Shown here: positions 1 through 64,000 of the stretch, piece after piece
Layout of the letters: each line of letters opens with the position of its first letter
Numbering within the stretch: position 1 is the first letter of the stretch
From: Corynebacterium mycetoides
GTDB lineage: Bacteria; Actinomycetota; Actinomycetes; Mycobacteriales; Mycobacteriaceae
DNA: 64,000 nucleotides
Assembly (NCBI RefSeq): GCF_900103625.1
Contig: NZ_LT629700.1
Location: 1,550,001-1,614,000, forward strand
Reading direction: 5' to 3'
The notes under the pieces: generated by a model
What the model was told of the DNA's origin: nothing
Seen by the model: only the letters and a program-made list of their open reading frames with translations
Database searches by the model: none
Made by a program: the position numbers and the translations under genes

Positions 1-1642
1 TCACGGCGGCGCGGGATTCGGGGCGGATCTTGTCCTCGACGGCCACCGCACCGATGATCTGACCGTCGCGGACAATATGGAGCACACCGGCCCCACGCCC
101 GGTCCAGGCGCTGGTGGTGTCGGTGAGCTCGGCCGGGGTGGTGAGGTTGAACTCGCGCAGCATGTTCGGCCCGCCCACGAGGATTTCAGCGCCATCGACA
201 GTGGCCCGGACCCCCCGGCCGGAGGCGGCGCTGAAATCAGTTGCACGGATTTGCCGACGGGAGGCCTCGGGATGGGCGGCCGCGGCCGCCACGATGGCGC
301 GGGCCACGGGGTGCTCGCTGTCGGCCTCCGCGGCGGCGGCCAGGGCCAGCAGCTCGCCCTCGGTGACGCCGACAGCTGCCGCGACACCGGTGACCGCGTG
401 CGCACCCTCGGTCAGGGTGCCGGTTTTGTCGAAGAGCACCACGTCGATGGTGCGCATCCGCTCGAGCGCCATCCGGTCCTTGATGAGCACCCCGGATTTC
501 GCGGCCCGCTCGGTGGAGATCGCTATGACCAGCGGAATCGCCAGGCCCAGGGCGTGCGGACAGGCGATGACCAGAACCGTGACCGTGCGCACCACGGCAT
601 CGTCCGGGCTGCCGATGATGGTCCACACCACCGCGGTGATCAGAGCGGAGATCAGCGCGAACCAGAACAACAACGCCGCCGCCCGATCCGCCAGGGCCTG
701 GGCCCGGGAGGAGGACTCCTGGGCGTCGGCAACCATGCGTTGGATCCCGGCCAGGGCGGTGTCCCCGCCGGTAGCCTCCACCCGGATGCGGACGGTGTTG
801 TCGGTGGCCACGGTACCGGCGACCACCTTGTCACCGGTGTCGCGGAAGACGGGACGGGATTCGCCGGTGATCATCGCCTCATCGAATTCGGCGGCTCCGT
901 CGAGGATGGTTCCGTCGGCCGGCACCCGGGCACCGGCCCTCACCAGCACGACGTCGTCGACGACCAGCTCGGAGATGGCCACGGTGCGGGTGGTCCCGTC
1001 GATGACTTTCTCGGCCTCATCCGGCAGCAGGGCAGCCAGCGCGTCAAGCGCGGAGGACGCGGCCCCGAGAGCACGCATCTCCAGCCAGTGGCCCAGCAGC
1101 ATGATGGTCACCAGCAGGGACAGCTCCCACCAGAAGTCCAGGTCAAAACCGCCCAGCCCCAGAGTGGTGACCCAGGAGGCGACAAACGCCACGGTGATGG
1201 CCATGGCGATCAGGAGCATCATCCCGGGTTGGCGGGATTTCAGTTCTTTCCATCCGCCCTTGAGGAAAGGCGTTCCGCCGTAGACGAAGATGATCGTGCC
1301 CAGCACCGGGGGGATCCAGGTGGATCCGGGGAATGCCGGGAGGTGGTAGCCGAGCAGGTGGGCGACCATGGGGCTGAAAATAACGACGGGAATGGACAGA
1401 ATCAGCGACCACCAGAAGCGGTCCCGAAACATTGCGGTGCTGTGTCCGGCGTGTTCGCCGTGACCATGAACGTGGTGGTCTTCGTCCAGGGCGGAGTGCG
1501 GGTGATCGTGGGGCATCGCCTGGCCGTGGGTGTCGGCATCTGCGTGGTGTTCGTGGCTGGCATGATCCGGGTGGTGGGTGTGGTCTGTTTCCGGAGCGGG
1601 GTGATCACCATGGTGATCGCCGGAATGGTGGGGAGTGCTCAT
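1..1642 (-). CDS. copB: Copper-exporting P1B-type ATPase CopB (3' end beyond window)
   Basis: Heavy-metal P-type ATPase that pumps copper across the membrane. The reading frame opens at the ATG at 1642 (MSTPHHSGDHHG) and stays open to the window edge, so the C-terminus is missing. The first ~70 residues are rich in His and Asp, a probable metal-binding tail in place of an HMA domain. Visible in order: transmembrane helices, the TGES actuator motif, the intramembrane motif IACPHALGL (CPH, typical of CopB rather than the CPC of CopA), the phosphorylation motif DKTGT and the SEHPVA nucleotide-binding motif. It lies 51 nt downstream of a small HMA protein and probably shares its copper-responsive promoter. 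Order and type match the cg3281-like copB of C. glutamicum. The long plus-strand frames here are antisense shadows. Confidence 0.93.
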   Translation of the reverse strand, partial: MSTPHHSGDHHGDHPAPETDHTHHPDHASHEHHADADTHGQAMPHDHPHSALDEDHHVHGHGEHAGHSTAMFRDRFWWSLILSIPVVIFSPMVAHLLGYHLPAFPGSTWIPPVLGTIIFVYGGTPFLKGGWKELKSRQPGMMLLIAMAITVAFVASWVTTLGLGGFDLDFWWELSLLVTIMLLGHWLEMRALGAASSALDALAALLPDEAEKVIDGTTRTVAISELVVDDVVLVRAGARVPADGTILDGAAEFDEAMITGESRPVFRDTGDKVVAGTVATDNTVRIRVEATGGDTALAGIQRMVADAQESSSRAQALADRAAALLFWFALISALITAVVWTIIGSPDDAVVRTVTVLVIACPHALGLAIPLVIAISTERAAKSGVLIKDRMALERMRTIDVVLFDKTGTLTEGAHAVTGVAAAVGVTEGELLALAAAAEADSEHPVARAIVAAAAAHPEASRRQIRATDFSAASGRGVRATVDGAEILVGGPNMLREFNLTTPAELTDTTSAWTGRGAGVLHIVRDGQIIGAVAVEDKIRPESRAAV

Positions 1643-1693
1643 GACGTTCCTTTCGCTCAACCCGGTCGGGGTCGAGATGATGGGTAAAACTGA

Positions 1694-2020
1694 TCAGGAT
1701 AAGACGGTGTAGCCGGCCTCCTCAATGGCCCGGCGAACCATCTCCGGAGGTACGACACCGGTCACCGTGACGGTGGAAACACCACCAGCAGCGAGATCAA
1801 TCTGGACGTCGTCGACCTGGGGGAGGGCCTGAAGGGCCTGGGTCACGCTTTTCGCGCAGTGCCCGCAGGTCAGGCCGGTGACCTGGCAGCTAAGGGAGGC
1901 CCCTCCTGCTGACGAGTCGCTGGCGGCAGGGATGGAGGCGGTGTCGGCACGTGAGGCAGGTCCGCAACAGCTGCAGCCGTGGGAGGCCATCGGCAAGAGG
2001 CGGGGCGGGGAGGTGATCAT
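1694..2020 (-). CDS. Small HMA-domain copper-binding protein
   Basis: A 108-residue protein with a Cys-rich N-terminus (HGCSCCGP) and a C-terminal heavy-metal-associated domain containing GLTCGHC, the CxxC copper ligand motif of CopZ-like chaperones. It probably binds Cu(I) in the cytoplasm and passes it to the CopB ATPase encoded directly downstream. The ATG at 2020 is preceded by TAGGAG at good spacing; a later Met (MASHGCSCC) is a possible alternative. A palindromic CsoR-type operator sits about 50 nt upstream. This is the position of cg3282 in C. glutamicum. The extra Cys-rich segment is longer than in a standard CopZ (about 68 residues). Confidence 0.88.
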   Translation of the reverse strand: MITSPPRLLPMASHGCSCCGPASRADTASIPAASDSSAGGASLSCQVTGLTCGHCAKSVTQALQALPQVDDVQIDLAAGGVSTVTVTGVVPPEMVRRAIEEAGYTVLS

Positions 2021-2068
2021 GGGAAAGCTCCTACGGGTCGGTGGGATGTGGCGATGCTACTCTCTAGC

Positions 2069-2089
2069 ATATACCCCCCTGGGGTATAT
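2069..2089 (-). promoter_or_regulatory. CsoR-type operator in the promoter of the HMA-copB operon
   Basis: The palindrome TATACCCCCCTGGGGTATA has the G/C-tract core flanked by TATA that is typical of CsoR copper-sensor operators. Read on the minus strand it lies between a -35-like TTGAAA and a -10-like TATGCT, so a bound repressor would block RNA polymerase. Very similar palindromes occur at 11457 and 32157. That CsoR binds here is inferred from the motif. Confidence 0.75.
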
Positions 2090-2134
2090 TTTCAAGGGGT
2101 GGAGGGCACGGCCCTCACGCGGGGCAGGGTGTGG

Positions 2135-3262
2135 TCACCGAGCAGCCTCCTCACTGTCGGGAGGGGACAGCGGGAGGCGGAGGGCAAACACCGCTCCGCG
2201 ACCGGGTCCGGGGGAGGTGGCGGTGAGAGTGCCGCCGTGGGCCTCGACCAATGCCTTGGAGATGGTCAGGCCGATACCGGCCCCGCCGTTGTCCCGGCTG
2301 CGGGCGGCATCCCCCCGGTAGAAGCGTTCGAAGATGTGTCCGAGCTGGCCAGGTGGGATGCCCTCGCCGTCATCGGCGACGTGGATGAGCGCGGTGGACG
2401 CCCCCTGTCGGTGGACGCTGATCCGGACCTGCCCGCCCGCCGGGGTGTGCCGTAGCGCGTTCGACAGGAGATTGCTCATCACCTGGCCGAAGCGTTGCCG
2501 GTCCACGAGCACCCGGGCGGTGTCCGTAATGGTCTCGACCTGTAAATCGACGCCTTTGTCAGCATAAGCTTCCCCCGCGGCAGCAGCGGCGGTATGGAGC
2601 AGATCCCCGAGCCCTTCCTCCGCCAGGTCCAACTCGATCCGGTGTTCCTGGGCCCGGGAGACATCGTCGATGTCTTCCATCAACCGGGTCAGGCGGGTGA
2701 GTTGGTCAGCCATGATCGTGTGGGTGGCATTATTCCAGTCCACGGCCCCGTCCTGGAGACCATCGAGGTAGACCGTGAGCACCGATAAGGGGGTGCCCAT
2801 TTCGTGGGCCAGATCAGAGAGCATCTGGCGGCGGACCTCTTCGGTGTGTTCCAGCCGGTCGGCCATGGTGTTGAAGGCATGCGCCAGGGTGGTGACCTCG
2901 GGGCCTGCTTCTCCGGCGGGCACGCGGATACGATAGTTGCCGGCCGTCAGGCTGGTAGCGGCGCGGGTGAGATCCTGCAGGGGGGTGCGCAGGCGACGCG
3001 ATAACCACAGGCTGGCCAGCAGGGCGCTGATCAAGGCGGTGGGCAGGGCGACGGCCAGGGTGATCAGGTTGGCGTCCCGGTAGGCCTGCTCGGCATGGAA
3101 CAGCTCCAGCGAGGGGTCCTCCCGGCCGGCCATCAACATATGATCATGGAACAGGGTCGGGCCCACCATCGTGGCCACGGTCGCGGCCACCAGCAGGCTA
3201 ATCACCACGACCAACACCTGGGCGGTCAGGAAGCGGAAGGTCAGGCCGGGTCCGTGATTCAT
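2135..3262 (-). CDS. copS: Copper-responsive sensor histidine kinase CopS
   Basis: Membrane sensor kinase of 375 residues. An N-terminal helix (~10-33) and a second one (~67-90) enclose a short extracytoplasmic loop with HDHMLMAGRED, whose His and Met residues could bind copper. A HAMP linker follows, then the HisKA motif LAHEMGTPL with the phospho-accepting His at about residue 152, and a HATPase_c domain with N box (SNLLSNALRH), G1 (DDGEGIPP) and G2 (GGAGIGL). It overlaps copR by 4 nt (ATGA), so the pair is translationally coupled. The copper assignment comes from the gene order copB-HMA-copS-copR-copO-oxidase, which is that of the C. glutamicum CopRS locus. Confidence 0.9.
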   Translation of the reverse strand: MNHGPGLTFRFLTAQVLVVVISLLVAATVATMVGPTLFHDHMLMAGREDPSLELFHAEQAYRDANLITLAVALPTALISALLASLWLSRRLRTPLQDLTRAATSLTAGNYRIRVPAGEAGPEVTTLAHAFNTMADRLEHTEEVRRQMLSDLAHEMGTPLSVLTVYLDGLQDGAVDWNNATHTIMADQLTRLTRLMEDIDDVSRAQEHRIELDLAEEGLGDLLHTAAAAAGEAYADKGVDLQVETITDTARVLVDRQRFGQVMSNLLSNALRHTPAGGQVRISVHRQGASTALIHVADDGEGIPPGQLGHIFERFYRGDAARSRDNGGAGIGLTISKALVEAHGGTLTATSPGPGRGAVFALRLPLSPPDSEEAAR

Positions 3263-3981
3263 GGCTGCCCCACCCGGTAGCCCACGCCACGCACGGTGTC
3301 GATAAACCCCCGGCCCCGGGTGTCGGTGCCGAGCTTGCGACGCAAGTTGCCGATGTGGACATCGACGATGCGTTCATCACCGACCCAGGTGGTGTCCCAG
3401 ACCTCGGTGACCAGGTCGTGGCGGGTCAGCACCTGGCCGGGGCGCAGGGCCAGGGCAACCAGCAGCTCGAACTCCGTGCGGGTGAGCTCCACGGTCGTCT
3501 CCCCCACCCGCACCTGATGGGCGACGGGGTCAAGGATGAGGTCACCAACGATCAAAGGGGTGGTCACCTGCGGTGGGGTGGTGCTGGTGCGCGGGCGGCG
3601 CAGCACCGCATGCACCCGGGTCACCAGTTCCCGGATGCTAAAAGGTTTGGTGATGTAGTCATCCGCCCCCAGGGTCAAACCGCTGATCTTGTCGTCCTCG
3701 CTGCCACGCGCGGTGAGCATGAGGATGTAGCAGTCCGAGAAGGTGCGGATCCGTCGGCACACCTCCAGGCCGTCGAGTTCGGGCAGCCCCAGATCCAGCA
3801 CCACAACATCGGGGGAAAAGTGACGGGTCTCGTCCACGGCCTGGGTGCCGGTGTGCGCCTGGCGGGTATCGAAGCCGGCCCGGATGAGGTAGGAGGCCAC
3901 CATCTGAGCCAGGGGTTGTTCATCATCGACGACCAGCACCCGCCCCGGGGGCGTGGCGGTGGTCGGTGTGCGGTCAGCCAT
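3259..3981 (-). CDS. copR: Copper-responsive response regulator CopR (OmpR family)
   Basis: A 240-residue OmpR/PhoB-type regulator. The receiver domain (about 14-128) has the acidic pair (VVDDEQ), the phospho-acceptor Asp in VVLDLGLPELDG, and the conserved Lys in ITKPFS. The C-terminal winged helix (about 150-238) has the usual ending (IDTVRGVGYRVG). CopS should phosphorylate it under copper stress, after which it activates copper-resistance genes. A direct-repeat CopR box lies about 58 nt upstream of its own start, which suggests autoregulation and control of the divergent copO-oxidase genes. Confidence 0.92.
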   Translation of the reverse strand: MADRTPTTATPPGRVLVVDDEQPLAQMVASYLIRAGFDTRQAHTGTQAVDETRHFSPDVVVLDLGLPELDGLEVCRRIRTFSDCYILMLTARGSEDDKISGLTLGADDYITKPFSIRELVTRVHAVLRRPRTSTTPPQVTTPLIVGDLILDPVAHQVRVGETTVELTRTEFELLVALALRPGQVLTRHDLVTEVWDTTWVGDERIVDVHIGNLRRKLGTDTRGRGFIDTVRGVGYRVGQP

Positions 3982-4038
3982 AGACCCCAGTATCGCTCCG
4001 GCCAGGGGAATACCACCCTCGCTCAGTGCCCGGCGGGG

Positions 4039-4058
4039 AAAACTTCATCAAATCTTCA
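4039..4058 (-). promoter_or_regulatory. CopR box (9-bp direct repeat)
   Basis: On the minus strand the sequence reads TGAAGATTT GA TGAAGTTTT, two 9-mers separated by 2 nt. This matches the direct-repeat site reported for C. glutamicum CopR (TGAAGATTT-NN-TGAAGATTT, from memory) with one mismatch. It lies in the 402-nt gap between copR (start 3981) and copO (start 4384), closer to copR. The rest of that gap (4059-4383) has no gene; I see only a -10-like TAGATAA near 4313 that may serve copO. Confidence 0.75.
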
Positions 4059-4383
4059 AACATCACCCTTCGACCGCCGTCACCCCTGTGCCCCACCCCG
4101 GGCCGGCGACATCGCCTCCCCTGGTCGGTTCAGCAGGCGCCACCAGGGATTTCACTGCCTGCACCGCATACCCGGGGCGGGTGGAAGGACATCGCCCACG
4201 GCTGTGGGGTGGTGTTCCGGTGGTGACCCAGCCCACCGAATTCACCCCCTTTTCGCCCTGTTATAAGACTGTGAGCAGGGTTTTTGGATTCTAGTCCGTC
4301 AGGTACCCGTGCTAGATAAAGGTATGGCATCGACCTTGAGGCGGTGTCTTCTCACGGTCTTACCACGATCCAAGGAGATTGAC

Positions 4384-4959
4384 GTGAAACGAGCAGCGAT
4401 CGCAGCCGCCGCCCTTGCCCTCGCCCTCACGGGGTGTTCAGCCGCCGACCCGGAACCCACCGCCGACGGGACGGAGTCCCAGGACACATTCCTGACTACC
4501 CATGGCCTGGCCGCCATGGACGCGGTGGAGATCATTGATCACCTCGACCGGCAGAAGGTCACTGAGCGTCCCACGGATCTGATCGCCTCAGTGCGTGCCG
4601 ATGAACTGCTGCTCTCGAGCGATGACCAGGAAGTCGTGGTCGATCTTCCCGACAATCAGACGTATGTCTCGATCGCACCCTACCTCACCTCCACCCACGA
4701 CTGCTTCTACCACAGCCTTACGACCTGCCTGGGGGAACTCGACAATGAGGATATCCAGGTCACGATCACCGATGAGGCGACCGGTGAGGTGCTGGTGGAC
4801 GAGGCGACAACCACCTTCGACAACGGGTTTATTGGCTTCTGGCTTCCCGATGATGCCACCGGCCTGATTGAGGTCAGCTACCAGGGGCGTACCGGCACCA
4901 CGGAGTTTTCCACCACCGACGACGGTGCCACCTGTGTCACAGACCTGCGCCTGACGTGA
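4384..4959 (+). CDS. copO: Secreted lipoprotein CopO
   Basis: A 191-residue exported protein of unknown biochemical function from the CopRS regulon. The GTG at 4384 is chosen over an upstream ATG at 4309 because AAGGAG (4372-4377) lies 6 nt before it and because translation from there begins directly with a signal peptide (VKRAAIAAAALAL). The peptide ends in a lipobox (LTGC), so Cys is probably lipidated and the protein anchored outside the membrane. The mature part is acidic and has two Cys (DCFYHSLTTC) that could form a disulfide. It is divergent from copRS and upstream of the multicopper oxidase, the position of cg3286 in C. glutamicum. Confidence 0.82.
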   Translation: MKRAAIAAAALALALTGCSAADPEPTADGTESQDTFLTTHGLAAMDAVEIIDHLDRQKVTERPTDLIASVRADELLLSSDDQEVVVDLPDNQTYVSIAPYLTSTHDCFYHSLTTCLGELDNEDIQVTITDEATGEVLVDEATTTFDNGFIGFWLPDDATGLIEVSYQGRTGTTEFSTTDDGATCVTDLRLT

Positions 4960-5030
4960 TGGCTCAGCAGGGTCCTCACCTGCGCCTGTCTCCCGTGTCA
5001 CTGAAATCTTGCACCAAGGAAGGTTAAATC

Positions 5031-6539
5031 ATGACGAACGCGTTTTCCCGACGACAGTTTCTGCTCGGCGGGCTCGTCCTCGCCGGCACCGGGGCCGTGG
5101 CCGCCTGCACCAGCGACCCTGGACCCGCTGCCTCTGCACCAGGTCCCTCCCTTCGCCCCACTCCCACCCCCACTGCGCTCGGTGAGCCGACGGTGCGCCG
5201 GACACTGACCGCCCGGCCCCTCTCCCTGGATATCGGCGGCATCGAAGCCAAGACGTGGGGATACGTCTCTGACACCGGGGATACGGCCATTGAGGCCACC
5301 GCCGGCGACGTCCTCCAGGTCGATATCACCAATGAACTGCCTGAGAGCACCTCCGTCCACTGGCATGGCATCGCGCTCCACAACGCAGCCGACGGTGTGC
5401 CCGGCATGACCCAGGACCCCATTGAACCTGGCGAGTCTTTCTCCTATGTTTTTGAAGTCCCCCACGGTGGCACCTACTTCTACCATTCTCACACCGGCCT
5501 ACAACTCGACCGGGGTCTGCACGCCCCTCTGATCGTCCGTGACCCGCAAGACGCTGAGGACCAGGACGTCGAGTGGACCATCGTGCTCGACGACTGGCTG
5601 GACGGCATCGACGGCAGCAGTCCCGAAGATCAGCTGACCATGTTGACGGGGATGGACATGGGCGGACACGGAAACATGGACATGGGTGGCCACGGCGGGA
5701 TGGATATGGGTGGTGAGGGGGGCATGATGGCCCACGGCACGCCCGATCTGGCTCTGGGCGGGGATGCCGGCGATGTGATGTATCCGCACTACCTCATCAA
5801 CGGACGCATTCCCCGGGCGCACCGAACGTTTAATGCCCGACCGGGGGATAAAGCCCGCCTGAGGTTCATCAACTCCGGCGCTGACACCATCTTCAAGGTG
5901 GCTCTCGGTGGCCACCGTATGACCGTCACCCACGTCGACGGTTTCCCGGTCCGTCCCCACGACATCGAGTCGTTCTACCTCTCGATGGGTGAACGCGTCG
6001 ACGTGGAGGTGGTACTCGGTGATGGTGTCTTTCCCCTGACCGCCCTGGCCGCCGGCAAGGACGACCGGGCGTTTGCCGTCATCCGGACCGCCGCGGGCCA
6101 GACCCCCGCACCAGAGACTACCTTCCCTGAACTCACTGCCCCCGGTACCTTCTTGACGTCCTTTGAGCCGGCGGAACTAGCCCTGCTCCCGGCCGGTGAC
6201 GTGGATAAGGAAACAGCGGTCGAATTAACCGGCCAGATGTTGCCCTACCAGTGGGGACTGCGCATCGACGGTGCTGATTCCCCGGGCACAGTCCAAGAAG
6301 GCCAACGCCTGCGGATGCGGATGCACAACCCCACGGCCATGCCCCATCCGATGCACCTGCACGGGCATACCTGGGCTCTTCCCGGAAGTAGCGGCCTGCG
6401 CAAGGACACTGTCCTCATTCTCCCCGGCAAAACGGTGAACGCGGACTTGATCGCCGACAACCCCGGTGAGTGGGCGTTTCACTGCCACAACGCTTATCAC
6501 CAGGAAACCGGGATGATGAGTTCCCTGCGGTACGCCTAA
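5031..6539 (+). CDS. Multicopper oxidase, Tat-exported, copper resistance
   Basis: A 502-residue CueO/CopA-type oxidase that should oxidise toxic Cu(I) outside the membrane. The N-terminus has a twin-arginine signal (SRRQFLLGG) followed by VAAC, which could also serve as a lipobox. All copper-ligand motifs are present: HWHGI and HSHTG in the first cupredoxin domain, HPMHLHGH and HCHNAYHQETGMM in the last. Between them lies a Met/His/Gly-rich insert (about residues 203-236) built from repeats of MDMGGHG, comparable to the Met-rich region of CueO. AAGGAAGG precedes the ATG. Equivalent to cg3287 of C. glutamicum by order. Confidence 0.93.
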   Translation: MTNAFSRRQFLLGGLVLAGTGAVAACTSDPGPAASAPGPSLRPTPTPTALGEPTVRRTLTARPLSLDIGGIEAKTWGYVSDTGDTAIEATAGDVLQVDITNELPESTSVHWHGIALHNAADGVPGMTQDPIEPGESFSYVFEVPHGGTYFYHSHTGLQLDRGLHAPLIVRDPQDAEDQDVEWTIVLDDWLDGIDGSSPEDQLTMLTGMDMGGHGNMDMGGHGGMDMGGEGGMMAHGTPDLALGGDAGDVMYPHYLINGRIPRAHRTFNARPGDKARLRFINSGADTIFKVALGGHRMTVTHVDGFPVRPHDIESFYLSMGERVDVEVVLGDGVFPLTALAAGKDDRAFAVIRTAAGQTPAPETTFPELTAPGTFLTSFEPAELALLPAGDVDKETAVELTGQMLPYQWGLRIDGADSPGTVQEGQRLRMRMHNPTAMPHPMHLHGHTWALPGSSGLRKDTVLILPGKTVNADLIADNPGEWAFHCHNAYHQETGMMSSLRYA

Positions 6540-6688
6540 CCCCACAGCATGGTCGGTCGCTGGGGTGAGCTGGGTCGCTGCAGACCACCCACCGGGCAGC
6601 ACGATGACCTTCCTCGGTGTTGTGGTCTTCCGGGACAACCAGAACACCGTCTTCTTCCCCACCGCCCCGGAACAAGGAGATCTAATCC

Positions 6689-7435
6689 ATGCCGAGCACA
6701 CCCCGCAGAGCCGCCATCGCGGTTGCCGCGGTGCTCAGCGCCGTGACCCTGACGGCCTGTTCCTCAGGCGACGGCGCCCGAAACGCCGTCGCCGTCGGGT
6801 GCACCTTCCAGTTCCACTCACCAGGAGGCCAAACCGAGATTATCTACGCAAAGGAGGAACGTGCCCCGCTGCCGGACTTCTCCGGCCCGTCGCTGATGGA
6901 GGAGGGTGAGGAGATCAGCCTGTCTGATTTTGAAGGCGAGGTCGTCGTCCTCAACGCTTGGGGCCAGTGGTGTGCACCGTGTCGGGCGGAAGTCGATGAC
7001 CTGCAGCTTGTCCACGCAGATCATGGAGATGTACTCGTACATATTTCCCAGCGGCTGCGTATCTGGCAGCCGAAGGGTGCGGAGCGTGGCTTCTTCGGTG
7101 CTGTGGCCAAGCCGCTGCCGAGTGCGAAAAAGCTTGACGCCCTGGCCTACAAGTCCGCCATCATTACGTTGCCCGTGCTGGGGTTGGGCATTGTTCTGGG
7201 TGCGATCTGGGCGGAGGCCTCGTGGGGCCGGTTTTGAGGATGGGATCCGAAGGAGACCGCATCCTTTATCTCCTGGGTGCTCTATGTCGCCTACCTGCAT
7301 GCCCGTGCCACGGCCGGGTGGCGCGATCACAAGGCCGCGTGGATCAATATCCTGCCCCCGGCCACGATAATCTTCAACCTGTTTTTCATCAACCTGGTCG
7401 TCTCCGGCCTGCACTCCTACGCCGGCCTGAACTAA
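6689..7435 (+). pseudogene. Chimeric remnant: 5' part of TlpA/ResA thioredoxin fused to 3' part of CcsA/CcsB-type cytochrome c biogenesis protein, with in-frame stop
   Basis: The frame begins as a TlpA/ResA-like lipoprotein: signal peptide with lipobox LTAC, then a thioredoxin start with the WCAPC active site. After about residue 115 it changes abruptly to the C-terminal membrane part of a system-II cytochrome c assembly protein (KPLPSAKKLDALAY, then GAIWAEASWGRF). A TGA stop at 7235-7237 replaces the Trp expected in WGRFWGWDPKE, part of the haem-handling WWD motif. Past it the same frame continues as CcsB-like sequence (GWDPKETASFISW to GLHSYAGLN) to TAA at 7433-7435. The thioredoxin half lacks its C-terminal fold, so neither half should work. 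Loss of a resA-ccdA-resB-resC interior would explain the fusion. Confidence 0.8.
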
Positions 7436-7569
7436 ATCCGGATTCGTCAACGCTTTGCCGGACACCCCCAGATCCACTGGGAAAGTACTGAAAGTTGCTG
7501 TCACATGACTCGAAGGATTGGGCATATATTCACAACTGAGCAGCAGCCCGAAGAAGGCCGTGATCTCCG

Positions 7570-9135
7570 GTGAAGGCTAGTACTGCAGCAGACGTGACAG
7601 TCTCACGTCTTTCCCGGGGGATAGCCGGCGATAACTGGCGCAGATTGGCCGGTCCCACCGCGCTCATGATGGGAGCTGCGGTGGTCTGGTGGCTGGCGCT
7701 GCCGCCATGCGGTTGGTGGGTGCTGTTCCCGGTGGGCGTGACTATGTTCATGCTGGCTTTGGCAGGTCAACCACTGCGTAACCGTTTGTGGCTCGGTGGG
7801 TTGGGCGGGGTGGCGCACTACGCTCTTGCTCTGCGCTGGCTCACCGACTTCAACACTGCCGGATACGCTGCTGTTGTTGCCGTTCAGGCGCTACTGTTAA
7901 TGCTGGTTGCCGCGGTATCGCCTAACGAGGCGGCTTTTCGCAGCCGCTGGTCGGGCTGGTGGATGCTCACCCCTGCTGCCTTGGTGTTATTGGAGGCTGT
8001 GCAGCACCGGTTCCCGTTCGGCGGTTTCCCGCTGTCCGCTTTCGGATACAGCCAGACCGATGGTCCTTTCATGACGGCAGCGCCCCTGGGTGGGACTCTC
8101 CTGGTGACCGCGTTGGCCGCAGTTCCGGGGGCCGTTGTTACCGCTGTCATATTCGGGCCGAGACGAGCCCGTGCAGCATCCGTGGTCGCAGTGGTCGTGG
8201 TACTCGCGGTACCGGCGTTCGCGCCAACGATCGTAGATGATACGGCAGAAGGCAGCCTTGACGTCGTGCTCGTGCAGGGTGGAGGCCCCCGCGGGCTTCG
8301 CGCGGTCAATACCGATCCGTTTGATACGACCCGCCGGCACCTACAGGCTGCCGAAGATATCACCGGGGACCCTGATCTGGTTCTGCTGCCCGAAAACGTC
8401 GTCAATATCGACGGCTCAATCGACGGGACGCGCGTTGATGCAGCTTTCGCTGAACTGGCCAGGCAACTCGACACGAACATCGTCGTCGGAATTACCGAAT
8501 CCGAGGATCAACATTTCCGGAACGCATCCATAGTGTGGGGACCGGACGGGACCCGGTTAGGACGCTATGAGAAGCATCATCGTGTGCCGTTCGGCGAGTA
8601 CATCCCTATGCGCAATCTGATTGAACGACTCAGCGAGGACGCACGGTTCATCCCCCGCGACGCCATTGCCGGAGAGGGACCGGCGGTGCTCGATCCCAGC
8701 GGGACACCACGATTGGGGATCGTCATTTCTTATGAGGTCTTCTTCGCCGACCGGGTCGCCGATGCCGTTCGCAATGGTGGGCAGCTACTCCTCGCACCGA
8801 CCAACGCCGCGTCTTTTGTGACCGAGGAAGTACCTGCAATTGAAGTGGCCGCATCCCGGATGCGTGCCCGCGAGTTTGGCCGCACCGTTCTCCAGGCTGC
8901 CCCCACCGGATACTCCGCAGTTATCCAGCCCGACGGCACAGTCTCACAACTCAGTGGCCTGGGCACGAACGAACTGCTGACGGCAACCGTTCCCCTTCAT
9001 ACTGGTTTGACGCCGTATGCGCGCATGGGGGATACGCCCCTGTTGGTTCTCGCGATGCTGGCTCTTGCATGGCCTGCGGTTACCGGCCTCGTCAGCTGGC
9101 GCAGGAGAAGGCAGGTTACGGAAGTATCCCACTAA
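7570..9135 (+). CDS. lnt: Apolipoprotein N-acyltransferase (Lnt) family, Ser at the catalytic Cys position
   Basis: A 521-residue membrane enzyme of the family that N-acylates the lipid-modified Cys of lipoproteins. About eight hydrophobic helices (to ~residue 225) precede a nitrilase-like domain. The catalytic Glu (LLPENVV, E275) and Lys (RYEKHHRVPFGEYIP, K335) are present. The nucleophile position reads IVISYEVFF, with Ser387 (TCT, 8728-8730) where E. coli Lnt has Cys in ICYE. A final helix follows near 490-510. GTG start at 7570. It sits in a copper island that encodes several lipoproteins (CopO, the TlpA remnant, possibly the oxidase), so dedicated maturation is plausible. Activity with Ser is uncertain, and a Ser-bearing actinobacterial subfamily may exist. 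Confidence 0.85.
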   Translation: MKASTAADVTVSRLSRGIAGDNWRRLAGPTALMMGAAVVWWLALPPCGWWVLFPVGVTMFMLALAGQPLRNRLWLGGLGGVAHYALALRWLTDFNTAGYAAVVAVQALLLMLVAAVSPNEAAFRSRWSGWWMLTPAALVLLEAVQHRFPFGGFPLSAFGYSQTDGPFMTAAPLGGTLLVTALAAVPGAVVTAVIFGPRRARAASVVAVVVVLAVPAFAPTIVDDTAEGSLDVVLVQGGGPRGLRAVNTDPFDTTRRHLQAAEDITGDPDLVLLPENVVNIDGSIDGTRVDAAFAELARQLDTNIVVGITESEDQHFRNASIVWGPDGTRLGRYEKHHRVPFGEYIPMRNLIERLSEDARFIPRDAIAGEGPAVLDPSGTPRLGIVISYEVFFADRVADAVRNGGQLLLAPTNAASFVTEEVPAIEVAASRMRAREFGRTVLQAAPTGYSAVIQPDGTVSQLSGLGTNELLTATVPLHTGLTPYARMGDTPLLVLAMLALAWPAVTGLVSWRRRRQVTEVSH

Positions 9136-9365
9136 ACGTGGATTACGGCACCTGCTCCTCGTTGGCGGGACGCTCGCCGCCCCCATATATGACGAGCACG
9201 GACTGCTTCCCCTGTGCCCCGGTCTGCCCTGCCTGGAGAAGCTATCAAGTCCGGGCTGTGTCGGCGATGAGTGAGAAGCGTCTCTGCGGTCTGAGGCGGG
9301 TGCCTCACGCCCAGTCACTGCCGCCGGTTCCGGTGTCGGGGCCGGTCCTGGTGAGTGCGGGAAGG

Positions 9366-10175
9366 TTAGAAGGTGACGCCGTGCTCGGCGAGCCAGGGCA
9401 ACGGGTCGACCGCCCCGCTGCCAGTCGGGTAAAGCTCGAAGTGCAGGTGAGAGCCGGTGGAAAACCCCCGGTTGCCCATGCCAGCGATCCTCTGACCAGC
9501 GGTGACGCGTTCCCCAACGGTCACGTCGAGAGTCTCCATATGACCGTAGACGGCAATCGAGCCATCATCGTGCTGGATGCGGATCCACTGCCCGAAACCG
9601 GAGGCCGGGCTGGAGTCGATGACAGTGCCGCCCATCGCCGCGAGGATCGGGGTACCCACGACGTTGGCGATGTCGATACCCGCGTGGAGGGTTCCCCAGC
9701 GCACGCCGGAACCGGAGGTGAAGGTGCCTTCAGCGGGCTTGACCACCGAGGGCGCGCGGGCAGCGCGCTCGTTCTCGGCCCGCTCGGCGTTGTACTGGAT
9801 GGCCTTGTCCAGCTGCTCGTCGATGTTGGCGACCGGCTTGAATTCGGAGATCGCGAGAATCTGCGGTGCGGCCTGCGTCCCACTCGAGGACAGGGCCGTG
9901 TCGTTGGTGGCCAAATCCACCTCGACGGTGGCAGCCTCCGGGGAGACCGGAGCCTCGACCTCGGCCGGGGCTTGCAAGGTGGCGGCCGTGGCGCCACCGA
10001 CGCCGGCGGATGAGACCGTGCCGGCGGCTACAGCCACGAGGGCGAGACGCCCCTTGGTCTGCGAGGTGGTGATCGTGCGGTGTTTTCCTCCGGATGACCG
10101 CGAAGCCTTCAGGCGCATGACTCGGTCGTGCTGGTACTGGTGTTTGGAGACGGCAACCATGGGCCCAGTCGCCAT
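9366..10175 (-). CDS. Secreted M23 (LytM) peptidase
   Basis: Peptidoglycan endopeptidase or LytM-domain protein of about 269 residues. A basic N-terminus (KHQYQHDRVMRLKASRSSGGKHR) precedes a signal-like hydrophobic stretch ending ATAA. A linker and short coiled region (IDEQLDKAIQYNAERAENERAA) lead to the M23 domain with the zinc ligands HAGIDIAN and HLHFEL. The frame extends to 10274, but that would overlap the divergent membrane-protein gene at 10226, so the ATG at 10175 (or 10160) is preferred; neither has a strong ribosome site. It is convergent with lnt; the 230 nt between them show no gene. Confidence 0.85.
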   Translation of the reverse strand: MATGPMVAVSKHQYQHDRVMRLKASRSSGGKHRTITTSQTKGRLALVAVAAGTVSSAGVGGATAATLQAPAEVEAPVSPEAATVEVDLATNDTALSSSGTQAAPQILAISEFKPVANIDEQLDKAIQYNAERAENERAARAPSVVKPAEGTFTSGSGVRWGTLHAGIDIANVVGTPILAAMGGTVIDSSPASGFGQWIRIQHDDGSIAVYGHMETLDVTVGERVTAGQRIAGMGNRGFSTGSHLHFELYPTGSGAVDPLPWLAEHGVTF

Positions 10176-10225
10176 GGGTTGGGGATGCCGGCCGAGGGGG
10201 CGTTCCTGGTCCAGGAGCACCTCTA

Positions 10226-10741
10226 ATGGCGAGAGTGATGACCCCACGAATACGCAAGGCCGCGCTGGTGGCACATGTGGTCTGCTCGGTCGGCTGGCTC
10301 GGGATGGTGCTCGCCTTTATCGCGATGGCGGTCATGGGGATAGTGAGCGCGGATGAGATGGCGGTCCGGGGGACGTATCGGGTGATGGAGCAGGTGGCGT
10401 GGTGGGCGCTCGTTCCCCTGGCGGTGGCCTCGCTGGTGACCGGAGTCCTTCAATCCCTGGGGACGAAGTGGGGATTGTTCCGACACTACTGGGTGGTGTT
10501 CAAGCTGGGGCTCACTGTGGTGGCGACAGGTGTGTTGGTGCTGTACATGCGGACCTTCGAGTATCTTGCCCGGGTGGCGGCAGACCCGGGCGTGGGGCTG
10601 GAGGCCGTGCGGAATTTCTCCCCGGTCCTCCACTCCGTGGCAGCAGCCTTGGTATTGCTGGTGGCTACGGTACTGGCGGTGTACAAGCCGCGGGGTCTGA
10701 CCCGATACGGGCAACGAAAAAAGGCCCCGCTAGCAGCCTGA
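10226..10741 (+). CDS. Four-helix integral membrane protein (DUF2269-like)
   Basis: A 171-residue protein with four hydrophobic segments (about 14-38, 55-78, 88-110 and 132-152) and a basic C-terminus (KPRGLTRYGQRKK). The start at 10226 has AGGAG nearby. It resembles small actinobacterial membrane proteins of the DUF2269 type, but I recognise no function. It is divergent from the M23 peptidase and lies in the copper island. Confidence 0.7.
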   Translation: MARVMTPRIRKAALVAHVVCSVGWLGMVLAFIAMAVMGIVSADEMAVRGTYRVMEQVAWWALVPLAVASLVTGVLQSLGTKWGLFRHYWVVFKLGLTVVATGVLVLYMRTFEYLARVAADPGVGLEAVRNFSPVLHSVAAALVLLVATVLAVYKPRGLTRYGQRKKAPLAA

Positions 10742-11098
10742 TGTAGCGTGTCTCAGCTGTCCATTCCTTATTTGTTCAGATTCGGCAGTCATGCGTCATG
10801 CGCAGGAACGCCAGGGACCGGCCTCATCCCACTCAACGATGCGAGTATGAGTGCCTGTCTTCCTTGGAACCGAGACGCTGATCAGCTCACCGTCATTGAC
10901 GGCCGTGGACTACCCAGCTACAGCACTCCCCGTCGCCGCCCCGCAACTTTTCCACTCCGCCGAGACGGCGGAACGTGGGCCAGGGCGTCGATGGCGGTGG
11001 CAATCACTGCTGCCATTGCCGGGCCAGCGTGCGAAGGGCTGTCGCAGTTGAAAGCTTATCGATGATCAAATACCGCGGCACAGGTATGGACAGGCAGG
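10742..11098. other. Non-coding stretch between island membrane gene and antitoxin
   Basis: No frame here shows a recognisable domain, and a RelE- or PIN-type toxin that might partner the adjacent antitoxin is not visible on the minus strand. A plus-strand frame at 10748-11065 is Arg/Pro-rich and low in information, and I do not regard it as a gene. Confidence 0.5.
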
Positions 11099-11350
11099 TC
11101 AGTCCAGTTCGAGGTCGGACGTGAACTCCTCGTGGGAGACACCGCCCGCCTCCTGGCGGGCCGCCGCTGCGGCACGGATATCCTCGCCATCCTCCAGCGC
11201 CCGAACCGCCCGGTCGTAGAAGTCCGGGGAGACCACCACCGCCCGGCGGCGGGGCCCGCGACTGAGGAAGGTGACCGGCTCACGTTGGGCGGCATCAAGA
11301 TAGCGGCTTTGTTCGCTGCGGAACTGACTGAGGGTGACCGTGATGCCCAT
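11099..11350 (-). CDS. Phd/YefM-family antitoxin, without visible toxin
   Basis: An 83-residue protein. The N-terminal part (VTLSQFRSEQSRYLDAAQ.EPVTFLSRGPRRRAVVVSP) is the Phd/YefM DNA-binding fold and the acidic C-terminus (EEFTSDLELD) would be the toxin-binding tail. The ATG at 11350 is chosen because the family begins there; a longer frame to 11500 runs across the divergent copZ promoter. In normal modules a RelE, Doc or PIN toxin follows directly, but none is seen within 350 nt downstream. Confidence 0.75.
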   Translation of the reverse strand: MGITVTLSQFRSEQSRYLDAAQREPVTFLSRGPRRRAVVVSPDFYDRAVRALEDGEDIRAAAAARQEAGGVSHEEFTSDLELD

Positions 11351-11368
11351 ACCCTTTAACGTACATTT

Positions 11369-11383
11369 TGCACAAGAAGTGCA
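11369..11383 (-). promoter_or_regulatory. Inverted repeat upstream of the antitoxin gene
   Basis: TGCAC-AAGAA-GTGCA, a 5-bp-arm inverted repeat 19 nt upstream of the antitoxin start. Phd/YefM antitoxins commonly repress their own promoter through such sites, so it is a candidate operator. Confidence 0.35.
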
Positions 11384-11456
11384 GCAACGATCGCGGCCGT
11401 TCCGGAAGTCCTGCCCGCCGAACGGGACGCTTAGGGGCAGACACCTCCTTGACTGA

Positions 11457-11472
11457 TACCCCCCATGGGTAT
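11457..11472 (+). promoter_or_regulatory. CsoR-type operator upstream of copZ-copA
   Basis: ATACCCCCATGGGTAT, a palindrome with the C/G-tract core of CsoR operators. It lies between TTGACT (11450-11455, -35-like) and TAGGTT (11472-11477, -10-like), 65 nt upstream of copZ. The CsoR repressor encoded at 14545 is the likely ligand, releasing the site when it binds Cu(I). Confidence 0.75.
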
Positions 11473-11536
11473 AGGTTGAAGGTTGTTGGGGCATCTCCAC
11501 TCTTGCCCTTCAGGACATCAAGGAAAGGATCATCTG

Positions 11537-11746
11537 ATGAGCGCCGTAACAAAGAAGTACATCATCGAAGGCATGACCTGCGGACACTGCAAGTCCTCCG
11601 TGGAGGAGGAGATCGGCGAGGTCGCCGGTGTGACCATGGTGGAGGCCACCGTGGATACCGGGCAGGTGACCGTCACGGGTGAAAACTTCACCGACGACGA
11701 TGTTGTCGCCGCTGTCACGACAGCCGGCTACACCGTCAAGCCCTAA
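11537..11746 (+). CDS. copZ: Copper chaperone CopZ
   Basis: A 69-residue HMA-domain protein (start MSAVTKKYIIEGMTCGHC) with the Cu(I)-binding GMTCGHC motif and a typical beta-alpha-beta-beta-alpha-beta length. It should carry Cu(I) in the cytoplasm and hand it to the CopA ATPase encoded 170 nt downstream. GGAAAGGA precedes the ATG at 11537; the longer frame from 11483 would run from within the leader and is rejected. Confidence 0.93.
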   Translation: MSAVTKKYIIEGMTCGHCKSSVEEEIGEVAGVTMVEATVDTGQVTVTGENFTDDDVVAAVTTAGYTVKP

Positions 11747-11916
11747 TCCCTGGGCCCGGTCCCCACCTCGGGTAGACACGGCCGGGCCAACCCTGCTGGA
11801 TATGCCCATCAGGCCCAGCCATGCCGGTTCGATATCCCCGACGGTGCATCTGTGGGCGGGCCTTTTGGGACCTCGGAGATGCACCTCACCACTGTTTGCT
11901 GAAGGACTGATCACTG

Positions 11917-14253
11917 ATGATTCAGACACAACCGTCGGTTGACCTACTCCAGGTCGATCTGGGCGTCACCGGCATGACCTGTACGTCGTGCTCAGGGCGG
12001 GTGGAGCGCAAGCTCAACAAGCTCGATGGCGTGGAGGCCACCGTCAACTTCGCCACCGAATCCGCCTCCGTCAGTTACGACCCCACCAAAGTCGACGCCG
12101 ATCGGCTGATCGAAACCGTGCGGGGTGCCGGGTACGACGCGTTTACCATGGGGGATCAACACGCCTCCGCCGTGGACAGCGGCCCGGAGGAGGACACCGA
12201 GGTGGTCGGTGACCGCCACGAACAGGCCCGCGAGGCCGAGGCCACAGACCTGAAGTCGCGTCTGATCGGGTCGACGATCCTCTCCGTTCCGGTGGTCGCG
12301 ATCTCGATGATCCCGTCCCTGCAGTTCATGAATTGGCAGTGGGCCCTGCTCGTCATGTCCACCCTGATCTACTTCTACGGTGGCGCCCCGTTCCACCGGG
12401 CGACCTTAACCAACCTGCGTCACCGCTCGACCACGATGGACACGCTCGTGTCTCTGGGCACTACCGCTGCGTATTTGTGGTCGCTGTGGGCCTTGTTTTT
12501 CGGCAACGCCGGGCACCCCGGCATGGTCATGGAGATGAGCCTGCTGCCCCGCCATGACGGCATGGACCACATCTACCTCGAGACCATCGCCGTAGTCATC
12601 ACCTTCCTGTTGCTCGGCCGGTGGTTTGAGGTCCGCGCCAAGGGCCAGTCCTCCGCGGCGCTGAAGTCCCTGCTGGACATGGGTGCGAAAGACGCCGCGG
12701 TGATCCGCGACGGTGAGGAAGTCCGCGTCCCGGTCTCCCAGCTGACAGTCGGTGACGTCTTCGTCGTCCGCCCGGGTGAGAAGATCGCCACCGACGGTCG
12801 TGTCATCGAGGGCACCTCGGCCATCGACGAGTCGATGCTGACCGGCGAGTCCGTTCCCGTCGAGGCCGCCCCCGGCACCCCGGTCACGGGCGCGACGATC
12901 AACACCTCCGGTCGACTGCTGGTCGAAGTCACCCGCACAGGTTCGGAGACCACGCTGTCCCAGATGGCCAAGCTGGTCACTGACGCCCAGGCGAAAAAAG
13001 CCCCGGTCCAGCGCCTGGTGGATAAGATTTCCTCGGTCTTCGTCCCGACGGTCATTGTCGTCTCCATCATCACCCTGATCGTCCACCTCGCCCTCGGCAG
13101 CGGGGCGAACTGGGCCTTTTCCGCCGCAGTCGCGGTGCTGATCATCGCTTGCCCATGCGCCCTGGGACTGGCCACCCCGACCGCCCTGCTGGTGGGCACC
13201 TCCCGGGGCGCGCAGCTGGGCTTGTTGATCAAGGGCCCGGAGGTCCTCGAATCCACCCGCCAGGTCGACACCATCGTCATGGACAAGACCGGCACCGTCA
13301 CCTCCGGGGTCATGTCGGTCACCGGCGTCCACGCCGCCGACGGCTACACCAACAACGAGGTCCTCGCCTTGTCGGCGGCCGTCGAAGCAGGCTCCGAGCA
13401 CCCCATCGCCAAGGCGATTGTCACCGAGGCCGAGCGCTCCGGGAACATCCAGGAGGCCACCGACTTCGACAGCACCGCCGGCCGGGGCGTCACGGCCACC
13501 GTCAAGGGTCACGTCGTCACCGTCGGCCGTCCCGCCGGCCAGCTGCCCCGTGACCTCACGACCGCCTTCGACCACGCACAGTCGCAGGGCGCGACCCCGG
13601 TGGCCGTCTACGTCGATGACCAGCCCGCCGGTGTGGTCGTGGTGCGCGATGCCATCAAAGACTCCTCAGCGGAAGCGGTCGCCCAGTTCCGCAGGCTGGG
13701 GTTGAGTCCGTACCTGCTCACCGGCGATAACGCGAAGGCCGGGGCCGCCGTCGCCCAAGAGGTGGGCATCGATGCGGCCAACGTGAGTGCCGAGGTCATG
13801 CCGCAGGACAAGGTCGCGGTCATCGAGAAGCTGCAACATGAGGGCAAGAAGGTCGCCATGGTCGGCGACGGCGTCAATGACGCGGCCGCCCTGGCCCAGG
13901 CCGATCTGGGTCTGGCCATGGGGGCGGGCACGGATGTGGCCATCGAGGCCTCCGATATCACCTTAATGAACAACGACCTGCGCTCCGCGGGCGATGCCAT
14001 CCGTCTGTCACGTCGCACGCTGGGCACCATCAAGGGCAACCTGTTCTGGGCGTTCGCCTACAACGTCGTGCTGATCCCGGTCGCCGCGATCGGTTTCCTC
14101 AATCCGGGGTTGGCGGGCATTGCGATGGGCTTCTCCTCGGTGTTCGTGGTCTCCAACTCCCTTACGCTGCGTAGATTCAAGCCCTCCCACGACAACACCA
14201 GTTCCTCACCGCAGCCCGCTCGCCCCTCCGTGCGGCAGCCGGTCACCGCCTAA
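11917..14253 (+). CDS. copA: Cu(I)-exporting P1B-1 ATPase CopA
   Basis: A 778-residue ATPase that exports Cu(I). It has one N-terminal HMA domain ([14 protein letters not shown]), a His/Met-containing loop between helices ([14 protein letters not shown]), the TGES actuator motif, the CPC ion-site motif ([12 protein letters not shown], Cys412 and Cys414), DKTGT with Asp456, SEHPIA, and [12 protein letters not shown]. Length and motifs are complete. It is the island partner of copZ and csoR and is closely similar to the second copA at 32185, in which the same HMA motif is followed by a stop codon. Confidence 0.96.
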
Positions 14254-14544
14254 TCCGCATCCTTTTCTAGCGATAAGGAACCCCGTGTCCTCCTCCTGCG
14301 GCTGAGTCCCTCCAATAACACTCAGACCTCCGTCCCCAAGTACCTGCTCCTTACCTCTCCCCCGGCCCCACCCGGCAGGCCCCTCCGGGCCGACAATCTG
14401 CCGACTACTTATCCGAATAACGCCACAGGGCGTGGGGACCATGAGGTCCTCACGCCTCATTCCATACCCTCGGGCTTTCCATCCTGATCGACCCGCAACT
14501 GACTCAGGACATACCTGCCCCCTTTTTTCAGCAAGGAGACCATT

Positions 14545-14886
14545 GTGGATACTCGCACCCCTGATCAGGCCGTTTCCCCCTCGGGTGGGGCCGACACCTG
14601 TCACACCACCCATGGCTACATCAACGACAAGGATCGCTATCTCGCCCGCCTCAAGCGCATCGAGGGCCAGACCCGGGGCCTGCACAGCATGGTCGACGAG
14701 GAACAGTACTGCATCGACATCCTTACCCAGATCTCCGCGGTCAATGCTGCCCTACGCAGCGTTGCCCTGGGACTACTCGATGACCACATGAAACACTGCG
14801 TCCGTGACGCCGCCCAGTTAGGAGGAGAGGAGGCCGACGCGAAGTTCCAGGAAGTCACCGACGCTATCGCCCGTTTCGCCCGGTGA
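14545..14886 (+). CDS. csoR: Copper-sensing transcriptional repressor CsoR
   Basis: A 113-residue all-helical DUF156-family repressor. The Cu(I) ligand set Cys-His-Cys is present: Cys in EEQYCIDIL, then His and Cys in DDHMKHCV. The N-terminal 28 residues form a variable tail before the core (DRYLARLKRIEGQTRGLHSM). The GTG at 14545 has AAGGAG at good distance. It should bind the CsoR-type palindromes near copZ and release them on Cu(I) binding. The 291 nt between copA and csoR hold no gene that I can see. Confidence 0.93.
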   Translation: MDTRTPDQAVSPSGGADTCHTTHGYINDKDRYLARLKRIEGQTRGLHSMVDEEQYCIDILTQISAVNAALRSVALGLLDDHMKHCVRDAAQLGGEEADAKFQEVTDAIARFAR

Positions 14887-15081
14887 CAGGCCGGGACCCG
14901 ACCACCACACCCCGTCGAGAACGGCGGCCAGGCCACTCTGACCGCCCCTGTTGCCGGCTGGAGGCTGGGAGTCCTGCTGCTGGCGGCGGCATGATCGGGT
15001 TGATGGCCACTGTGGTGCTGCTGGTCGAAAAGATCGCGCCGCTGAACAACCTCGACCACATCCCCACCTGCAACATCAACC
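14883..15081 (+). pseudogene. Remnant of a vitamin K epoxide reductase (VKOR)-family gene
   Basis: Directly after csoR, pieces in two frames read VAGWRLGVLLLAA, then GMIGLMATVVLLVEK and LDHIPTCNIN. This is the first membrane helix and first Cys region of bacterial VKOR proteins (family pattern GLIASF.LTVEK ... VPSCNINPVLSCG). A frameshift near 14990 separates the pieces, and the gene is cut after CNIN by the end of an IS6-family element at 15082. VKOR proteins reoxidise DsbA-type thiol oxidases, so it may once have belonged to the extracytoplasmic thiol chemistry of the island. Dead gene. Confidence 0.6.
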
Positions 15082-15159
15082 GGTGCTGTTGCAAAGTTGG
15101 GGGGAGAGCCGCAAAAACTCAGTTTCTCATTCCCTGATGGCCGCTGCGTGTGGGCGTTC

Positions 15160-15340
15160 TCAGGCCGTCTCGAAGACCCGGTTGACGATCACCGCGTCCG
15201 GGTTCGGTTGCCCGTGAGGTCAAACATCGTGCCTTGCCCTTTCCGCAATGAGTGCATCGCCTCCATCCCTTTCAACGTCCGATGGTCAAGTCCACGCGAG
15301 TGGTGTATCTGCCCTTTCGATAAAACAGGCAGCATGACGA
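15160..15340 (-). pseudogene. IS6-family transposase, C-terminal fragment
   Basis: On the minus strand the pieces LDHRTLKGMEAMHSLRKGQG and, after a frameshift, GQPNPDAVIVNRVFETA with a TGA at 15160-15162 match the C-terminal end of IS6-family DDE transposases (the RTLKGMEAM region). It belongs with the N-terminal fragment at 21466-21770. About 300 bp of the middle of the gene, including the second catalytic Asp region, is missing. Confidence 0.7.
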
Positions 15341-15377
15341 TCTCAGGGACCGGCACGAGCCCGGTGTTGCGACTGGC

Positions 15378-16619
15378 TCATGCGACCTCCTGAGTGGCTT
15401 CGCCGGCGTCGATGACGTTGGCGTTCATCATGGTCTTCGTCTGGTCCAGGGCCGTCAGCGACATGTAGCGCTTCTGCTGGATCCTTCTCACTCGTGCTGC
15501 TCAGCCAGCACCGCCCCGACCAGGCGCACGACGGCATCTCGGTTCGGGAAGATCCCCACGACGTCGGTGCGCCGGCGGATCTCCCGGTTCAACCGCTCGG
15601 TCGGGTTGTTCGACCACACCTTCGTCCACACCGTCCTTGGCGTGTTCGTGAACGCCAGCAGCTCGTCGAGCGCTTCCTCGAGGTGAGTGCGCGACATGGG
15701 GGAACTTCTGCTCACAGAAAGTCACTACTTCCCGGGCCTGGTTCCACACCGATGCGGCGTCAGGTTGCTGGAAGATCGTGTGGAACATCGCCGACAATGT
15801 CGGCCATTGGCTTTTGGGCACCAGTCCGGAGAGGTTCTTAGCGAAGTGCGTGCGACACCGTTGCCAGGAGGCGTTGGGCAGGAGCTCGCCGATGGCGTGC
15901 TGGATCCCCAGGTGCGCGTCGCTGGTGACCAGGTACACCTCATTCAGGCCGCGGGCTTTCAGGTTGCGAAAGAAACCCGTCCAGGAGGCCACGGACTCGG
16001 ATGTGGCGACCTGCATGCCGAGTAGTTCGCGGTAGCCTTCGGCGTTCACGCCGGTGGCCAGCAGCACGGAGGTTTTCACGACCCGTCCGCCTTCACGCAC
16101 CTTCATGGTCAACGCGTCGCAGGAAACATAGAGGTAGGGGCCGGTATCCAGGGGTCGGGTGCGGAAATCTTCCACCATCTGATCGAGATCTTTGGCCATC
16201 TCTGAGACCTGCGATTTTGAGAGGTTGTTGATCCCCAACGACGCCACCAGGTCGTTCATCCTGCGGGTGGAGACGCCTTTGAGGTAGCAGGTGGCGATCA
16301 CGGTGGTCAGGGCCCGTTCTGCCCGGGTGCGTCGTTCCAGCAGCCAGTCCGGGAAGAACGAGCCGGTTCTGAGTTTGGGCACGGCGACGTCGATGGTGCC
16401 GACTCTGGTGTCGAGGTCTCGGTGGCGGTAGCCGTTGCGGACGTTGGTGCGGGACTCGGATGTGGTGGCGTATTCGGCGCCGCAGATCTGGTCGGCCTGG
16501 GTGGACAGGATCTGGTTGATGAAGTTCTGCAGCATCTGTCTCATCAGGTCCGGAGAGGCTTGAGACAGCAGGTCGTCGAGGTAGGTGGTGGGGTCGATAG
16601 AATGGGGGCCAGCGGCCAT
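15378..16619 (-). pseudogene. IS256-family transposase with two frameshifts (copy A1)
   Basis: Mutator-type transposase starting at 16619 (MAAGPHSIDPTTYLDDLL). It includes CDALTMKVREGG with the first catalytic Asp region, and SDAHLGIQHAI with the second. The frame is lost after [10 protein letters not shown] near 15693 by one extra base, continues as [16 protein letters not shown] in the next frame, then shifts again near 15480 through a 5-base insertion (AGAAG). It ends with KRYMSLTALDQTK and a TGA at 15378. Removing the 6 extra bases restores a frame of about 411 residues, normal for the family. A shorter relative lies at 17999-18389. Confidence 0.85.
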
Positions 16620-16753
16620 CGTGGTGTTCCTTTCGAGGAGATGTAGGAGTTGATTCGAAAGGTACTGCGGTGGTCGCCCACATCGGACCTGACCCCTTGT
16701 TGGTGGACATAGGCTAGCCCCGGTTGACAGCCGGAGGAGGGTAGTCTCAGTTC

Positions 16754-17059
16754 ATGCCTCGTAAGTCCTATACTGAGGAGTTCAAGCGCGACGCGGTCGC
16801 GATGTATGAAGACACAGACGGTGTGTCTCTTAATTCGGTTGCTCATGATCTCGGTGTTAACCGTGGCAGTCTCGCTGCCTGGGTCAAGCGCTATGGCACG
16901 GGCAAAAAAGCCCGCGCGATTGATGCTGCAGCTCGAGCCCGGACATCATCGGATTTAGAGCGGATCCGACAACTCGAGAAGCAGAACCGGCTTCTTCAAG
17001 AAGAGCGAGACATCCTTCGCAAGGCGGCGCAGTATTTTGCGAAAGAGATGGGCTTGTGA
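16754..17059 (+). CDS. IS3-family transposase OrfA
   Basis: A 101-residue protein with a helix-turn-helix (KSYTEEFKRDAVAMYEDT ... NSVAHDLGVNRGSLAAWVKRY) and a C-terminal leucine-zipper-like coil (LERIRQLEKQNRLLQEE), the usual OrfA of IS3 elements. Its stop overlaps the OrfB start (GTGA). Confidence 0.9.
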   Translation: MPRKSYTEEFKRDAVAMYEDTDGVSLNSVAHDLGVNRGSLAAWVKRYGTGKKARAIDAAARARTSSDLERIRQLEKQNRLLQEERDILRKAAQYFAKEMGL

Positions 17060-17958
17060 TCCGCTTCAAGTTCATCCGGGACCATCGCACCGAGTATTCG
17101 GTCAAGCGGATGTGCCACGTGCTGAAGGTGCGGCGATCTTCCTATTACAAGTGGAAAAACACACAGGCCGCGCGCCGCCAGAAGGTTCTTGACGATGCTG
17201 TTCTCGGTGCTCGTATCCGCACTGTGTTCCGTGAGGAACACGGACTCTACGGAGCTAAGCGCATCGCCGCGGCGTTGAACGATCCTGATTCGGGGGCGCA
17301 TGCGGTGGTCAATCACAAACGCGTCGCACGCATCATGAAGACTATGGGCATCCAGGGGTTCACGAAGAAACGCCGCGTGCGCACCACCGTGGCAGATGCT
17401 GGCCGTGGTGTCTTTCCAGATCTTGTTTGCAGGCAGTTTCATGCCCCGGCGCCGAATCGCGTGCTCGTCGGCGACATTACCTACCTGCCGGTATCCGGTG
17501 GCGGCAATATGTATCTTGCCACCGTGATCGATTGTTATTCCCGCAGGCTGGTGGGATTTTCTATTGCTGACCACATGCGCGTCGATCTGGTTATCGATGC
17601 GCTGGACTCAACACAGCGCGCCCGAGGCAGTCTGAAAGGAGCGATTTTTCATTCAGATCACGGCAGTGTCTATACCTCGAAGGCATTTAGCTCACGATGC
17701 ACGATGCTAGGGGTGACCCAATCGATGGGAGCGGTGGGAACCAGCGCAGACAACGCGCTAGCGGAGTCGTTCAACGCGACATTGAAACGCGAGGTGCTGC
17801 AAAACCGGAAATGCTTCGACTCACTGCTGCACGCCAGACGGGACGTCTTCGCGTGGTGTGTGCGCTACAACCAGAAGCGCAGACACTCATGGTGCGATTA
17901 TCTGTCGCCCCTCGAGTTCGAAAACCGCACCTGCGGTAAACTCACCTTGACCGCATAA
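17056..17958 (+). CDS. IS3-family transposase OrfB (DDE integrase)
   Basis: A 300-residue rve-type integrase. The DDE residues are visible in VGDITYLP, FHSDHGSVYTS and NALAESFNATLKRE, and the HTH_21 region (REEHGLYGAKRIAAAL) precedes them. The frame is intact with GTG at 17056 overlapping OrfA by 4 nt. In many IS3 elements OrfAB is made by -1 frameshifting, but here simple coupling is also possible. The element appears able to transpose. Confidence 0.92.
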   Translation: MIRFKFIRDHRTEYSVKRMCHVLKVRRSSYYKWKNTQAARRQKVLDDAVLGARIRTVFREEHGLYGAKRIAAALNDPDSGAHAVVNHKRVARIMKTMGIQGFTKKRRVRTTVADAGRGVFPDLVCRQFHAPAPNRVLVGDITYLPVSGGGNMYLATVIDCYSRRLVGFSIADHMRVDLVIDALDSTQRARGSLKGAIFHSDHGSVYTSKAFSSRCTMLGVTQSMGAVGTSADNALAESFNATLKREVLQNRKCFDSLLHARRDVFAWCVRYNQKRRHSWCDYLSPLEFENRTCGKLTLTA

Positions 17959-17998
17959 GTTCAATTCCCTGTGTCCACTTTCCAGGGGTCGGGCCCCC

Positions 17999-18389
17999 CA
18001 AGTGTTGCCACCAGGTCATTCATCCTGCGGGTGGAAACCCCTTTGAGGTAGCAGGTCGCGATCACAGTCGATAAGGCGCGCTCGGCCCGTGAGCGGCGCT
18101 CTAACAGCCAGTCCGGGAAGAACGCTCCGTGGCGCAGTTTCGGCACCGCCACATCGATCGTGCCCACACGGGTATCAAGGTCGCGGTGACGGTACCCGTT
18201 GCGGTGGTTGACCCGCTCGGCAGAAGCGACACCATATTCAGCCCCGCAAACGGTGTCAGCTTGGGCGGAGAGGATCTGGTTGATAAACCCTTGCAGCATC
18301 TGCCGCATCAGATCCGGGGAGGCCTGTGCCAGCAGATCGTCCAGATAGGTTGCAGGGTCGATAGAATGCGGAGCAGCGGTCATCGTCAT
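17999..18389 (-). pseudogene. IS256-family transposase, truncated N-terminal fragment (copy A2)
   Basis: Starts at 18389 (MTMTAAPHSIDPATYLDDLL) and is a diverged relative of copy A1 at 15378-16619, colinear with it up to MNDLVATLG. The next codons belong to the IS3 end. All catalytic regions are lost. The upstream region of both copies (GAAAGGT and GATGTAGGAG/GATGTGGTAG) is also similar. Confidence 0.85.
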
Positions 18390-18461
18390 GTGCCTTTCGG
18401 TGAGATGTGGTAGTTGAGTCGAAAGGTTACTGACGATGGCCGCCCCTATATCTGCCAGGGC

Positions 18462-18773
18462 CCACCATCAGCAAGCGTTACACCACACTAAGGGACACTG
18501 ATAATGGGAGTGCGGGACAAGAACCATCCGGAATGACCCACTAACGGACTGGCCACAATCTGATTGTGTGCCTTCGTTGCGATCTGTCTTCCGGGCTGGT
18601 TCTCGCCCCGCACCGCGATCCGGCGATTCGGTCATGACCTCATAGGAGCGTGACCTCTCACCGTGACCACCCCGGCAGGTGCCATAGTAGTAGTCCCATC
18701 AGTGTCCTGTCTGCTCGAACCCTCGGATCAGCGGCTACCTTCATCACTTCCCTATGCGAAAGCGTTGACAGCC
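18462..18773 (+). other. Left-end non-coding region of the IS110-family element (candidate bridge RNA)
   Basis: About 310 nt without a gene between the IS256 fragment and the IS110 recombinase start. IS110-group elements carry a long 5' non-coding end that encodes a structured bridge RNA specifying target and donor. Length and position fit. No such structure was computed, and the true left end of the element cannot be placed by eye. Confidence 0.35.
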
Positions 18774-19907
18774 ATGACCACAGACATCGACCTCTCCGCA
18801 AGCCCCGTCGCCGGGGTCGACACCCACACCGACACCCACACCGTCGCCGCGGTGACCCCAACCGGCCGGCACCTGGCCACCGAAACCTTCCCCACCACCA
18901 GGCCCGGCTACACACACCTCGCCGAGTTCCTCAGCAAGCACGGTGTCGGCGCCGTCGGAGTAGAAGGAACCAACTCCTTCGGTGCCGGATTAACCCGGCA
19001 CCTCATAGACCGTGGCTACACGGTCGTTGAAGTCCTGCGCCCGGCCCGCAGCATTCGACGCCGGGACGGGAAATCAGATCCGGTGGATGCCCTTGCCGCC
19101 GCGCGACAGGTCCTGACCGGGGAAGGGCTGAGCACGCCTAAAGATTCCACGGGCCCGGTGGAGTCGTTACGAGCGTTACAGATCACCCGGAAACAGCTGG
19201 TGTCCACCACCGCGAAACTCATCACAACGATGAAGTCGTTGCTGGTCACAGCCCCTGATGACATCCGCACCCGCTACGCCACGATGACCAACCACGCTCT
19301 GGTCAACGCGTTGGTGTACTGCCGACCGTCGTCGGATGTTACTGATCCGCGAAATGGTGTGCTGACCAGCCTGAAGATTCTGGCCACGACCTACCGCGCA
19401 TTGCGGGTGCAGTGCGATGAGCTGGAAACCCGGATCGCTGCCCTGGTGTCAGTGATCAATCCCCATGTCAGCAACATCGTGGGATGTGGGGCTCTTGTTT
19501 CCGCTGATCTGCTGATCAGCATCGGCGATAATCCGGAGCGCATCCACTCCGAAGCAGCGCTGGCGCACTTATGTGGAGTGGCTCCACTGCCGGCAAGCTC
19601 TGGGCGAACCAACCGGCACCGGCTCAATCGTGGTGGTGACCGGCGGGCGAACTCAGCGTTGTACCGAATCGCTATGGTGAGGATGAAGTGTGACCAGCGC
19701 ACCAGGGAGTACGTCGCCCGGCGTACCGAGGAGGGGTTGTCGAAAAGGGAGATTATTCGCTGCCTGAAGCGCGCGATCGTCCGGGAGATCTACCGGGTCA
19801 TATGCACCAGGCGCAGTACGTCACAGCCCAGGGATCTTCGTCGGGATGAGTTGAAAGAACTGCGTATCGCGAAGCATCTCACCCAGGTGGTTGTAGCGAA
19901 GCATTGA
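18774..19907 (+). pseudogene. IS110-family recombinase, C-terminus cut off by an IS256-family insertion
   Basis: DEDD-type recombinase. The N-terminal RuvC-like domain shows GVDTHTDTHT, GVEGTNSFG and KSDPVDALAAARQ; the C-terminal Transposase_20 domain shows CGVAPLPASSGRTNRHRLNRGGDRR with the Ser expected in the active site. The ATG at 18774 is chosen because the family begins there (MTTDIDLS). The frame ends in AAGCATTGA only because an IS256 element inserted there. Its former 3' end continues at 21353-21450 (GCAPARISDIETGKRPLTELASAYEKF), giving a restored 409-residue protein. The missing tail is the helix-turn-helix-like end seen in many relatives, so the 377-residue product may or may not act. 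Confidence 0.85.
19897..19905. repeat. 9-bp target duplication, left copy
   Basis: CGAAGCATT directly before the left end of the IS256-family element; the same 9 bases follow its right end at 21344-21352. An 8-9-bp duplication is usual for IS256-family insertion. Confidence 0.8.
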
Positions 19908-21343
19908 GCGTGTCAAGTTGTTTGTGTGTGGGGCGTGATTATTAGAGGTAGGGCTCGAAGCGGTCAGGGTAAGCCACAGACATCTGGTTGATGGCCTGCT
20001 TCCAGTTCGTCACCCGCCTGCCCTCGATCAGCCGGCCGCTGGTCGCCGCGACCCGTTTGCCCTGCTTAGCACGCTTGGCGGCCCGTTTGTCCTCAATGTT
20101 GCAGATCATCAACCACAAGGTTTTGATCGCAGACTCATCGTTGGTGAACTGCACCCGATTCCGGGTGGCTTTACGCAGCTCGTTGTTCATCGACTCAATC
20201 GAGTTCGTGGTGTAGATCACCTTCCTAGCCATCGGTGGGAACTCCAGGAACGGGATGAACCGGTCCCACGCATCGCGCCACACCTTGACTGACTGCGGAT
20301 ACTTTTCCCCCAGCTCGGAGGCCTCGAACTCCGTCAACGCCGCCAGAGCGGTTTGCTCGGTGGGGGCGGTGTAGATCTTCTTCAACTCGGCGGACACCGC
20401 CTTACGATCTCCATAGGCCACCCACCGGTTTGCTGCCCTGATCAGGTGGACGACACAGGTCTGGACCATCGAATCCGGCCAGGTGGCTTCCACAGCCTCC
20501 GGCAGACCCTTGAGCCCGTCACAGCACACGATGAACACATCGTGCACTCCGCGGGTAGCGAGGTTGGCACACACCTGCGCCCAGAACGAGGCTCCTTCCT
20601 CTTTAGCCAGCCAGATACCCAGGATGTGTTTGATCCCCTCCATGTCCACCCCGATAGCCAGGTACGCGGATTTGTTGACCACCCGGCCCCCGTCACGGAC
20701 TTTGATCCGTAACGCATCGAGGAAGACCACGGGGTAGAACTCATCAAGTTGGCGGTTCTGCCAGATCATGACCTCCTCGAGGACCGCATCGGTGATCGCG
20801 GAGATTGTTTCATGGGAGATGTCCACGCCCATGGCGGTGGCCATGTGGTGCTGGATGTCTCGGACGGTCATGCCACCGGCATAGAGACTGATGATCATGT
20901 CGTCGACGTCGGTCAGCCGGCGGGATCCTTTGGGCACCATTGTCGGCAGGAAGGATCCGTCACGGTCCCGGGGAACAGCGACATCGACCGGTCCGTAGTT
21001 CGAATCGACCCGCTTGGGGTAGGAACCGTTACGGGAATTGTTCTGACCAGCGGCTTCCTTGCTGTTCCGGTCGCCGTGCTGGTAGCCGAGGTGGGCATCC
21101 ATCTCGGCGTTGAGGCCCCGGTTGATCGAGGCCTGGAGCAGGCCCCGGACGAGATCGTTGGCATCCGTGGTGGAGGTGCCGAGCTCGTCGATCAGCTTCG
21201 CCATCTCAGGATTGGCGAGGAGCTTTTCCTCGATCGCTTTGATCTTTGCGGAGTCCTCTGGGTTTCGTCGTGCCACGGTAGTCATTCTGGTTCATCTCCT
21301 TGGTATGAGGGGAATCCCTCACACACAAACCATCTGACACCCT
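19906..21343 (-). mobile_element. Complete IS256-family insertion sequence (copy B), inserted in the IS110 gene
   Basis: The left end (GTGTCAAGTTGTTTGTGTGTG from about 19910) and the inverse of the right end (GTGTCAGATGGTTTGTGTGTG from 21340) form terminal inverted repeats around one intact transposase gene. The 9-bp direct repeat CGAAGCATT flanks the element. It interrupts the 3' part of the IS110-family recombinase and is unlike the two other IS256-family copies in this window. Confidence 0.88.
19942..21285 (-). CDS. IS256-family (mutator) transposase, intact
   Basis: A 447-residue DDE transposase starting at 21285 (MTTVARRNPEDSAKIKAIEEK). The catalytic residues are seen in VVFLDALRIKVRDGG, VCCDGLKGLPEAV and TTNSIESMNNELRK. 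Full length and without frameshift, so probably active. It is only distantly similar to the copies at 15378 and 17999. Confidence 0.95.
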   Translation of the reverse strand: MTTVARRNPEDSAKIKAIEEKLLANPEMAKLIDELGTSTTDANDLVRGLLQASINRGLNAEMDAHLGYQHGDRNSKEAAGQNNSRNGSYPKRVDSNYGPVDVAVPRDRDGSFLPTMVPKGSRRLTDVDDMIISLYAGGMTVRDIQHHMATAMGVDISHETISAITDAVLEEVMIWQNRQLDEFYPVVFLDALRIKVRDGGRVVNKSAYLAIGVDMEGIKHILGIWLAKEEGASFWAQVCANLATRGVHDVFIVCCDGLKGLPEAVEATWPDSMVQTCVVHLIRAANRWVAYGDRKAVSAELKKIYTAPTEQTALAALTEFEASELGEKYPQSVKVWRDAWDRFIPFLEFPPMARKVIYTTNSIESMNNELRKATRNRVQFTNDESAIKTLWLMICNIEDKRAAKRAKQGKRVAATSGRLIEGRRVTNWKQAINQMSVAYPDRFEPYL

Positions 21344-21352
21344 CGAAGCATT
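21344..21352. repeat. 9-bp target duplication, right copy
   Basis: CGAAGCATT, identical to 19897-19905, after the right end of the IS256-family element. Confidence 0.8.
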
Positions 21353-21450
21353 TGGGGTGTGCCCCGGCGAGGATCAGTGACATCGAGACTGGAAAACGTC
21401 CGTTGACGGAATTAGCATCGGCCTACGAAAAATTTCTGAAAAGCGCTTGA
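21353..21450 (+). pseudogene. Severed 3' end of the IS110-family recombinase
   Basis: Read in the frame set by the 9-bp duplication, this stretch gives AKH-LGCAPARISDIETGKRP and ends YEKFLKSA with TGA at 21448-21450. It is the XRE-like tail of the recombinase whose body lies at 18774-19905. Confidence 0.8.
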
Positions 21451-21465
21451 CACAATATAGGAGCA

Positions 21466-21770
21466 TCGCAACCCCGGCGGTGATCCCCCGATAGAGATAG
21501 CACCACCTGCCGCCGACCCGGATATAGGTCTCATCCACCCGCCAGGAACTGGCCTGCCAGTCAGGTACCTGCCGGTACCACCGTGTTTGCTTGTCCAGCT
21601 CAGGGGCGTGTTTCTGGACCCAGCGGTAGATCGTGGTGTGATCGACCGGCACGCCCCGCTGAAGTCATCATTTCCTCCAGATCGCGGTAGCTCACCCCGT
21701 AGCGGCAGTACCACCGCACTGCCCACAGAATGATGTCACGGGGGAAATGAAGACCGGAGAAGATACCCAT
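21466..21770 (-). pseudogene. IS6-family transposase, N-terminal fragment with frameshift
   Basis: Starts at the ATG at 21770 (MGIFSGLHFPRDIILWAVRWYC). It reads through the helix-turn-helix (YRDLEEMM), shifts by one base near 21660, and resumes GVPVDHTTIYRWVQKH and WRVDETYIRVGGRWCYLYRGITAG, which includes the first catalytic Asp. It breaks off there against IS110-derived sequence. The rest of the gene is at 15160-15340. Confidence 0.8.
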
Positions 21771-21876
21771 GGCTGTGATTATTTCGCGTCGCTCTTCCTA
21801 CTGCCCCAACTTTGCAACAGCACCTCGGATCTGCGCCCATTCCTCCAATGAAATCACCCATCCAATCTTTTCCGGG

Positions 21877-22487
21877 TGGGCTACTTTTCAAGGAGCGTTT
21901 TGGGCTACTTTTCGAAGAGCGCTGACATCCGCATTGCGGAGTTTGTGGTTGCAAGGGAACAATAGCGGAAACTCTGCAATGCAGAGTTTCCGCAGACCGC
22001 GATCCGCGCATCACCGTGCTCATCGGGGGATCCATTAACCGTCGCCTGTGGGAAGTCCGCAATGCGGACTTTCAAAGGCGGCGCCGGTGGAGGGCCCGAT
22101 GTACGGGGTCAAACCATAAGCAGCACTTGGTGGGAAGTCCGCAATGCGGAGTTTTCGGCATGCAGCGCCGGACGGTAAGTCCGCATTGCAGACTTGTTGC
22201 TGTGTTGTTCCGCGCCCGGCACGTCTCGTGGTGGGTTGCTCCGCTAAGCCGTCGCTTGTTGAAAGTCCGCATTGCGGACTTTTCGAGGGATGAGAACCGC
22301 ACGCCGTGGGGTTAACGCGTTAGCCGTTGCTTGTTGAAAGTCCGCAGCGTGGAGTTTCTTTCTGCGATAGGTTGCCGGCCAGCTACTCCTGCGGGTCCGC
22401 GGTGCGGACTGCTCGAGAGATCCGATCCGCGCACAGCGGGGCTCTAACGCACTAATCAAATGCTGCGACTCCGCTTTGCGGGGTTTA
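21877..22487. repeat. Cluster of nine related palindromes plus a 24-bp tandem repeat, between the IS nest and the rRNA operon
   Basis: No gene is visible between 21825 and 22550. Instead nine odd-length palindromes on the theme AAGTCCGCA-N-TGCGGACTT are centred near 21934, 21979, 22062, 22144, 22186, 22272, 22347, 22402 and 22477. Copy 2 is a perfect 29-mer (21965-21993, arms GCGGAAACTCTGCA); copies 3 (22053-22071) and 6 (22262-22282) are also perfect. Centre spacings are about 45, 83, 82, 42, 86, 75, 55 and 75 nt. Some linkers share words (CCGCGCA, TTAACG, CGTTGCTTGTTGAAA), so the array looks like decayed tandem units. At its left, TGGGCTACTTTTC is repeated at 21877 and 21901. Function unknown. 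Confidence 0.85.
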
Positions 22488-22550
22488 CGGTAGGGCCACG
22501 GTGCGGGTTTAGTGTTGCCGGGTGGTGCCACCGCCGTGTGCGCATATGTG

Positions 22551-22619
22551 TGTGCCCCGGTCACCAGTCACCCTGTGGTGGGGGTGTGGTGGCCGGGGCG
22601 CACAGTATTTTCTTTTTTT
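22551..22619 (+). terminator. Strong hairpin with T-tract beside the 3' end of the rRNA operon
   Basis: TGTGCCCCGGTCACCA (22551-22566) pairs with TGGTGGCCGGGGCGCACA (22587-22604), followed on the plus strand by GTATTTTCTTTTTTTG. The T-tract is oriented to stop transcription coming from the IS and palindrome side. The same hairpin lies just beyond the 5S gene and may also end the rRNA transcript. Confidence 0.7.
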
Positions 22620-22635
22620 GTTGATTGTGAAGTTG

Positions 22636-22755
22636 TTGGGTCGGCGGTAACCTACTCTCCCACCCCCTCCCGGGGGCAGTACCATCGGCGCGGGCGGGCT
22701 TAGCTTCCGGGTTCGGAATGGGACCGGGCGTTTCCCCGCCGCCATCAACCACCGA
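22636..22755 (-). rRNA. rrf: 5S ribosomal RNA
   Basis: The minus strand reads GGTGGTTGATGGCGGCGGGG at the start, then CCCATTCCGAACCCGGAAGC and GATGGTACTGC, the conserved actinobacterial 5S sequence. Ends are approximate. The 23S-5S spacer (22756-23049) holds no tRNA. Confidence 0.93.
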
Positions 22756-23049
22756 CACACCCAATGGGGCGTGCCGACCCACACACAAACCCGCGCACAC
22801 ACCGGCCTGGCCGGTCGGTGCGCACCTGTTTGATGTGGTGATGCGACAACACATATCCAATTAACCCAACCCCCGCAATCATGATCACAACAATCATGCT
22901 GCGTGTTCGGTTGGTGCGGCCTGCACCGGGTACACGCTCGTACTGTGGGGTGTGGTGTGTCAGACACTGCATAGTGGACGCGGCACACACAATAAAATCT
23001 TGTGCTCAACAAAGTCTTGTGCTCAACATTGATCGTTTGTTTGGTTGCC

Positions 23050-28053
<5,004 letters not shown>

Positions 28054-28600
28054 AACATTTCAGCAGAAACATCCAGGCGTGAAAAGCCCAAACCCAACCA
28101 CAAACAAACCAACCACCACCCCCACACACAGCAAGGGCAATGAACTGGCCAATCCTAAAATTACCTACAAACACTGACCCCACAATCCGACGAGGAAAAA
28201 CCAGGGCCAGCAAAAAAATGCGATCTGAAACAATCACACATCACGGTGAAACCACCAGCAATGCCGCCATCAAAGGTTCACGACACCACAACCGGCACAC
28301 ACCCACCCACACCCCACACAACGCAGAACATGAGCAGACACACCACAATGCACAACCACACAAACCACAAACAAAAAACAAAAGTACATTGGCACACTAT
28401 CGAGTTCTCACACAACACACGCACACCCAAAACCAACCACGACAACAATCGCAGCCAATCAAAGGAAGCACCAGCGGTAGTTTTCCTGTCCGCCATCTCA
28501 CCAGAACATCATCCGGCGGGGCGTTGTCGGTCTCGCTGACTCACACAAAGTTACACACCCCCACCACCAAACACAAACCCCCAGCACAACACACAAAAAG
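28054..28600 (-). promoter_or_regulatory. rRNA operon leader and promoter region
   Basis: No gene. CA-rich on the plus strand, as in the spacers. On the minus strand GAGAACTCGATAGTGTGCCA (near 28390-28410) is a typical actinobacterial rRNA leader element (box A/processing region). I cannot assign -35 and -10 boxes with confidence; TTTGATTGGCTGCG near 28460 is one possible -35 area. Confidence 0.55.
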
Positions 28601-28975
28601 CTAGCGGTACATGCCGCGGCTTTCCGCGACCCTACCGACGAGATCTTGGAGGCTCTCGCGGGAGTATCCGAGGCGCAGGGCTTCGTCGATAAGCGGCGCG
28701 ATGAAGTCGCCGGCGAAGTCGTGTCGTCGTTCTTCCAACACCACCTCTCGTGCTCTAGGGGTGACGAACATGCCGATTCCGCGTCGCTTCTCCAGGACGC
28801 CGGCGTCGACAAGCAAGCTCAGGCCCTTTCGTGCGGTTGCCGGGTTGATCTCGTGGAAGGCCGCGAGCTCGGTGGTTGACGGAGCCCGCTGCCCCGGCTC
28901 GAGCGAGCCCTCCACGATGAGGTCCTGCACGAACCGCGCCACTTGGACAAACAAGGGCTCGACATCGGAATTCAT
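28601..28975 (-). CDS. GntR-family transcriptional regulator (YtrA type)
   Basis: A 124-residue regulator with an N-terminal winged helix (PLFVQVARFVQDLIVEGSLEPGQRAPST.ELAAFHEINPATARKGLSLL) and a short helical C-terminus, the architecture of the YtrA subfamily. Members usually precede ABC-transporter genes they repress, but here the next thing downstream is the rRNA operon. Two palindromic candidate operators lie in its upstream region, shared with the divergent NYN gene. Confidence 0.88.
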   Translation of the reverse strand: MNSDVEPLFVQVARFVQDLIVEGSLEPGQRAPSTTELAAFHEINPATARKGLSLLVDAGVLEKRRGIGMFVTPRAREVVLEERRHDFAGDFIAPLIDEALRLGYSRESLQDLVGRVAESRGMYR

Positions 28976-28993
28976 CCGGCTACCGCCTTCGCT

Positions 28994-29017
28994 GGTTGGT
29001 TAATCAAGTAACCAACC
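28994..29017. promoter_or_regulatory. Candidate GntR operator 1
   Basis: Inverted repeat GGTTGGTTA-ATCAAG-TAACCAACC, perfect 9-bp arms, 19 nt upstream of the gntR start. It probably binds the GntR protein encoded beside it and gives autoregulation. Confidence 0.7.
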
Positions 29018-29052
29018 TTACAGCGCGGGAACGAAACCGCCGGCTGGTTCGT

Positions 29053-29062
29053 TGGTTAACCA
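29053..29062. promoter_or_regulatory. Candidate GntR operator 2
   Basis: TGGTTAACCA, a perfect 10-bp palindrome carrying the same half-site (TGGTTA) as the repeat at 28994 but without its 6-nt spacer. It lies 125 nt upstream of the NYN gene and may link control of the two divergent genes. Confidence 0.5.
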
Positions 29063-29186
29063 CAACCAAATGCACGGGGGCCCTACCCCTGTCCCCATTG
29101 AAAAATGTGACGAGAGGGGCGTTCATCGTGCACACTGGTTTAAGTAAAAGAATGTTTAGACACTAAAGAATCGGAATTTAGGAGCC

Positions 29187-30443
29187 ATGTTTGAACGCAC
29201 GCTTGTGTTCGTGGACACCTCATACTTGCTCGCAAGTTTTTACAACTCGTGGGAAATCGGTGCACGCGCACAATTAGAAATTGATCTGCCTGAAGTAGTC
29301 TCCACCATCGGTTCGATGGTGACCTACCAACTACACCAACCCATTCACCGCCAGTACTGGTATGACGGGATACCCGACTCCGGCCCGCACCGCTACCAGC
29401 GCGCTCTGCGTCAGTGCGACGGGGTGCAACTGCGCACCGGCCAGCTCATCGAGTGGGGCGAGAGGCGCACCCAGAAAGCTGTGGACACCCGGCTCGTGGC
29501 GGACCTGGTCATCCACGCCACGCGCCAACAGTTCGCCGACTTCGTCCTCATTTCCGGCGACGCTGACATGATCCCGGGGGTGGAGGAAGCCACCAACTAC
29601 GGTGTGCGCGTCCACCTCTACGGGTTCGGCTGGGACTCCATGTCGTCTGCCCTGCGCCACGCCTGCGACACGACGACCATCCTGGATCCTCGCGAAGATT
29701 TCTCGGAAGCCATGCAGCTGCAGGTTCTCGAGGGACCGCTTCCGCCCGTGTTTCGGGAACGCCCGCTTAACGACGCCGAGCCGCTCGACACAGACCGCGG
29801 CCCCACGGCCGTCCCCGGGTTCAGCCCGGACCCGCTGCGCGGACAGCCGGAGAGCGCAGAGAACACACCGAGCACGGGGGCCTCGGACAAGCCCGAAAAC
29901 CCGGCGGCCGCGGAGGCCACCAAGTCGGCGTCCCCGCTGATCCTCCCGGACTCTGCCGGCAACATCACCGCCGACCAGGACACAGAGGCCGACATTTGTG
30001 AGGAGCCCTCCGAGGCTGAGGTCCAGGCGAACACCGACGCCAACATGTCCGGCACACGCCCGGCCCCGTCGCCACTGGACGTCGCGGCGGGCGGAGCCAA
30101 GCCGACGCCGAAGCCCTCCATGATGGCACCGCGCCGGAAGCTGCGCTCCCGTTACGTTCCGCTCCCTGAGGAAGTGTGGACGTCCGCGGGCTTCCAGACG
30201 CCTTTTGACGTGGGGCAGCAGTACGCGACGTGGTGGTACGACAACGCCGCCTCATCAGAGCAGCGCGACAAGGCCCACATGCTCTCCGGCGGCGGGCTCC
30301 CGCCTGAGATCGACAGGCCGCTGCTCCAGTTCGCCTGCGAAACGCTGCACGAGTACACCCTCACAGAGCACCAGCGGGTGAATCTGCGTGACGGATTCCA
30401 TTCCGGCATCCGCGGGGTACTCATCAACATCCGCAGCCGGTAG
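29187..30443 (+). CDS. NYN-domain (LabA/PIN-like) protein
   Basis: A 418-residue protein. Residues ~1-175 are a NYN domain, a PIN-like RNase fold, with the acidic residues in VFVDTSYLL, VDTRLVADLVIHA and ISGDADMIPGVEEA. A long Pro/Ala/Glu-rich, probably unstructured linker (~190-310) follows, then a basic stretch and a C-terminal domain (LPEEVWTSAGFQTPFDVGQQYATWW ...) also found at the C-terminus of actinobacterial homologues. TAGGAG precedes the ATG. It probably cleaves or binds RNA; no target is known. It is divergent from the GntR regulator and convergent with pspA. Confidence 0.83.
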   Translation: MFERTLVFVDTSYLLASFYNSWEIGARAQLEIDLPEVVSTIGSMVTYQLHQPIHRQYWYDGIPDSGPHRYQRALRQCDGVQLRTGQLIEWGERRTQKAVDTRLVADLVIHATRQQFADFVLISGDADMIPGVEEATNYGVRVHLYGFGWDSMSSALRHACDTTTILDPREDFSEAMQLQVLEGPLPPVFRERPLNDAEPLDTDRGPTAVPGFSPDPLRGQPESAENTPSTGASDKPENPAAAEATKSASPLILPDSAGNITADQDTEADICEEPSEAEVQANTDANMSGTRPAPSPLDVAAGGAKPTPKPSMMAPRRKLRSRYVPLPEEVWTSAGFQTPFDVGQQYATWWYDNAASSEQRDKAHMLSGGGLPPEIDRPLLQFACETLHEYTLTEHQRVNLRDGFHSGIRGVLINIRSR

Positions 30444-30468
30444 CCCGGAGCAGGGCGAGGCGAAGGAG

Positions 30469-31302
30469 TTAGTCCTTCTTCTCCTCGCCCGCTGCCCCGC
30501 CAGCTGCTTCGGCGTCCGCCTCAGGAAGCTCGGCGGCTGGTTCCTTTTCCCCTGCCTCGAGCTCCGTTCCGGCGGCACCGCCCGTGGACATGGACGCGCG
30601 GATCTCCGCCAAACGGTTGGAAGCGGCGACGTCCGTGCCCGCCGACTCGATCTCCGCGATGCGGTCGGTCATGGACCCCTTCGCCAGCTCCTGGGCACCG
30701 AGCGCCGTGGCGTAGCGGCGCTCGATCTTGTCGCGCACCCCGTCGAGGGTGGGAACGTTGTCGTTGCCCCCGAACTGGTTAAGGGTGTCCATGGTGGCGG
30801 CCGTCTGCTCCTGCATTTTGGCCTGGTTGAGCTGCGACTCGAGCTGAGACACCTGGTTGAGCTGCTCCTGGAGGCGTGCCTCGGACTGCTTCTGCTTCTG
30901 CTGTGCCTCCGTCGCGGCCTGCTCGGCCGCGGCGTAGGCCTGCTTGGTCTGCTCAAGTTCCTGCTCCACGGAGACGAGCTGGGCCGCGATGACCTCGGCG
31001 GTCTCGTTGAATCCCCGCGCCTTCTCTGCGTCACCCTCCGCGCTCGCCTTGTCTGCTGCCTGGAGCGCCGTGCGCGCCTTGGTCTGCAGGTCCTCCTGGG
31101 AGGAGATGAGCCGCTCCAGCTTCATCTGCAGCTGGTTGCGGTTGCCGATAATGTTCGCGGCGTGCTGGCTCAGCTCCGCGTGCTGCTTCTTCGCTCCGGC
31201 CACCGCCTGTTGGATCTGGACCTTCGGGTCGGCGTTCTCATCAATCTTGGTATCGAACGACTGCATCAGGTACTTCCAACCCTTGCTGAACGGGTTTGCC
31301 AT
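30469..31302 (-). CDS. pspA: PspA/IM30-family envelope-stress protein
   Basis: A 277-residue PspA/IM30/Vipp1-type protein that coats the inner membrane face during envelope stress. An N-terminal amphipathic segment (NPFSKGWKYLMQSFDTKIDENADP) is followed by long coiled coils (~30-190), including heptad-like Gln/Glu/Ala runs, and an acidic, Gly/Ala-rich tail (PEADAEAAGGAAGEEKKD). It is downstream of trxA with a terminator between them, so it has its own promoter. Confidence 0.88.
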   Translation of the reverse strand: MANPFSKGWKYLMQSFDTKIDENADPKVQIQQAVAGAKKQHAELSQHAANIIGNRNQLQMKLERLISSQEDLQTKARTALQAADKASAEGDAEKARGFNETAEVIAAQLVSVEQELEQTKQAYAAAEQAATEAQQKQKQSEARLQEQLNQVSQLESQLNQAKMQEQTAATMDTLNQFGGNDNVPTLDGVRDKIERRYATALGAQELAKGSMTDRIAEIESAGTDVAASNRLAEIRASMSTGGAAGTELEAGEKEPAAELPEADAEAAGGAAGEEKKD

Positions 31303-31348
31303 GGTTCATCGATCCTTTCATCGGGTGCTAAGCACCGCCGAGTCTACG

Positions 31349-31385
31349 CAAAAAGCGCACCCACCCGGGGAGGGTGAGTGCGCTT
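31349..31385 (-). terminator. Intrinsic terminator after trxA
   Basis: On the minus strand AAGCGCACTCACCC ... GGGTGGGTGCGCTT forms a hairpin followed by TTTTT (complement of 31349-31353). It lies between trxA and pspA and should end the trxA transcript. Confidence 0.8.
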
Positions 31386-31413
31386 GTGGTGCCTAGTCGG
31401 CGGGCGGGTCTAC

Positions 31414-31785
31414 TTAGTCCTGCTGGTTGTTCTGCTCCGCGATCTGGCGGCGGACGTCGTCCATATCGAGCGCCTTGACCTGGCCGACCAGGTCCTCGAA
31501 AGCGGCCGGCGGCAGAGCACCCGACTGGCGGAATACCATGATGCCGTCACGGAAGGCCATCAGAGTCGGGATGGCCTGGATCTCAAGGGCGGCCGTGATC
31601 TGCGGGTTTGCCTCGGTGTCGAGCTTGGCAAAGGTGGCGTCGGGGTGAGCCTCGGACGTCTTTTCATAGGTCGGGGCGAAAGCCTTGCAGGGTCCGCACC
31701 AGTCAGCCCACGCGTCGACGAAAACCGTCCCCTCCGCGCTAACGGTCTGCTCGAAGGTGTCCTCTGTAACGTCGATGGTTGCCAT
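31414..31785 (-). CDS. trxA: Thioredoxin
   Basis: A 123-residue classical thioredoxin with the active site ADWCGPCK, the cis-Pro loop (IQAIPTLMAF) and normal length. It reduces protein disulfides in the cytoplasm. GAGGAG precedes the ATG. It is divergent from the second copZ-copA pair. Confidence 0.93.
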   Translation of the reverse strand: MATIDVTEDTFEQTVSAEGTVFVDAWADWCGPCKAFAPTYEKTSEAHPDATFAKLDTEANPQITAALEIQAIPTLMAFRDGIMVFRQSGALPPAAFEDLVGQVKALDMDDVRRQIAEQNNQQD

Positions 31786-31945
31786 TAGGTAAAACTCCTC
31801 ATCTTTGGTTTCTTGGGAATCAATCGCTTCCAGTAGTTTCCAACCCTAGCAACGCTCTCACTATTCCCCGCTACCATGGCGCCTATGGTAAGCGGGCGAC
31901 CCGCCTGCGCAATACAAAGACAAAAGTACGAGAGAGGACATCACA

Positions 31946-32146
31946 ATGACTGTTCGCCAGTTCACCGTTGAGGGCATGACCTGCACCCACTGCGAGGCCA
32001 GCGTCAAGGAGGAGGTGTCGGCCATCGCCGGCGTCACCGATGTGTCCGTGGACCACACAACCGGCGCCCTTGAGGTCTCCGGGGACGGCTTCTCCGCGGA
32101 AGAGGTGGCTAAGGCCGTGCACGAGGCCGGTTACTCCCTGAAGTAA
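31946..32146 (+). CDS. copZ: Copper chaperone CopZ, second copy
   Basis: A 66-residue HMA protein (MTVRQFTVEGMTCTHCEASVKEE) with the GMTCTHC Cu(I) motif. GAGAGAGGACAT precedes the ATG. It is followed after 38 nt by a copA whose first HMA domain is broken. It is more divergent from the island CopZ (11537) than a recent duplication would be, so it is probably the resident chromosomal copy. Confidence 0.92.
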   Translation: MTVRQFTVEGMTCTHCEASVKEEVSAIAGVTDVSVDHTTGALEVSGDGFSAEEVAKAVHEAGYSLK

Positions 32147-32156
32147 ACCTGGTTTC

Positions 32157-32173
32157 ATACCCCCTAGGGGTAT
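32157..32173 (+). promoter_or_regulatory. CsoR-type operator before copA2
   Basis: ATACCCCCTAGGGGTAT, a near-perfect palindrome, runs into TATAGT (32171-32176, -10-like). The copA2 start codon at 32185 is only 8 nt beyond, so transcripts from this promoter would be leaderless or nearly so. No csoR gene is adjacent; CsoR from 14545 or elsewhere would have to act in trans. Confidence 0.7.
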
Positions 32174-32184
32174 AGTGTGGTGGT

Positions 32185-34437
32185 ATGATCGCACCGAACT
32201 TGCAGCACATCGAGCTCGGCGTGACAGGTATGACCTGCACGTCGTGCTCATAGCGCGTGCAGCGCAAACTGAACAAGCTCGACGGCGTCGAAGCCGCTGT
32301 GAACTTCTCCACCGAGACGGCGACGGTGGACTACGACCCCGGTGTGACCGCGCCCGACGAACTCATTGAGGCGATCCGCGGGGCCGGGTACGACGCGTTC
32401 GCCATGGCGCCTCCGGGAGGAGACGAGCGCGAGGAGGGGGCGTCGGCAAGCGATGCCCTCGATTCCGCGCGCGAGCGCACAGCCGAGAGCCTGAAAAACA
32501 CCGTGATCTGGTGCGCGTTGGTCTCGCTGCCGGTGTTGCTGGTGTCCATGGTCCCGGCCTGGCAGTTCATGAACTGGCAGTGGGCCGCGCTCGCCGCGAC
32601 CACGCTGGTGTACTTCGCCGGCGGAGCGGTGTTCCACCGCAACACGATCACGAACCTGCGCCACGGGGCGACCACGATGGACACGCTGATCACGCTCGGC
32701 ACCGCCGCCGCATACCTGTGGTCCATCTGGGCCCTGTTCTTCGGCACCGCCGGCGAGCCCGGCATGGTGATGGAGATGAGCCTTGCGCCCGGCCACCACG
32801 CGAGCGACGAAATCTACCTCGAAACCGTCTGCGTGGTTATCACGTTCCTCCTGCTCGGGAGGTGGTTCGAAGTGCGGGCGAAGGGCCAGTCGTCCCAGGC
32901 GCTGCGCGACCTTCTCACCCTCGGCGCCAAAGAGGCCTCCGTGCTTCGCGACGGCACCGAGGTGCGCATCCCCACCAGCCAGCTCGTCGTGGGGGATGAG
33001 TTCGTGGTTCGCCCCGGCGAGAAGATCCCCACGGACGGTATCGTCGTCGCCGGTCATTCCGCCGTGGACGAGTCGATGCTCACCGGGGAGTCCGTCCCCG
33101 TCGAGGTTTCCGACGGCTCGGTAGTCACCGGCGCGACTCTGAACACCTCCGGGCGCCTCGTCGCCCGGGCGACCCGCGTGGGCTCCGACACCACGCTGTC
33201 CCAGATGGCCCGGCTGGTCCGGGACGCCCAGGCTGGCGAGGCCCCCGTGGAGCGTCTCGTCGACCGCATCTCGGCCGTCTTCGTCCCCGCGGTCATCGCG
33301 ATCTCCGTTCTCTCACTCGTCGGCCATTTCCTCGCCGGGCACGACACCGTCACGGCGTTCACGGCCGCGGTGGCGGTGCTCATCATCGCGTGCCCTTGCG
33401 CCCTAGGCCTGGCAACCCCCACGGCGATCCTGGTGGGCACGGGCCGTGGCGCCCATCTGGGGCTCCTTATCAAGGGCCCGGAAATGCTCGAATCGACCCG
33501 CCAGGTGGGCACCATCGTGATGGACAAGACCGGCACCATCACCTCCGGCGACATGGGCGTGGTCGGCGTCGCGGCCGCCCGCGGCTGGGAGACCGACCGC
33601 GTGCTCGAGCTGGCCGCGGCGGCCGAGGCGGGGTCCGAGCACCCCATCGCCGAGGCGATTGTCCGCGCCGCGCCGACCGCGCCGCAGGCCAGCTCCTTCC
33701 GCAACGAACCCGGCCTCGGGGTGAGCGCGCTTGTCGACGCCCACCAGGTGCGCGTCGGCCGCCCGCCCAGCGACGTGGGCGAGCTCGGGGAGCTGGAAAC
33801 CGTGTTCGCGTCCGCACAGGAAGACGGCACGACTCCCGTGGTCGTGGAGGTCGACGGGGACGTGGTGGGCGTCATCTCCGTCCGGGATACCGTGAAAGAA
33901 TCGTCGGCCGCCGCTGTAGCCCAGCTCCGCGGCCTGGGGCTGGAGCCGGTGATGCTGACCGGCGACAACTCCGGCGCCGCCCTCGCCGTGGCCGAGGAAG
34001 TGGGCATCGACCCCGCCAACGTCACCGCCGGTGTCATGCCTGAGGGCAAGGTCGATGTGGTCAAGCGCCTGCAGGGCGAGGGCCGCAACGTGGCGATGGT
34101 CGGCGACGGGGTCAACGACGCCGCCGCGCTGGCGCAGGCCGACCTAGGCCTGGCGATGGGCACCGGCACCGACGTCGCCATCGAGGCCTCCGACATCACC
34201 CTGATAAACACCTCGCTCGGTGCCGTGGTCGACGCCATCCGGCTGTCCCGGCGCACATTGCGCACCATCAAGGGCAACCTTTTCTGGGCCTTCGCCTACA
34301 ACGCGCTGCTCATTCCCGTCGCGGCAGTCGGCCTGCTCAACCCCATGCTCGCCGGCATCGCCATGGCGTTTTCCTCCGTGTTCGTCGTCATGAACTCGCT
34401 GCGTCTGCGCCGTTTCGCCCCTGTATCGGGGAAGTAA
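32185..34437 (+). pseudogene. copA: Second CopA Cu(I) ATPase with an amber codon in the HMA domain
   Basis: The frame from ATG 32185 reads [22 protein letters not shown], then TAG at 32251-32253, then [16 protein letters not shown] without any shift. The island copA has GGG (Gly) at this point. Everything downstream is intact: TGES, CPC ([12 protein letters not shown]), DKTGT, SEHPIA and GDGVND. Re-initiation at GTG 32257 could give a 726-residue pump lacking the CxxC motif of the HMA domain. Since that domain is regulatory rather than essential in several CopA proteins, partial function is possible. It could also be a null allele tolerated because of the island copA, or a sequencing error. 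Confidence 0.85.
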
Positions 34438-34440
34438 TAG

Positions 34441-35817
34441 GTGACCGACAATGACGGTGTAGCATTTCCAGCTGTGACCCAGTCAACACCAGATACCCTC
34501 CACGGTGCACCGGACCAGGGCCTGACCCGCACCGAGCGCCTCGACCGCTTGCCGGTGACACGCAAACACCGCCGCCTCCTCGTCGGCTCCGGCATCGGCT
34601 GGGCGCTCGACGCGATGGACATCGGGCTCGTCTCCTTCATCATCGCCGCCCTAGCGGTGCACTGGGAGCTGGACAAATCCACTACCTCATGGATCGCTTC
34701 CATCGGATTCGTCGGCATGGCCATCGGCGCCTCCCTGGGCGGATTGCTGGCCGACAAGCTCGGGCGGCGCCAGGTATTCGCCGCCACGTTGCTCATCTAC
34801 GGCATCGCCACCGGGGCATCGGCCCTGGTGACCTCCGTGGGTGTGCTCATGGTGTTCCGCTTTATCGTCGGCCTCGGGCTGGGCGCGGAACTGCCCGTGG
34901 CCTCCACGCTGGTGAGCGAATTCTCCCCCCGGCGCGTGCGCGGACGCATGGTCGTCCTGCTCGAGGCCTTCTGGGCGGTCGGGTGGATCGCCGCAGCCGT
35001 CATCGGGACCTTCGTTGTGGCTCAGAGCGACAACGGCTGGCGCTGGGGCCTGGCGCTCGGGGCCGTGCCCGCCGTCTACGCCATCGTCGTCCGCCTATCC
35101 CTGCCCGAGTCCGTGCGTTTCCTCGAATCCAAGGGGCGCCACGACGAGGCCGAGGCGATCGTCCAGTCCTTCGAGGCAGAGGTCCACCCCCTGGAGGTCG
35201 ATGCCCTCCCCCACGAGGAGCCCGAGGAATTCACGGGTGGCATCTGGGGCAAGGAGCTGCGCGGTCGTACGCTGTCTTTCTGGATAGTCTGGTTCTGCGT
35301 CTCGCTGGCCTACTACGGGGCGTTTATCTGGATCCCGTCGCTTCTGGTGAGCCAGGGGTTCACCCTGGTGAAGTCCTTCACCTTCACCTTGATCATCACA
35401 CTTGCCCAGCTTCCGGGCTACGCGGCGGCGGCCTGGCTGATCGAGGTGTGGGGGCGCCGCAAGACCCTGTCGGTCTTCCTCGCCGGGTCGGCCGTAGCCG
35501 CCCTGCTCTACGGCTTGGCGTCGGCCGAGTGGCAGATCATCGCCGCGGGCTGCCTCCTGTCGTTTTTCAACCTGGGCGCCTGGGGCGCACTGTACGCCAT
35601 CGGGCCGGAGCTTTACCCCACCGAGATCAGGGCTACCGGGACCGGCGCGGGCGCGGCGTTCGGGCGGATCGGCTCCATCCTGGCGCCGCTGCTCGTTCCC
35701 CCGGTCCTCGCGTTCGGCGGGACGACGGCTGTGTTCGCCGTCTTCGCCGTGGCCTTTGCGGTCGCGTGCGTGGCCGCGTTCACGCTGCCGGAGCAGCGCG
35801 GTCGTGCCCTGAGCTAG
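34441..35817 (+). CDS. MFS transporter, NiaP/sugar-porter-like
   Basis: A 458-residue major facilitator with 12 predicted helices, a first-helix motif WALDAMDIGLVSF and the loop motif GGLLADKLGRRQV (MFS signature A), plus PELYPTEIRATG near helix 11 as in the sugar-porter/NiaP/aromatic-acid groups. The GTG at 34441 is 3 nt after the copA2 stop, so it may be co-transcribed with copZ2-copA2. Substrate unknown; copper is not indicated by any motif. Confidence 0.85.
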   Translation: MTDNDGVAFPAVTQSTPDTLHGAPDQGLTRTERLDRLPVTRKHRRLLVGSGIGWALDAMDIGLVSFIIAALAVHWELDKSTTSWIASIGFVGMAIGASLGGLLADKLGRRQVFAATLLIYGIATGASALVTSVGVLMVFRFIVGLGLGAELPVASTLVSEFSPRRVRGRMVVLLEAFWAVGWIAAAVIGTFVVAQSDNGWRWGLALGAVPAVYAIVVRLSLPESVRFLESKGRHDEAEAIVQSFEAEVHPLEVDALPHEEPEEFTGGIWGKELRGRTLSFWIVWFCVSLAYYGAFIWIPSLLVSQGFTLVKSFTFTLIITLAQLPGYAAAAWLIEVWGRRKTLSVFLAGSAVAALLYGLASAEWQIIAAGCLLSFFNLGAWGALYAIGPELYPTEIRATGTGAGAAFGRIGSILAPLLVPPVLAFGGTTAVFAVFAVAFAVACVAAFTLPEQRGRALS

Positions 35818-35830
35818 TCCGCCCCGGCGT

Positions 35831-36037
35831 TTAGGCGCCGCGGCCGAAGAGCTGCCGCAGCCTGCGCCCGAAACCGCCGCGGCGCGGGGTTCCCACGACG
35901 TCATCAATCGCGTCGATGTCGCGGGGCAGGTTGTAGAGCACCGTCGAGTTCCCGGTATCGGCGACGGTGATGTTGTCGTCGAGGCTGGCGACCGTGCGCG
36001 CGCACGGTTCGGATGCGTTGATACGTCGCACGGACAT
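35831..36037 (-). CDS. Small protein of unknown function
   Basis: A 68-residue frame (MSVRRINASEPCARTVASLDD) ending in a basic Gly/Arg-rich tail (RRGGFGRRLRQLFGRGA). No domain recognised. AGAGATC precedes the ATG at 36037. It is convergent with the MFS gene. The amphipathic basic C-terminus could attach to a membrane. Coding status is moderately supported by composition only. Confidence 0.45.
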   Translation of the reverse strand: MSVRRINASEPCARTVASLDDNITVADTGNSTVLYNLPRDIDAIDDVVGTPRRGGFGRRLRQLFGRGA

Positions 36038-36157
36038 TGATCTCTCCCCTGTTGTCTCTCTGATCAGGGCGCCGAAGTGGCGCGTCTGAAACTGAGAATA
36101 GACATCATTTCGTCCGGTGTCACCGCAGGTTAGGCTTTGCTAACCCGGCTAACCCGG

Positions 36158-37594
36158 CTAGCCGCGCGCCATATTGACAAACCGCGAGTAGTGCAGCTGG
36201 TGAGCCACCGGGATCGTGTCAATCGGGCCGCCGCGGTGCTTGGCCACGATGATGTCGGCCTCGCCCGCGCGTTCGTCATCACGGTCCTGGGAGTCCGGGC
36301 GGTACAGCAGGAACACCATGTCCGCGTCCTGCTCCAGCGAGCCCGACTCGCGCAGGTCGGCGAGCTGGGGGCGCTTGTCGGTGCGCGCCTCCGGGCCGCG
36401 GTTGAGCTGGGAGATGGCGACAACCGGCACCTCGAGCTCCTTGGCCAGGAGCTTGAGCTGGCGGGAGAACTCAGATACCTCCTGCTGCCGGGATTCCACC
36501 TTGCGCCCGGAGCTCATGAGCTGGAGGTAGTCCAGCACGATGAGGTCGAGGCCGTGCTGCTGCTTGATTCTGCGCGCCTTGGTGCGGATCTCCATCATGG
36601 TCAGGTTCGGAGAGTCATCGATAAACAGCGGGGCGTCCTGGATCTCCGTGAGCCGGGTGGTCAGCTTCTCCCAGTCGTTCTCCTCCATCTGGCCCGAGCG
36701 CATGGAGGAAAGCTTGATCTCGGTTTCGGCGGAGAGCATGCGCATGATGATCTCGGAGGCGCTCATTTCCAGGGAGAAGATCACCGAGGTCTTTCCGTGG
36801 TTGATGGAGCACGAGCGCATGAAGTCGAGCGCCAGGGTGGACTTGCCCACACCGGGTCGCGCCGCGATGATCACCATCTGCCCCGCGTGCAGCCCGTTGG
36901 TCAGGCGGTCGAGGTCGAGGAAGCCGGTGGGCACGCCCTTTTCGAGACCGCCGCCGCTGGCGATCGCCGTCAGCTCGTCGATCGTCGGCTTGAGCAGGTC
37001 GGAGAGCACGCGGTAATCGTCGCCGCTCTGCTTCTTAGACACCTTGAAGACTTCCTGCTGGGCCCTGTCCACCAGGGCTTCGATCTCCATGCCGTCCTCA
37101 CCCTCGTAGCCAAGCTGGACGACGTTTGTCCCGGCGTTGACCAGCTGGCGCAGCAGGGACTTCTCCGTGACAATCTCCGCGTAGTAGCGCGCGTTCGCGG
37201 CCGTCGGGACCTCAGAGATCAGCGTGTGCAGGTAGGGGGCGCCGCCGACTCTCTCTAGCTGGTTCAACCGGTCGAGGCGGCCGGCGACGATAAGGACGTC
37301 AATATCGGAGCCGCTCGCATACAAGTCCACGATCGCACCGAAGATGAGCTGGTGGGCCGGGAAATAAAAATCCTCGGCGCTGAGCTCATCAATAACGTCG
37401 ACAACGGTATCCGGGCTGAGCAGCATCGCGCCGATCACGCCGCGCTCCGCGCGCTCGTCGTGGGGCGGCTGCCGGTATTCCGTCAGATCGGAGCGGGAGC
37501 GGTTGAAGTTCGACCGCCCCTCCTCGACGGGCTCGGGCGGCAGCACAAAATCAGCCGAGTCGTCGAAACTCGTCGCGTGACTGCCCTGGGCCAT
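36158..37594 (-). CDS. dnaB: Replicative DNA helicase DnaB
   Basis: A 478-residue hexameric replicative helicase. The N-terminal DnaB_N domain (PPHDERAERGVIGAMLLSPDTV) is followed by a RecA-like ATPase with Walker A (AARPGVGKSTLAL), Walker B (LIVLDYLQLM) and the QLNRGPEARTDKRP/LRESGSLEQDAD motifs. No intein is present, unlike in some mycobacteria. The upstream 447 nt have no gene but carry three consensus DnaA boxes. Confidence 0.97.
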   Translation of the reverse strand: MAQGSHATSFDDSADFVLPPEPVEEGRSNFNRSRSDLTEYRQPPHDERAERGVIGAMLLSPDTVVDVIDELSAEDFYFPAHQLIFGAIVDLYASGSDIDVLIVAGRLDRLNQLERVGGAPYLHTLISEVPTAANARYYAEIVTEKSLLRQLVNAGTNVVQLGYEGEDGMEIEALVDRAQQEVFKVSKKQSGDDYRVLSDLLKPTIDELTAIASGGGLEKGVPTGFLDLDRLTNGLHAGQMVIIAARPGVGKSTLALDFMRSCSINHGKTSVIFSLEMSASEIIMRMLSAETEIKLSSMRSGQMEENDWEKLTTRLTEIQDAPLFIDDSPNLTMMEIRTKARRIKQQHGLDLIVLDYLQLMSSGRKVESRQQEVSEFSRQLKLLAKELEVPVVAISQLNRGPEARTDKRPQLADLRESGSLEQDADMVFLLYRPDSQDRDDERAGEADIIVAKHRGGPIDTIPVAHQLHYSRFVNMARG

Positions 37595-37673
37595 CTCGCA
37601 CCATCCCTCCCGCTTGACGTTTCGGTCATGATCCTACAGCGCCGCGGACCATTCCGGGACATCCGGACGGAAG

Positions 37674-37942
37674 TTATCCACAGGGCCTGTGCACAAAGGG
37701 GACGTTGTGCAGGGGGCTGCACACATCCGTGTGCACTACCTGTGGATAACGTGGGGACAATTGGCCCGCGTGGGCTCACGCTTTCCAGCAAAGCGCCTCG
37801 TCAAGACGATTATATTCAGATGTCCCCCGTGGGCGATAGCCGTGCATAACTCTCTCACCTCACGGTTTGACTCTTCCGGCCGGGGGAGATACGGGGTTCC
37901 GGGGGGCGTCGACAAGCGCCTGCTCCCTCGAAGTTATCCACA
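37674..37942. promoter_or_regulatory. Three consensus DnaA boxes between dnaB and the alcohol dehydrogenase gene
   Basis: Perfect TTATCCACA occurs at 37674-37682 and 37934-37942, and its complement TGTGGATAA at 37741-37749. Between the first two are near-boxes (TGTGCACAA at about 37688, GTTGTGCAGG at about 37713). The rest of the 37595-38041 gap shows no gene. It may titrate DnaA or regulate dnaB by DnaA. It is not proposed as the origin, since dnaA and dnaN are not here. Confidence 0.7.
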
Positions 37943-38041
37943 GGGTGAGGAAAATGCTCAGGACTATTGAAAACCGCTTCCACCTGGGATTTCGCCGTAC
38001 GGTCGGGGACGAACACCCCACGCGAGACGTAAGGAGCACAC

Positions 38042-39091
38042 TTGAAAGCCGTACGACACATCGGATACCACACCTTCCCCGAGATTAAGGAAGTAGACAA
38101 ACCCACCCCGGGCCCGGGCCAGGTACTGCTCAAGGTAGCCGGCGCGGGCGCCTGCCACTCGGACGTGGCCGTCTTCCACGAGTTCGACGAGGGCATCAAC
38201 CCGAAGGTCGATCCTGAGTTCACCCTCGGCCACGAAAACTCCGGCTGGGTGGAGGAGGTCGGCGAGGGCGTCAACGGGATCGAAGTCGGGGCCGCCTACC
38301 TCGTCTACGGCCCCGTCGGCTGCGGCGTCTGCCGCGCGTGCAGCCGCGGGCAGGACACCTACTGCGAGAACGCGGACAAGCTCGACTACGCCGCAATCGG
38401 CCTCGGGTTAGACGGCGGGATGGCCGAATACGTGGTGGTCCCCGCGCGCAACCTCGTCCCGCTGGGCGACGCCGACCCGGTGAGCGCCGCCCCACTCGCG
38501 GACGCCGGCTTGACCCCCTACCACGCCATCAAGCTCGCGCTCCCCACCCTCAACGGCGGCGGGAAATTCGCCCTGGTTATCGGCCTCGGAGGCCTCGGGA
38601 TCATCGGCGTACAGATTCTCAACGCCCTGACCGGGGCCACCATCATCGCCACCGACATGAAGGAAGACGCGATGGCGGAGGCCGAGAAGCTCGGCGCGAT
38701 CACCGTCGCGGGCGGCGAGGGCCAAGTGGAGTGCATCCGGGAGATCACCGGCGGCAGGGGCGTCGACGCGGTTTTCGATTTCGTCGGCGTGGGCGCCACC
38801 GTGGGCACCGCAATGAAGTCCGTCGCCCGCCAGGGCCGCGTCACCATCGTCGGCCTGGGCAACCTCTCCCCCTACGAATGGGCGTTTTTGACCACCCCGT
38901 ATGAGGCCGAGCTGGTGAACACCTACTGGGGCACCATCGAGGAGCTCCACGAGGTGGTCGACATGTACAAGGCCGGCCAGATCGTGCCCCCGGTGACCAC
39001 CTTCCCGCTGGATCAGGCGCTCGACGCCTACCAGCAGCTTGTCGACGGCGCCATCTCCGGCCGCGCGGTCGTCGTCCCACACGGCAAGTAG
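38042..39091 (+). CDS. Zinc-dependent alcohol dehydrogenase (MDR superfamily)
   Basis: A 349-residue medium-chain dehydrogenase oxidising alcohols with NAD(P). Catalytic zinc ligands are seen in GACHSDV (Cys) and LGHENSG (His, Glu). The structural zinc is held by the four Cys in CGVCRACSRGQDTYC, and the Rossmann motif is GLGGLG. The start is an uncommon TTG at 38042, supported by TAAGGAG ten nt upstream and by the protein beginning MKAVRH. Substrate unknown. Confidence 0.92.
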   Translation: MKAVRHIGYHTFPEIKEVDKPTPGPGQVLLKVAGAGACHSDVAVFHEFDEGINPKVDPEFTLGHENSGWVEEVGEGVNGIEVGAAYLVYGPVGCGVCRACSRGQDTYCENADKLDYAAIGLGLDGGMAEYVVVPARNLVPLGDADPVSAAPLADAGLTPYHAIKLALPTLNGGGKFALVIGLGGLGIIGVQILNALTGATIIATDMKEDAMAEAEKLGAITVAGGEGQVECIREITGGRGVDAVFDFVGVGATVGTAMKSVARQGRVTIVGLGNLSPYEWAFLTTPYEAELVNTYWGTIEELHEVVDMYKAGQIVPPVTTFPLDQALDAYQQLVDGAISGRAVVVPHGK

Positions 39092-39117
39092 GTCTCGAGT
39101 GCCGCTAGGCTTGGAGC

Positions 39118-39816
39118 GTGTTCGTTGACAAGATTAGCGTCGACGCGCACGTGGGCGGGTACCTCGCGGATCTGCCCGTGGTGCGCTCGCTCGTCGCCTC
39201 CCCGCTAGAACTCACCCGACCCATCACGGCGATCAGCGGGGAGAACGGCTCCGGCAAGTCCACTCTCGTCGAGGCGATCGCGGTCGCTGCCGGGGCGAAC
39301 CCCGAGGGCGGGTCGCGCAATGCGCGGTTCAGCTCCGTGGAGGATCCCGTCTCCGACCTGTGGCGCGCACTCGCCCTGCGCCGACCGCGCAACCCCCGCG
39401 ACGTATTTTTTCTGCGCGGGGAAACCTATTCGGGCCTCGCGGGCTATTACGAAACCCTTGTCGACGAACCCTTCGCCAACCTGAACCAACTCAGTCACGG
39501 CCAGGGGTTGTTGCGCATCCTGCGGGAGAGGCTGAGCCCCGAGACGCTGGTGCTTCTCGACGAACCGGAGGACGGCCTGTCCGTTTTCGCGCAGCTCGAA
39601 CTTCTGGGCATTCTGTGGCACCTGGCTGGTCGCGGTGCCCAGGTCATCATGTCGACACACTCCCCGGTGCTGCTCGGGATACCAGGGGCGCAGCTGTTCG
39701 AGATGACCGGCGACGGTTTGTCACCCGTGATGTACGACGAGTCTGAGGCAGTGCGGGCGTGGGAGGATTTCACCTCCGACCCGCGGGGAACCGCCGATTA
39801 CCTGGTCCAGCAATGA
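39118..39816 (+). CDS. AAA/ABC-type ATPase, first of a tandem pair
   Basis: A 232-residue soluble ATPase of the COG3910 type. Walker A is SGENGSGKST, a signature-like LSHGQGLLRIL follows, Walker B is LVLLDEPEDGLS and the H-loop His is in MSTHSPVLL. No membrane domain. GTG start at 39118. It overlaps the next gene by 4 nt, and the two proteins share the same layout (for example DEPE.GLS and THSP.LL.IPGA), so they arose by duplication and probably act together. Function unknown; homologues are predicted ATPases related to SbcC/RecF-like ABC folds. Confidence 0.8.
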   Translation: MFVDKISVDAHVGGYLADLPVVRSLVASPLELTRPITAISGENGSGKSTLVEAIAVAAGANPEGGSRNARFSSVEDPVSDLWRALALRRPRNPRDVFFLRGETYSGLAGYYETLVDEPFANLNQLSHGQGLLRILRERLSPETLVLLDEPEDGLSVFAQLELLGILWHLAGRGAQVIMSTHSPVLLGIPGAQLFEMTGDGLSPVMYDESEAVRAWEDFTSDPRGTADYLVQQ

Positions 39817-40526
39817 CGTTCATCACTGCACTCAGCGTGCGCGAACGCCCACGCGCCGAGCCGTGGGTGCGCGACGTCCCGGCTGTGGCGCACCTTCTGG
39901 CCCGCGGCCGCCTCGAGTTGGCGCACCCCGTCACCGTCATCACCGGCGACAACGGCGTGGGGAAGTCAACCTTGTTGCACGCCATCGCCCGCGGGTACGG
40001 GTTCAACACCGCCGGCGGCGCATACAGGATTGAAACGGCTGGCTTCCCGGACCCGTTGTTTCACACTGTGCGGGTGGAAACGGGCCCGCGCGCTAAGCAG
40101 GGCTACTTCCTTCGCGCGGAAAAGCACTTCGACCACGCCACGGAGCTGGGCGATGACGGTCCCAATGCGCATAATCTCCACCACATGTCCCACGGGGAAT
40201 CCGTGATGACACTGGTGGAGACGTTCGTACCTGACGGCGTGTACCTGCTCGACGAGCCGGAGTCGGGGCTATCGGCAGTGCGGCAGATGGCGCTGCTCGC
40301 GATGCTGCACCGGCTTAGCCAGCGGGGAGCGCAAATCATCATGGTGACCCACTCGCCGATTCTCCTCGCCATTCCCGGAGCTCACATTGTGGAGATCACC
40401 CAGGACGCGCTGAGCACCGCGATAGATCTGGAAAGCACCCTCGCCTACCGGGCCATGCGCGATTGGCTGGAGGACCCCGCGGGCGTGGCCCGGTTCATGA
40501 TCGAGGTGACCGATCCAGAGCGCTAG
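39813..40526 (+). CDS. AAA/ABC-type ATPase, second of a tandem pair
   Basis: A 237-residue paralogue of the preceding protein. The ATG at 39813 overlaps its TGA; an upstream in-frame start at 39759 would run far into the first gene and is rejected. Walker A is TGDNGVGKST, signature-like MSHGESVMTLV, Walker B VYLLDEPESGLS, H-loop VTHSPILL. Its end overlaps the convergent small membrane gene by 4 nt. The pair could form a heterodimer. Confidence 0.8.
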   Translation: MTFITALSVRERPRAEPWVRDVPAVAHLLARGRLELAHPVTVITGDNGVGKSTLLHAIARGYGFNTAGGAYRIETAGFPDPLFHTVRVETGPRAKQGYFLRAEKHFDHATELGDDGPNAHNLHHMSHGESVMTLVETFVPDGVYLLDEPESGLSAVRQMALLAMLHRLSQRGAQIIMVTHSPILLAIPGAHIVEITQDALSTAIDLESTLAYRAMRDWLEDPAGVARFMIEVTDPER

Positions 40527-40717
40527 CCCGATCGGTTCTTTCCCACTCCCCTGGCCGCGAGCCACCCGCCGGCTACGAAGGAGACCAGCGCCGTGAGGTA
40601 GGACACCGCACCCCACGCGAACACGATCGCGAGAATCCCGGCGGCGACGAGAATCACCCCGAGGATAATGTCCTGTGTGCCGGTGGTGTTGTCGTGCCTG
40701 CCGCTGGATTGTTGCAT
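40523..40717 (-). CDS. Small two-helix membrane protein
   Basis: About 64 residues from the ATG at 40717 (MQQSSGRHDNTTGTQD); an upstream ATG at 40753 is also open. Two hydrophobic helices (IILGVILVAAGILAIVFAWG and LTALVSFVAGGWLAA) connected by a short turn. No function recognised. Confidence 0.55.
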   Translation of the reverse strand: MQQSSGRHDNTTGTQDIILGVILVAAGILAIVFAWGAVSYLTALVSFVAGGWLAARGVGKNRSG

Positions 40718-40794
40718 GACCGTTAGTCTCACCGAATGCATAATCGACTGCAACTCGGAAATGGATTAGGTGCCCGGCGCGTGCTCATGACACA

Positions 40795-40829
40795 GCGCGG
40801 GCCCCACTCCTCACAAGTGGGGCCCGCGC
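40795..40829. terminator. Hairpin downstream of rplI
   Basis: GCGCGGGCCCCAC and GTGGGGCCCGCGC form a perfect 13-bp stem with a 9-nt loop, 52 nt beyond the rplI stop. There is no clear T-tract. It probably ends the rpsF-ssb-rplI transcript. Confidence 0.7.
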
Positions 40830-40880
40830 CGGATGCTGTTGTCGTTGGACCGCGGTGCGCGGTCGCCGTCAAGCGGTGTG

Positions 40881-41333
40881 TTACGCGCTGACGACCTGGA
40901 AGTTCACCTTGCCCTCCACGTCATCGTGGAGGTTGACCTTGACCTGGTATCCGCCGGTCTTGGTCACGAGACCCTTCGGCACGTCGATGCGACGCTTGTC
41001 CAGGGTCGGGCCGCCGGCCGCCTTGACGGCGTCGGCGATGTCTGCAGCCTGCACGGAGCCGAACAGCTTGCCTGCCTCGGAAGTGCGGACTTTGACCTGC
41101 ACGCCGGTGAGCTGGTCGAGCTGGTCGCGCAGCTCCTTGGCGTGGTCGAGGTCGCGCACCTGACGCTCAGCCTGTGCGCGCTTGATATCTTCGATCTGCT
41201 TCTCTGCGCCGCGGGTGGCCGGGATTGCGAGCCCGCGCGGGAGCAGGAAGTTGCGTCCGTAGCCACCCTTGACCTCGACGATATCGCCGGGCTCGCCAAG
41301 GTTGTCAACGGCAGCGGTGAGGATCAGTTTCAT
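40881..41333 (-). CDS. rplI: 50S ribosomal protein L9
   Basis: A 150-residue L9 with the N-terminal domain (MKLILTAAVDNLGEPGDIVEVKGGYGRNFLLPRG.A), the long connecting helix and the C-terminal domain (GKLFGSV...I). It binds 23S rRNA. Last gene of rpsF-ssb-rplI. Mycobacteria have rpsR between ssb and rplI; here it is absent from the cluster. Confidence 0.97.
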   Translation of the reverse strand: MKLILTAAVDNLGEPGDIVEVKGGYGRNFLLPRGLAIPATRGAEKQIEDIKRAQAERQVRDLDHAKELRDQLDQLTGVQVKVRTSEAGKLFGSVQAADIADAVKAAGGPTLDKRRIDVPKGLVTKTGGYQVKVNLHDDVEGKVNFQVVSA

Positions 41334-41389
41334 GAATCCTAACCTTCCTAGAGTTGAAAAATGGTGATGTGTAAACGGGGTTCAAGCGT

Positions 41390-41968
41390 TTAGAACGGGG
41401 GCTCGTCATCCATCCCGCCGAAGCCGCCGGCCGGCGGCGCGGAGTTCCACGGATCATTCTGCGGCTGCTGGTTGCCGCCCCGGTTGGCCGGAGCCTGCTG
41501 GCCGGGGTTCCCACCGGAGTACCCACCCTGGTTCCCGCCGCCGTAGCCGCCCTGGTTGCCTCCGCCCTGGTTGCCGCCGTAGCTTCCGGAGCCGCCCTCA
41601 CGCGGGGTCCGGGAAACGTTGGCTGTCGCGTACTTCAGGGAGGGGCCGACCTCGTCGACTTCGACTTCGAACACCGTGCGGTTCTCACCTTCGCGGGTTT
41701 GGTAGGAGCGTTGCTTCAGGCGGCCGTTGACAATCACGCGCATCCCCTTGCTCAGGGATTCCGCGACGTTCTCGGCGGCTTGGCGCCAGACGTTGCAGGT
41801 CAAGAACAGGGCTTCGCCGTCCTCCCACTGGTTGGTGTCACGGTTAAACGTGCGCGGGGTGGAGGCGATGCGGAAATTTGCCACTGCGGCACCGCTGGGG
41901 GTGAAACGCAGTTCCGGGTCGGCGACAAGGTTGCCGACAACGGTGATGGGGGTGTCTCCCTGTGCCAT
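41390..41968 (-). CDS. ssb: Single-stranded DNA-binding protein
   Basis: A 192-residue SSB. The OB fold spans ~5-110 ([19 protein letters not shown] ... [18 protein letters not shown]). A Gly/Gln/Asn-rich linker with repeats of NQGGYGGG follows, ending in the acidic protein-interaction tip DDEPPF. It acts in replication and repair. Between rpsF and rplI. Confidence 0.97.
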
Positions 41969-42022
41969 GTTCGTTGAGCCTTTCGAAGAAGTGGTCCGTT
42001 GTGGTAACGAGCCTATCCGCTC

Positions 42023-42310
42023 TTACTTGTCGGTGCGGAGAACCTTGGTGCGGAGAACGCCTTCGTTCAGGTTCAGGACGCGGTCAAGCTCAGCGACGGT
42101 CTCTGCGGCGCAATCAAGGTTGATCACCGCGTAGATGCCCTCTTCCTTCTTGTTGATCGGGTAGGCAAGACGGCGCTTACCCCACACATCAACCTTCTCT
42201 ACCGTGCCGTTGTCCTTGCGGACGGTCTCCAGGAACTTATCCAGGGACGGGGCAACGGTGCGTTCATCCTGCTGCGGATCGAGGATAATCATTACTTCGT
42301 AGTGACGCAC
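42023..42310 (-). CDS. rpsF: 30S ribosomal protein S6
   Basis: A 95-residue S6 ([25 protein letters not shown]). The GTG at 42310 is chosen: AGGAGG lies 11 nt upstream and S6 proteins begin (M)RHYE. The upstream GTG 42322/ATG 42319 sit too close to that ribosome site. First gene of rpsF-ssb-rplI. Confidence 0.95.
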
Positions 42311-42464
42311 GGACCTCATCACCTCCTATGGTCTGTTAATGGTTTCGGCCACCGCCGGTCGGCGATGGCAGGAGGGTCGTTGCGTCAAGCAACCCCACCA
42401 GCCTACAACACGCAGGTGGTGGGGCAAAATGCTTGTCGACGTCCGCACGCCGGCGGGCGGCGTC

Positions 42465-42872
42465 CTAGCGGTCGACCTCAGTCACGGTGCCGTCGGGGCG
42501 GATGTCGATCTCGATGTCCTGGAACTCGATCTCGTAGTACCCGTCGTCATCCCACTCCACGGAGACCCCGGCCTCGTTGTTGTTGGCGGCCTCGAGGGCG
42601 CGCTCGACGTCGGCTTCGGTCACGCCTTTGTCGGCAAGCTCGTTGCGCGCCTCGTCGGTGTATCCGCTTACCGACGCCGGAAGCTGTGCGGCCTGCTTCT
42701 CCTCGCGCTGGTCCGTTGGCTGTGCCGCCACGTCCTGGTCTCCCGCGTCCTGAGATTCAGTGACTGTCACGGTTTCCGGAGTTGCCGTTTCCGTTTCGGT
42801 TCCGCAGGCGGCCAGAGTACTCATGGCGGCGGCGGCGACCATTGCGGCGGCGGGCATTTTCGAGATCTTCAT
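42465..42872 (-). CDS. Putative lipoprotein with PepSY-like C-terminus
   Basis: About 135 residues from the ATG at 42872 (MKISKMPAAAMVAAAAMSTLAAC), which follows AGAGGACAC. The lipobox is LAAC. A Thr/Glu/Gln-rich linker leads to a C-terminal segment (GVTEADVERALEAANNNEAGVSVEWDDDGYYEIEFQD.EIDIRPDGTV) resembling PepSY domains. Exported and membrane-anchored. Function unknown. Confidence 0.75.
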   Translation of the reverse strand: MKISKMPAAAMVAAAAMSTLAACGTETETATPETVTVTESQDAGDQDVAAQPTDQREEKQAAQLPASVSGYTDEARNELADKGVTEADVERALEAANNNEAGVSVEWDDDGYYEIEFQDIEIDIRPDGTVTEVDR

Positions 42873-42924
42873 GTGTCCTCTTTCGTTGTTCGGGCACGTA
42901 CTCAACCCACCTAATGTGTGAAAC

Positions 42925-43122
42925 TCAGGAAATACCAGGGTTGGGTGCCGCCACGAACACCGCGAGAATCACCGGGATCACGGTAACGAAGAAGAAGGCC
43001 GCGATCCCCAGACCCACGGCCAACCCCGTCCGGCGCCACCGCGCCACCGCAAGGAATGCGGCTGCAATCAGCGCGAAACCGATGATGATGGAGCCGATCC
43101 CGATGATCGTCGGTCCCGTCAC
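42925..43122 (-). CDS. Small membrane protein next to the GT87 gene
   Basis: About 65 residues with two hydrophobic helices (IIGIGSIIIGFALIAAAFLAVA and VGLGIAAFFFVTVIPVILAVFVA). The GTG at 43122 overlaps the stop of the upstream GT87 gene by 4 nt (GTGA), which indicates coupling; a GTG at 43146 is an alternative. No function recognised. Confidence 0.65.
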   Translation of the reverse strand: MTGPTIIGIGSIIIGFALIAAAFLAVARWRRTGLAVGLGIAAFFFVTVIPVILAVFVAAPNPGIS

Positions 43123-44603
43123 GGCTGAGCTCCGGTTGCTCGCCACTGCTCGGGCCGGGTCAACAGGGGGTCGAACCCGTTGTGCGCCTCGAGCACCTTA
43201 TCGCGACGCCGCCCCAGCATCTGCGCGACGACGAGCACCATCATCGCGATAATGAAGCCGTCGCGGGCGATGACGACGACGTTGAGGAACTCCCCGGGCA
43301 ACCCCTTGTTCTCCGTCCCCAGCATGTGCCACATGAGGATGGGCCAGACGAGCATGTCCACGGTCATCCACGTCGCCAGCAGACGCCAGTGGGGCAGCGC
43401 GAGAACCGCGGGAATCACGAGCCAGAGGGAGTACTGCGGGCTCCACACCTTGTTGAAAAGCAGGAAGAACGCGACCGTGAGAAATAGGATCTCGGCCACC
43501 CGCGGGTCGCGCGGGGCGATTAGGCCGATCACCGCGGTGAACGCGCACCCTGCGATAAACAGCAGAAGCGTCACAGTGTTCAGAATCTCCGGAGTGCCCC
43601 CGCCCGAGTCGAACCCAGTCCACCCGAACGCGCGGGAGGCCACCGCGTAAATGGTTGTCCATTCCCACGATCGTTCGGTGTTCAGGCGTTGGAACTCCGA
43701 CCACGCCTCGGGGGAGCGGAGATACACGGGGAGATTGACTGCCACCCACGTCACCACGGCCGCGGCCACCATGGTGAGCAATGGCTCCCACCGCTTCGTC
43801 CTGATCGCCAGAACGAGGTAGGCGCCGAGCGCGAACAGCGGCCACAGCTTGAAGGCTGTCCCGAGACCGATGAGCGCGCCGGCGAGCGCGAACCTCTCGT
43901 TGCGCGCGGCCAGCAGCGCGGCCACGAGGAAGAAAACCGAGGGAATGTCCCAGTTGGTGAACGCGTGCATGATGACCAGGGGTGAGGCCGCCACGAGCAG
44001 TGTGTCCCAGATCCGGTTACCGGCGAGTTCCGCGACCATGCGCGCGGTGATGACCCACAGCACCGCCATCACCAGCGCGGTGAGGTAGAAGTACCAGCCC
44101 GGCTCCGGCAGCAACGCGTCCACCAGGAAATACGTGTTGCGGGCAATAAACCCCATCACGTTCTGGAAGATGCCGGCCAGCACCGGGTACTCCATGTAGC
44201 GGGTGAGGCCTCCCTCAACCCAGGAGTAGTCGTAGGCGAACCCGGGCTGGTCCAAGCCGCGGCCGCTGTAGAGCGGAACGATGTCGTTGTAGCAAAACGA
44301 CGTGTACTGGCGGTTGCCGCCCCAGTTCAGCTGAAGGACTCCGCTTTCATCGGGCGTGCCTCCGGCGCAGTTCGCCTTGGCTAGGGCGCCGAGGCCCAGG
44401 AAAACCCACGCGACCGCCACGATGGCCCGCAGGGGGGACCAGAAGCGGGATTGGCCGATCGGCGCGAAACGGCCCATCGGCCCCCCGAGGAAATTCACCC
44501 ACCCGAAAGCGAGTGGTTCGGTCCGGCCAGGCTGCACGCGGTCATCCGGGTGAGCCCACCTGGCACGGCCGGCCGGGGTCGTCGTCTGGCTCGAGTTCTT
44601 CAC
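43119..44603 (-). CDS. GT87-type (DUF2029) membrane glycosyltransferase
   Basis: A 494-residue polytopic membrane protein with about 10 or more helices, resembling GT87 polyprenyl-phosphate-mannose-dependent mannosyltransferases that act on the outer membrane face. A long extracytoplasmic loop contains CYNDIVPLYSGRGLDQPGFAYDYSWVEGG, with acidic residues typical of GT-C enzymes. It follows ponA after 9 nt, the arrangement of Rv0050-Rv0051 in M. tuberculosis, so it probably belongs to cell-wall assembly. GTG start. Confidence 0.85.
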   Translation of the reverse strand: MKNSSQTTTPAGRARWAHPDDRVQPGRTEPLAFGWVNFLGGPMGRFAPIGQSRFWSPLRAIVAVAWVFLGLGALAKANCAGGTPDESGVLQLNWGGNRQYTSFCYNDIVPLYSGRGLDQPGFAYDYSWVEGGLTRYMEYPVLAGIFQNVMGFIARNTYFLVDALLPEPGWYFYLTALVMAVLWVITARMVAELAGNRIWDTLLVAASPLVIMHAFTNWDIPSVFFLVAALLAARNERFALAGALIGLGTAFKLWPLFALGAYLVLAIRTKRWEPLLTMVAAAVVTWVAVNLPVYLRSPEAWSEFQRLNTERSWEWTTIYAVASRAFGWTGFDSGGGTPEILNTVTLLLFIAGCAFTAVIGLIAPRDPRVAEILFLTVAFFLLFNKVWSPQYSLWLVIPAVLALPHWRLLATWMTVDMLVWPILMWHMLGTENKGLPGEFLNVVVIARDGFIIAMMVLVVAQMLGRRRDKVLEAHNGFDPLLTRPEQWRATGAQP

Positions 44604-44612
44604 GCCTTGACG

Positions 44613-46877
44613 CTACCCCAGAACGTCGTTCAGAAAGTCCTGCACCGGGTCGGGCACCGTCGGCGCGGGGACCGGCGCGGGCGCCGGCGCCGGGGCGGGT
44701 GGAGGAGCCGGCGCGGGGGCCGGTGCCGGGGCGGGAGCCGGGGTGCTGGCCGCGCCCCCGTCGGTGCCCGTGCCGGTGTTGGATCCGGTGCCGGAGCTGT
44801 AACCGCCACCGTATCCGTACCCGTTGCCACTTCCGTAGCCCGTGGAGTACCCGCCGGACCAACTCGACCCGCCCAGCCCGCTGCCGCCACTGTAGGGATT
44901 GATACCCCAGTAGACGGGTGTTGCGGTGGGGAAGTCGATCACCTCCTTGCCCTGGTGGGCGGAGTCCATCACGTCTTTCCAGATCTTGGCCGGTGTCGCG
45001 GAGCCGTACATGTTCCCGCCCCACTCGTTGAAGATGGCTGACGTATTGTCCGCTGTTCCCACCCACACGGCGGTAGCCAACTGCGGGGTGGCGCCGACCA
45101 TCCACGCATCCTTGTTGTTGCCGGTGTCGCCGAGCTGAGAGGTGCCCGTCTTGCCTGCTGCGGGGCGGCCGCCGGCGAGGGTGGCGTTGGCGTAGCGCAC
45201 TACGGTCTGCAGCGCCTCGTTGACGTTGTCCGCGACCTGCTGGGCGACGCCGCGCTCGACGTAGGAGTTGTCCATCTCGAACAGGACCTCGCCCTTGGCG
45301 TCCTCGACGTGCTGGACAAAGTACGTCGGGTGGTGCGATCCCCGGTTGGCCAAGGTGGCCATTGCGGTGGCTATGTCCACAACGCGCGATTGGTATTGGC
45401 CGAGCACGATGCCCTCGTACGGCTGGCCGCCGTTTTCCCGAAGTGTCTCCGGGATGCCCGGGATCGACCGGGCGACGCCGAGTGCGTGCGCCATGTCTGC
45501 GGTGTCCTGGGTGGTGTTGTCCAGCTCGTCTTGGATGCGCAGGAACGCCGTGTTGGAGGACGTTTTAGTCGCGTCCAGCATGGTGATTCTTCCGCTGCCG
45601 CCGCCGTCCCAGTTGGTGACGACGTTGTTGCCCGGCAAGGTCACGGGCGAGGCATCGAAGGTGGCGGTCAACGGAATGCCCTGCTGCAGAGCCGCGGCGA
45701 GGGCGAAAATCTTGAAGGTGGAGCCCGTCTGCAACCCGGCGTTGGCGTAATCCCAGCCGCTGGCGTCGTCGCCGCCGTAGTAGGCGCGGACGGCACCGGT
45801 CTGGGGCTCGATGGACACGAGTGCCGCTCGGGCGTCGTCCTGCAAGGTTGACAGGCGCTGGCGGGACACCCGCTCGGCCTCCGCCTGGATCTGAGCGTCA
45901 ATGGTGGTGGTGATCTGCAGGCCGCGGTTGGTGACGTCCTCCTCGGTAATGCCGATGGATTTCAGCTCCTCCATGACCTGGTTCTTGATCAGGCCGTTCG
46001 CGCCGGTCGCCTCTGTGTACGCGGAGTAGGTCGACGGGTCACGTGTCTCGGGGTACTGGAGGGTGCCGCGCTCCTGCGGCGTCACCTCGCCCATTTCCAC
46101 GAGACCGTCCATCACGTAGTTCCAGCGGGCCTGCGCCGCGTCGGGGTTGACCCAGGGGTCGAGCTGGCTGGGAAGCTGGATGGACGCGGCCAGCACGCCG
46201 GCCTCTTCCACGGTGAGCTCGCTGGCGGGCTTGTCAAAGAAAGCGTGCGCGGCCGCCTCGATGCCGTAGGCATTGCGTCCGAAATAGACGGTGTTGAGGT
46301 AGGCGGCGAGAATGTCTTCTTTGTCCCACTGATTGGTCATCTTGATGGAGTAGACGAGCTCTTTCGCCTTGCGCTCGTACGAATGCTCATTACCCACGAG
46401 TGCGTTCTTCACGTACTGCTGCGTGATGGTGGAGCCGCCGCCCGCCGACGGGTTGCCGGTGAGCTGGCCTAATGCTGCGCGGGCGAAACCTGTGAAGGAG
46501 AAACCCGAGTTTGTCCAGAAGTCGCGGTCCTCTGCCGCCAGCACGGCATTCTGCACGTGCTCCGGGACCTCCTCCAGAGGAATCTGCACCCGGTTTCCCT
46601 CCGCCGGGACAGTCCGCGCGAGCTCGGTCACGCCGTCGGAGAAGTAGATGTTGGAAATCTGCGCGGTATCGATCTCCCCGGGCTGGGGGATCTCGGCCCG
46701 GGCGTACTGCCAGGTGAACCAGGTGGCCGGCACTGCTGCGAGGAGGAGGATGAAAAGCACCGCGGCGAGAAGCCATTGCCGGGTGCGGGAGCTCATCTTC
46801 GCGGTTGCTTGACTGCGGTTGGAACCTGCACCGGTCTTGCGGGTGCTGCCAGCCACACTCTGTTCATTTTCTGACAC
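44613..46877 (-). CDS. ponA: Class A penicillin-binding protein (PBP1)
   Basis: A 754-residue bifunctional peptidoglycan synthase. One N-terminal membrane helix (~32-52) is followed by a GT51 transglycosylase (AAEDRDFWTNSGFSFTG, GGSTITQQYVKN) and a transpeptidase with SxxK (TGSTFKIF), SxN (SSNTAF) and KTG (GKTGTSQ). The C-terminus is a Gly/Tyr/Ser-rich stretch then Pro/Ala repeats, as in mycobacterial PonA1. GTG start at 46877. Confidence 0.96.
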   Translation of the reverse strand: MSENEQSVAGSTRKTGAGSNRSQATAKMSSRTRQWLLAAVLFILLLAAVPATWFTWQYARAEIPQPGEIDTAQISNIYFSDGVTELARTVPAEGNRVQIPLEEVPEHVQNAVLAAEDRDFWTNSGFSFTGFARAALGQLTGNPSAGGGSTITQQYVKNALVGNEHSYERKAKELVYSIKMTNQWDKEDILAAYLNTVYFGRNAYGIEAAAHAFFDKPASELTVEEAGVLAASIQLPSQLDPWVNPDAAQARWNYVMDGLVEMGEVTPQERGTLQYPETRDPSTYSAYTEATGANGLIKNQVMEELKSIGITEEDVTNRGLQITTTIDAQIQAEAERVSRQRLSTLQDDARAALVSIEPQTGAVRAYYGGDDASGWDYANAGLQTGSTFKIFALAAALQQGIPLTATFDASPVTLPGNNVVTNWDGGGSGRITMLDATKTSSNTAFLRIQDELDNTTQDTADMAHALGVARSIPGIPETLRENGGQPYEGIVLGQYQSRVVDIATAMATLANRGSHHPTYFVQHVEDAKGEVLFEMDNSYVERGVAQQVADNVNEALQTVVRYANATLAGGRPAAGKTGTSQLGDTGNNKDAWMVGATPQLATAVWVGTADNTSAIFNEWGGNMYGSATPAKIWKDVMDSAHQGKEVIDFPTATPVYWGINPYSGGSGLGGSSWSGGYSTGYGSGNGYGYGGGYSSGTGSNTGTGTDGGAASTPAPAPAPAPAPAPPPAPAPAPAPVPAPTVPDPVQDFLNDVLG

Positions 46878-46963
46878 GTGAATTCCCTGCGCGCTTCTTA
46901 CTGGCTAGTGATCGGTAACTTGCTGAAATTGCTTGAGGACAGACTACTGCTTCCGACACAAAA

Positions 46964-47326
46964 TCACACTACTGGTGCAGCTGTGACTTCCCGCAGGAGG
47001 TAGTTCCAGCGGCAGTGCGGGCATACCTCTACGACGTGGACCGTAATGGGGCCCACCTCATCAACGAGGCGCCCGATTTCCTCCTCGCTCCGGGCCGTGC
47101 CCGAGCGCCTGCCCAGGTTGTCGCCGTAGACCCATGAGACCTCACGCATCGTTTTACCGCAGATGGGACAGGGCCGAGGCGCATCGTGGCCGTGGTACTC
47201 CGCCGCCGCCCGCAAGAGGAAGTCGGCGTCGCAGACCTCGTCCACCGGCACCCGGCCGGCGTGAAACTCCCGCAGCAGCGTGCGCCTGAGCCACTCGTGC
47301 GAGACTTCCCTGGTGTAAGCGAACAC
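46964..47326 (-). CDS. DUF5318 family protein
   Basis: A 120-residue protein conserved upstream of ponA in Corynebacterium and Mycobacterium (Rv0049-like). It contains a CPICGK and a CPHCRWN pair, suggesting a zinc-ribbon fold. The N-terminus (YTREVSHEWLRRTLLREFHAGR) is helical. Function unknown. Confidence 0.82.
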   Translation of the reverse strand: MFAYTREVSHEWLRRTLLREFHAGRVPVDEVCDADFLLRAAAEYHGHDAPRPCPICGKTMREVSWVYGDNLGRRSGTARSEEEIGRLVDEVGPITVHVVEVCPHCRWNYLLREVTAAPVV

Positions 47327-47402
47327 ACCGCCGATGATACCGACCGGGGAAAGTGCTAGTGTTTACGGACAGTTAGTTTGCAGAATATAACTCGAGGAAC
47401 GC

Positions 47403-47897
47403 ATGGCACAGAATGAACCCGCAGACGCAAACCCCTCAGGCTCGCCGGACCCGCACGCCATCGCGCAACGTGTCCGGCCCGCCATGACGAGTTTGTACGT
47501 CATGTACTTCCGCAACGCCCACCAGTCCGACCTCACCGGCCCGCAGCTGTCCATCATGACCCGGCTGAAGGACGACGGGCCGTCGCGCATCAACCGGCTC
47601 GCCGAGGCCGAGGGCGTACGCATGCCCACCGCGTCCAACACGATCAACCAGTTGGAAAAGCGCGGGCTCGTGCAGCGCATCCGCGACGAGTCGGACCGGC
47701 GGGGGGTGAGCGTCGGGATTACCCGGGAGGGCGAGGCGGAGTTGAACCGCGTCGGCGATGAGCGCACGAAGTACCTGGGCGATATGCTGGGCGCCCTTCC
47801 CGAGGCAGATCTACAGCGGCTCGACGAGCTGGCGGACATAGTCAACGTCCTGGCAGAAAAATACGTCAACGGGCACAATTCAGGCTCGACCGACTGA
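47403..47897 (+). CDS. malR: MarR-family regulator MalR
   Basis: A 164-residue MarR-type repressor with the winged-helix core (LTGPQLSIMTRLKDDGPSRINRLAEAEGVRMPTASNTINQLEKRGLV) and the wing (RDESDRRGVSVGIT). GAGGAA precedes the ATG. It is followed by a uspA-type gene, the arrangement of malR-uspA in C. glutamicum, where MalR was linked to stress-related envelope remodelling. Symbol by synteny. Confidence 0.85.
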   Translation: MAQNEPADANPSGSPDPHAIAQRVRPAMTSLYVMYFRNAHQSDLTGPQLSIMTRLKDDGPSRINRLAEAEGVRMPTASNTINQLEKRGLVQRIRDESDRRGVSVGITREGEAELNRVGDERTKYLGDMLGALPEADLQRLDELADIVNVLAEKYVNGHNSGSTD

Positions 47898-47943
47898 GCG
47901 GTTAGTATGGGGGTCACCTTTACGTCAATCTAAAGTAACCCGC

Positions 47944-48930
47944 ATGTCACTTCGACCTCTCACTTCGACTACACCATGGGATAACCCCTTGAGCGACCCG
48001 CTGCGCGTCACCGCCGCCTGGCACGGGGCTAACGGCGGTTCGAACGACGAAGTGCTTCAGCTCGCGGGCTGGCTAGGCAAATCCGTGCCTTTGGCTGTCC
48101 AGGTTGTGGCTCCAGCGACGTGGGCGTCGTCGACACCGGCCACGGGCAAGAAGTTCAAGAAATTGCTCCGCGACCAGTCGGAGGCGTTTGCCGCCACGGC
48201 GCGCACCGCGCTCGAAGAGTACGTGGAAGAGGAAATGTGGGCGCTCGAGCCGGCGCGCATGATGGCGTCGACAAGCGAAAGCTCCTCGCTGACCCGAGCC
48301 GCGGACGAGTTGGACGCACACATGATTCTTCTCGGGTCTCGGGCGAGGAAGCCGAAGGGGACGCTCCTCGTGTCGTCGCTGGTTGATTCGCTGCTCGAGT
48401 CGACCACGAAACCCCTTCTGATCGTGCCGCAGAATCTGAAGCTGTCCAAGAAAGGCGTGACGCGGGTTAACTACATCTTCCCCGGGCGCAACGGTCTCGA
48501 GCGCAACGCCGGCCTGTGGGAGGCGACCGCTCTCGCGCGGCGCATCGGTGTGCCGATCCGGCTCATCGCCATCTCGCCAGATACCCTGACCGGCTCTGAC
48601 CTCGACGCGAGCCTCGACACCCCGAACACGTCCGCCCAATGGTACGAATCCGCGCTCGGGAAGCTCGACCACGCCCGGGACGCCGTCATCGACGCCGCGC
48701 ACGCCCTCGACCCGCCCGCCGACGACGGACTCGTAGTCGAGGTAGCCGTTGCCGTCGACCACGGCTGGAAGAAGGCCGTGCACTCCGTCAAGTGGAAGAA
48801 GGGAGACCTGGCGTGCCTGGCGGTGCGGCCGACAACCCAGCTCAAGTGGGTGTTCGGCAAGGCGCACCCGGGGAAATTCCTGCGCCACGTCCCGGCCCCC
48901 GCGCTGATCTTCCCGTACGCGAGTGCCTAG
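47944..48930 (+). CDS. uspA: Universal stress protein with two Usp domains
   Basis: A 328-residue protein with tandem UspA-like domains. The first (~18-160) ends in MILLGSRARKPKGTLLVSSLVDSLLESTTKPLLIVP and the second spans ~170-328. The ATP-binding Gly/Ser motif is only partly conserved in the first domain and poorly in the second. It is 46 nt after malR and probably co-transcribed. Confidence 0.83.
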   Translation: MSLRPLTSTTPWDNPLSDPLRVTAAWHGANGGSNDEVLQLAGWLGKSVPLAVQVVAPATWASSTPATGKKFKKLLRDQSEAFAATARTALEEYVEEEMWALEPARMMASTSESSSLTRAADELDAHMILLGSRARKPKGTLLVSSLVDSLLESTTKPLLIVPQNLKLSKKGVTRVNYIFPGRNGLERNAGLWEATALARRIGVPIRLIAISPDTLTGSDLDASLDTPNTSAQWYESALGKLDHARDAVIDAAHALDPPADDGLVVEVAVAVDHGWKKAVHSVKWKKGDLACLAVRPTTQLKWVFGKAHPGKFLRHVPAPALIFPYASA

Positions 48931-48940
48931 GGTGGGGACC

Positions 48941-49426
48941 ATGCACGACAGCCAGCCCGGGGACCACCCCGAAAACCTCCGCCCCTCGCCCACCGACCGA
49001 TACAACCGTGTTCCGCCGGAACCGAAATCCTTCGACGACCTCGCCGCCGGTCCCGATCCGGTAGAGGTGGACCGCCGCAACCGGGCGTCGACACGCCAGG
49101 CCATCGCCTATGCCGCGGCGACGGTTCTTATCACCTTTGTCGTTGCTTTCGCCATCGCGCTCGCCTCCCGGCTCCAGGGCGGACCGCTCTGCACCCCCGA
49201 CAGCGGCGCCTGGCTCTGCACCGAAAGCTGGAGGATGTGGTGGGCGATCCTGTCCTCCATTCCGCCCGTCTCGGGGCTATTGGGGTGCGCCGTGATTATG
49301 GTGCGCAAACTCAACCGCTACGAGCGCTGGGTGCCGTGGATGGGCGTCTTCTGGCTGCCGCTTGTCCCCTTCACCATGTGGTGGCTCACGGTGACAATCG
49401 GCCTCATCGCCGTCGATACCGCCTAG
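48941..49426 (+). CDS. Three-helix membrane protein
   Basis: About 161 residues from the ATG at 48941 ([17 protein letters not shown]), 10 nt after the uspA stop. A hydrophilic N-terminal half is followed by three hydrophobic helices (about 50-72, 92-112 and 125-150). No family recognised. Its end overlaps the convergent trhO by 4 nt. Confidence 0.7.
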
Positions 49427-50352
49427 GCGCTCTCGGCCGCTTCCCCCGCCCCAGACCCCGCCCCAGCCCCCGCCGCGGTGCATTCCGCGCAGTAGGGGTT
49501 GCGCTCACGGCAGTTCGGGCAACTAAGGTACTGGCTGCGGCAGTGCGGCTCGTTCGCGCAGTTGTGGAAGTCGTTCGTCGCCTCGCCGCAGTGCGCGCAG
49601 TGCCCCAGCTGCACGTAATCGGGGTCGTCTGGCGCCCCGAACTCGGTGTGCATGCGCTTGTCGAAGACGTACAGGGAGCCTTCCCACAGGCCGGAGTTGC
49701 CGAACTTCTCGCCGTAGCGGACGATTCCGCCGTCGATCTGGTAGACCTCTGTAAACCCCCGGTTGATCATCAGACTGGAGAGGACCTCGCAGCGGATGCC
49801 GCCTGTGCAGTATGACACCACGGGCTTGTCCTTCATCCAGTCGTACTTCCCGGATTCCAGCTCCCCGATAAAGTCGTGGGTCGTCTCCACGTCAGGCACC
49901 ACGGCGTTTCTGAATTTGCCGATTTCGGCCTCGCGGGCGTTGCGTCCGTCGAAGAACACCACCTCGTCTCCCCTGTTGGCCACGAGCGCGTTAACCTGCT
50001 CAGGCGAGAGGTGGGTGCCTCCGCCGACGACCCCGTGCTCGTCCACTTTCAGCTCCCCGGGGACACCGAAGGAGACGATCTCCTCGCGCGCCTTGACGCT
50101 GAGCTTGGGGAAGTCGTCCTTGCCGCCCTCAGACCACTTGAACTCCATGCCCCGGAAGTACTCCTTGGTCTTCCTGGCGTAGGTTTTGCACGCGTCAATA
50201 GGGCCGCCCACCGTGCCATTGATTCCGTCCTTGGACACGACGATGCGGCCGTGAAGGCCCAGCCCCTCGCACAAGTCCCGCTGCCACAGCCGGACAGCGT
50301 CCGGATCCGCGATGGGCTGGAACTTGTAGTACAGGAGGATCTTGCTCGTCAT
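49423..50352 (-). CDS. trhO: tRNA uridine-34 hydroxylase TrhO (rhodanese family)
   Basis: A 309-residue YceA/TrhO protein, which makes 5-hydroxyuridine at the wobble position of tRNAs. An N-terminal acylphosphatase-like domain ([16 protein letters not shown]) is followed by a rhodanese domain with the catalytic Cys in [12 protein letters not shown]. The Cys-rich C-terminus ([17 protein letters not shown] ... [14 protein letters not shown]) may hold zinc. The Ala/Gly-rich end is low-complexity. Confidence 0.92.
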
Positions 50353-50392
50353 ACCCTGATCCTAGGGCATGGTGCGAGCTAGTCCTTCAGCC

Positions 50393-51253
50393 CTACTTGT
50401 CGTAGGTGTAGAAGCCCTGCCCGGACTCGACGCCGATGTGGCCCGCGGCGATCATTTCCTCGAGGATGGAGGAGAACTTGTCCTGCCACTCCTCCTTGTT
50501 CCCCTGTGCCTGGCCCACGGCGAGAACCGTGCGCAGGCCGACGATGTCCATGATCTCGAACGGGCCCCTGGGCGATCCCGTGGAGTTGCGCCAGTCCCGG
50601 TCGATGTCGGCCGGCTCGGCGATCTCGTTGGCCAGCAGGTACTGGCCAGCCTTCAGCCACGGCACGAGAAGGGTGTTGAGGATGTAACCGGGCTGCTCCT
50701 TCTTCAGCTTCACGGGCACCATGCCGATCCGCTCAGCGAAGTCGAAGAGGACGTCCACATACTTCAGGTCCGTGCCGGCGTGAGGCATGATCTCGGCCGT
50801 GTTCTGGATCCAGATGTTGTTGGCGAAGTGAAGCGCCAGGAACCGCTCCGGAGAGGAAACGGCGTCCGCGAACTCGCTGGGGAGAAGTGTCGAGGTGTTG
50901 GTGGCGAAGATGGTCGCATCCGACGCCGCCGCGCTGGCGCGCCCGAGCACGTCTCGCTTGATGTCGATGTTTTCGGGCACAGCCTCAATGATGAGGTCTG
51001 CCCCGCGCACGGCCTCCTCGAGGTCGGTGGTCTGGGTCAGGCGTGCGCGACCCTCGGTCATCGACTCCTCAGTGGCGTCGTCGAGGTCGGCCACAATCCG
51101 GGCGCCGAAGGCGTCGAAGCGCTTCGCCGCCGCCGCGAGGGCATCATCGTTGATGTCCCAGGAGACGACGTTGAATCCGCGGAAAGCTGTAACGAGTGCG
51201 ATCTGTGCGCCGAGAACGCCGGCGCCGAGTACTGTAACGTTTTTGATGTCCAT
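50393..51253 (-). CDS. 3-hydroxyacyl-CoA dehydrogenase family protein
   Basis: About 286 residues from the ATG at 51253 (MDIKNVTVLGAGVLGAQIA); a start at 51280 is also open, but the family begins at the Rossmann motif GAGVLG. Catalytic region: TNTSTLLPSEFAD and the His in LHFANNIWIQNTAEI. It lacks the usual HFFNP wording, so substrate specificity is uncertain. It oxidises 3-hydroxyacyl-CoA or a related acid with NAD. The C-terminal domain has GPFEIMDIVGL and GFYTYDK. Confidence 0.88.
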   Translation of the reverse strand: MDIKNVTVLGAGVLGAQIALVTAFRGFNVVSWDINDDALAAAAKRFDAFGARIVADLDDATEESMTEGRARLTQTTDLEEAVRGADLIIEAVPENIDIKRDVLGRASAAASDATIFATNTSTLLPSEFADAVSSPERFLALHFANNIWIQNTAEIMPHAGTDLKYVDVLFDFAERIGMVPVKLKKEQPGYILNTLLVPWLKAGQYLLANEIAEPADIDRDWRNSTGSPRGPFEIMDIVGLRTVLAVGQAQGNKEEWQDKFSSILEEMIAAGHIGVESGQGFYTYDK

Positions 51254-51280
51254 GCCTGAAATGGTACTCCTCTTTTTCAT

Positions 51281-51967
51281 TTATAGCTGACGGGACGCAA
51301 ACGTGATCGCGTACCGCGTACCCGCCACCTCTCCGCCCTGCTCAGCCGCCCCGCGGACGATTTCCTCGCGGCTCGCGTGGTCCGGCAGAACCTCGAGGTA
51401 CTGCCGGTGCGACCGCAGACTGGAGATACCGCGGGCGATGTCGCGCTCGCTGACCTCCACGCCGCAGGTCGGCTCGGGGTGGTTGGCAATGAGCAGTGTT
51501 TTCGCCTGGTGCTTCTCCCCCAGCTCCGGGAAGAGCCACTCGTTGCCCGCATCGCGCGCCGCGTCCACAGTGGCCAGCCCCGCCGCGTGGTGATCCGCCT
51601 GGTTGAGCCCCCAAGGCGCCATCACGTCGAAGTTCTGGATGGAAGGCTTCAGCCGGCGGTTGTAGCCGGCGATCGCCTTGCGCAGCTCGAGGCCGTGCTC
51701 GAGCAGGCCGTCGGGGAAGTCCAGCAGAGTGAGCTCCCGCACCCCCACCTGATCGCAGGCGTCGCGCTGCTCCTTCGCCCGCACCTGCGCGGTCTGCGCG
51801 GGCTCCATCCCCGAGATGCCGGCCTCGCCGTGGGTGAGCAGAAGGTAGTTGACCTCTATCCCCTCACTCGCCCACTTTGCGACGGCCACCGACGCGCCGT
51901 ACTCCATGTCATCGGGGTGGGCGACGACGGCAAGGACGGTGTCTTCGGGGGTGAACTCTAGTTTCAT
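51281..51967 (-). CDS. PIG-L family deacetylase
   Basis: A 228-residue zinc-dependent N-acetylglucosaminyl deacetylase-like protein. The zinc motif VAHPDDMEYGA lies near the N-terminus, and the later ligand region is NQADHHAAG. The ATG at 51967 matches the family start (MKLEFTPEDTVLAVVAHPDD); the longer frame to 52474 is a shadow of the neighbouring gene. Relatives act in mycothiol (MshB, Mca) or sugar metabolism; which one is not clear. Confidence 0.85.
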   Translation of the reverse strand: MKLEFTPEDTVLAVVAHPDDMEYGASVAVAKWASEGIEVNYLLLTHGEAGISGMEPAQTAQVRAKEQRDACDQVGVRELTLLDFPDGLLEHGLELRKAIAGYNRRLKPSIQNFDVMAPWGLNQADHHAAGLATVDAARDAGNEWLFPELGEKHQAKTLLIANHPEPTCGVEVSERDIARGISSLRSHRQYLEVLPDHASREEIVRGAAEQGGEVAGTRYAITFASRQL

Positions 51968-51993
51968 GGGCCCGAGCCTACCCATTTCCGCGC

Positions 51994-53487
51994 CTATTTC
52001 TTGTGGTAGAGCGCCTTCTTCCAGTACTTCGGCTCGGAGGTGACCAGCACACCGAGGTTGCGGAAGATGCCTTCGTCCACGGACCCGAGGATGGTGGTGG
52101 TGTGCGCGTCGCAGCCGCGAAGCTGCGGCAGCTGCTCCAGCGCGCGGGCGGCGTCGGGGTTGCGGGCGGCCGAGGCGGACAGGGCGATCAGCACTTCGTC
52201 CGTGTGCAGGCGCGGGTTGGCAGAGCCGAGATAGGTGGTCTTGAGCGACTGGATCGGCTCGATCGAGTCCGGCGAGAGCAGGTGGACGTCGTCGTCGATG
52301 TGGGCCAGCTTTTTGAGTGCATTGAGCAGCACCGCGGCGGACGGGCCGAGCAGGTCCGACGTCTTGCCCGTGACGATCTCCCCGCTGGGTAGCTCCAGCG
52401 CGGCACCGGGGTTGCCCGTCGCCTCCGCCACCTCGAGCGCCGGCGCCACCACGGTGCGCATGGACACCGTGCACTCCGCTTTGCGCATCACGTTGGAGAT
52501 GCGGTCGGAGAAGGTCGAGTCGCGGTCGGTACGGCGCTCGTCGACAAGCTCTTTGAGGTAGCGGCGGATAATTTCCTGCTCCGCCGCGTGGCGGCAGGCC
52601 GCGTCGTCCGAAATGCAGTAGCCCGCCATGTTCACACCCATGTCCGTGGGCGACTGGTACGGCTCCTCCCCGGTCACCTCCTTGAGCAGCGATTTGAGCA
52701 GCGGGAAGACCTCGATGTCGCGGTTGTAGCTGGACACCTTCTCCCCGTAGGCCTCGAGGTGGTACTGGTCGATGACGTTGATGTCATCCAGATCCGCGGT
52801 AGCGGCCTCGTAGGCGAGGTTGACCGGGTGCGACAGCGGCAGGTTCCAGATGGGAAACGTCTCAAACTTGGCGTAACCGGCGGGGATACCGCGCTTGTGC
52901 TCGTGGTAGACCTGCGACAGGCACGTGGCCAGCTTGCCGGAGCCCGGGCCCGGCGCGGTCATGACAATGAGGTCCCGGCTCGTCTCCGCGTACTCGTTGA
53001 GCCCGAAACCTTCGTCGGAGACGATCCGCGCCGTGTCGTTCGGGTACCCGGGGATGACCCGGTGGCGCGACACCTTGAGTCCCAGGCGCTCGAGGCGCTC
53101 GACGAACGCCTCGGCCGGGGCGTTGCCGGGCTCGAGCTGGGTGACAACCACGTTTTCCACCAGGAAGCCGCGCTCGCGGAATACGTCGACCAGGCGCAGC
53201 ACGTCGTCCTCGTAGGTGATGCCGAGGTCGGCGCGGACTTTCTGCCGCACGATGTCGGCGGCGTTGACGCACACCATGATCTCGACCTCATCCTTGATGC
53301 GCTCCAGCATGGCGATCTTGTTGTCGGGGGTGAAGCCGGGAAGGACGCGGGACGCATGGTGGTCGTCGAAAAGCTTGCCGCCCATCTCCAGGTAGAGCTT
53401 CCCTCCGATTTCGGCGCGGCGGGCGCTGATGTGCTCGGACTGCATTTCAATGTACTTCTCGCGGTCGAAGCCTTGTGTGTACGGCAT
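51994..53487 (-). CDS. DUF1846 family protein
   Basis: A 497-residue member of DUF1846, which is well conserved across Actinobacteria and Firmicutes (pattern [47 protein letters not shown]). A P-loop-like APGPGSGK occurs near residue 178. Biochemical role not established. It precedes the PIG-L gene by 26 nt on the same strand. Confidence 0.9.
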
Positions 53488-53552
53488 GCGGACGCCTTTC
53501 TGTCACGTGAAAGAAATAACGCCTCTTGAGTCTAGCGCGTACACGCGCGAAC

Positions 53553-53601
53553 ACCCCTACCCCGCCCGTGTGACATTCGTCGTAGGGCGGGGTGAGGGTG
53601 G
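53553..53601. terminator. Hairpin between aceB and DUF1846
   Basis: CACCCCTACCCCGCCC (53553-53568) pairs with GGGCGGGGTGAGGGTG (53586-53601). It lies 23 nt past the aceB stop on the minus strand and probably terminates aceB. Confidence 0.65.
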
Positions 53602-53623
53602 TTCAATTCCTGCGCGGTCCTTC

Positions 53624-55840
53624 TTACGCGATGCCGTGCACGTGCTTGAACTCGCGACGCTTCGCGTGCAGGATCGGCTCGGTGTAGCCCGACGGCGACT
53701 CGGTGCCCTTGAGGATGAGATCCTTCGCGGCCTGGAAACCGATGGACTGGTCGTAGTCGGCGGCCATGGGCAGGTAGTTCGGGTCACCCGCGTTCTGCTC
53801 GTCGACGACCTTGGCCATGCGCTCGAGCGACTCGACAACCTGGTCCTCGGTAACCACGCCGTGGACCAGCCAGTTCGCCAGAATCTGGGAGGAGATGCGC
53901 AGGGTGGCGCGGTCCTCCATCAGGTCGACGTTGTGGATGTCCGGGACCTTCGAGCAGCCGACGCCCTGCTCCACCCAGCGCACCACGTACCCCAGGATGG
54001 ACTGGCAGTTGTTGTCCAGCTCCTCGCGCTTTTCCTCCTCCGTCCAGATGTCGCCCTCGGCGACCGGCACGGTGAGGATGTCGAGCAGGCTCTCGCGGCG
54101 GCCGGCGTTGCGCAGCTCCTCCTGGACGGCGAAAACGTCCACCTGGTGGTAGTGGGTGGCGTGCAGGGTGGCGCCCGTCGGCGACGGCACCCACGCGGTG
54201 TTCGCTCCTTCCTTCGGCTGGCCGATCTTCTTCTCCAGCATGGCCGCCATGTGTTCGGTCTCGGCCCACATGCCCTTGCCGATCTGGGCGCGGCCCGGCA
54301 GGCCGTGTTCGATGCCGGCGTCGACGTTGTTGTTCTCGTAAGCCTGCTTCCACGCTGCGGTCTGCAGGCCGGCCTTGCGGACGAACGGCCCCGCGTACAT
54401 CGAGGTGTGGATCTCATCGCCCGTGCGGTCGAGGAAGCCGGTGTTGATGAACACCAGGCGATCGGCGGCGGCGTCGATGCAGGCGTCGAGGTTCACCGTG
54501 GTGCGGCGCTCCTCATCCATGACGCCGACCTTGACGGTGTACTGCGGCAGGCTGAGGATCTTCTCCACGCGATCGAAGATCTCGTTGGTGAAGGCGACCT
54601 CCTCCGGGCCGTGCTGCTTGGGTTTGACGATGTACATCGACCCGGTGCGGGAGTTGCGGTGCGGGTTGTCCTCGCGGATGCCCGGGATCGCGGAGGCGAC
54701 GGTGATCAGGCCGTCGAGCAGGCCCTCCGGGACCTCCTCGCCGTCGACGAGGATGGCCGGGGTGGTCATGAGGTGGCCGACGTTGCGGCACAGCATCATG
54801 GCGCGGCCGTGCAGGCGGACCTCGCCGCCGTCCTTCGCGGTGTAGAAGAGGTCGTCTTCCTGGGTGCGCTCAAACGACTTGTCGCCCTTGGTCACGGTCT
54901 CCGAAATATCGCCCTTGTTCAGGCCGAACCAGGTGGCGTACGCGGCGGCCTTGTCGGCGCCGTCGACGGCGGCGGAAGAGTCCTCGAAGTCCATGATCGA
55001 GCTCACGGCGGCCTCGAGCACGACGTCCTTGACGTGCGCCTTGTCGCCCTTGCCGACGGGGTGCTCCGGGTCGATCTGGATGAGGATGTGCAGGCCGTTG
55101 TTGCGCAGAAGAATCGCCTCGGGGTTGTTCACGTCGCCCTGGTAGCCGACGTATACATCGGGGTTGGCGAGCGCGACCTCGGTGCCGTTGACCGTGGCGG
55201 CGAAGGAGCCGCCGGACACCGAGTACTTCTCCACATCGGCGTGGCTGGCACCCTCGAGCGGGACGGCCTTATCCAAGAAGTCGCGCGCCCACGCGATCAC
55301 CTTGTCGCCGCGCACGGGGTTGTAACCCTTGCCCGGCTCCGCGCCGCCCTCCTCGGAGATGACGTCCGTTCCGTACAGCGCGTCGTACAGCGAGCCGAAG
55401 CGGGCGTTCGCCGCGTTAATGGCGAAGCGGGCGTTGGTGATGGGCACCACGAGCTGCGGGCCGGCCACCTCGGAGAACTCCGGGTCGACGTTCTCGGTGC
55501 GGATCTGCGTTCCGTGCGGCTGATCCACCATGTAGCCGATCTGGCGGAGGAACTTCTCGTGCTCCGCCGGGTCCGGCTGGCCCGGGTTAGCGCGGTAGTA
55601 CTCGTCCATCTGGCGCTGCAGGTCGTCGCGGCGCTCGAGCAGCTGCTTGTTCTTCGGCGTGAGATCGGCGAAGTAGCTGGCGGCTTCCTGCCAGAACTTA
55701 TCTGCGTCGAAGCCAATCTCGGGAAGCAGAGAGTTAGTGACAAAGTCGTACAGCGGTTTAGCCACCTGCAGGCCCGCCACCTCTACGCGTTCGGTGTTGT
55801 CCTCGAAACCCGCAAAGGGGGGCTCAGTCGTGGAGGTCAT
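53624..55840 (-). CDS. aceB: Malate synthase G
   Basis: A 738-residue malate synthase G, which condenses glyoxylate and acetyl-CoA to malate in the glyoxylate bypass. Typical segments: [38 protein letters not shown], and [20 protein letters not shown]. Length is normal for the G form. It is divergent from aceA across a 419-nt regulatory region, as in C. glutamicum. The 832-residue plus-strand frame opposite is a shadow. Confidence 0.97.
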
Positions 55841-56259
55841 AAAAACTTTATCCTTTCGGTGTTGCTTCCAACGTGTAACTCGAGATTAGTGAGGCCGATC
55901 ACGGAAGTCACGGGATGGGTGGGTTAGCAACCCTGGATTACCCCCGATGTTTTTGGGTTTAACAGCCCGCTCCCCTGTCGGCGAGGGCTTTCTCCCCCCT
56001 GAAAGTTTCCCCCGCAGGGCCTGGCAAAAGGCGCTCTAACTGGAGTTACACGGTAGACCCCGGGCTCGCACTAGGGGGGAATCTTTGCAATATTAACTGA
56101 TCTGGCCCGCCCCCCCGTGCGAAAACTAACAACGCTCGAGATGTTGACGCAGATCACCCCCGTAGCAATACTGGTAACAATGTCACCCGCCCAGTGTCAC
56201 AGTTCACAGCAGGCGGGATTGGCAAGCAGACGCACGATTTTCCCATGAAAGGGGCATGC
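55841..56259. promoter_or_regulatory. Divergent aceB-aceA regulatory region
   Basis: No gene. In C. glutamicum this gap is bound by RamA, RamB and GlxR. Here GGAATCTTTGCAATA (56078-56092) resembles the RamB motif (A-rich then CTTTGCAAA, from memory) and several C4-5 runs (such as GATCACCCCC near 56153) could be RamA sites. I could not find a good TGTGA-N6-TCACA GlxR site. Confidence 0.5.
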
Positions 56260-57555
56260 ATGACCACCAACACAGGCAAGGTACGTACCGCAGCCGAGAT
56301 CCAGAAGGACTGGGACGAGAACCCCCGTTGGGCGGGCGTTCAGCGCGACTACACCGCGGAGCAGGTTGAGCAGCTCCAGGGCACCGTCGTCGAGGAGCAC
56401 ACCCTGGCTAAGCGCGGCGCGGAGATCCTGTGGGAGGGCGTCAACCAGGGCGACGGCAAGTACATCCACGCCCTCGGCGCTCTCACCGGTAACCAGGCCG
56501 TGCAGCAGGTGCGCGGCGGCCTGAAGGCCATTTACCTCTCCGGCTGGCAGGTCGCAGGTGACGCCAACCTCTCCGGCCACACCTACCCGGACCAGTCCCT
56601 GTACCCGGCCAACTCCGTTCCCAACGTTGTCCGCCGCGTCAACAACGCGATGCTGCGCGCCGACGAGATCGCCCGCGTCGAGGGCGACGGCTCCGTCGAC
56701 AACTGGGTTGTCCCGGTCGTCGCTGACGGCGAGGCCGGCTTCGGCGGCGCTCTGAACGTCTATGAGCTGCAGAAGGCCATGATCGCTGCCGGTGCCGCCG
56801 GCACCCACTGGGAGGATCAGCTCGCTTCCGAGAAGAAGTGCGGCCACCTCGGCGGCAAGGTCCTCATCCCGACCCAGCAGCACATCCGCACCCTGACCTC
56901 CGCTCGCCTGGCTGCCGACGTCGCCAACACCCCGACCGTCGTCATCGCCCGCACCGACGCTGAGGCAGCTACCCTGATCACCTCCGACGTCGACGAGCGC
57001 GACCAGCAGTTCCTGACCGGCGAGAAGTCCGCTGAGGGCTACTACTACGTCAAGAACGGCATCGAGCCCTGCATCGCCCGCGCGAAGAGCTACGCTCCGT
57101 ACGCCGACCTCATCTGGATGGAGACCGGAACCCCGGACCTCGAGCTGGCCAAGAAGTTCTCCGAGGCGGTCAAGGCTGAGTTCCCGGATCAGCTGCTCGC
57201 CTACAACTGCTCGCCGTCCTTCAACTGGTCCAAGCACCTCTCCCCCGAGGAGATCGCGAAGTTCCAGAAGGAGCTCGGCGCGATGGGCTTCGCCTTCCAG
57301 TTCATCACCCTGGCTGGCTTCCACTCCCTCAACTACGGCATGTTCGACCTGGCTCACGGCTACGCTCGCGAGGGCATGACCGCCTTCGTCGACCTGCAGA
57401 ACCGCGAGTTCCAGGCTGCCGAGGAGCGCGGCTTCACCGCCGTCAAGCACCAGCGCGAGGTGGGCGCCGGCTACTTCGACACCATCGCCACCACCGTCGA
57501 CCCGAACACCTCCACCGCAGCCCTGAAGGGCTCCACCGAGGAAGCTCAGTTCTAG
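56260..57555 (+). CDS. aceA: Isocitrate lyase
   Basis: A 431-residue isocitrate lyase, which splits isocitrate to succinate and glyoxylate. The catalytic motif is [29 protein letters not shown] and [13 protein letters not shown] are also conserved. The ATG at 56260 is chosen over upstream starts because AAAGGGG is 6 nt before it and the family begins TGK.RTA.EIQ.DWD. It pairs with aceB. An equally long antisense frame opposite it is a codon-bias shadow. Confidence 0.97.
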
Positions 57556-57580
57556 CACCCAGCACGAACTAGCACGTGAG

Positions 57581-57616
57581 AGAGGGGAAGCCTTGGGACA
57601 AGGTTTCCCCTCTTTC
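57581..57616 (+). terminator. Intrinsic terminator after aceA
   Basis: AGAGGGGAAGCCTT-GGGAC-AAGGTTTCCCCTCT followed by TTC; a 14-bp stem with one mismatch, 25 nt after the aceA stop. Confidence 0.8.
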
Positions 57617-57654
57617 GTCTACCCACAATCCCGCTTGATAAGGAGACCCCCGAG

Positions 57655-58149
57655 ATGCCTTCCCCCATGGCTACGGCTGACATCGCCGACCTCTACGGTG
57701 ACCAAGAGCAGCTGGCAAGCTGCGACACCCAGTTCTTCAACTACGGCGGCAACACCGCGTTCTGCGGTGAGATTGCCACCATCAAGTGCTTCCAAGACAA
57801 CGGCCTGGTGAAGAAGACGCTCAACTCCCCCGGCAACGGCCGCGTGCTTGTCATCGACGGCCACGGCGGCCTGCACACGGCGCTCATGGGCGACATGATC
57901 GCCCAGGCGGGTGTGGACAACGGCTGGGCCGGGGTTGTCATCAACGGCGCGATTCGTGATTCCGCCGAGGTGGCGAAGATGCCGTTCGGCTGCAAGGCGC
58001 TGGGCACCAACCCGCGCAAGTCCGCCAAGGACGGCGCCGGCGAGCTCAACGTCCAGGTGTCCTTCGGCGGCGTGGTCTTCTACCCGGGCCACTTCCTCTA
58101 CGCCGACGCCGACGGCATCGTGGTCACCGCGGAAGCCATCGACCAGTAA
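57655..58149 (+). CDS. rraA: RraA family protein (4-hydroxy-4-methyl-2-oxoglutarate aldolase-like)
   Basis: A 164-residue RraA-fold protein ([23 protein letters not shown], then [30 protein letters not shown]). The GAIRDS ... G.NPRKS motifs with Arg-Asp are those of the divalent-metal aldolases; RraA proper regulates RNase E. Which role applies cannot be told. AAGGAGA precedes the ATG. Confidence 0.9.
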
Positions 58150-58181
58150 CCGACCAGTAAACGACCAGTAGAATCGGGCGG

Positions 58182-58976
58182 ATGCCTGAAGGTCACGTGA
58201 TTCACCGGCTCGCCGCGCACCTGAATTCGAGGTTCCGCGGCGGGCCGTTGGCTGTTTCCTCGCCGCAGGGCAGGTTCGAGCCCTCGCTTGTCGACGCCTC
58301 CGTGCTCACGCTCGCCGAAGCCCACGGCAAGCACCTCTTCCTCGAGTTTTCCACCGGGCACATCATCTACATCCACTTAGGTCTCATCGGCAGCCTGCGC
58401 TTCGAACCGGCCGCCGACGTGTGGGGGCAGATCCGCTTGCGCCTCGTGACGGGGGACGAGGCCGCCAACCTGCGCGGGCCGCAGTTTTGCCGCTATGTCT
58501 CCCCCGCCGAGATGCAGGGCATCATCGACCGCACGGGGCACGACCCCCTGCGTGACGACGCCGTGCCGGAGGACCTGTACGCGCGGGTGCGGGCGTCGAA
58601 ACGCGCAATTGGCTCGCTCATGATGGACCAGAAGCTGTTCGCCGGCGTGGGCAACATCTACCGCGCCGAGGCGTTGTTCCGCCAGGGCATCTCCCCCTTC
58701 CTGCCCGGCAACCAGCTGGGACGCGCCGAGTTCGATGCCGTGTGGTCTGACCTGGTGGAGCTGATGCGCTACGGGGTTGAGCACGGCCGCATCGACACGG
58801 TGCGCGACGAGCACACCCCGGAGGCGATGGGACGCGACCCGCGCAAGGACGATCACGGCGGCGAGGTCTATGTCTACCGGCGAGCCGGCGAGCCGTGCTT
58901 CGTGTGCGGCAGTCCCGTGGCAGTGCGCACGGTGGAGGGCCGCAACCTGTTTTGGTGCCCTGGGTGCCAGCAGTAA
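58182..58976 (+). CDS. Fpg/Nei-family DNA glycosylase (Nei2-like)
   Basis: A 264-residue base-excision glycosylase/AP lyase. The catalytic Pro2-Glu3 start is MPEGHVIHR. The H2TH region is KLFAGVGNIYRAEALF, and the C-terminal zinc finger has CFVCGS and CPGC. It resembles actinobacterial Nei2 (removal of oxidised pyrimidines). Confidence 0.9.
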   Translation: MPEGHVIHRLAAHLNSRFRGGPLAVSSPQGRFEPSLVDASVLTLAEAHGKHLFLEFSTGHIIYIHLGLIGSLRFEPAADVWGQIRLRLVTGDEAANLRGPQFCRYVSPAEMQGIIDRTGHDPLRDDAVPEDLYARVRASKRAIGSLMMDQKLFAGVGNIYRAEALFRQGISPFLPGNQLGRAEFDAVWSDLVELMRYGVEHGRIDTVRDEHTPEAMGRDPRKDDHGGEVYVYRRAGEPCFVCGSPVAVRTVEGRNLFWCPGCQQ

Positions 58977-58988
58977 ACTATAACTACA

Positions 58989-60488
58989 GTGAAAGTCATG
59001 CAGAATCTGGCTTACACAGCGCAGCAGATTAGGGCGGCGGAGCAGCCGCTGCTGGACGCCCAGGAACACCCGGACGAGCTGATGCAGTCGGCGGCTCACG
59101 CCGTGGCCCAGGTCGCGGAGTCTATGGGTCTGCCCGGCCGAGTGCTCGTCCTCGCGGGCAAGGGTGGCAACGGCGGGGACGCCCTCTACGCCGCCGCCGA
59201 GCTGGCCATGTCCGGCCGCGAGGTCGACGCCTGGCCGGTGTTCGGCACGGCTCACGAACGCGCACTTACCGCGTTCCGCAATGCGGGCGGCACGGTGGTT
59301 GAGGCGCCTGAGGGGGAGTACGCCCTGGTCATAGACGGTGTCCTCGGCCTCGGCGGCGCAGGTGACCTTCCGGCGCGCATCTTGCGCGCGACTGAGGATG
59401 CAACAGTGCTGTCCGTCGACGTGCCCAGCGGAATCGACGCGGACACCGGCCAGCGCGGGGGCAACCACGTAACCGCGGACGTGACCGTCACCTTCGGAGG
59501 CTGGCGTCTCGCCCACGCTCTGGCCCCGGAGTGCGGCATCCAGCTGCTCGCCGACATTGGCACCGCGTCGACTTGCCTGCACGACCAGCTGCGGCTTTTC
59601 GACGGCACGCCGATCTACCGGGCGTCGGGCACGGATCGCGCGTGGCCGGAGGGGATCAGCGCCCTTGGCCCCGCCGCGGTGCCGAACCCGGAGCCGGGTT
59701 TCAACGACGACAAGTACACCGGGGGAGTCGTGGGCATCCGCGCGGGCAGCGGCTCGTACCCGGGCGCGGCGGTCCTGTGCACCGCGGGCGCGGTGACGGC
59801 GACCCCGGGCATGGTGCGCTACGCGGGCCCGCAGGCCCTCGAAGTGGTGCGCGCCCACCCGGAGGTCGTGGCAGCCGAGACCCTGGACCAGGCGGGCCGC
59901 GTCCAGGCGTGGGTGTTCGGCCCCGGCGCGGGCGCGGACGACGCGGCCAGCCGCGAACTGGAGTGGGTGCTGGGCCAGGACTTGCCCGTGCTTATCGACG
60001 CCGACGGGCTCACGTTGTTGGAACAGCACACCCACCTGCGTGATCTCGTGCAACGCAGGGAGACCCCCACTATCATCACGCCCCACGATGGGGAATTCGC
60101 GCGGCTGCGTGAAGCGCTGGAGCTGGGCGAATCCAACCGGCTCGCCGAGGCGCGTGAGCTGGCTTCCGCGCTGCAGTGCACGGTGGTGCGCAAGGGCCGG
60201 GCGACCATCGTGGCCCACGGGAGCGGTTCCGCGGAGATTATCGACGCGGGCAACTCTTGGGCGGCCACGCCCGGTTCCGGCGACGTGCTGGCCGGAATCA
60301 TCGGGGCGCGCATGGCGCACGATGGGGCGCAGGACCCGCAGCGCGCCACGGACGGGCTGGCCGCGTCCATCTGCATTCACGGAATGGCGGCCCGGCTGGC
60401 GGCGGAGACGCCGTGGGGCGAGGCGCAGACGTCGGCAAGCGTCATCGCCGGGCACGTTCGGGCGGCGACGGCTAGATTGATCGGGTGA
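58989..60488 (+). CDS. nnrD: Bifunctional NAD(P)H-hydrate repair enzyme
   Basis: A 499-residue fusion. The N-terminal YjeF_N epimerase has GKGGNGGDALYAA; the C-terminal carbohydrate-kinase-like dehydratase has TPHDGEFARL and the nucleotide-site motif TPGSGDVLAG. It repairs hydrated NAD(P)H. GTG start at 58989, or ATG at 58998. Its stop overlaps the following MFS start (GTGA). Confidence 0.93.
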   Translation: MKVMQNLAYTAQQIRAAEQPLLDAQEHPDELMQSAAHAVAQVAESMGLPGRVLVLAGKGGNGGDALYAAAELAMSGREVDAWPVFGTAHERALTAFRNAGGTVVEAPEGEYALVIDGVLGLGGAGDLPARILRATEDATVLSVDVPSGIDADTGQRGGNHVTADVTVTFGGWRLAHALAPECGIQLLADIGTASTCLHDQLRLFDGTPIYRASGTDRAWPEGISALGPAAVPNPEPGFNDDKYTGGVVGIRAGSGSYPGAAVLCTAGAVTATPGMVRYAGPQALEVVRAHPEVVAAETLDQAGRVQAWVFGPGAGADDAASRELEWVLGQDLPVLIDADGLTLLEQHTHLRDLVQRRETPTIITPHDGEFARLREALELGESNRLAEARELASALQCTVVRKGRATIVAHGSGSAEIIDAGNSWAATPGSGDVLAGIIGARMAHDGAQDPQRATDGLAASICIHGMAARLAAETPWGEAQTSASVIAGHVRAATARLIG

Positions 60489-61648
60489 GATTCCCCCTGG
60501 TTCCGCTGTCCGCGATGAGTTTCGCGGCGTTCGTTTACGTCACTTTCGAGATGTTCGCCGTCGGGCTGATCTTGCCGATGGCGGCGGATCTCGGGGTGAC
60601 CGAGGGGCGGATCGGCCTGCTCATGACCGTGTACGCGGGCGTCGTGGCCGTGGTGACCATCCCGTTGACGCACGTGACACGGCGTTTCGACCGCACGCCG
60701 CTGTTCATGTCCACGCTTGTGTTCCTGCTCATCGGGGTCGTTGCGCAGGCGACTGCGGTGAACTACGCCATGCTGGTGCTCGCCCGCGTCGCAGCGGCGC
60801 TGACCCACGGGCTGTTCTGGTCGCTGGTCAACCCGATGGCCGCGCGCCTGGCGGGGCCCGGGCAGACCGGACGCGCCGTGGCGACGGTGTCGCTGGGCTC
60901 CACCATGGCGCTCATCGTGGGATCCCCGCTAGCGACGTTCTTCGGCGCGATGATCGGCTGGCGGCAGACAACCTGGATTCTCGGTGCCCTGGTCGTGGCC
61001 GCGTTCGTGGTTCTGCAGGTGTCCCTGCCGCACATGGCGGCGGTGCCTGCGGACGGTGCCGGGCGGGCGGAAGGGCAGCGCTCCGCGCTCCCGTCCCTGG
61101 TGGTGTTTTTGACGCTGGCGGTCACCGCGCTGTTTACCACGTATACCTACCTCGGGCTGATCGTGGAGCGTACGGCGGGTCCGGCGTGGGTGGCGGCGGG
61201 CCTGTCGCTGTACGGCGTCGTGGGAATTGTCGGCGTGCTGTGGGCCGGGCGCCGCGTGGACCGGCGGATGATCCGCCTCAACGTGGCGCCCACGGCCCTG
61301 ATGGTCGTTGCCGCAGGTATCGGGCTTCTCGCCCTGAGCTTCGAGGGGGCGTCCGCCTCCGGGCTCACCGTGGCCTTCACCGTGGCCTTCATCGTGGTCT
61401 TCGGTGTCGGCGCCGGGGCGCTGCCCACGGTGGCGACCACGGTCTTCCTCTTCGCGGGCGGAGCGAACCAGGACCGGGCCTCGGCCTTGTACGTGGTCAC
61501 CTTCCAAGTCGGCATCGCCGCCGGCTCTGCGCTGGGAGCGGTGGCCGTCGACGGGGGAGTGCTCGCAGGAACGCTGCTGAGCACGGCTGTTCTCGCCGCG
61601 GCCGCGGGAGCGGTGCTTGCTCTGTGGTCGCGACCGATTCTGCGGTGA
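60485..61648 (+). CDS. MFS transporter, DHA1/AraJ-like
   Basis: A 387-residue 12-helix major facilitator (FAAFVYVTFEMFAVGLILPMAADLGVTEGRIGLLMTVYAG), close to AraJ/YdhP-type drug or sugar efflux carriers (motif ARVAAALTHGLFWSL). GTG start with 4-nt overlap with nnrD. Substrate unknown. Confidence 0.88.
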   Translation: MRFPLVPLSAMSFAAFVYVTFEMFAVGLILPMAADLGVTEGRIGLLMTVYAGVVAVVTIPLTHVTRRFDRTPLFMSTLVFLLIGVVAQATAVNYAMLVLARVAAALTHGLFWSLVNPMAARLAGPGQTGRAVATVSLGSTMALIVGSPLATFFGAMIGWRQTTWILGALVVAAFVVLQVSLPHMAAVPADGAGRAEGQRSALPSLVVFLTLAVTALFTTYTYLGLIVERTAGPAWVAAGLSLYGVVGIVGVLWAGRRVDRRMIRLNVAPTALMVVAAGIGLLALSFEGASASGLTVAFTVAFIVVFGVGAGALPTVATTVFLFAGGANQDRASALYVVTFQVGIAAGSALGAVAVDGGVLAGTLLSTAVLAAAAGAVLALWSRPILR

Positions 61649-61715
61649 GACGGGCGCGCACCCGATAGGCTTGGGGTATCCGGCCTCGATAGTCTCGATT
61701 GTAAGGACGTTGACA

Positions 61716-62216
61716 ATGCGTAGCTCCCGAGTTGCGGGCGCGCTGTGCGCCGCCGCCCTCGCTGTAACTTCTTGCTCAACCACAACGGAGTCCACGGAGC
61801 CGACGCAGGTAACCGTCACCTCGACGCTCACGACGGTGGCGCCAACGCCTACGCCAGCGTCGGCCACGAGTCCCGTTTCCTCCAGCTCGGCGTCCTCGAC
61901 CGCCGCGGCGGCGCAGGAGCAGAGCACCACCGCTAACTTCAACGGCCAGGCAGTCACCATCTGTGCAGTCGGCGACGGATGGGGCATTTCCGAATTGGCG
62001 GTAAACGCCAACACCAGCTGTCCGTTCGCCCACAACGTCATTGCTGAGCTGACGTCGGGCGTATCCAGTCTCGAGAACATCCGCGATTACCTTCCTAAGA
62101 CAGTCACCGCCCACAGTCCGACTACCGGGAAGTCCTACTCCATGGATTGCGCGGATAACGGCGTCGGGATTGTGACCTGCACGGGTGCGGATAACGCGCA
62201 GGTCATCTTCCACTAG
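61716..62216 (+). CDS. Putative secreted lipoprotein
   Basis: A 166-residue protein from the ATG at 61716 (MRSSRVAGALCAAALAVTSC), supported by GTAAGGA upstream. Lipobox VTSC, then a Thr/Ser/Pro/Ala-rich linker, then a compact domain with Cys pairs (VTICAVGDGWGISELAV, TSCPFAHNVI, MDCADNG, VTCTGADNAQVIFH) resembling secreted domains of mycolate-bacteria. Function unknown. Convergent with the ABC genes by 4 nt overlap. Confidence 0.8.
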   Translation: MRSSRVAGALCAAALAVTSCSTTTESTEPTQVTVTSTLTTVAPTPTPASATSPVSSSSASSTAAAAQEQSTTANFNGQAVTICAVGDGWGISELAVNANTSCPFAHNVIAELTSGVSSLENIRDYLPKTVTAHSPTTGKSYSMDCADNGVGIVTCTGADNAQVIFH

Positions 62217-62872
62217 CTCACCGGCGCCCCGACGAGAGCGGTGACGCGGCCGTCTTTGACTTCCACCACTCTGTCGCGCTCCGAAATGAGGGAGCGGTCG
62301 TGGGTGACAAAGGCGCCGGCGATGTTGTTTTCCTCGACCAGTGTGCGCAGCAGCGCGACAATTTCGTGGCTGCGCTCGGAGTCCAGGGCGGCGGTGGGTT
62401 CGTCGGCAAGAATGAGCGGGGGCTGACCCATCAGCGCGCGGGCGATGCCGACGCGCTGCCGCTGGCCGCCGGAGAGCTGCTCGATGCGGCGCTCGCCGAG
62501 GCCGCCCAGGCCCACGGTCTCGAGCAGTTCGTCGGCGCGCCCAGCGCGGGGTTTGATGCCGCGCATGTGGTCGGTCACCAGCAGCTGCTCGCGCACGTTG
62601 AGGGCCTTGATCAGGTTGGCCTGCTGGAAGATCATGCCGATCTTGTCCAGCCGGACCTTGTCGTTCACGGGGGATCCGCCCACAAGCACCTCGCCGGAAT
62701 CCGGGATGATCAGGCCCGCCGCGGCGGAGAGCAGGGTGGATTTTCCGGAGCCGGACTCACCGACGATGAAGGTCAGATGGCCAGGGTCGGCGGCGAAGGA
62801 GATGTTGTCTAGGGCGGTGAGGGTGCGTTCGCCGTCGGGGAAGGTGACGGTGACGTCGGTCATGGTGAGCAT
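62213..62872 (-). CDS. ABC transporter ATP-binding protein (MacB/LolD/HrtA type)
   Basis: A 219-residue ATPase with Walker A (VGESGSGKST), Q-loop (MIFQQANLI), signature (LSGGQRQR), Walker B (LILADEPTA) and H-loop (VTHD). The start codon directly follows the stop of the permease gene. With the FtsX-type permease it forms a small exporter of the MacB/HrtBA kind. Confidence 0.93.
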   Translation of the reverse strand: MLTMTDVTVTFPDGERTLTALDNISFAADPGHLTFIVGESGSGKSTLLSAAAGLIIPDSGEVLVGGSPVNDKVRLDKIGMIFQQANLIKALNVREQLLVTDHMRGIKPRAGRADELLETVGLGGLGERRIEQLSGGQRQRVGIARALMGQPPLILADEPTAALDSERSHEIVALLRTLVEENNIAGAFVTHDRSLISERDRVVEVKDGRVTALVGAPVS

Positions 62873-63853
62873 TTAAGCGATACCTCCGAGTGCTTGCTGC
62901 GGGTCGATCTTGGTAATGGAGCTGGTGGCCAGCCAGGCGCCGGCCATGCCGAGCACCCACAGGGCGAGCGGCGGGGCGACGACGGTGATCACGTTGAGGG
63001 AAAACGGTGCTACCTGCGCGGCAATCGCACCGAGGCCGAGGGCGAGGACGCCTCCGCCGATCACGCCGATGGCGAGGATGAGCGCGGCCTGCCCGAGGGC
63101 GTCCTTGCGCAGGTAGGAGCTGGACGCGCCGAGGGCGCGCAGGATGGACAGGTCGCGGGTGCGCTGGATGGTCCACACGGTCAGGAAGGCGATGGTGACC
63201 AGCGCCGCGATGGCGTAGAGGAAACCCTGGATGAGTTTCAGTGAGCCCTGCTCCGATCCGTAGGCGGGCAGCGCGTTGAACGACTGCCCCAGGGTGATGC
63301 CGGAGTCGTCGCTGTTCAGCAGCACGGTTCCGGCGGCGTCGGTGTGCATCGCGGCCTGCCACGTCTCGGTGGGCACCCACAGGACGGGGGAGTGGGAGTA
63401 GTAGAGGTCGTCCGCGACCTCGCCGACGCTTATCGACGCCCCGCCGACGCCGACCTCGTCACCGTCGGTTAATCCGAGCGAGGCGGAGGCGACGGCCTCG
63501 TCGCCCATGACTCCGCCGGTGGGGAGCGCGGTGCCCTTCGGCAGGCCGAGTACCGCGGCGGAGATTTCGGTGTCGTCAGCGGTGGTGAGCATTGTCTGGC
63601 CGGTGCCCAGGGGCGTGGCGCCCGCCGGGACGTCGCCAAGCGCGATGCGCGAGGTGGAGTACGACGGGTCATCCATGTTGCTGAAGGTGACGGATTGGGG
63701 GTCGAGCGCTTCGAGCGCGGAGGTGTTTTGCTTGCCCAGGCCGGCCGTGAGCCCGGTCAGCATGACCACGAGCAGCGTGATCAGCCCGACCACGCCGACG
63801 ATGAGGCTGAAGCGGCCCAGGGCGCCTTTGATTTCTCTGATTCCTACGAACAT
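62873..63853 (-). CDS. ABC transporter permease, FtsX/MacB type (HrtB-like)
   Basis: A 326-residue permease with one N-terminal helix (FSLIVGVVGLITLLVVMLTGL), a large extracytoplasmic domain (~40-215) and three C-terminal helices with the FtsX signature (TRDLSILRALGASSSYL). The layout matches HrtB of corynebacterial haem exporters, but substrate is not proven. A promoter-like palindrome lies upstream. Confidence 0.88.
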   Translation of the reverse strand: MFVGIREIKGALGRFSLIVGVVGLITLLVVMLTGLTAGLGKQNTSALEALDPQSVTFSNMDDPSYSTSRIALGDVPAGATPLGTGQTMLTTADDTEISAAVLGLPKGTALPTGGVMGDEAVASASLGLTDGDEVGVGGASISVGEVADDLYYSHSPVLWVPTETWQAAMHTDAAGTVLLNSDDSGITLGQSFNALPAYGSEQGSLKLIQGFLYAIAALVTIAFLTVWTIQRTRDLSILRALGASSSYLRKDALGQAALILAIGVIGGGVLALGLGAIAAQVAPFSLNVITVVAPPLALWVLGMAGAWLATSSITKIDPQQALGGIA

Positions 63854-63898
63854 GACTCTAAGTGTGGCCGTGAGCAGGGGGTTCCCACATCGCTAGCG

Positions 63899-63920
63899 CG
63901 GTTGAATCTCGCATCAACCG
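63899..63920. promoter_or_regulatory. Inverted repeat upstream of the ABC exporter operon
   Basis: CGGTTGA-ATCTCGCA-TCAACCG, perfect 7-bp arms, 46 nt upstream of the permease start. It is overlapped by CCGATCGG (63918-63925). Probable operator for an unidentified regulator. Confidence 0.5.
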
Positions 63921-64000
63921 ATCGGTGGATCTGGTGCAGCGGGGCACTACGCCGCGGCGTCTGGCGGCGTCCCGTTCCCCCTAAGACCAGATGGGGAAGA

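Follow-up and report, generated by a model that had tools for sequence, protein, structure and literature searches.

The partner nucleases of REP and REPIN palindromes are the RAYT proteins, which are HUH enzymes of the Y1 type, and the foot of a REP carries a conserved tetranucleotide of the GTAG/GGAG type. Homing endonucleases include members of the HNH type. DUF222-HNH proteins are known from M. tuberculosis, and to our knowledge they have no established target. The palindrome array described here is probably (we put the probability at about 0.75) a cluster of putative cognate binding sites for DUF222-HNH endonucleases encoded elsewhere in the same genome. On our best reading, the system would work like REP/RAYT with unrelated parts, and would be similar to ParB/parS in the way that it presumably reads DNA.

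The window (the whole stretch of DNA that was analysed, 64,000 nt) is G000:C1:1550001-1614000, from the 2.27 Mb genome of Corynebacterium mycetoides (G000). It contains nine related odd-length palindromes at 21926-22484, past the 3' end of a minus-strand 16S-23S-5S operon. The features of this region are:

21877..21921, no strand: 21-nt word (TGGGCTACTTTTC...), two tandem copies, marking one edge of the array
21926..21942, no strand: palindrome 1, CATCCGCATTGCGGAGT (pattern and palindrome scan)
21965..21993, no strand: palindrome 2, perfect 14-nt arms, core ACTCTGCAATGCAGAGT; terminator-like on the minus strand
22053..22071, no strand: palindrome 3, perfect, AAGTCCGCAATGCGGACTT
22136..22152, no strand: palindrome 4, AGTCCGCAATGCGGAGT (pattern and palindrome scan)
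22178..22194, no strand: palindrome 5, AGTCCGCATTGCAGACT (pattern and palindrome scan)
22262..22282, no strand: palindrome 6, perfect 10-nt arms
22339..22355, no strand: palindrome 7, degenerate (5/8 pairs)
22394..22410, no strand: palindrome 8, degenerate (6/8 pairs)
22468..22484, no strand: palindrome 9, degenerate (6/8 pairs)
22639..22756, minus strand: 5S rRNA, with the array past its 3' end (Rfam)
23049..26130, minus strand: 23S rRNA (Rfam)
26533..28053, minus strand: 16S rRNA (Rfam)

The palindromes are centred at 21934, 21979, 22062, 22144, 22186, 22272, 22347, 22402 and 22476, giving spacings of 45, 83, 82, 42, 86, 75, 55 and 74 nt. An earlier sequence-only reading had described nine palindromes, three of them perfect, and all could be located: the perfect ones have uninterrupted arms of 14 nt (21979), 9 nt (22062) and 10 nt (22272). 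Units 7 to 9 are weak, pairing at just 5, 6 and 6 of the 8 inner positions, which makes nine a generous count. The core AGTCCGCANTGCGGACT, allowing up to 3 mismatches, has 7 matches in the window compared with 0.32 expected, and all 7 are within the array. In 21877-22487 there are 11 odd palindromes that pair at 6 or more of 8 positions, compared with a mean of 3.0 and a maximum of 8 over 500 shuffles, and with 4.3 per equal length in the remainder of the window.

A CRISPR array needs near-identical repeats at regular spacing. Here the spacings range from 42 to 86 nt and the units are diverged, and this identity was set aside, as it had been in the sequence-only reading. Ordinary terminators were also set aside, because only some of the units are terminator-like or well folded. 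The remark that T-tracts are absent is nearly but not wholly correct: there are three terminator-like stretches compared with 1.3 in shuffles, one of which is on the rrn strand (21993-21965). Rfam gives no RNA families in the window other than rRNA. Helical phasing of the spacings is not claimed, as the resultant at 10.5 bp is 0.49 over 58 spacings and falls to 0.30 when each of the 26 distinct values is used once. A run of ORFs of several kinds (15501-21285 of the window), which we take to be transposase-like, separates the array from the upstream genes. Two similar genes, presumably encoding heavy-metal P-type ATPase-like proteins, flank the rRNA operon on both sides (11917-14253 and 32257-34437).

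In the C. mycetoides genome as a whole, AGTCCGCANTGCGGACT with up to 3 mismatches is found at 74 places, compared with 10 for a reversed control, which is far above chance. Most copies fall into six clusters containing 65 units, and 54 of the 65 are downstream of the four rRNA operons. The remaining units are found at two places, one following an ilvC-like gene (390.7-391.2 kb) and the other preceding a DUF222-HNH ("13E12") endonuclease gene (548.9-549.0 kb); the names ilvC and mpa, here and below, are presumed from the sequences. All four 5S genes have a downstream cluster, at 56.9-57.5 kb, 494.9-495.7 kb, 1239.6-1241.0 kb and in the window itself, and the second of these lies 2.3 kb from its 5S, with transposase-like ORFs intervening. 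Judged from the ORF lists, those clusters that were examined are intergenic. Some units, together with identical flanks, are common to two rrn arrays, a sign of gene conversion or duplication. The earlier suggestion that the linkers drift is thus too simple, since several units in these two arrays have identical 6-nt flanks. The units of the ilvC-like cluster are all in one orientation (centre A, 8/8).

Outside rrn, the palindromes repeatedly sit directly upstream of DUF222-HNH genes encoding roughly 380-490 aa. C1 of G000 has two genes that are labelled P-type in this study, at 18.6 kb and 547.5 kb. Pfam searches with three proteins put HNH over the cut-off in all three and DUF222 in two, the 547.5-kb protein being below the cut-off (E 0.0015). 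Both models match the linked proteins tested (three proteins; 73 relatives), and the HNH motif residues are conserved in the family. In NCBIfam the HNH part matches IscB and a restriction enzyme at sub-cut-off level, and a search of solved structures gave weak matches only, mainly to the HNH part. PADLOC also gave weak matches only (best E 0.0054; 2, 0 and 1 families for the three proteins), and identification as an anti-phage system was therefore dropped.

In seven genomes, the core (up to 3 mismatches) is upstream of 7 of 23 DUF222 loci, and all 7 belong to the partner subfamily. It was not found upstream of 13 relatives with strong DUF222 matches or of three further loci, for one of which the wrong reading frame had been taken. 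The genes at 547.5 kb in G000 and 1930.5 kb in G020 are under the DUF222 search threshold, and were found via array neighbourhoods and a subfamily search. Searching with subfamily A1 identified relatives in 41 of 151 genomes of the genus, and DUF222-HNH proteins are multi-copy in many corynebacteria. At least 3 exact copies of the C. mycetoides core, counted as TCCGCANTGCGGA, are present in 20 of the 21 genomes that have a close relative (>550 bits), compared with 4 of 130 others. These four exceptions are G009, G096, G107 and G117, and in each apart from G107 there is a match that is partial or more distant; the tree puts the G117 gene, which was reported as two rows, among the close relatives. 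Fisher's test of TCCGCANTGCGGA copy number against gene presence gives p 5e-20, a value that is too strong because the species are related. Both copies of the P-type nuclease in G042 (L119 and L066) have a stop near the N-terminus; the rrn arrays nevertheless remain.

Of the 41 positive genomes, 40 supplied the 82 loci at which upstream sites were analysed. Partial-query rows and the short-contig locus L143 were left out, except that a few partial rows were retained (G009, one in G066), and two proteins reported as split rows, in G117 and in G009, each counted as one locus with a single open frame. A GC-N3/4-GC palindrome with matching flanks is present 90-650 nt upstream at 66 of the 82 loci (13.3 when shuffled), and a strong palindrome at 53 (1.9 when shuffled). 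A stricter scan, of 100-400 nt only, gave 57 loci. The half-site types include AGTCCGC, ACTCCGC, TGTCCGC, ACTCTGC, ACTATGC, TTCTGC, GTGCGC and GATGC. In C. mycetoides the 18.6 kb gene has ACTCCGC and the 547.5 kb gene has AGTCCGC, each type being common to the nearest relatives of that gene elsewhere. Further types are found in G117 and G009. At one locus of G117 (L162), palindromes of two types, resembling the sites of the two G117 nuclease genes, alternate in a tandem array at intervals of about 33 nt.

Some genes have been copied. In G066 the gene is present in five copies, about 90-96% identical, accompanied by tandem arrays whose 45-nt units are built around TATGCANTGCATA; one of these arrays stands 1.4 kb off its gene. 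G132 has three copies, 96-98% identical, with GATGCACGTGCATC arrays, one of which has a part separated by about 1.5 kb. Identity between the G132 copies stops 12-19 nt after the stop codon and is followed by unrelated sequence, showing that the gene and its upstream sites were copied together. This arrangement is compatible with copying of the homing type, and is not proof of it.

Paralogs within one genome often differ in palindrome, orthologs have it in common, and the type tracks the protein tree. The tree has 66 rows, and as a null the labels were shuffled only among paralogs of one genome, in 300 trials. The half-site 4-mer requires 23 changes on the tree compared with a shuffled mean of 32.2, and 23 was never reached; spacer length requires 6 changes compared with 13.0, and no trial was as low; the last two half-site bases require 13 compared with 19.0, and one trial was as low. 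The key protein column is residue 76 of P0009, in the second helix (68-83) of a predicted helix-turn-helix. All 21 proteins with ATGC half-sites (18 TATGC, 3 GATGC), near-identical copies being among the 21, have Arg here, as do 2 of the 45 others. The correlation for this column is 0.93, the next best column having 0.56. Six independent contrasts could be made on well-supported branches, of which 4-5 agree and none disagree (p about 0.06). The one-residue match suggests that protein and site have changed together. At the level of sequence, these comparisons show a pairing of gene with palindrome, an association of gene with copy number, and co-variation that is specific to paralogs. The co-variation, seen both on the tree and at the helix residue, also supports the earlier proposal of selection on the palindrome.

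Arrays at rrn in related species had been one expectation, and they are found in some: G020 (complete) and G042 (near-complete) have an array at all four rrn operons, but many species have none, and the core with up to 1 mismatch is present in only 7 of 61 genomes of the genus. The rrn arrays of G020 are a mix of the palindrome types of its two nuclease genes. Palindromes of the family type follow the 5S at 2 of 4 operons in G066, 2 of the 3 looked at in G132 (which has 5 in total), the only one in G038 (1/1, five sites) and 3 of 4 in G049 (one or two sites each), and G016 has single sites at 2 of 4. The G132 sites include ACTATGCCGGGCATAGT, which is similar to sites upstream of its 81.4 kb gene. 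Own-type palindromes were not seen after the 5S at the operons looked at in G009 (3), G070 (3), G095 (3), G113 (3), G117 (3), G120 (2), G121 (3) and G140 (1). In this gene-positive set one operon was entered twice (1.5 and 3.8 kb). Arrays at rrn thus recur in gene-positive genomes and are not universal.

The cluster at the ilvC-like gene occupies an equivalent position in G000, G020 and G021 (L037 7721-8154; L077 3674-3922; L085 3708-4176). Clusters or single sites are found between mpa-like and HNH genes in G000, G020 and G042, and the HNH gene of G021 also has a cluster in front. When named genomes were scanned with the 19-mer, 19 stretches were hit, none with more than a single palindrome; two were from Corynebacterium and the rest from scattered taxa, as chance expects. 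Viral carriage was set aside as well: twenty viral stretches had one palindrome each and no arrays. Relatives of the protein in plasmid and phage records were limited to one partial match each (40% and 35% identical, respectively).

The palindromes resemble REP in being short, extragenic, dispersed and clustered, with a dedicated nuclease gene that has matching palindromes beside it and with insertion sequences adjoining the repeats. They differ in that the linked nuclease is DUF222-HNH and not a tyrosine HUH enzyme, the sites look like dimer half-sites, and the variants differ by protein clade. A general tetranucleotide of the GTAG/GGAG type is also lacking: as judged by eye from the 6-nt flanks listed, two units alone, both in the ilvC cluster, have GTAG directly before the core. 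The likeness to ParB-parS and Noc-NBS lies in the multi-copy palindromic sites, in the CACGTG centre that G132 sites have in common with parS, and possibly in the predicted N-terminal helix-turn-helix, whose fold may resemble the DNA-binding domains of ParB/Noc most closely. Unlike ParB and Noc, the proteins are fused to an HNH nuclease, and the sites cluster at rrn and at their own gene. The ParB CTPase domain (ParBc) had no match in three proteins (E up to 0.1), and is not among the 25 families listed, of 27 in all, for 73 members. With neither an HUH nuclease as the linked protein, nor a general tetranucleotide foot, nor a CTPase domain found, the system is filed with neither REP/RAYT nor ParB/parS. 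Homing endonucleases share the HNH domain and a gene that adjoins putative recognition sites, and multi-copy rrn would be a natural target for them; here, unlike in homing, there are arrays remote from the gene. Mycobacterium 13E12 and REP13E12 involve the same multi-copy protein family, and differ in that cognate sites and arrays are found here, no palindromic partner sites being described for them in the text available. The protein family is known, and no publication pairing it with palindromes came up in the available portions of the open-licence literature, including PMC10589994, PMC2267715, PMC12306157 and PMC4181829.

In the proposed mechanism, a dimer of the N-terminal ParB/Noc-like helix-turn-helix would read both half-sites (NSTCC-GC-N3-GC-GGASN in G000). 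The HNH domain might then nick or cut at or near the bound sites, and, again with less certainty, repair after cutting might copy palindrome units to new places; in this way the palindromes would spread to rrn. The rRNA operons would be favoured because their several near-identical copies can template one another, and an array present at one operon could then be gained by the rest. The system would be a repeat-nuclease partnership, partly selfish and, in many species, under DNA-damage control. Of the three ideas offered in the sequence-only reading, dispersed REP-like palindromes are borne out, and sites for a dimeric DNA-binding protein probably are as well, with a DUF222-HNH endonuclease in place of an ordinary regulator as the candidate; a barrier to transcription or replication is not. 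A more general proposal is doubtful, and is made tentatively: that endonucleases with a ParB-like domain for reading DNA, often under DNA-damage control, bind and cut co-evolving palindrome arrays and so copy gene and array around the genome, that settling downstream of rrn drives recombination between operons, that a one-residue code switches the palindrome type, and that these form an undescribed class of chromosomal repeat system.

The strongest functional rival, to which we give appreciable weight though well short of an even chance, is that the palindromes are autoregulatory operators that control the nuclease promoter, the arrays acting as a sponge that keeps the protein away from other DNA until damage occurs, with no need for mobility. 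This is compatible with the cognate-site reading, and both may be true. It fits the distance from the matched start to the nearest site, which in 54 of 66 genes is 110-210 nt in the upstream direction. In addition, 47 of 82 genes, from 29 of 40 genomes, have within 300 nt upstream a LexA-box-like sequence that agrees with TCGAACNNNNGTTCGA at 10 or more of 12 positions, compared with about 1 expected. For M. tuberculosis, the LexA box is given as TCGAAC(N)4GTTCGA, and HNH genes of the 13E12 family are named among newly proposed LexA targets, in the part of that source available (PMC4181829). Neither P-type gene of G000 reaches the LexA-box threshold (10/12), however, and autoregulation leaves unexplained the arrays after rrn and the ilvC-like gene in several species, the tandem expansion, and the copied gene-plus-array units.

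Pure repeat dynamics, in which a decayed satellite grows by unequal exchange and spreads among rrn by gene conversion, the nuclease gene being a bystander that happens to have this repeat, would account for the units and flanks common to two rrn arrays, and for regular tandem periods elsewhere, of 45 nt in G066 and about 65 and 103 nt in G117. We consider it improbable, because copy number tracks the gene, and paralog-specific palindromes and a recognition-helix residue are not expected of bystanders. Hairpins acting in RNA or DNA as terminators, processing signals or fork barriers 3' of rrn are more improbable still. The terminator-like stretches and the presence of an array downstream of all four G000 operons fit this idea, and RNA folding of six units gave three good folds (z -6.7, -4.6 and -3.6), but for the other three the folds are weaker or close to background (z -2.2, -0.8 and -0.6). 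Compensatory changes in the arms, which had been looked for, amount to one clear case (unit 2), and arm position 7 has no co-variation over 65 units (Fisher p 0.24). Units also occur in front of nuclease genes and behind the ilvC-like gene, and 30 rrn loci from eight genomes without the gene show no such structure (4 palindromes, 3.2 expected).

Pairing each gene with its palindrome gives DUF222-HNH proteins a target that can be tested directly, and a residue predicted to read bases. This suggests that partnerships of repeat and nuclease, REP/RAYT being one, have more than one origin among unrelated enzymes, and it provides a concrete reason for repeats to gather at rRNA operons.

One locus of G132 (L188) has a further palindrome array, GGCTACACGTGTAGCC, 250-1230 nt downstream of a 5S. 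These sites have the CACGTG centre of parS. In three species (L120, L126 and L128) the P-type nuclease gene is preceded, at a distance of 630-900 nt, by a parS-like palindrome, GTTTCACGTGAAAC.

The 21-nt word at 21877-21921 of the window also adjoins transposase-like ORFs bordering arrays in G020 and G042. We take the ends here and at related loci to be those of an insertion sequence of the IS21 type. From their positions, the arrays look as if they were preferred landing sites for IS21-type-like elements in several species. Such ends abut or sit inside arrays at L062 (4331-7704), L067 (4347-6513), L147 (4447) and L159 (1973 and 2437).
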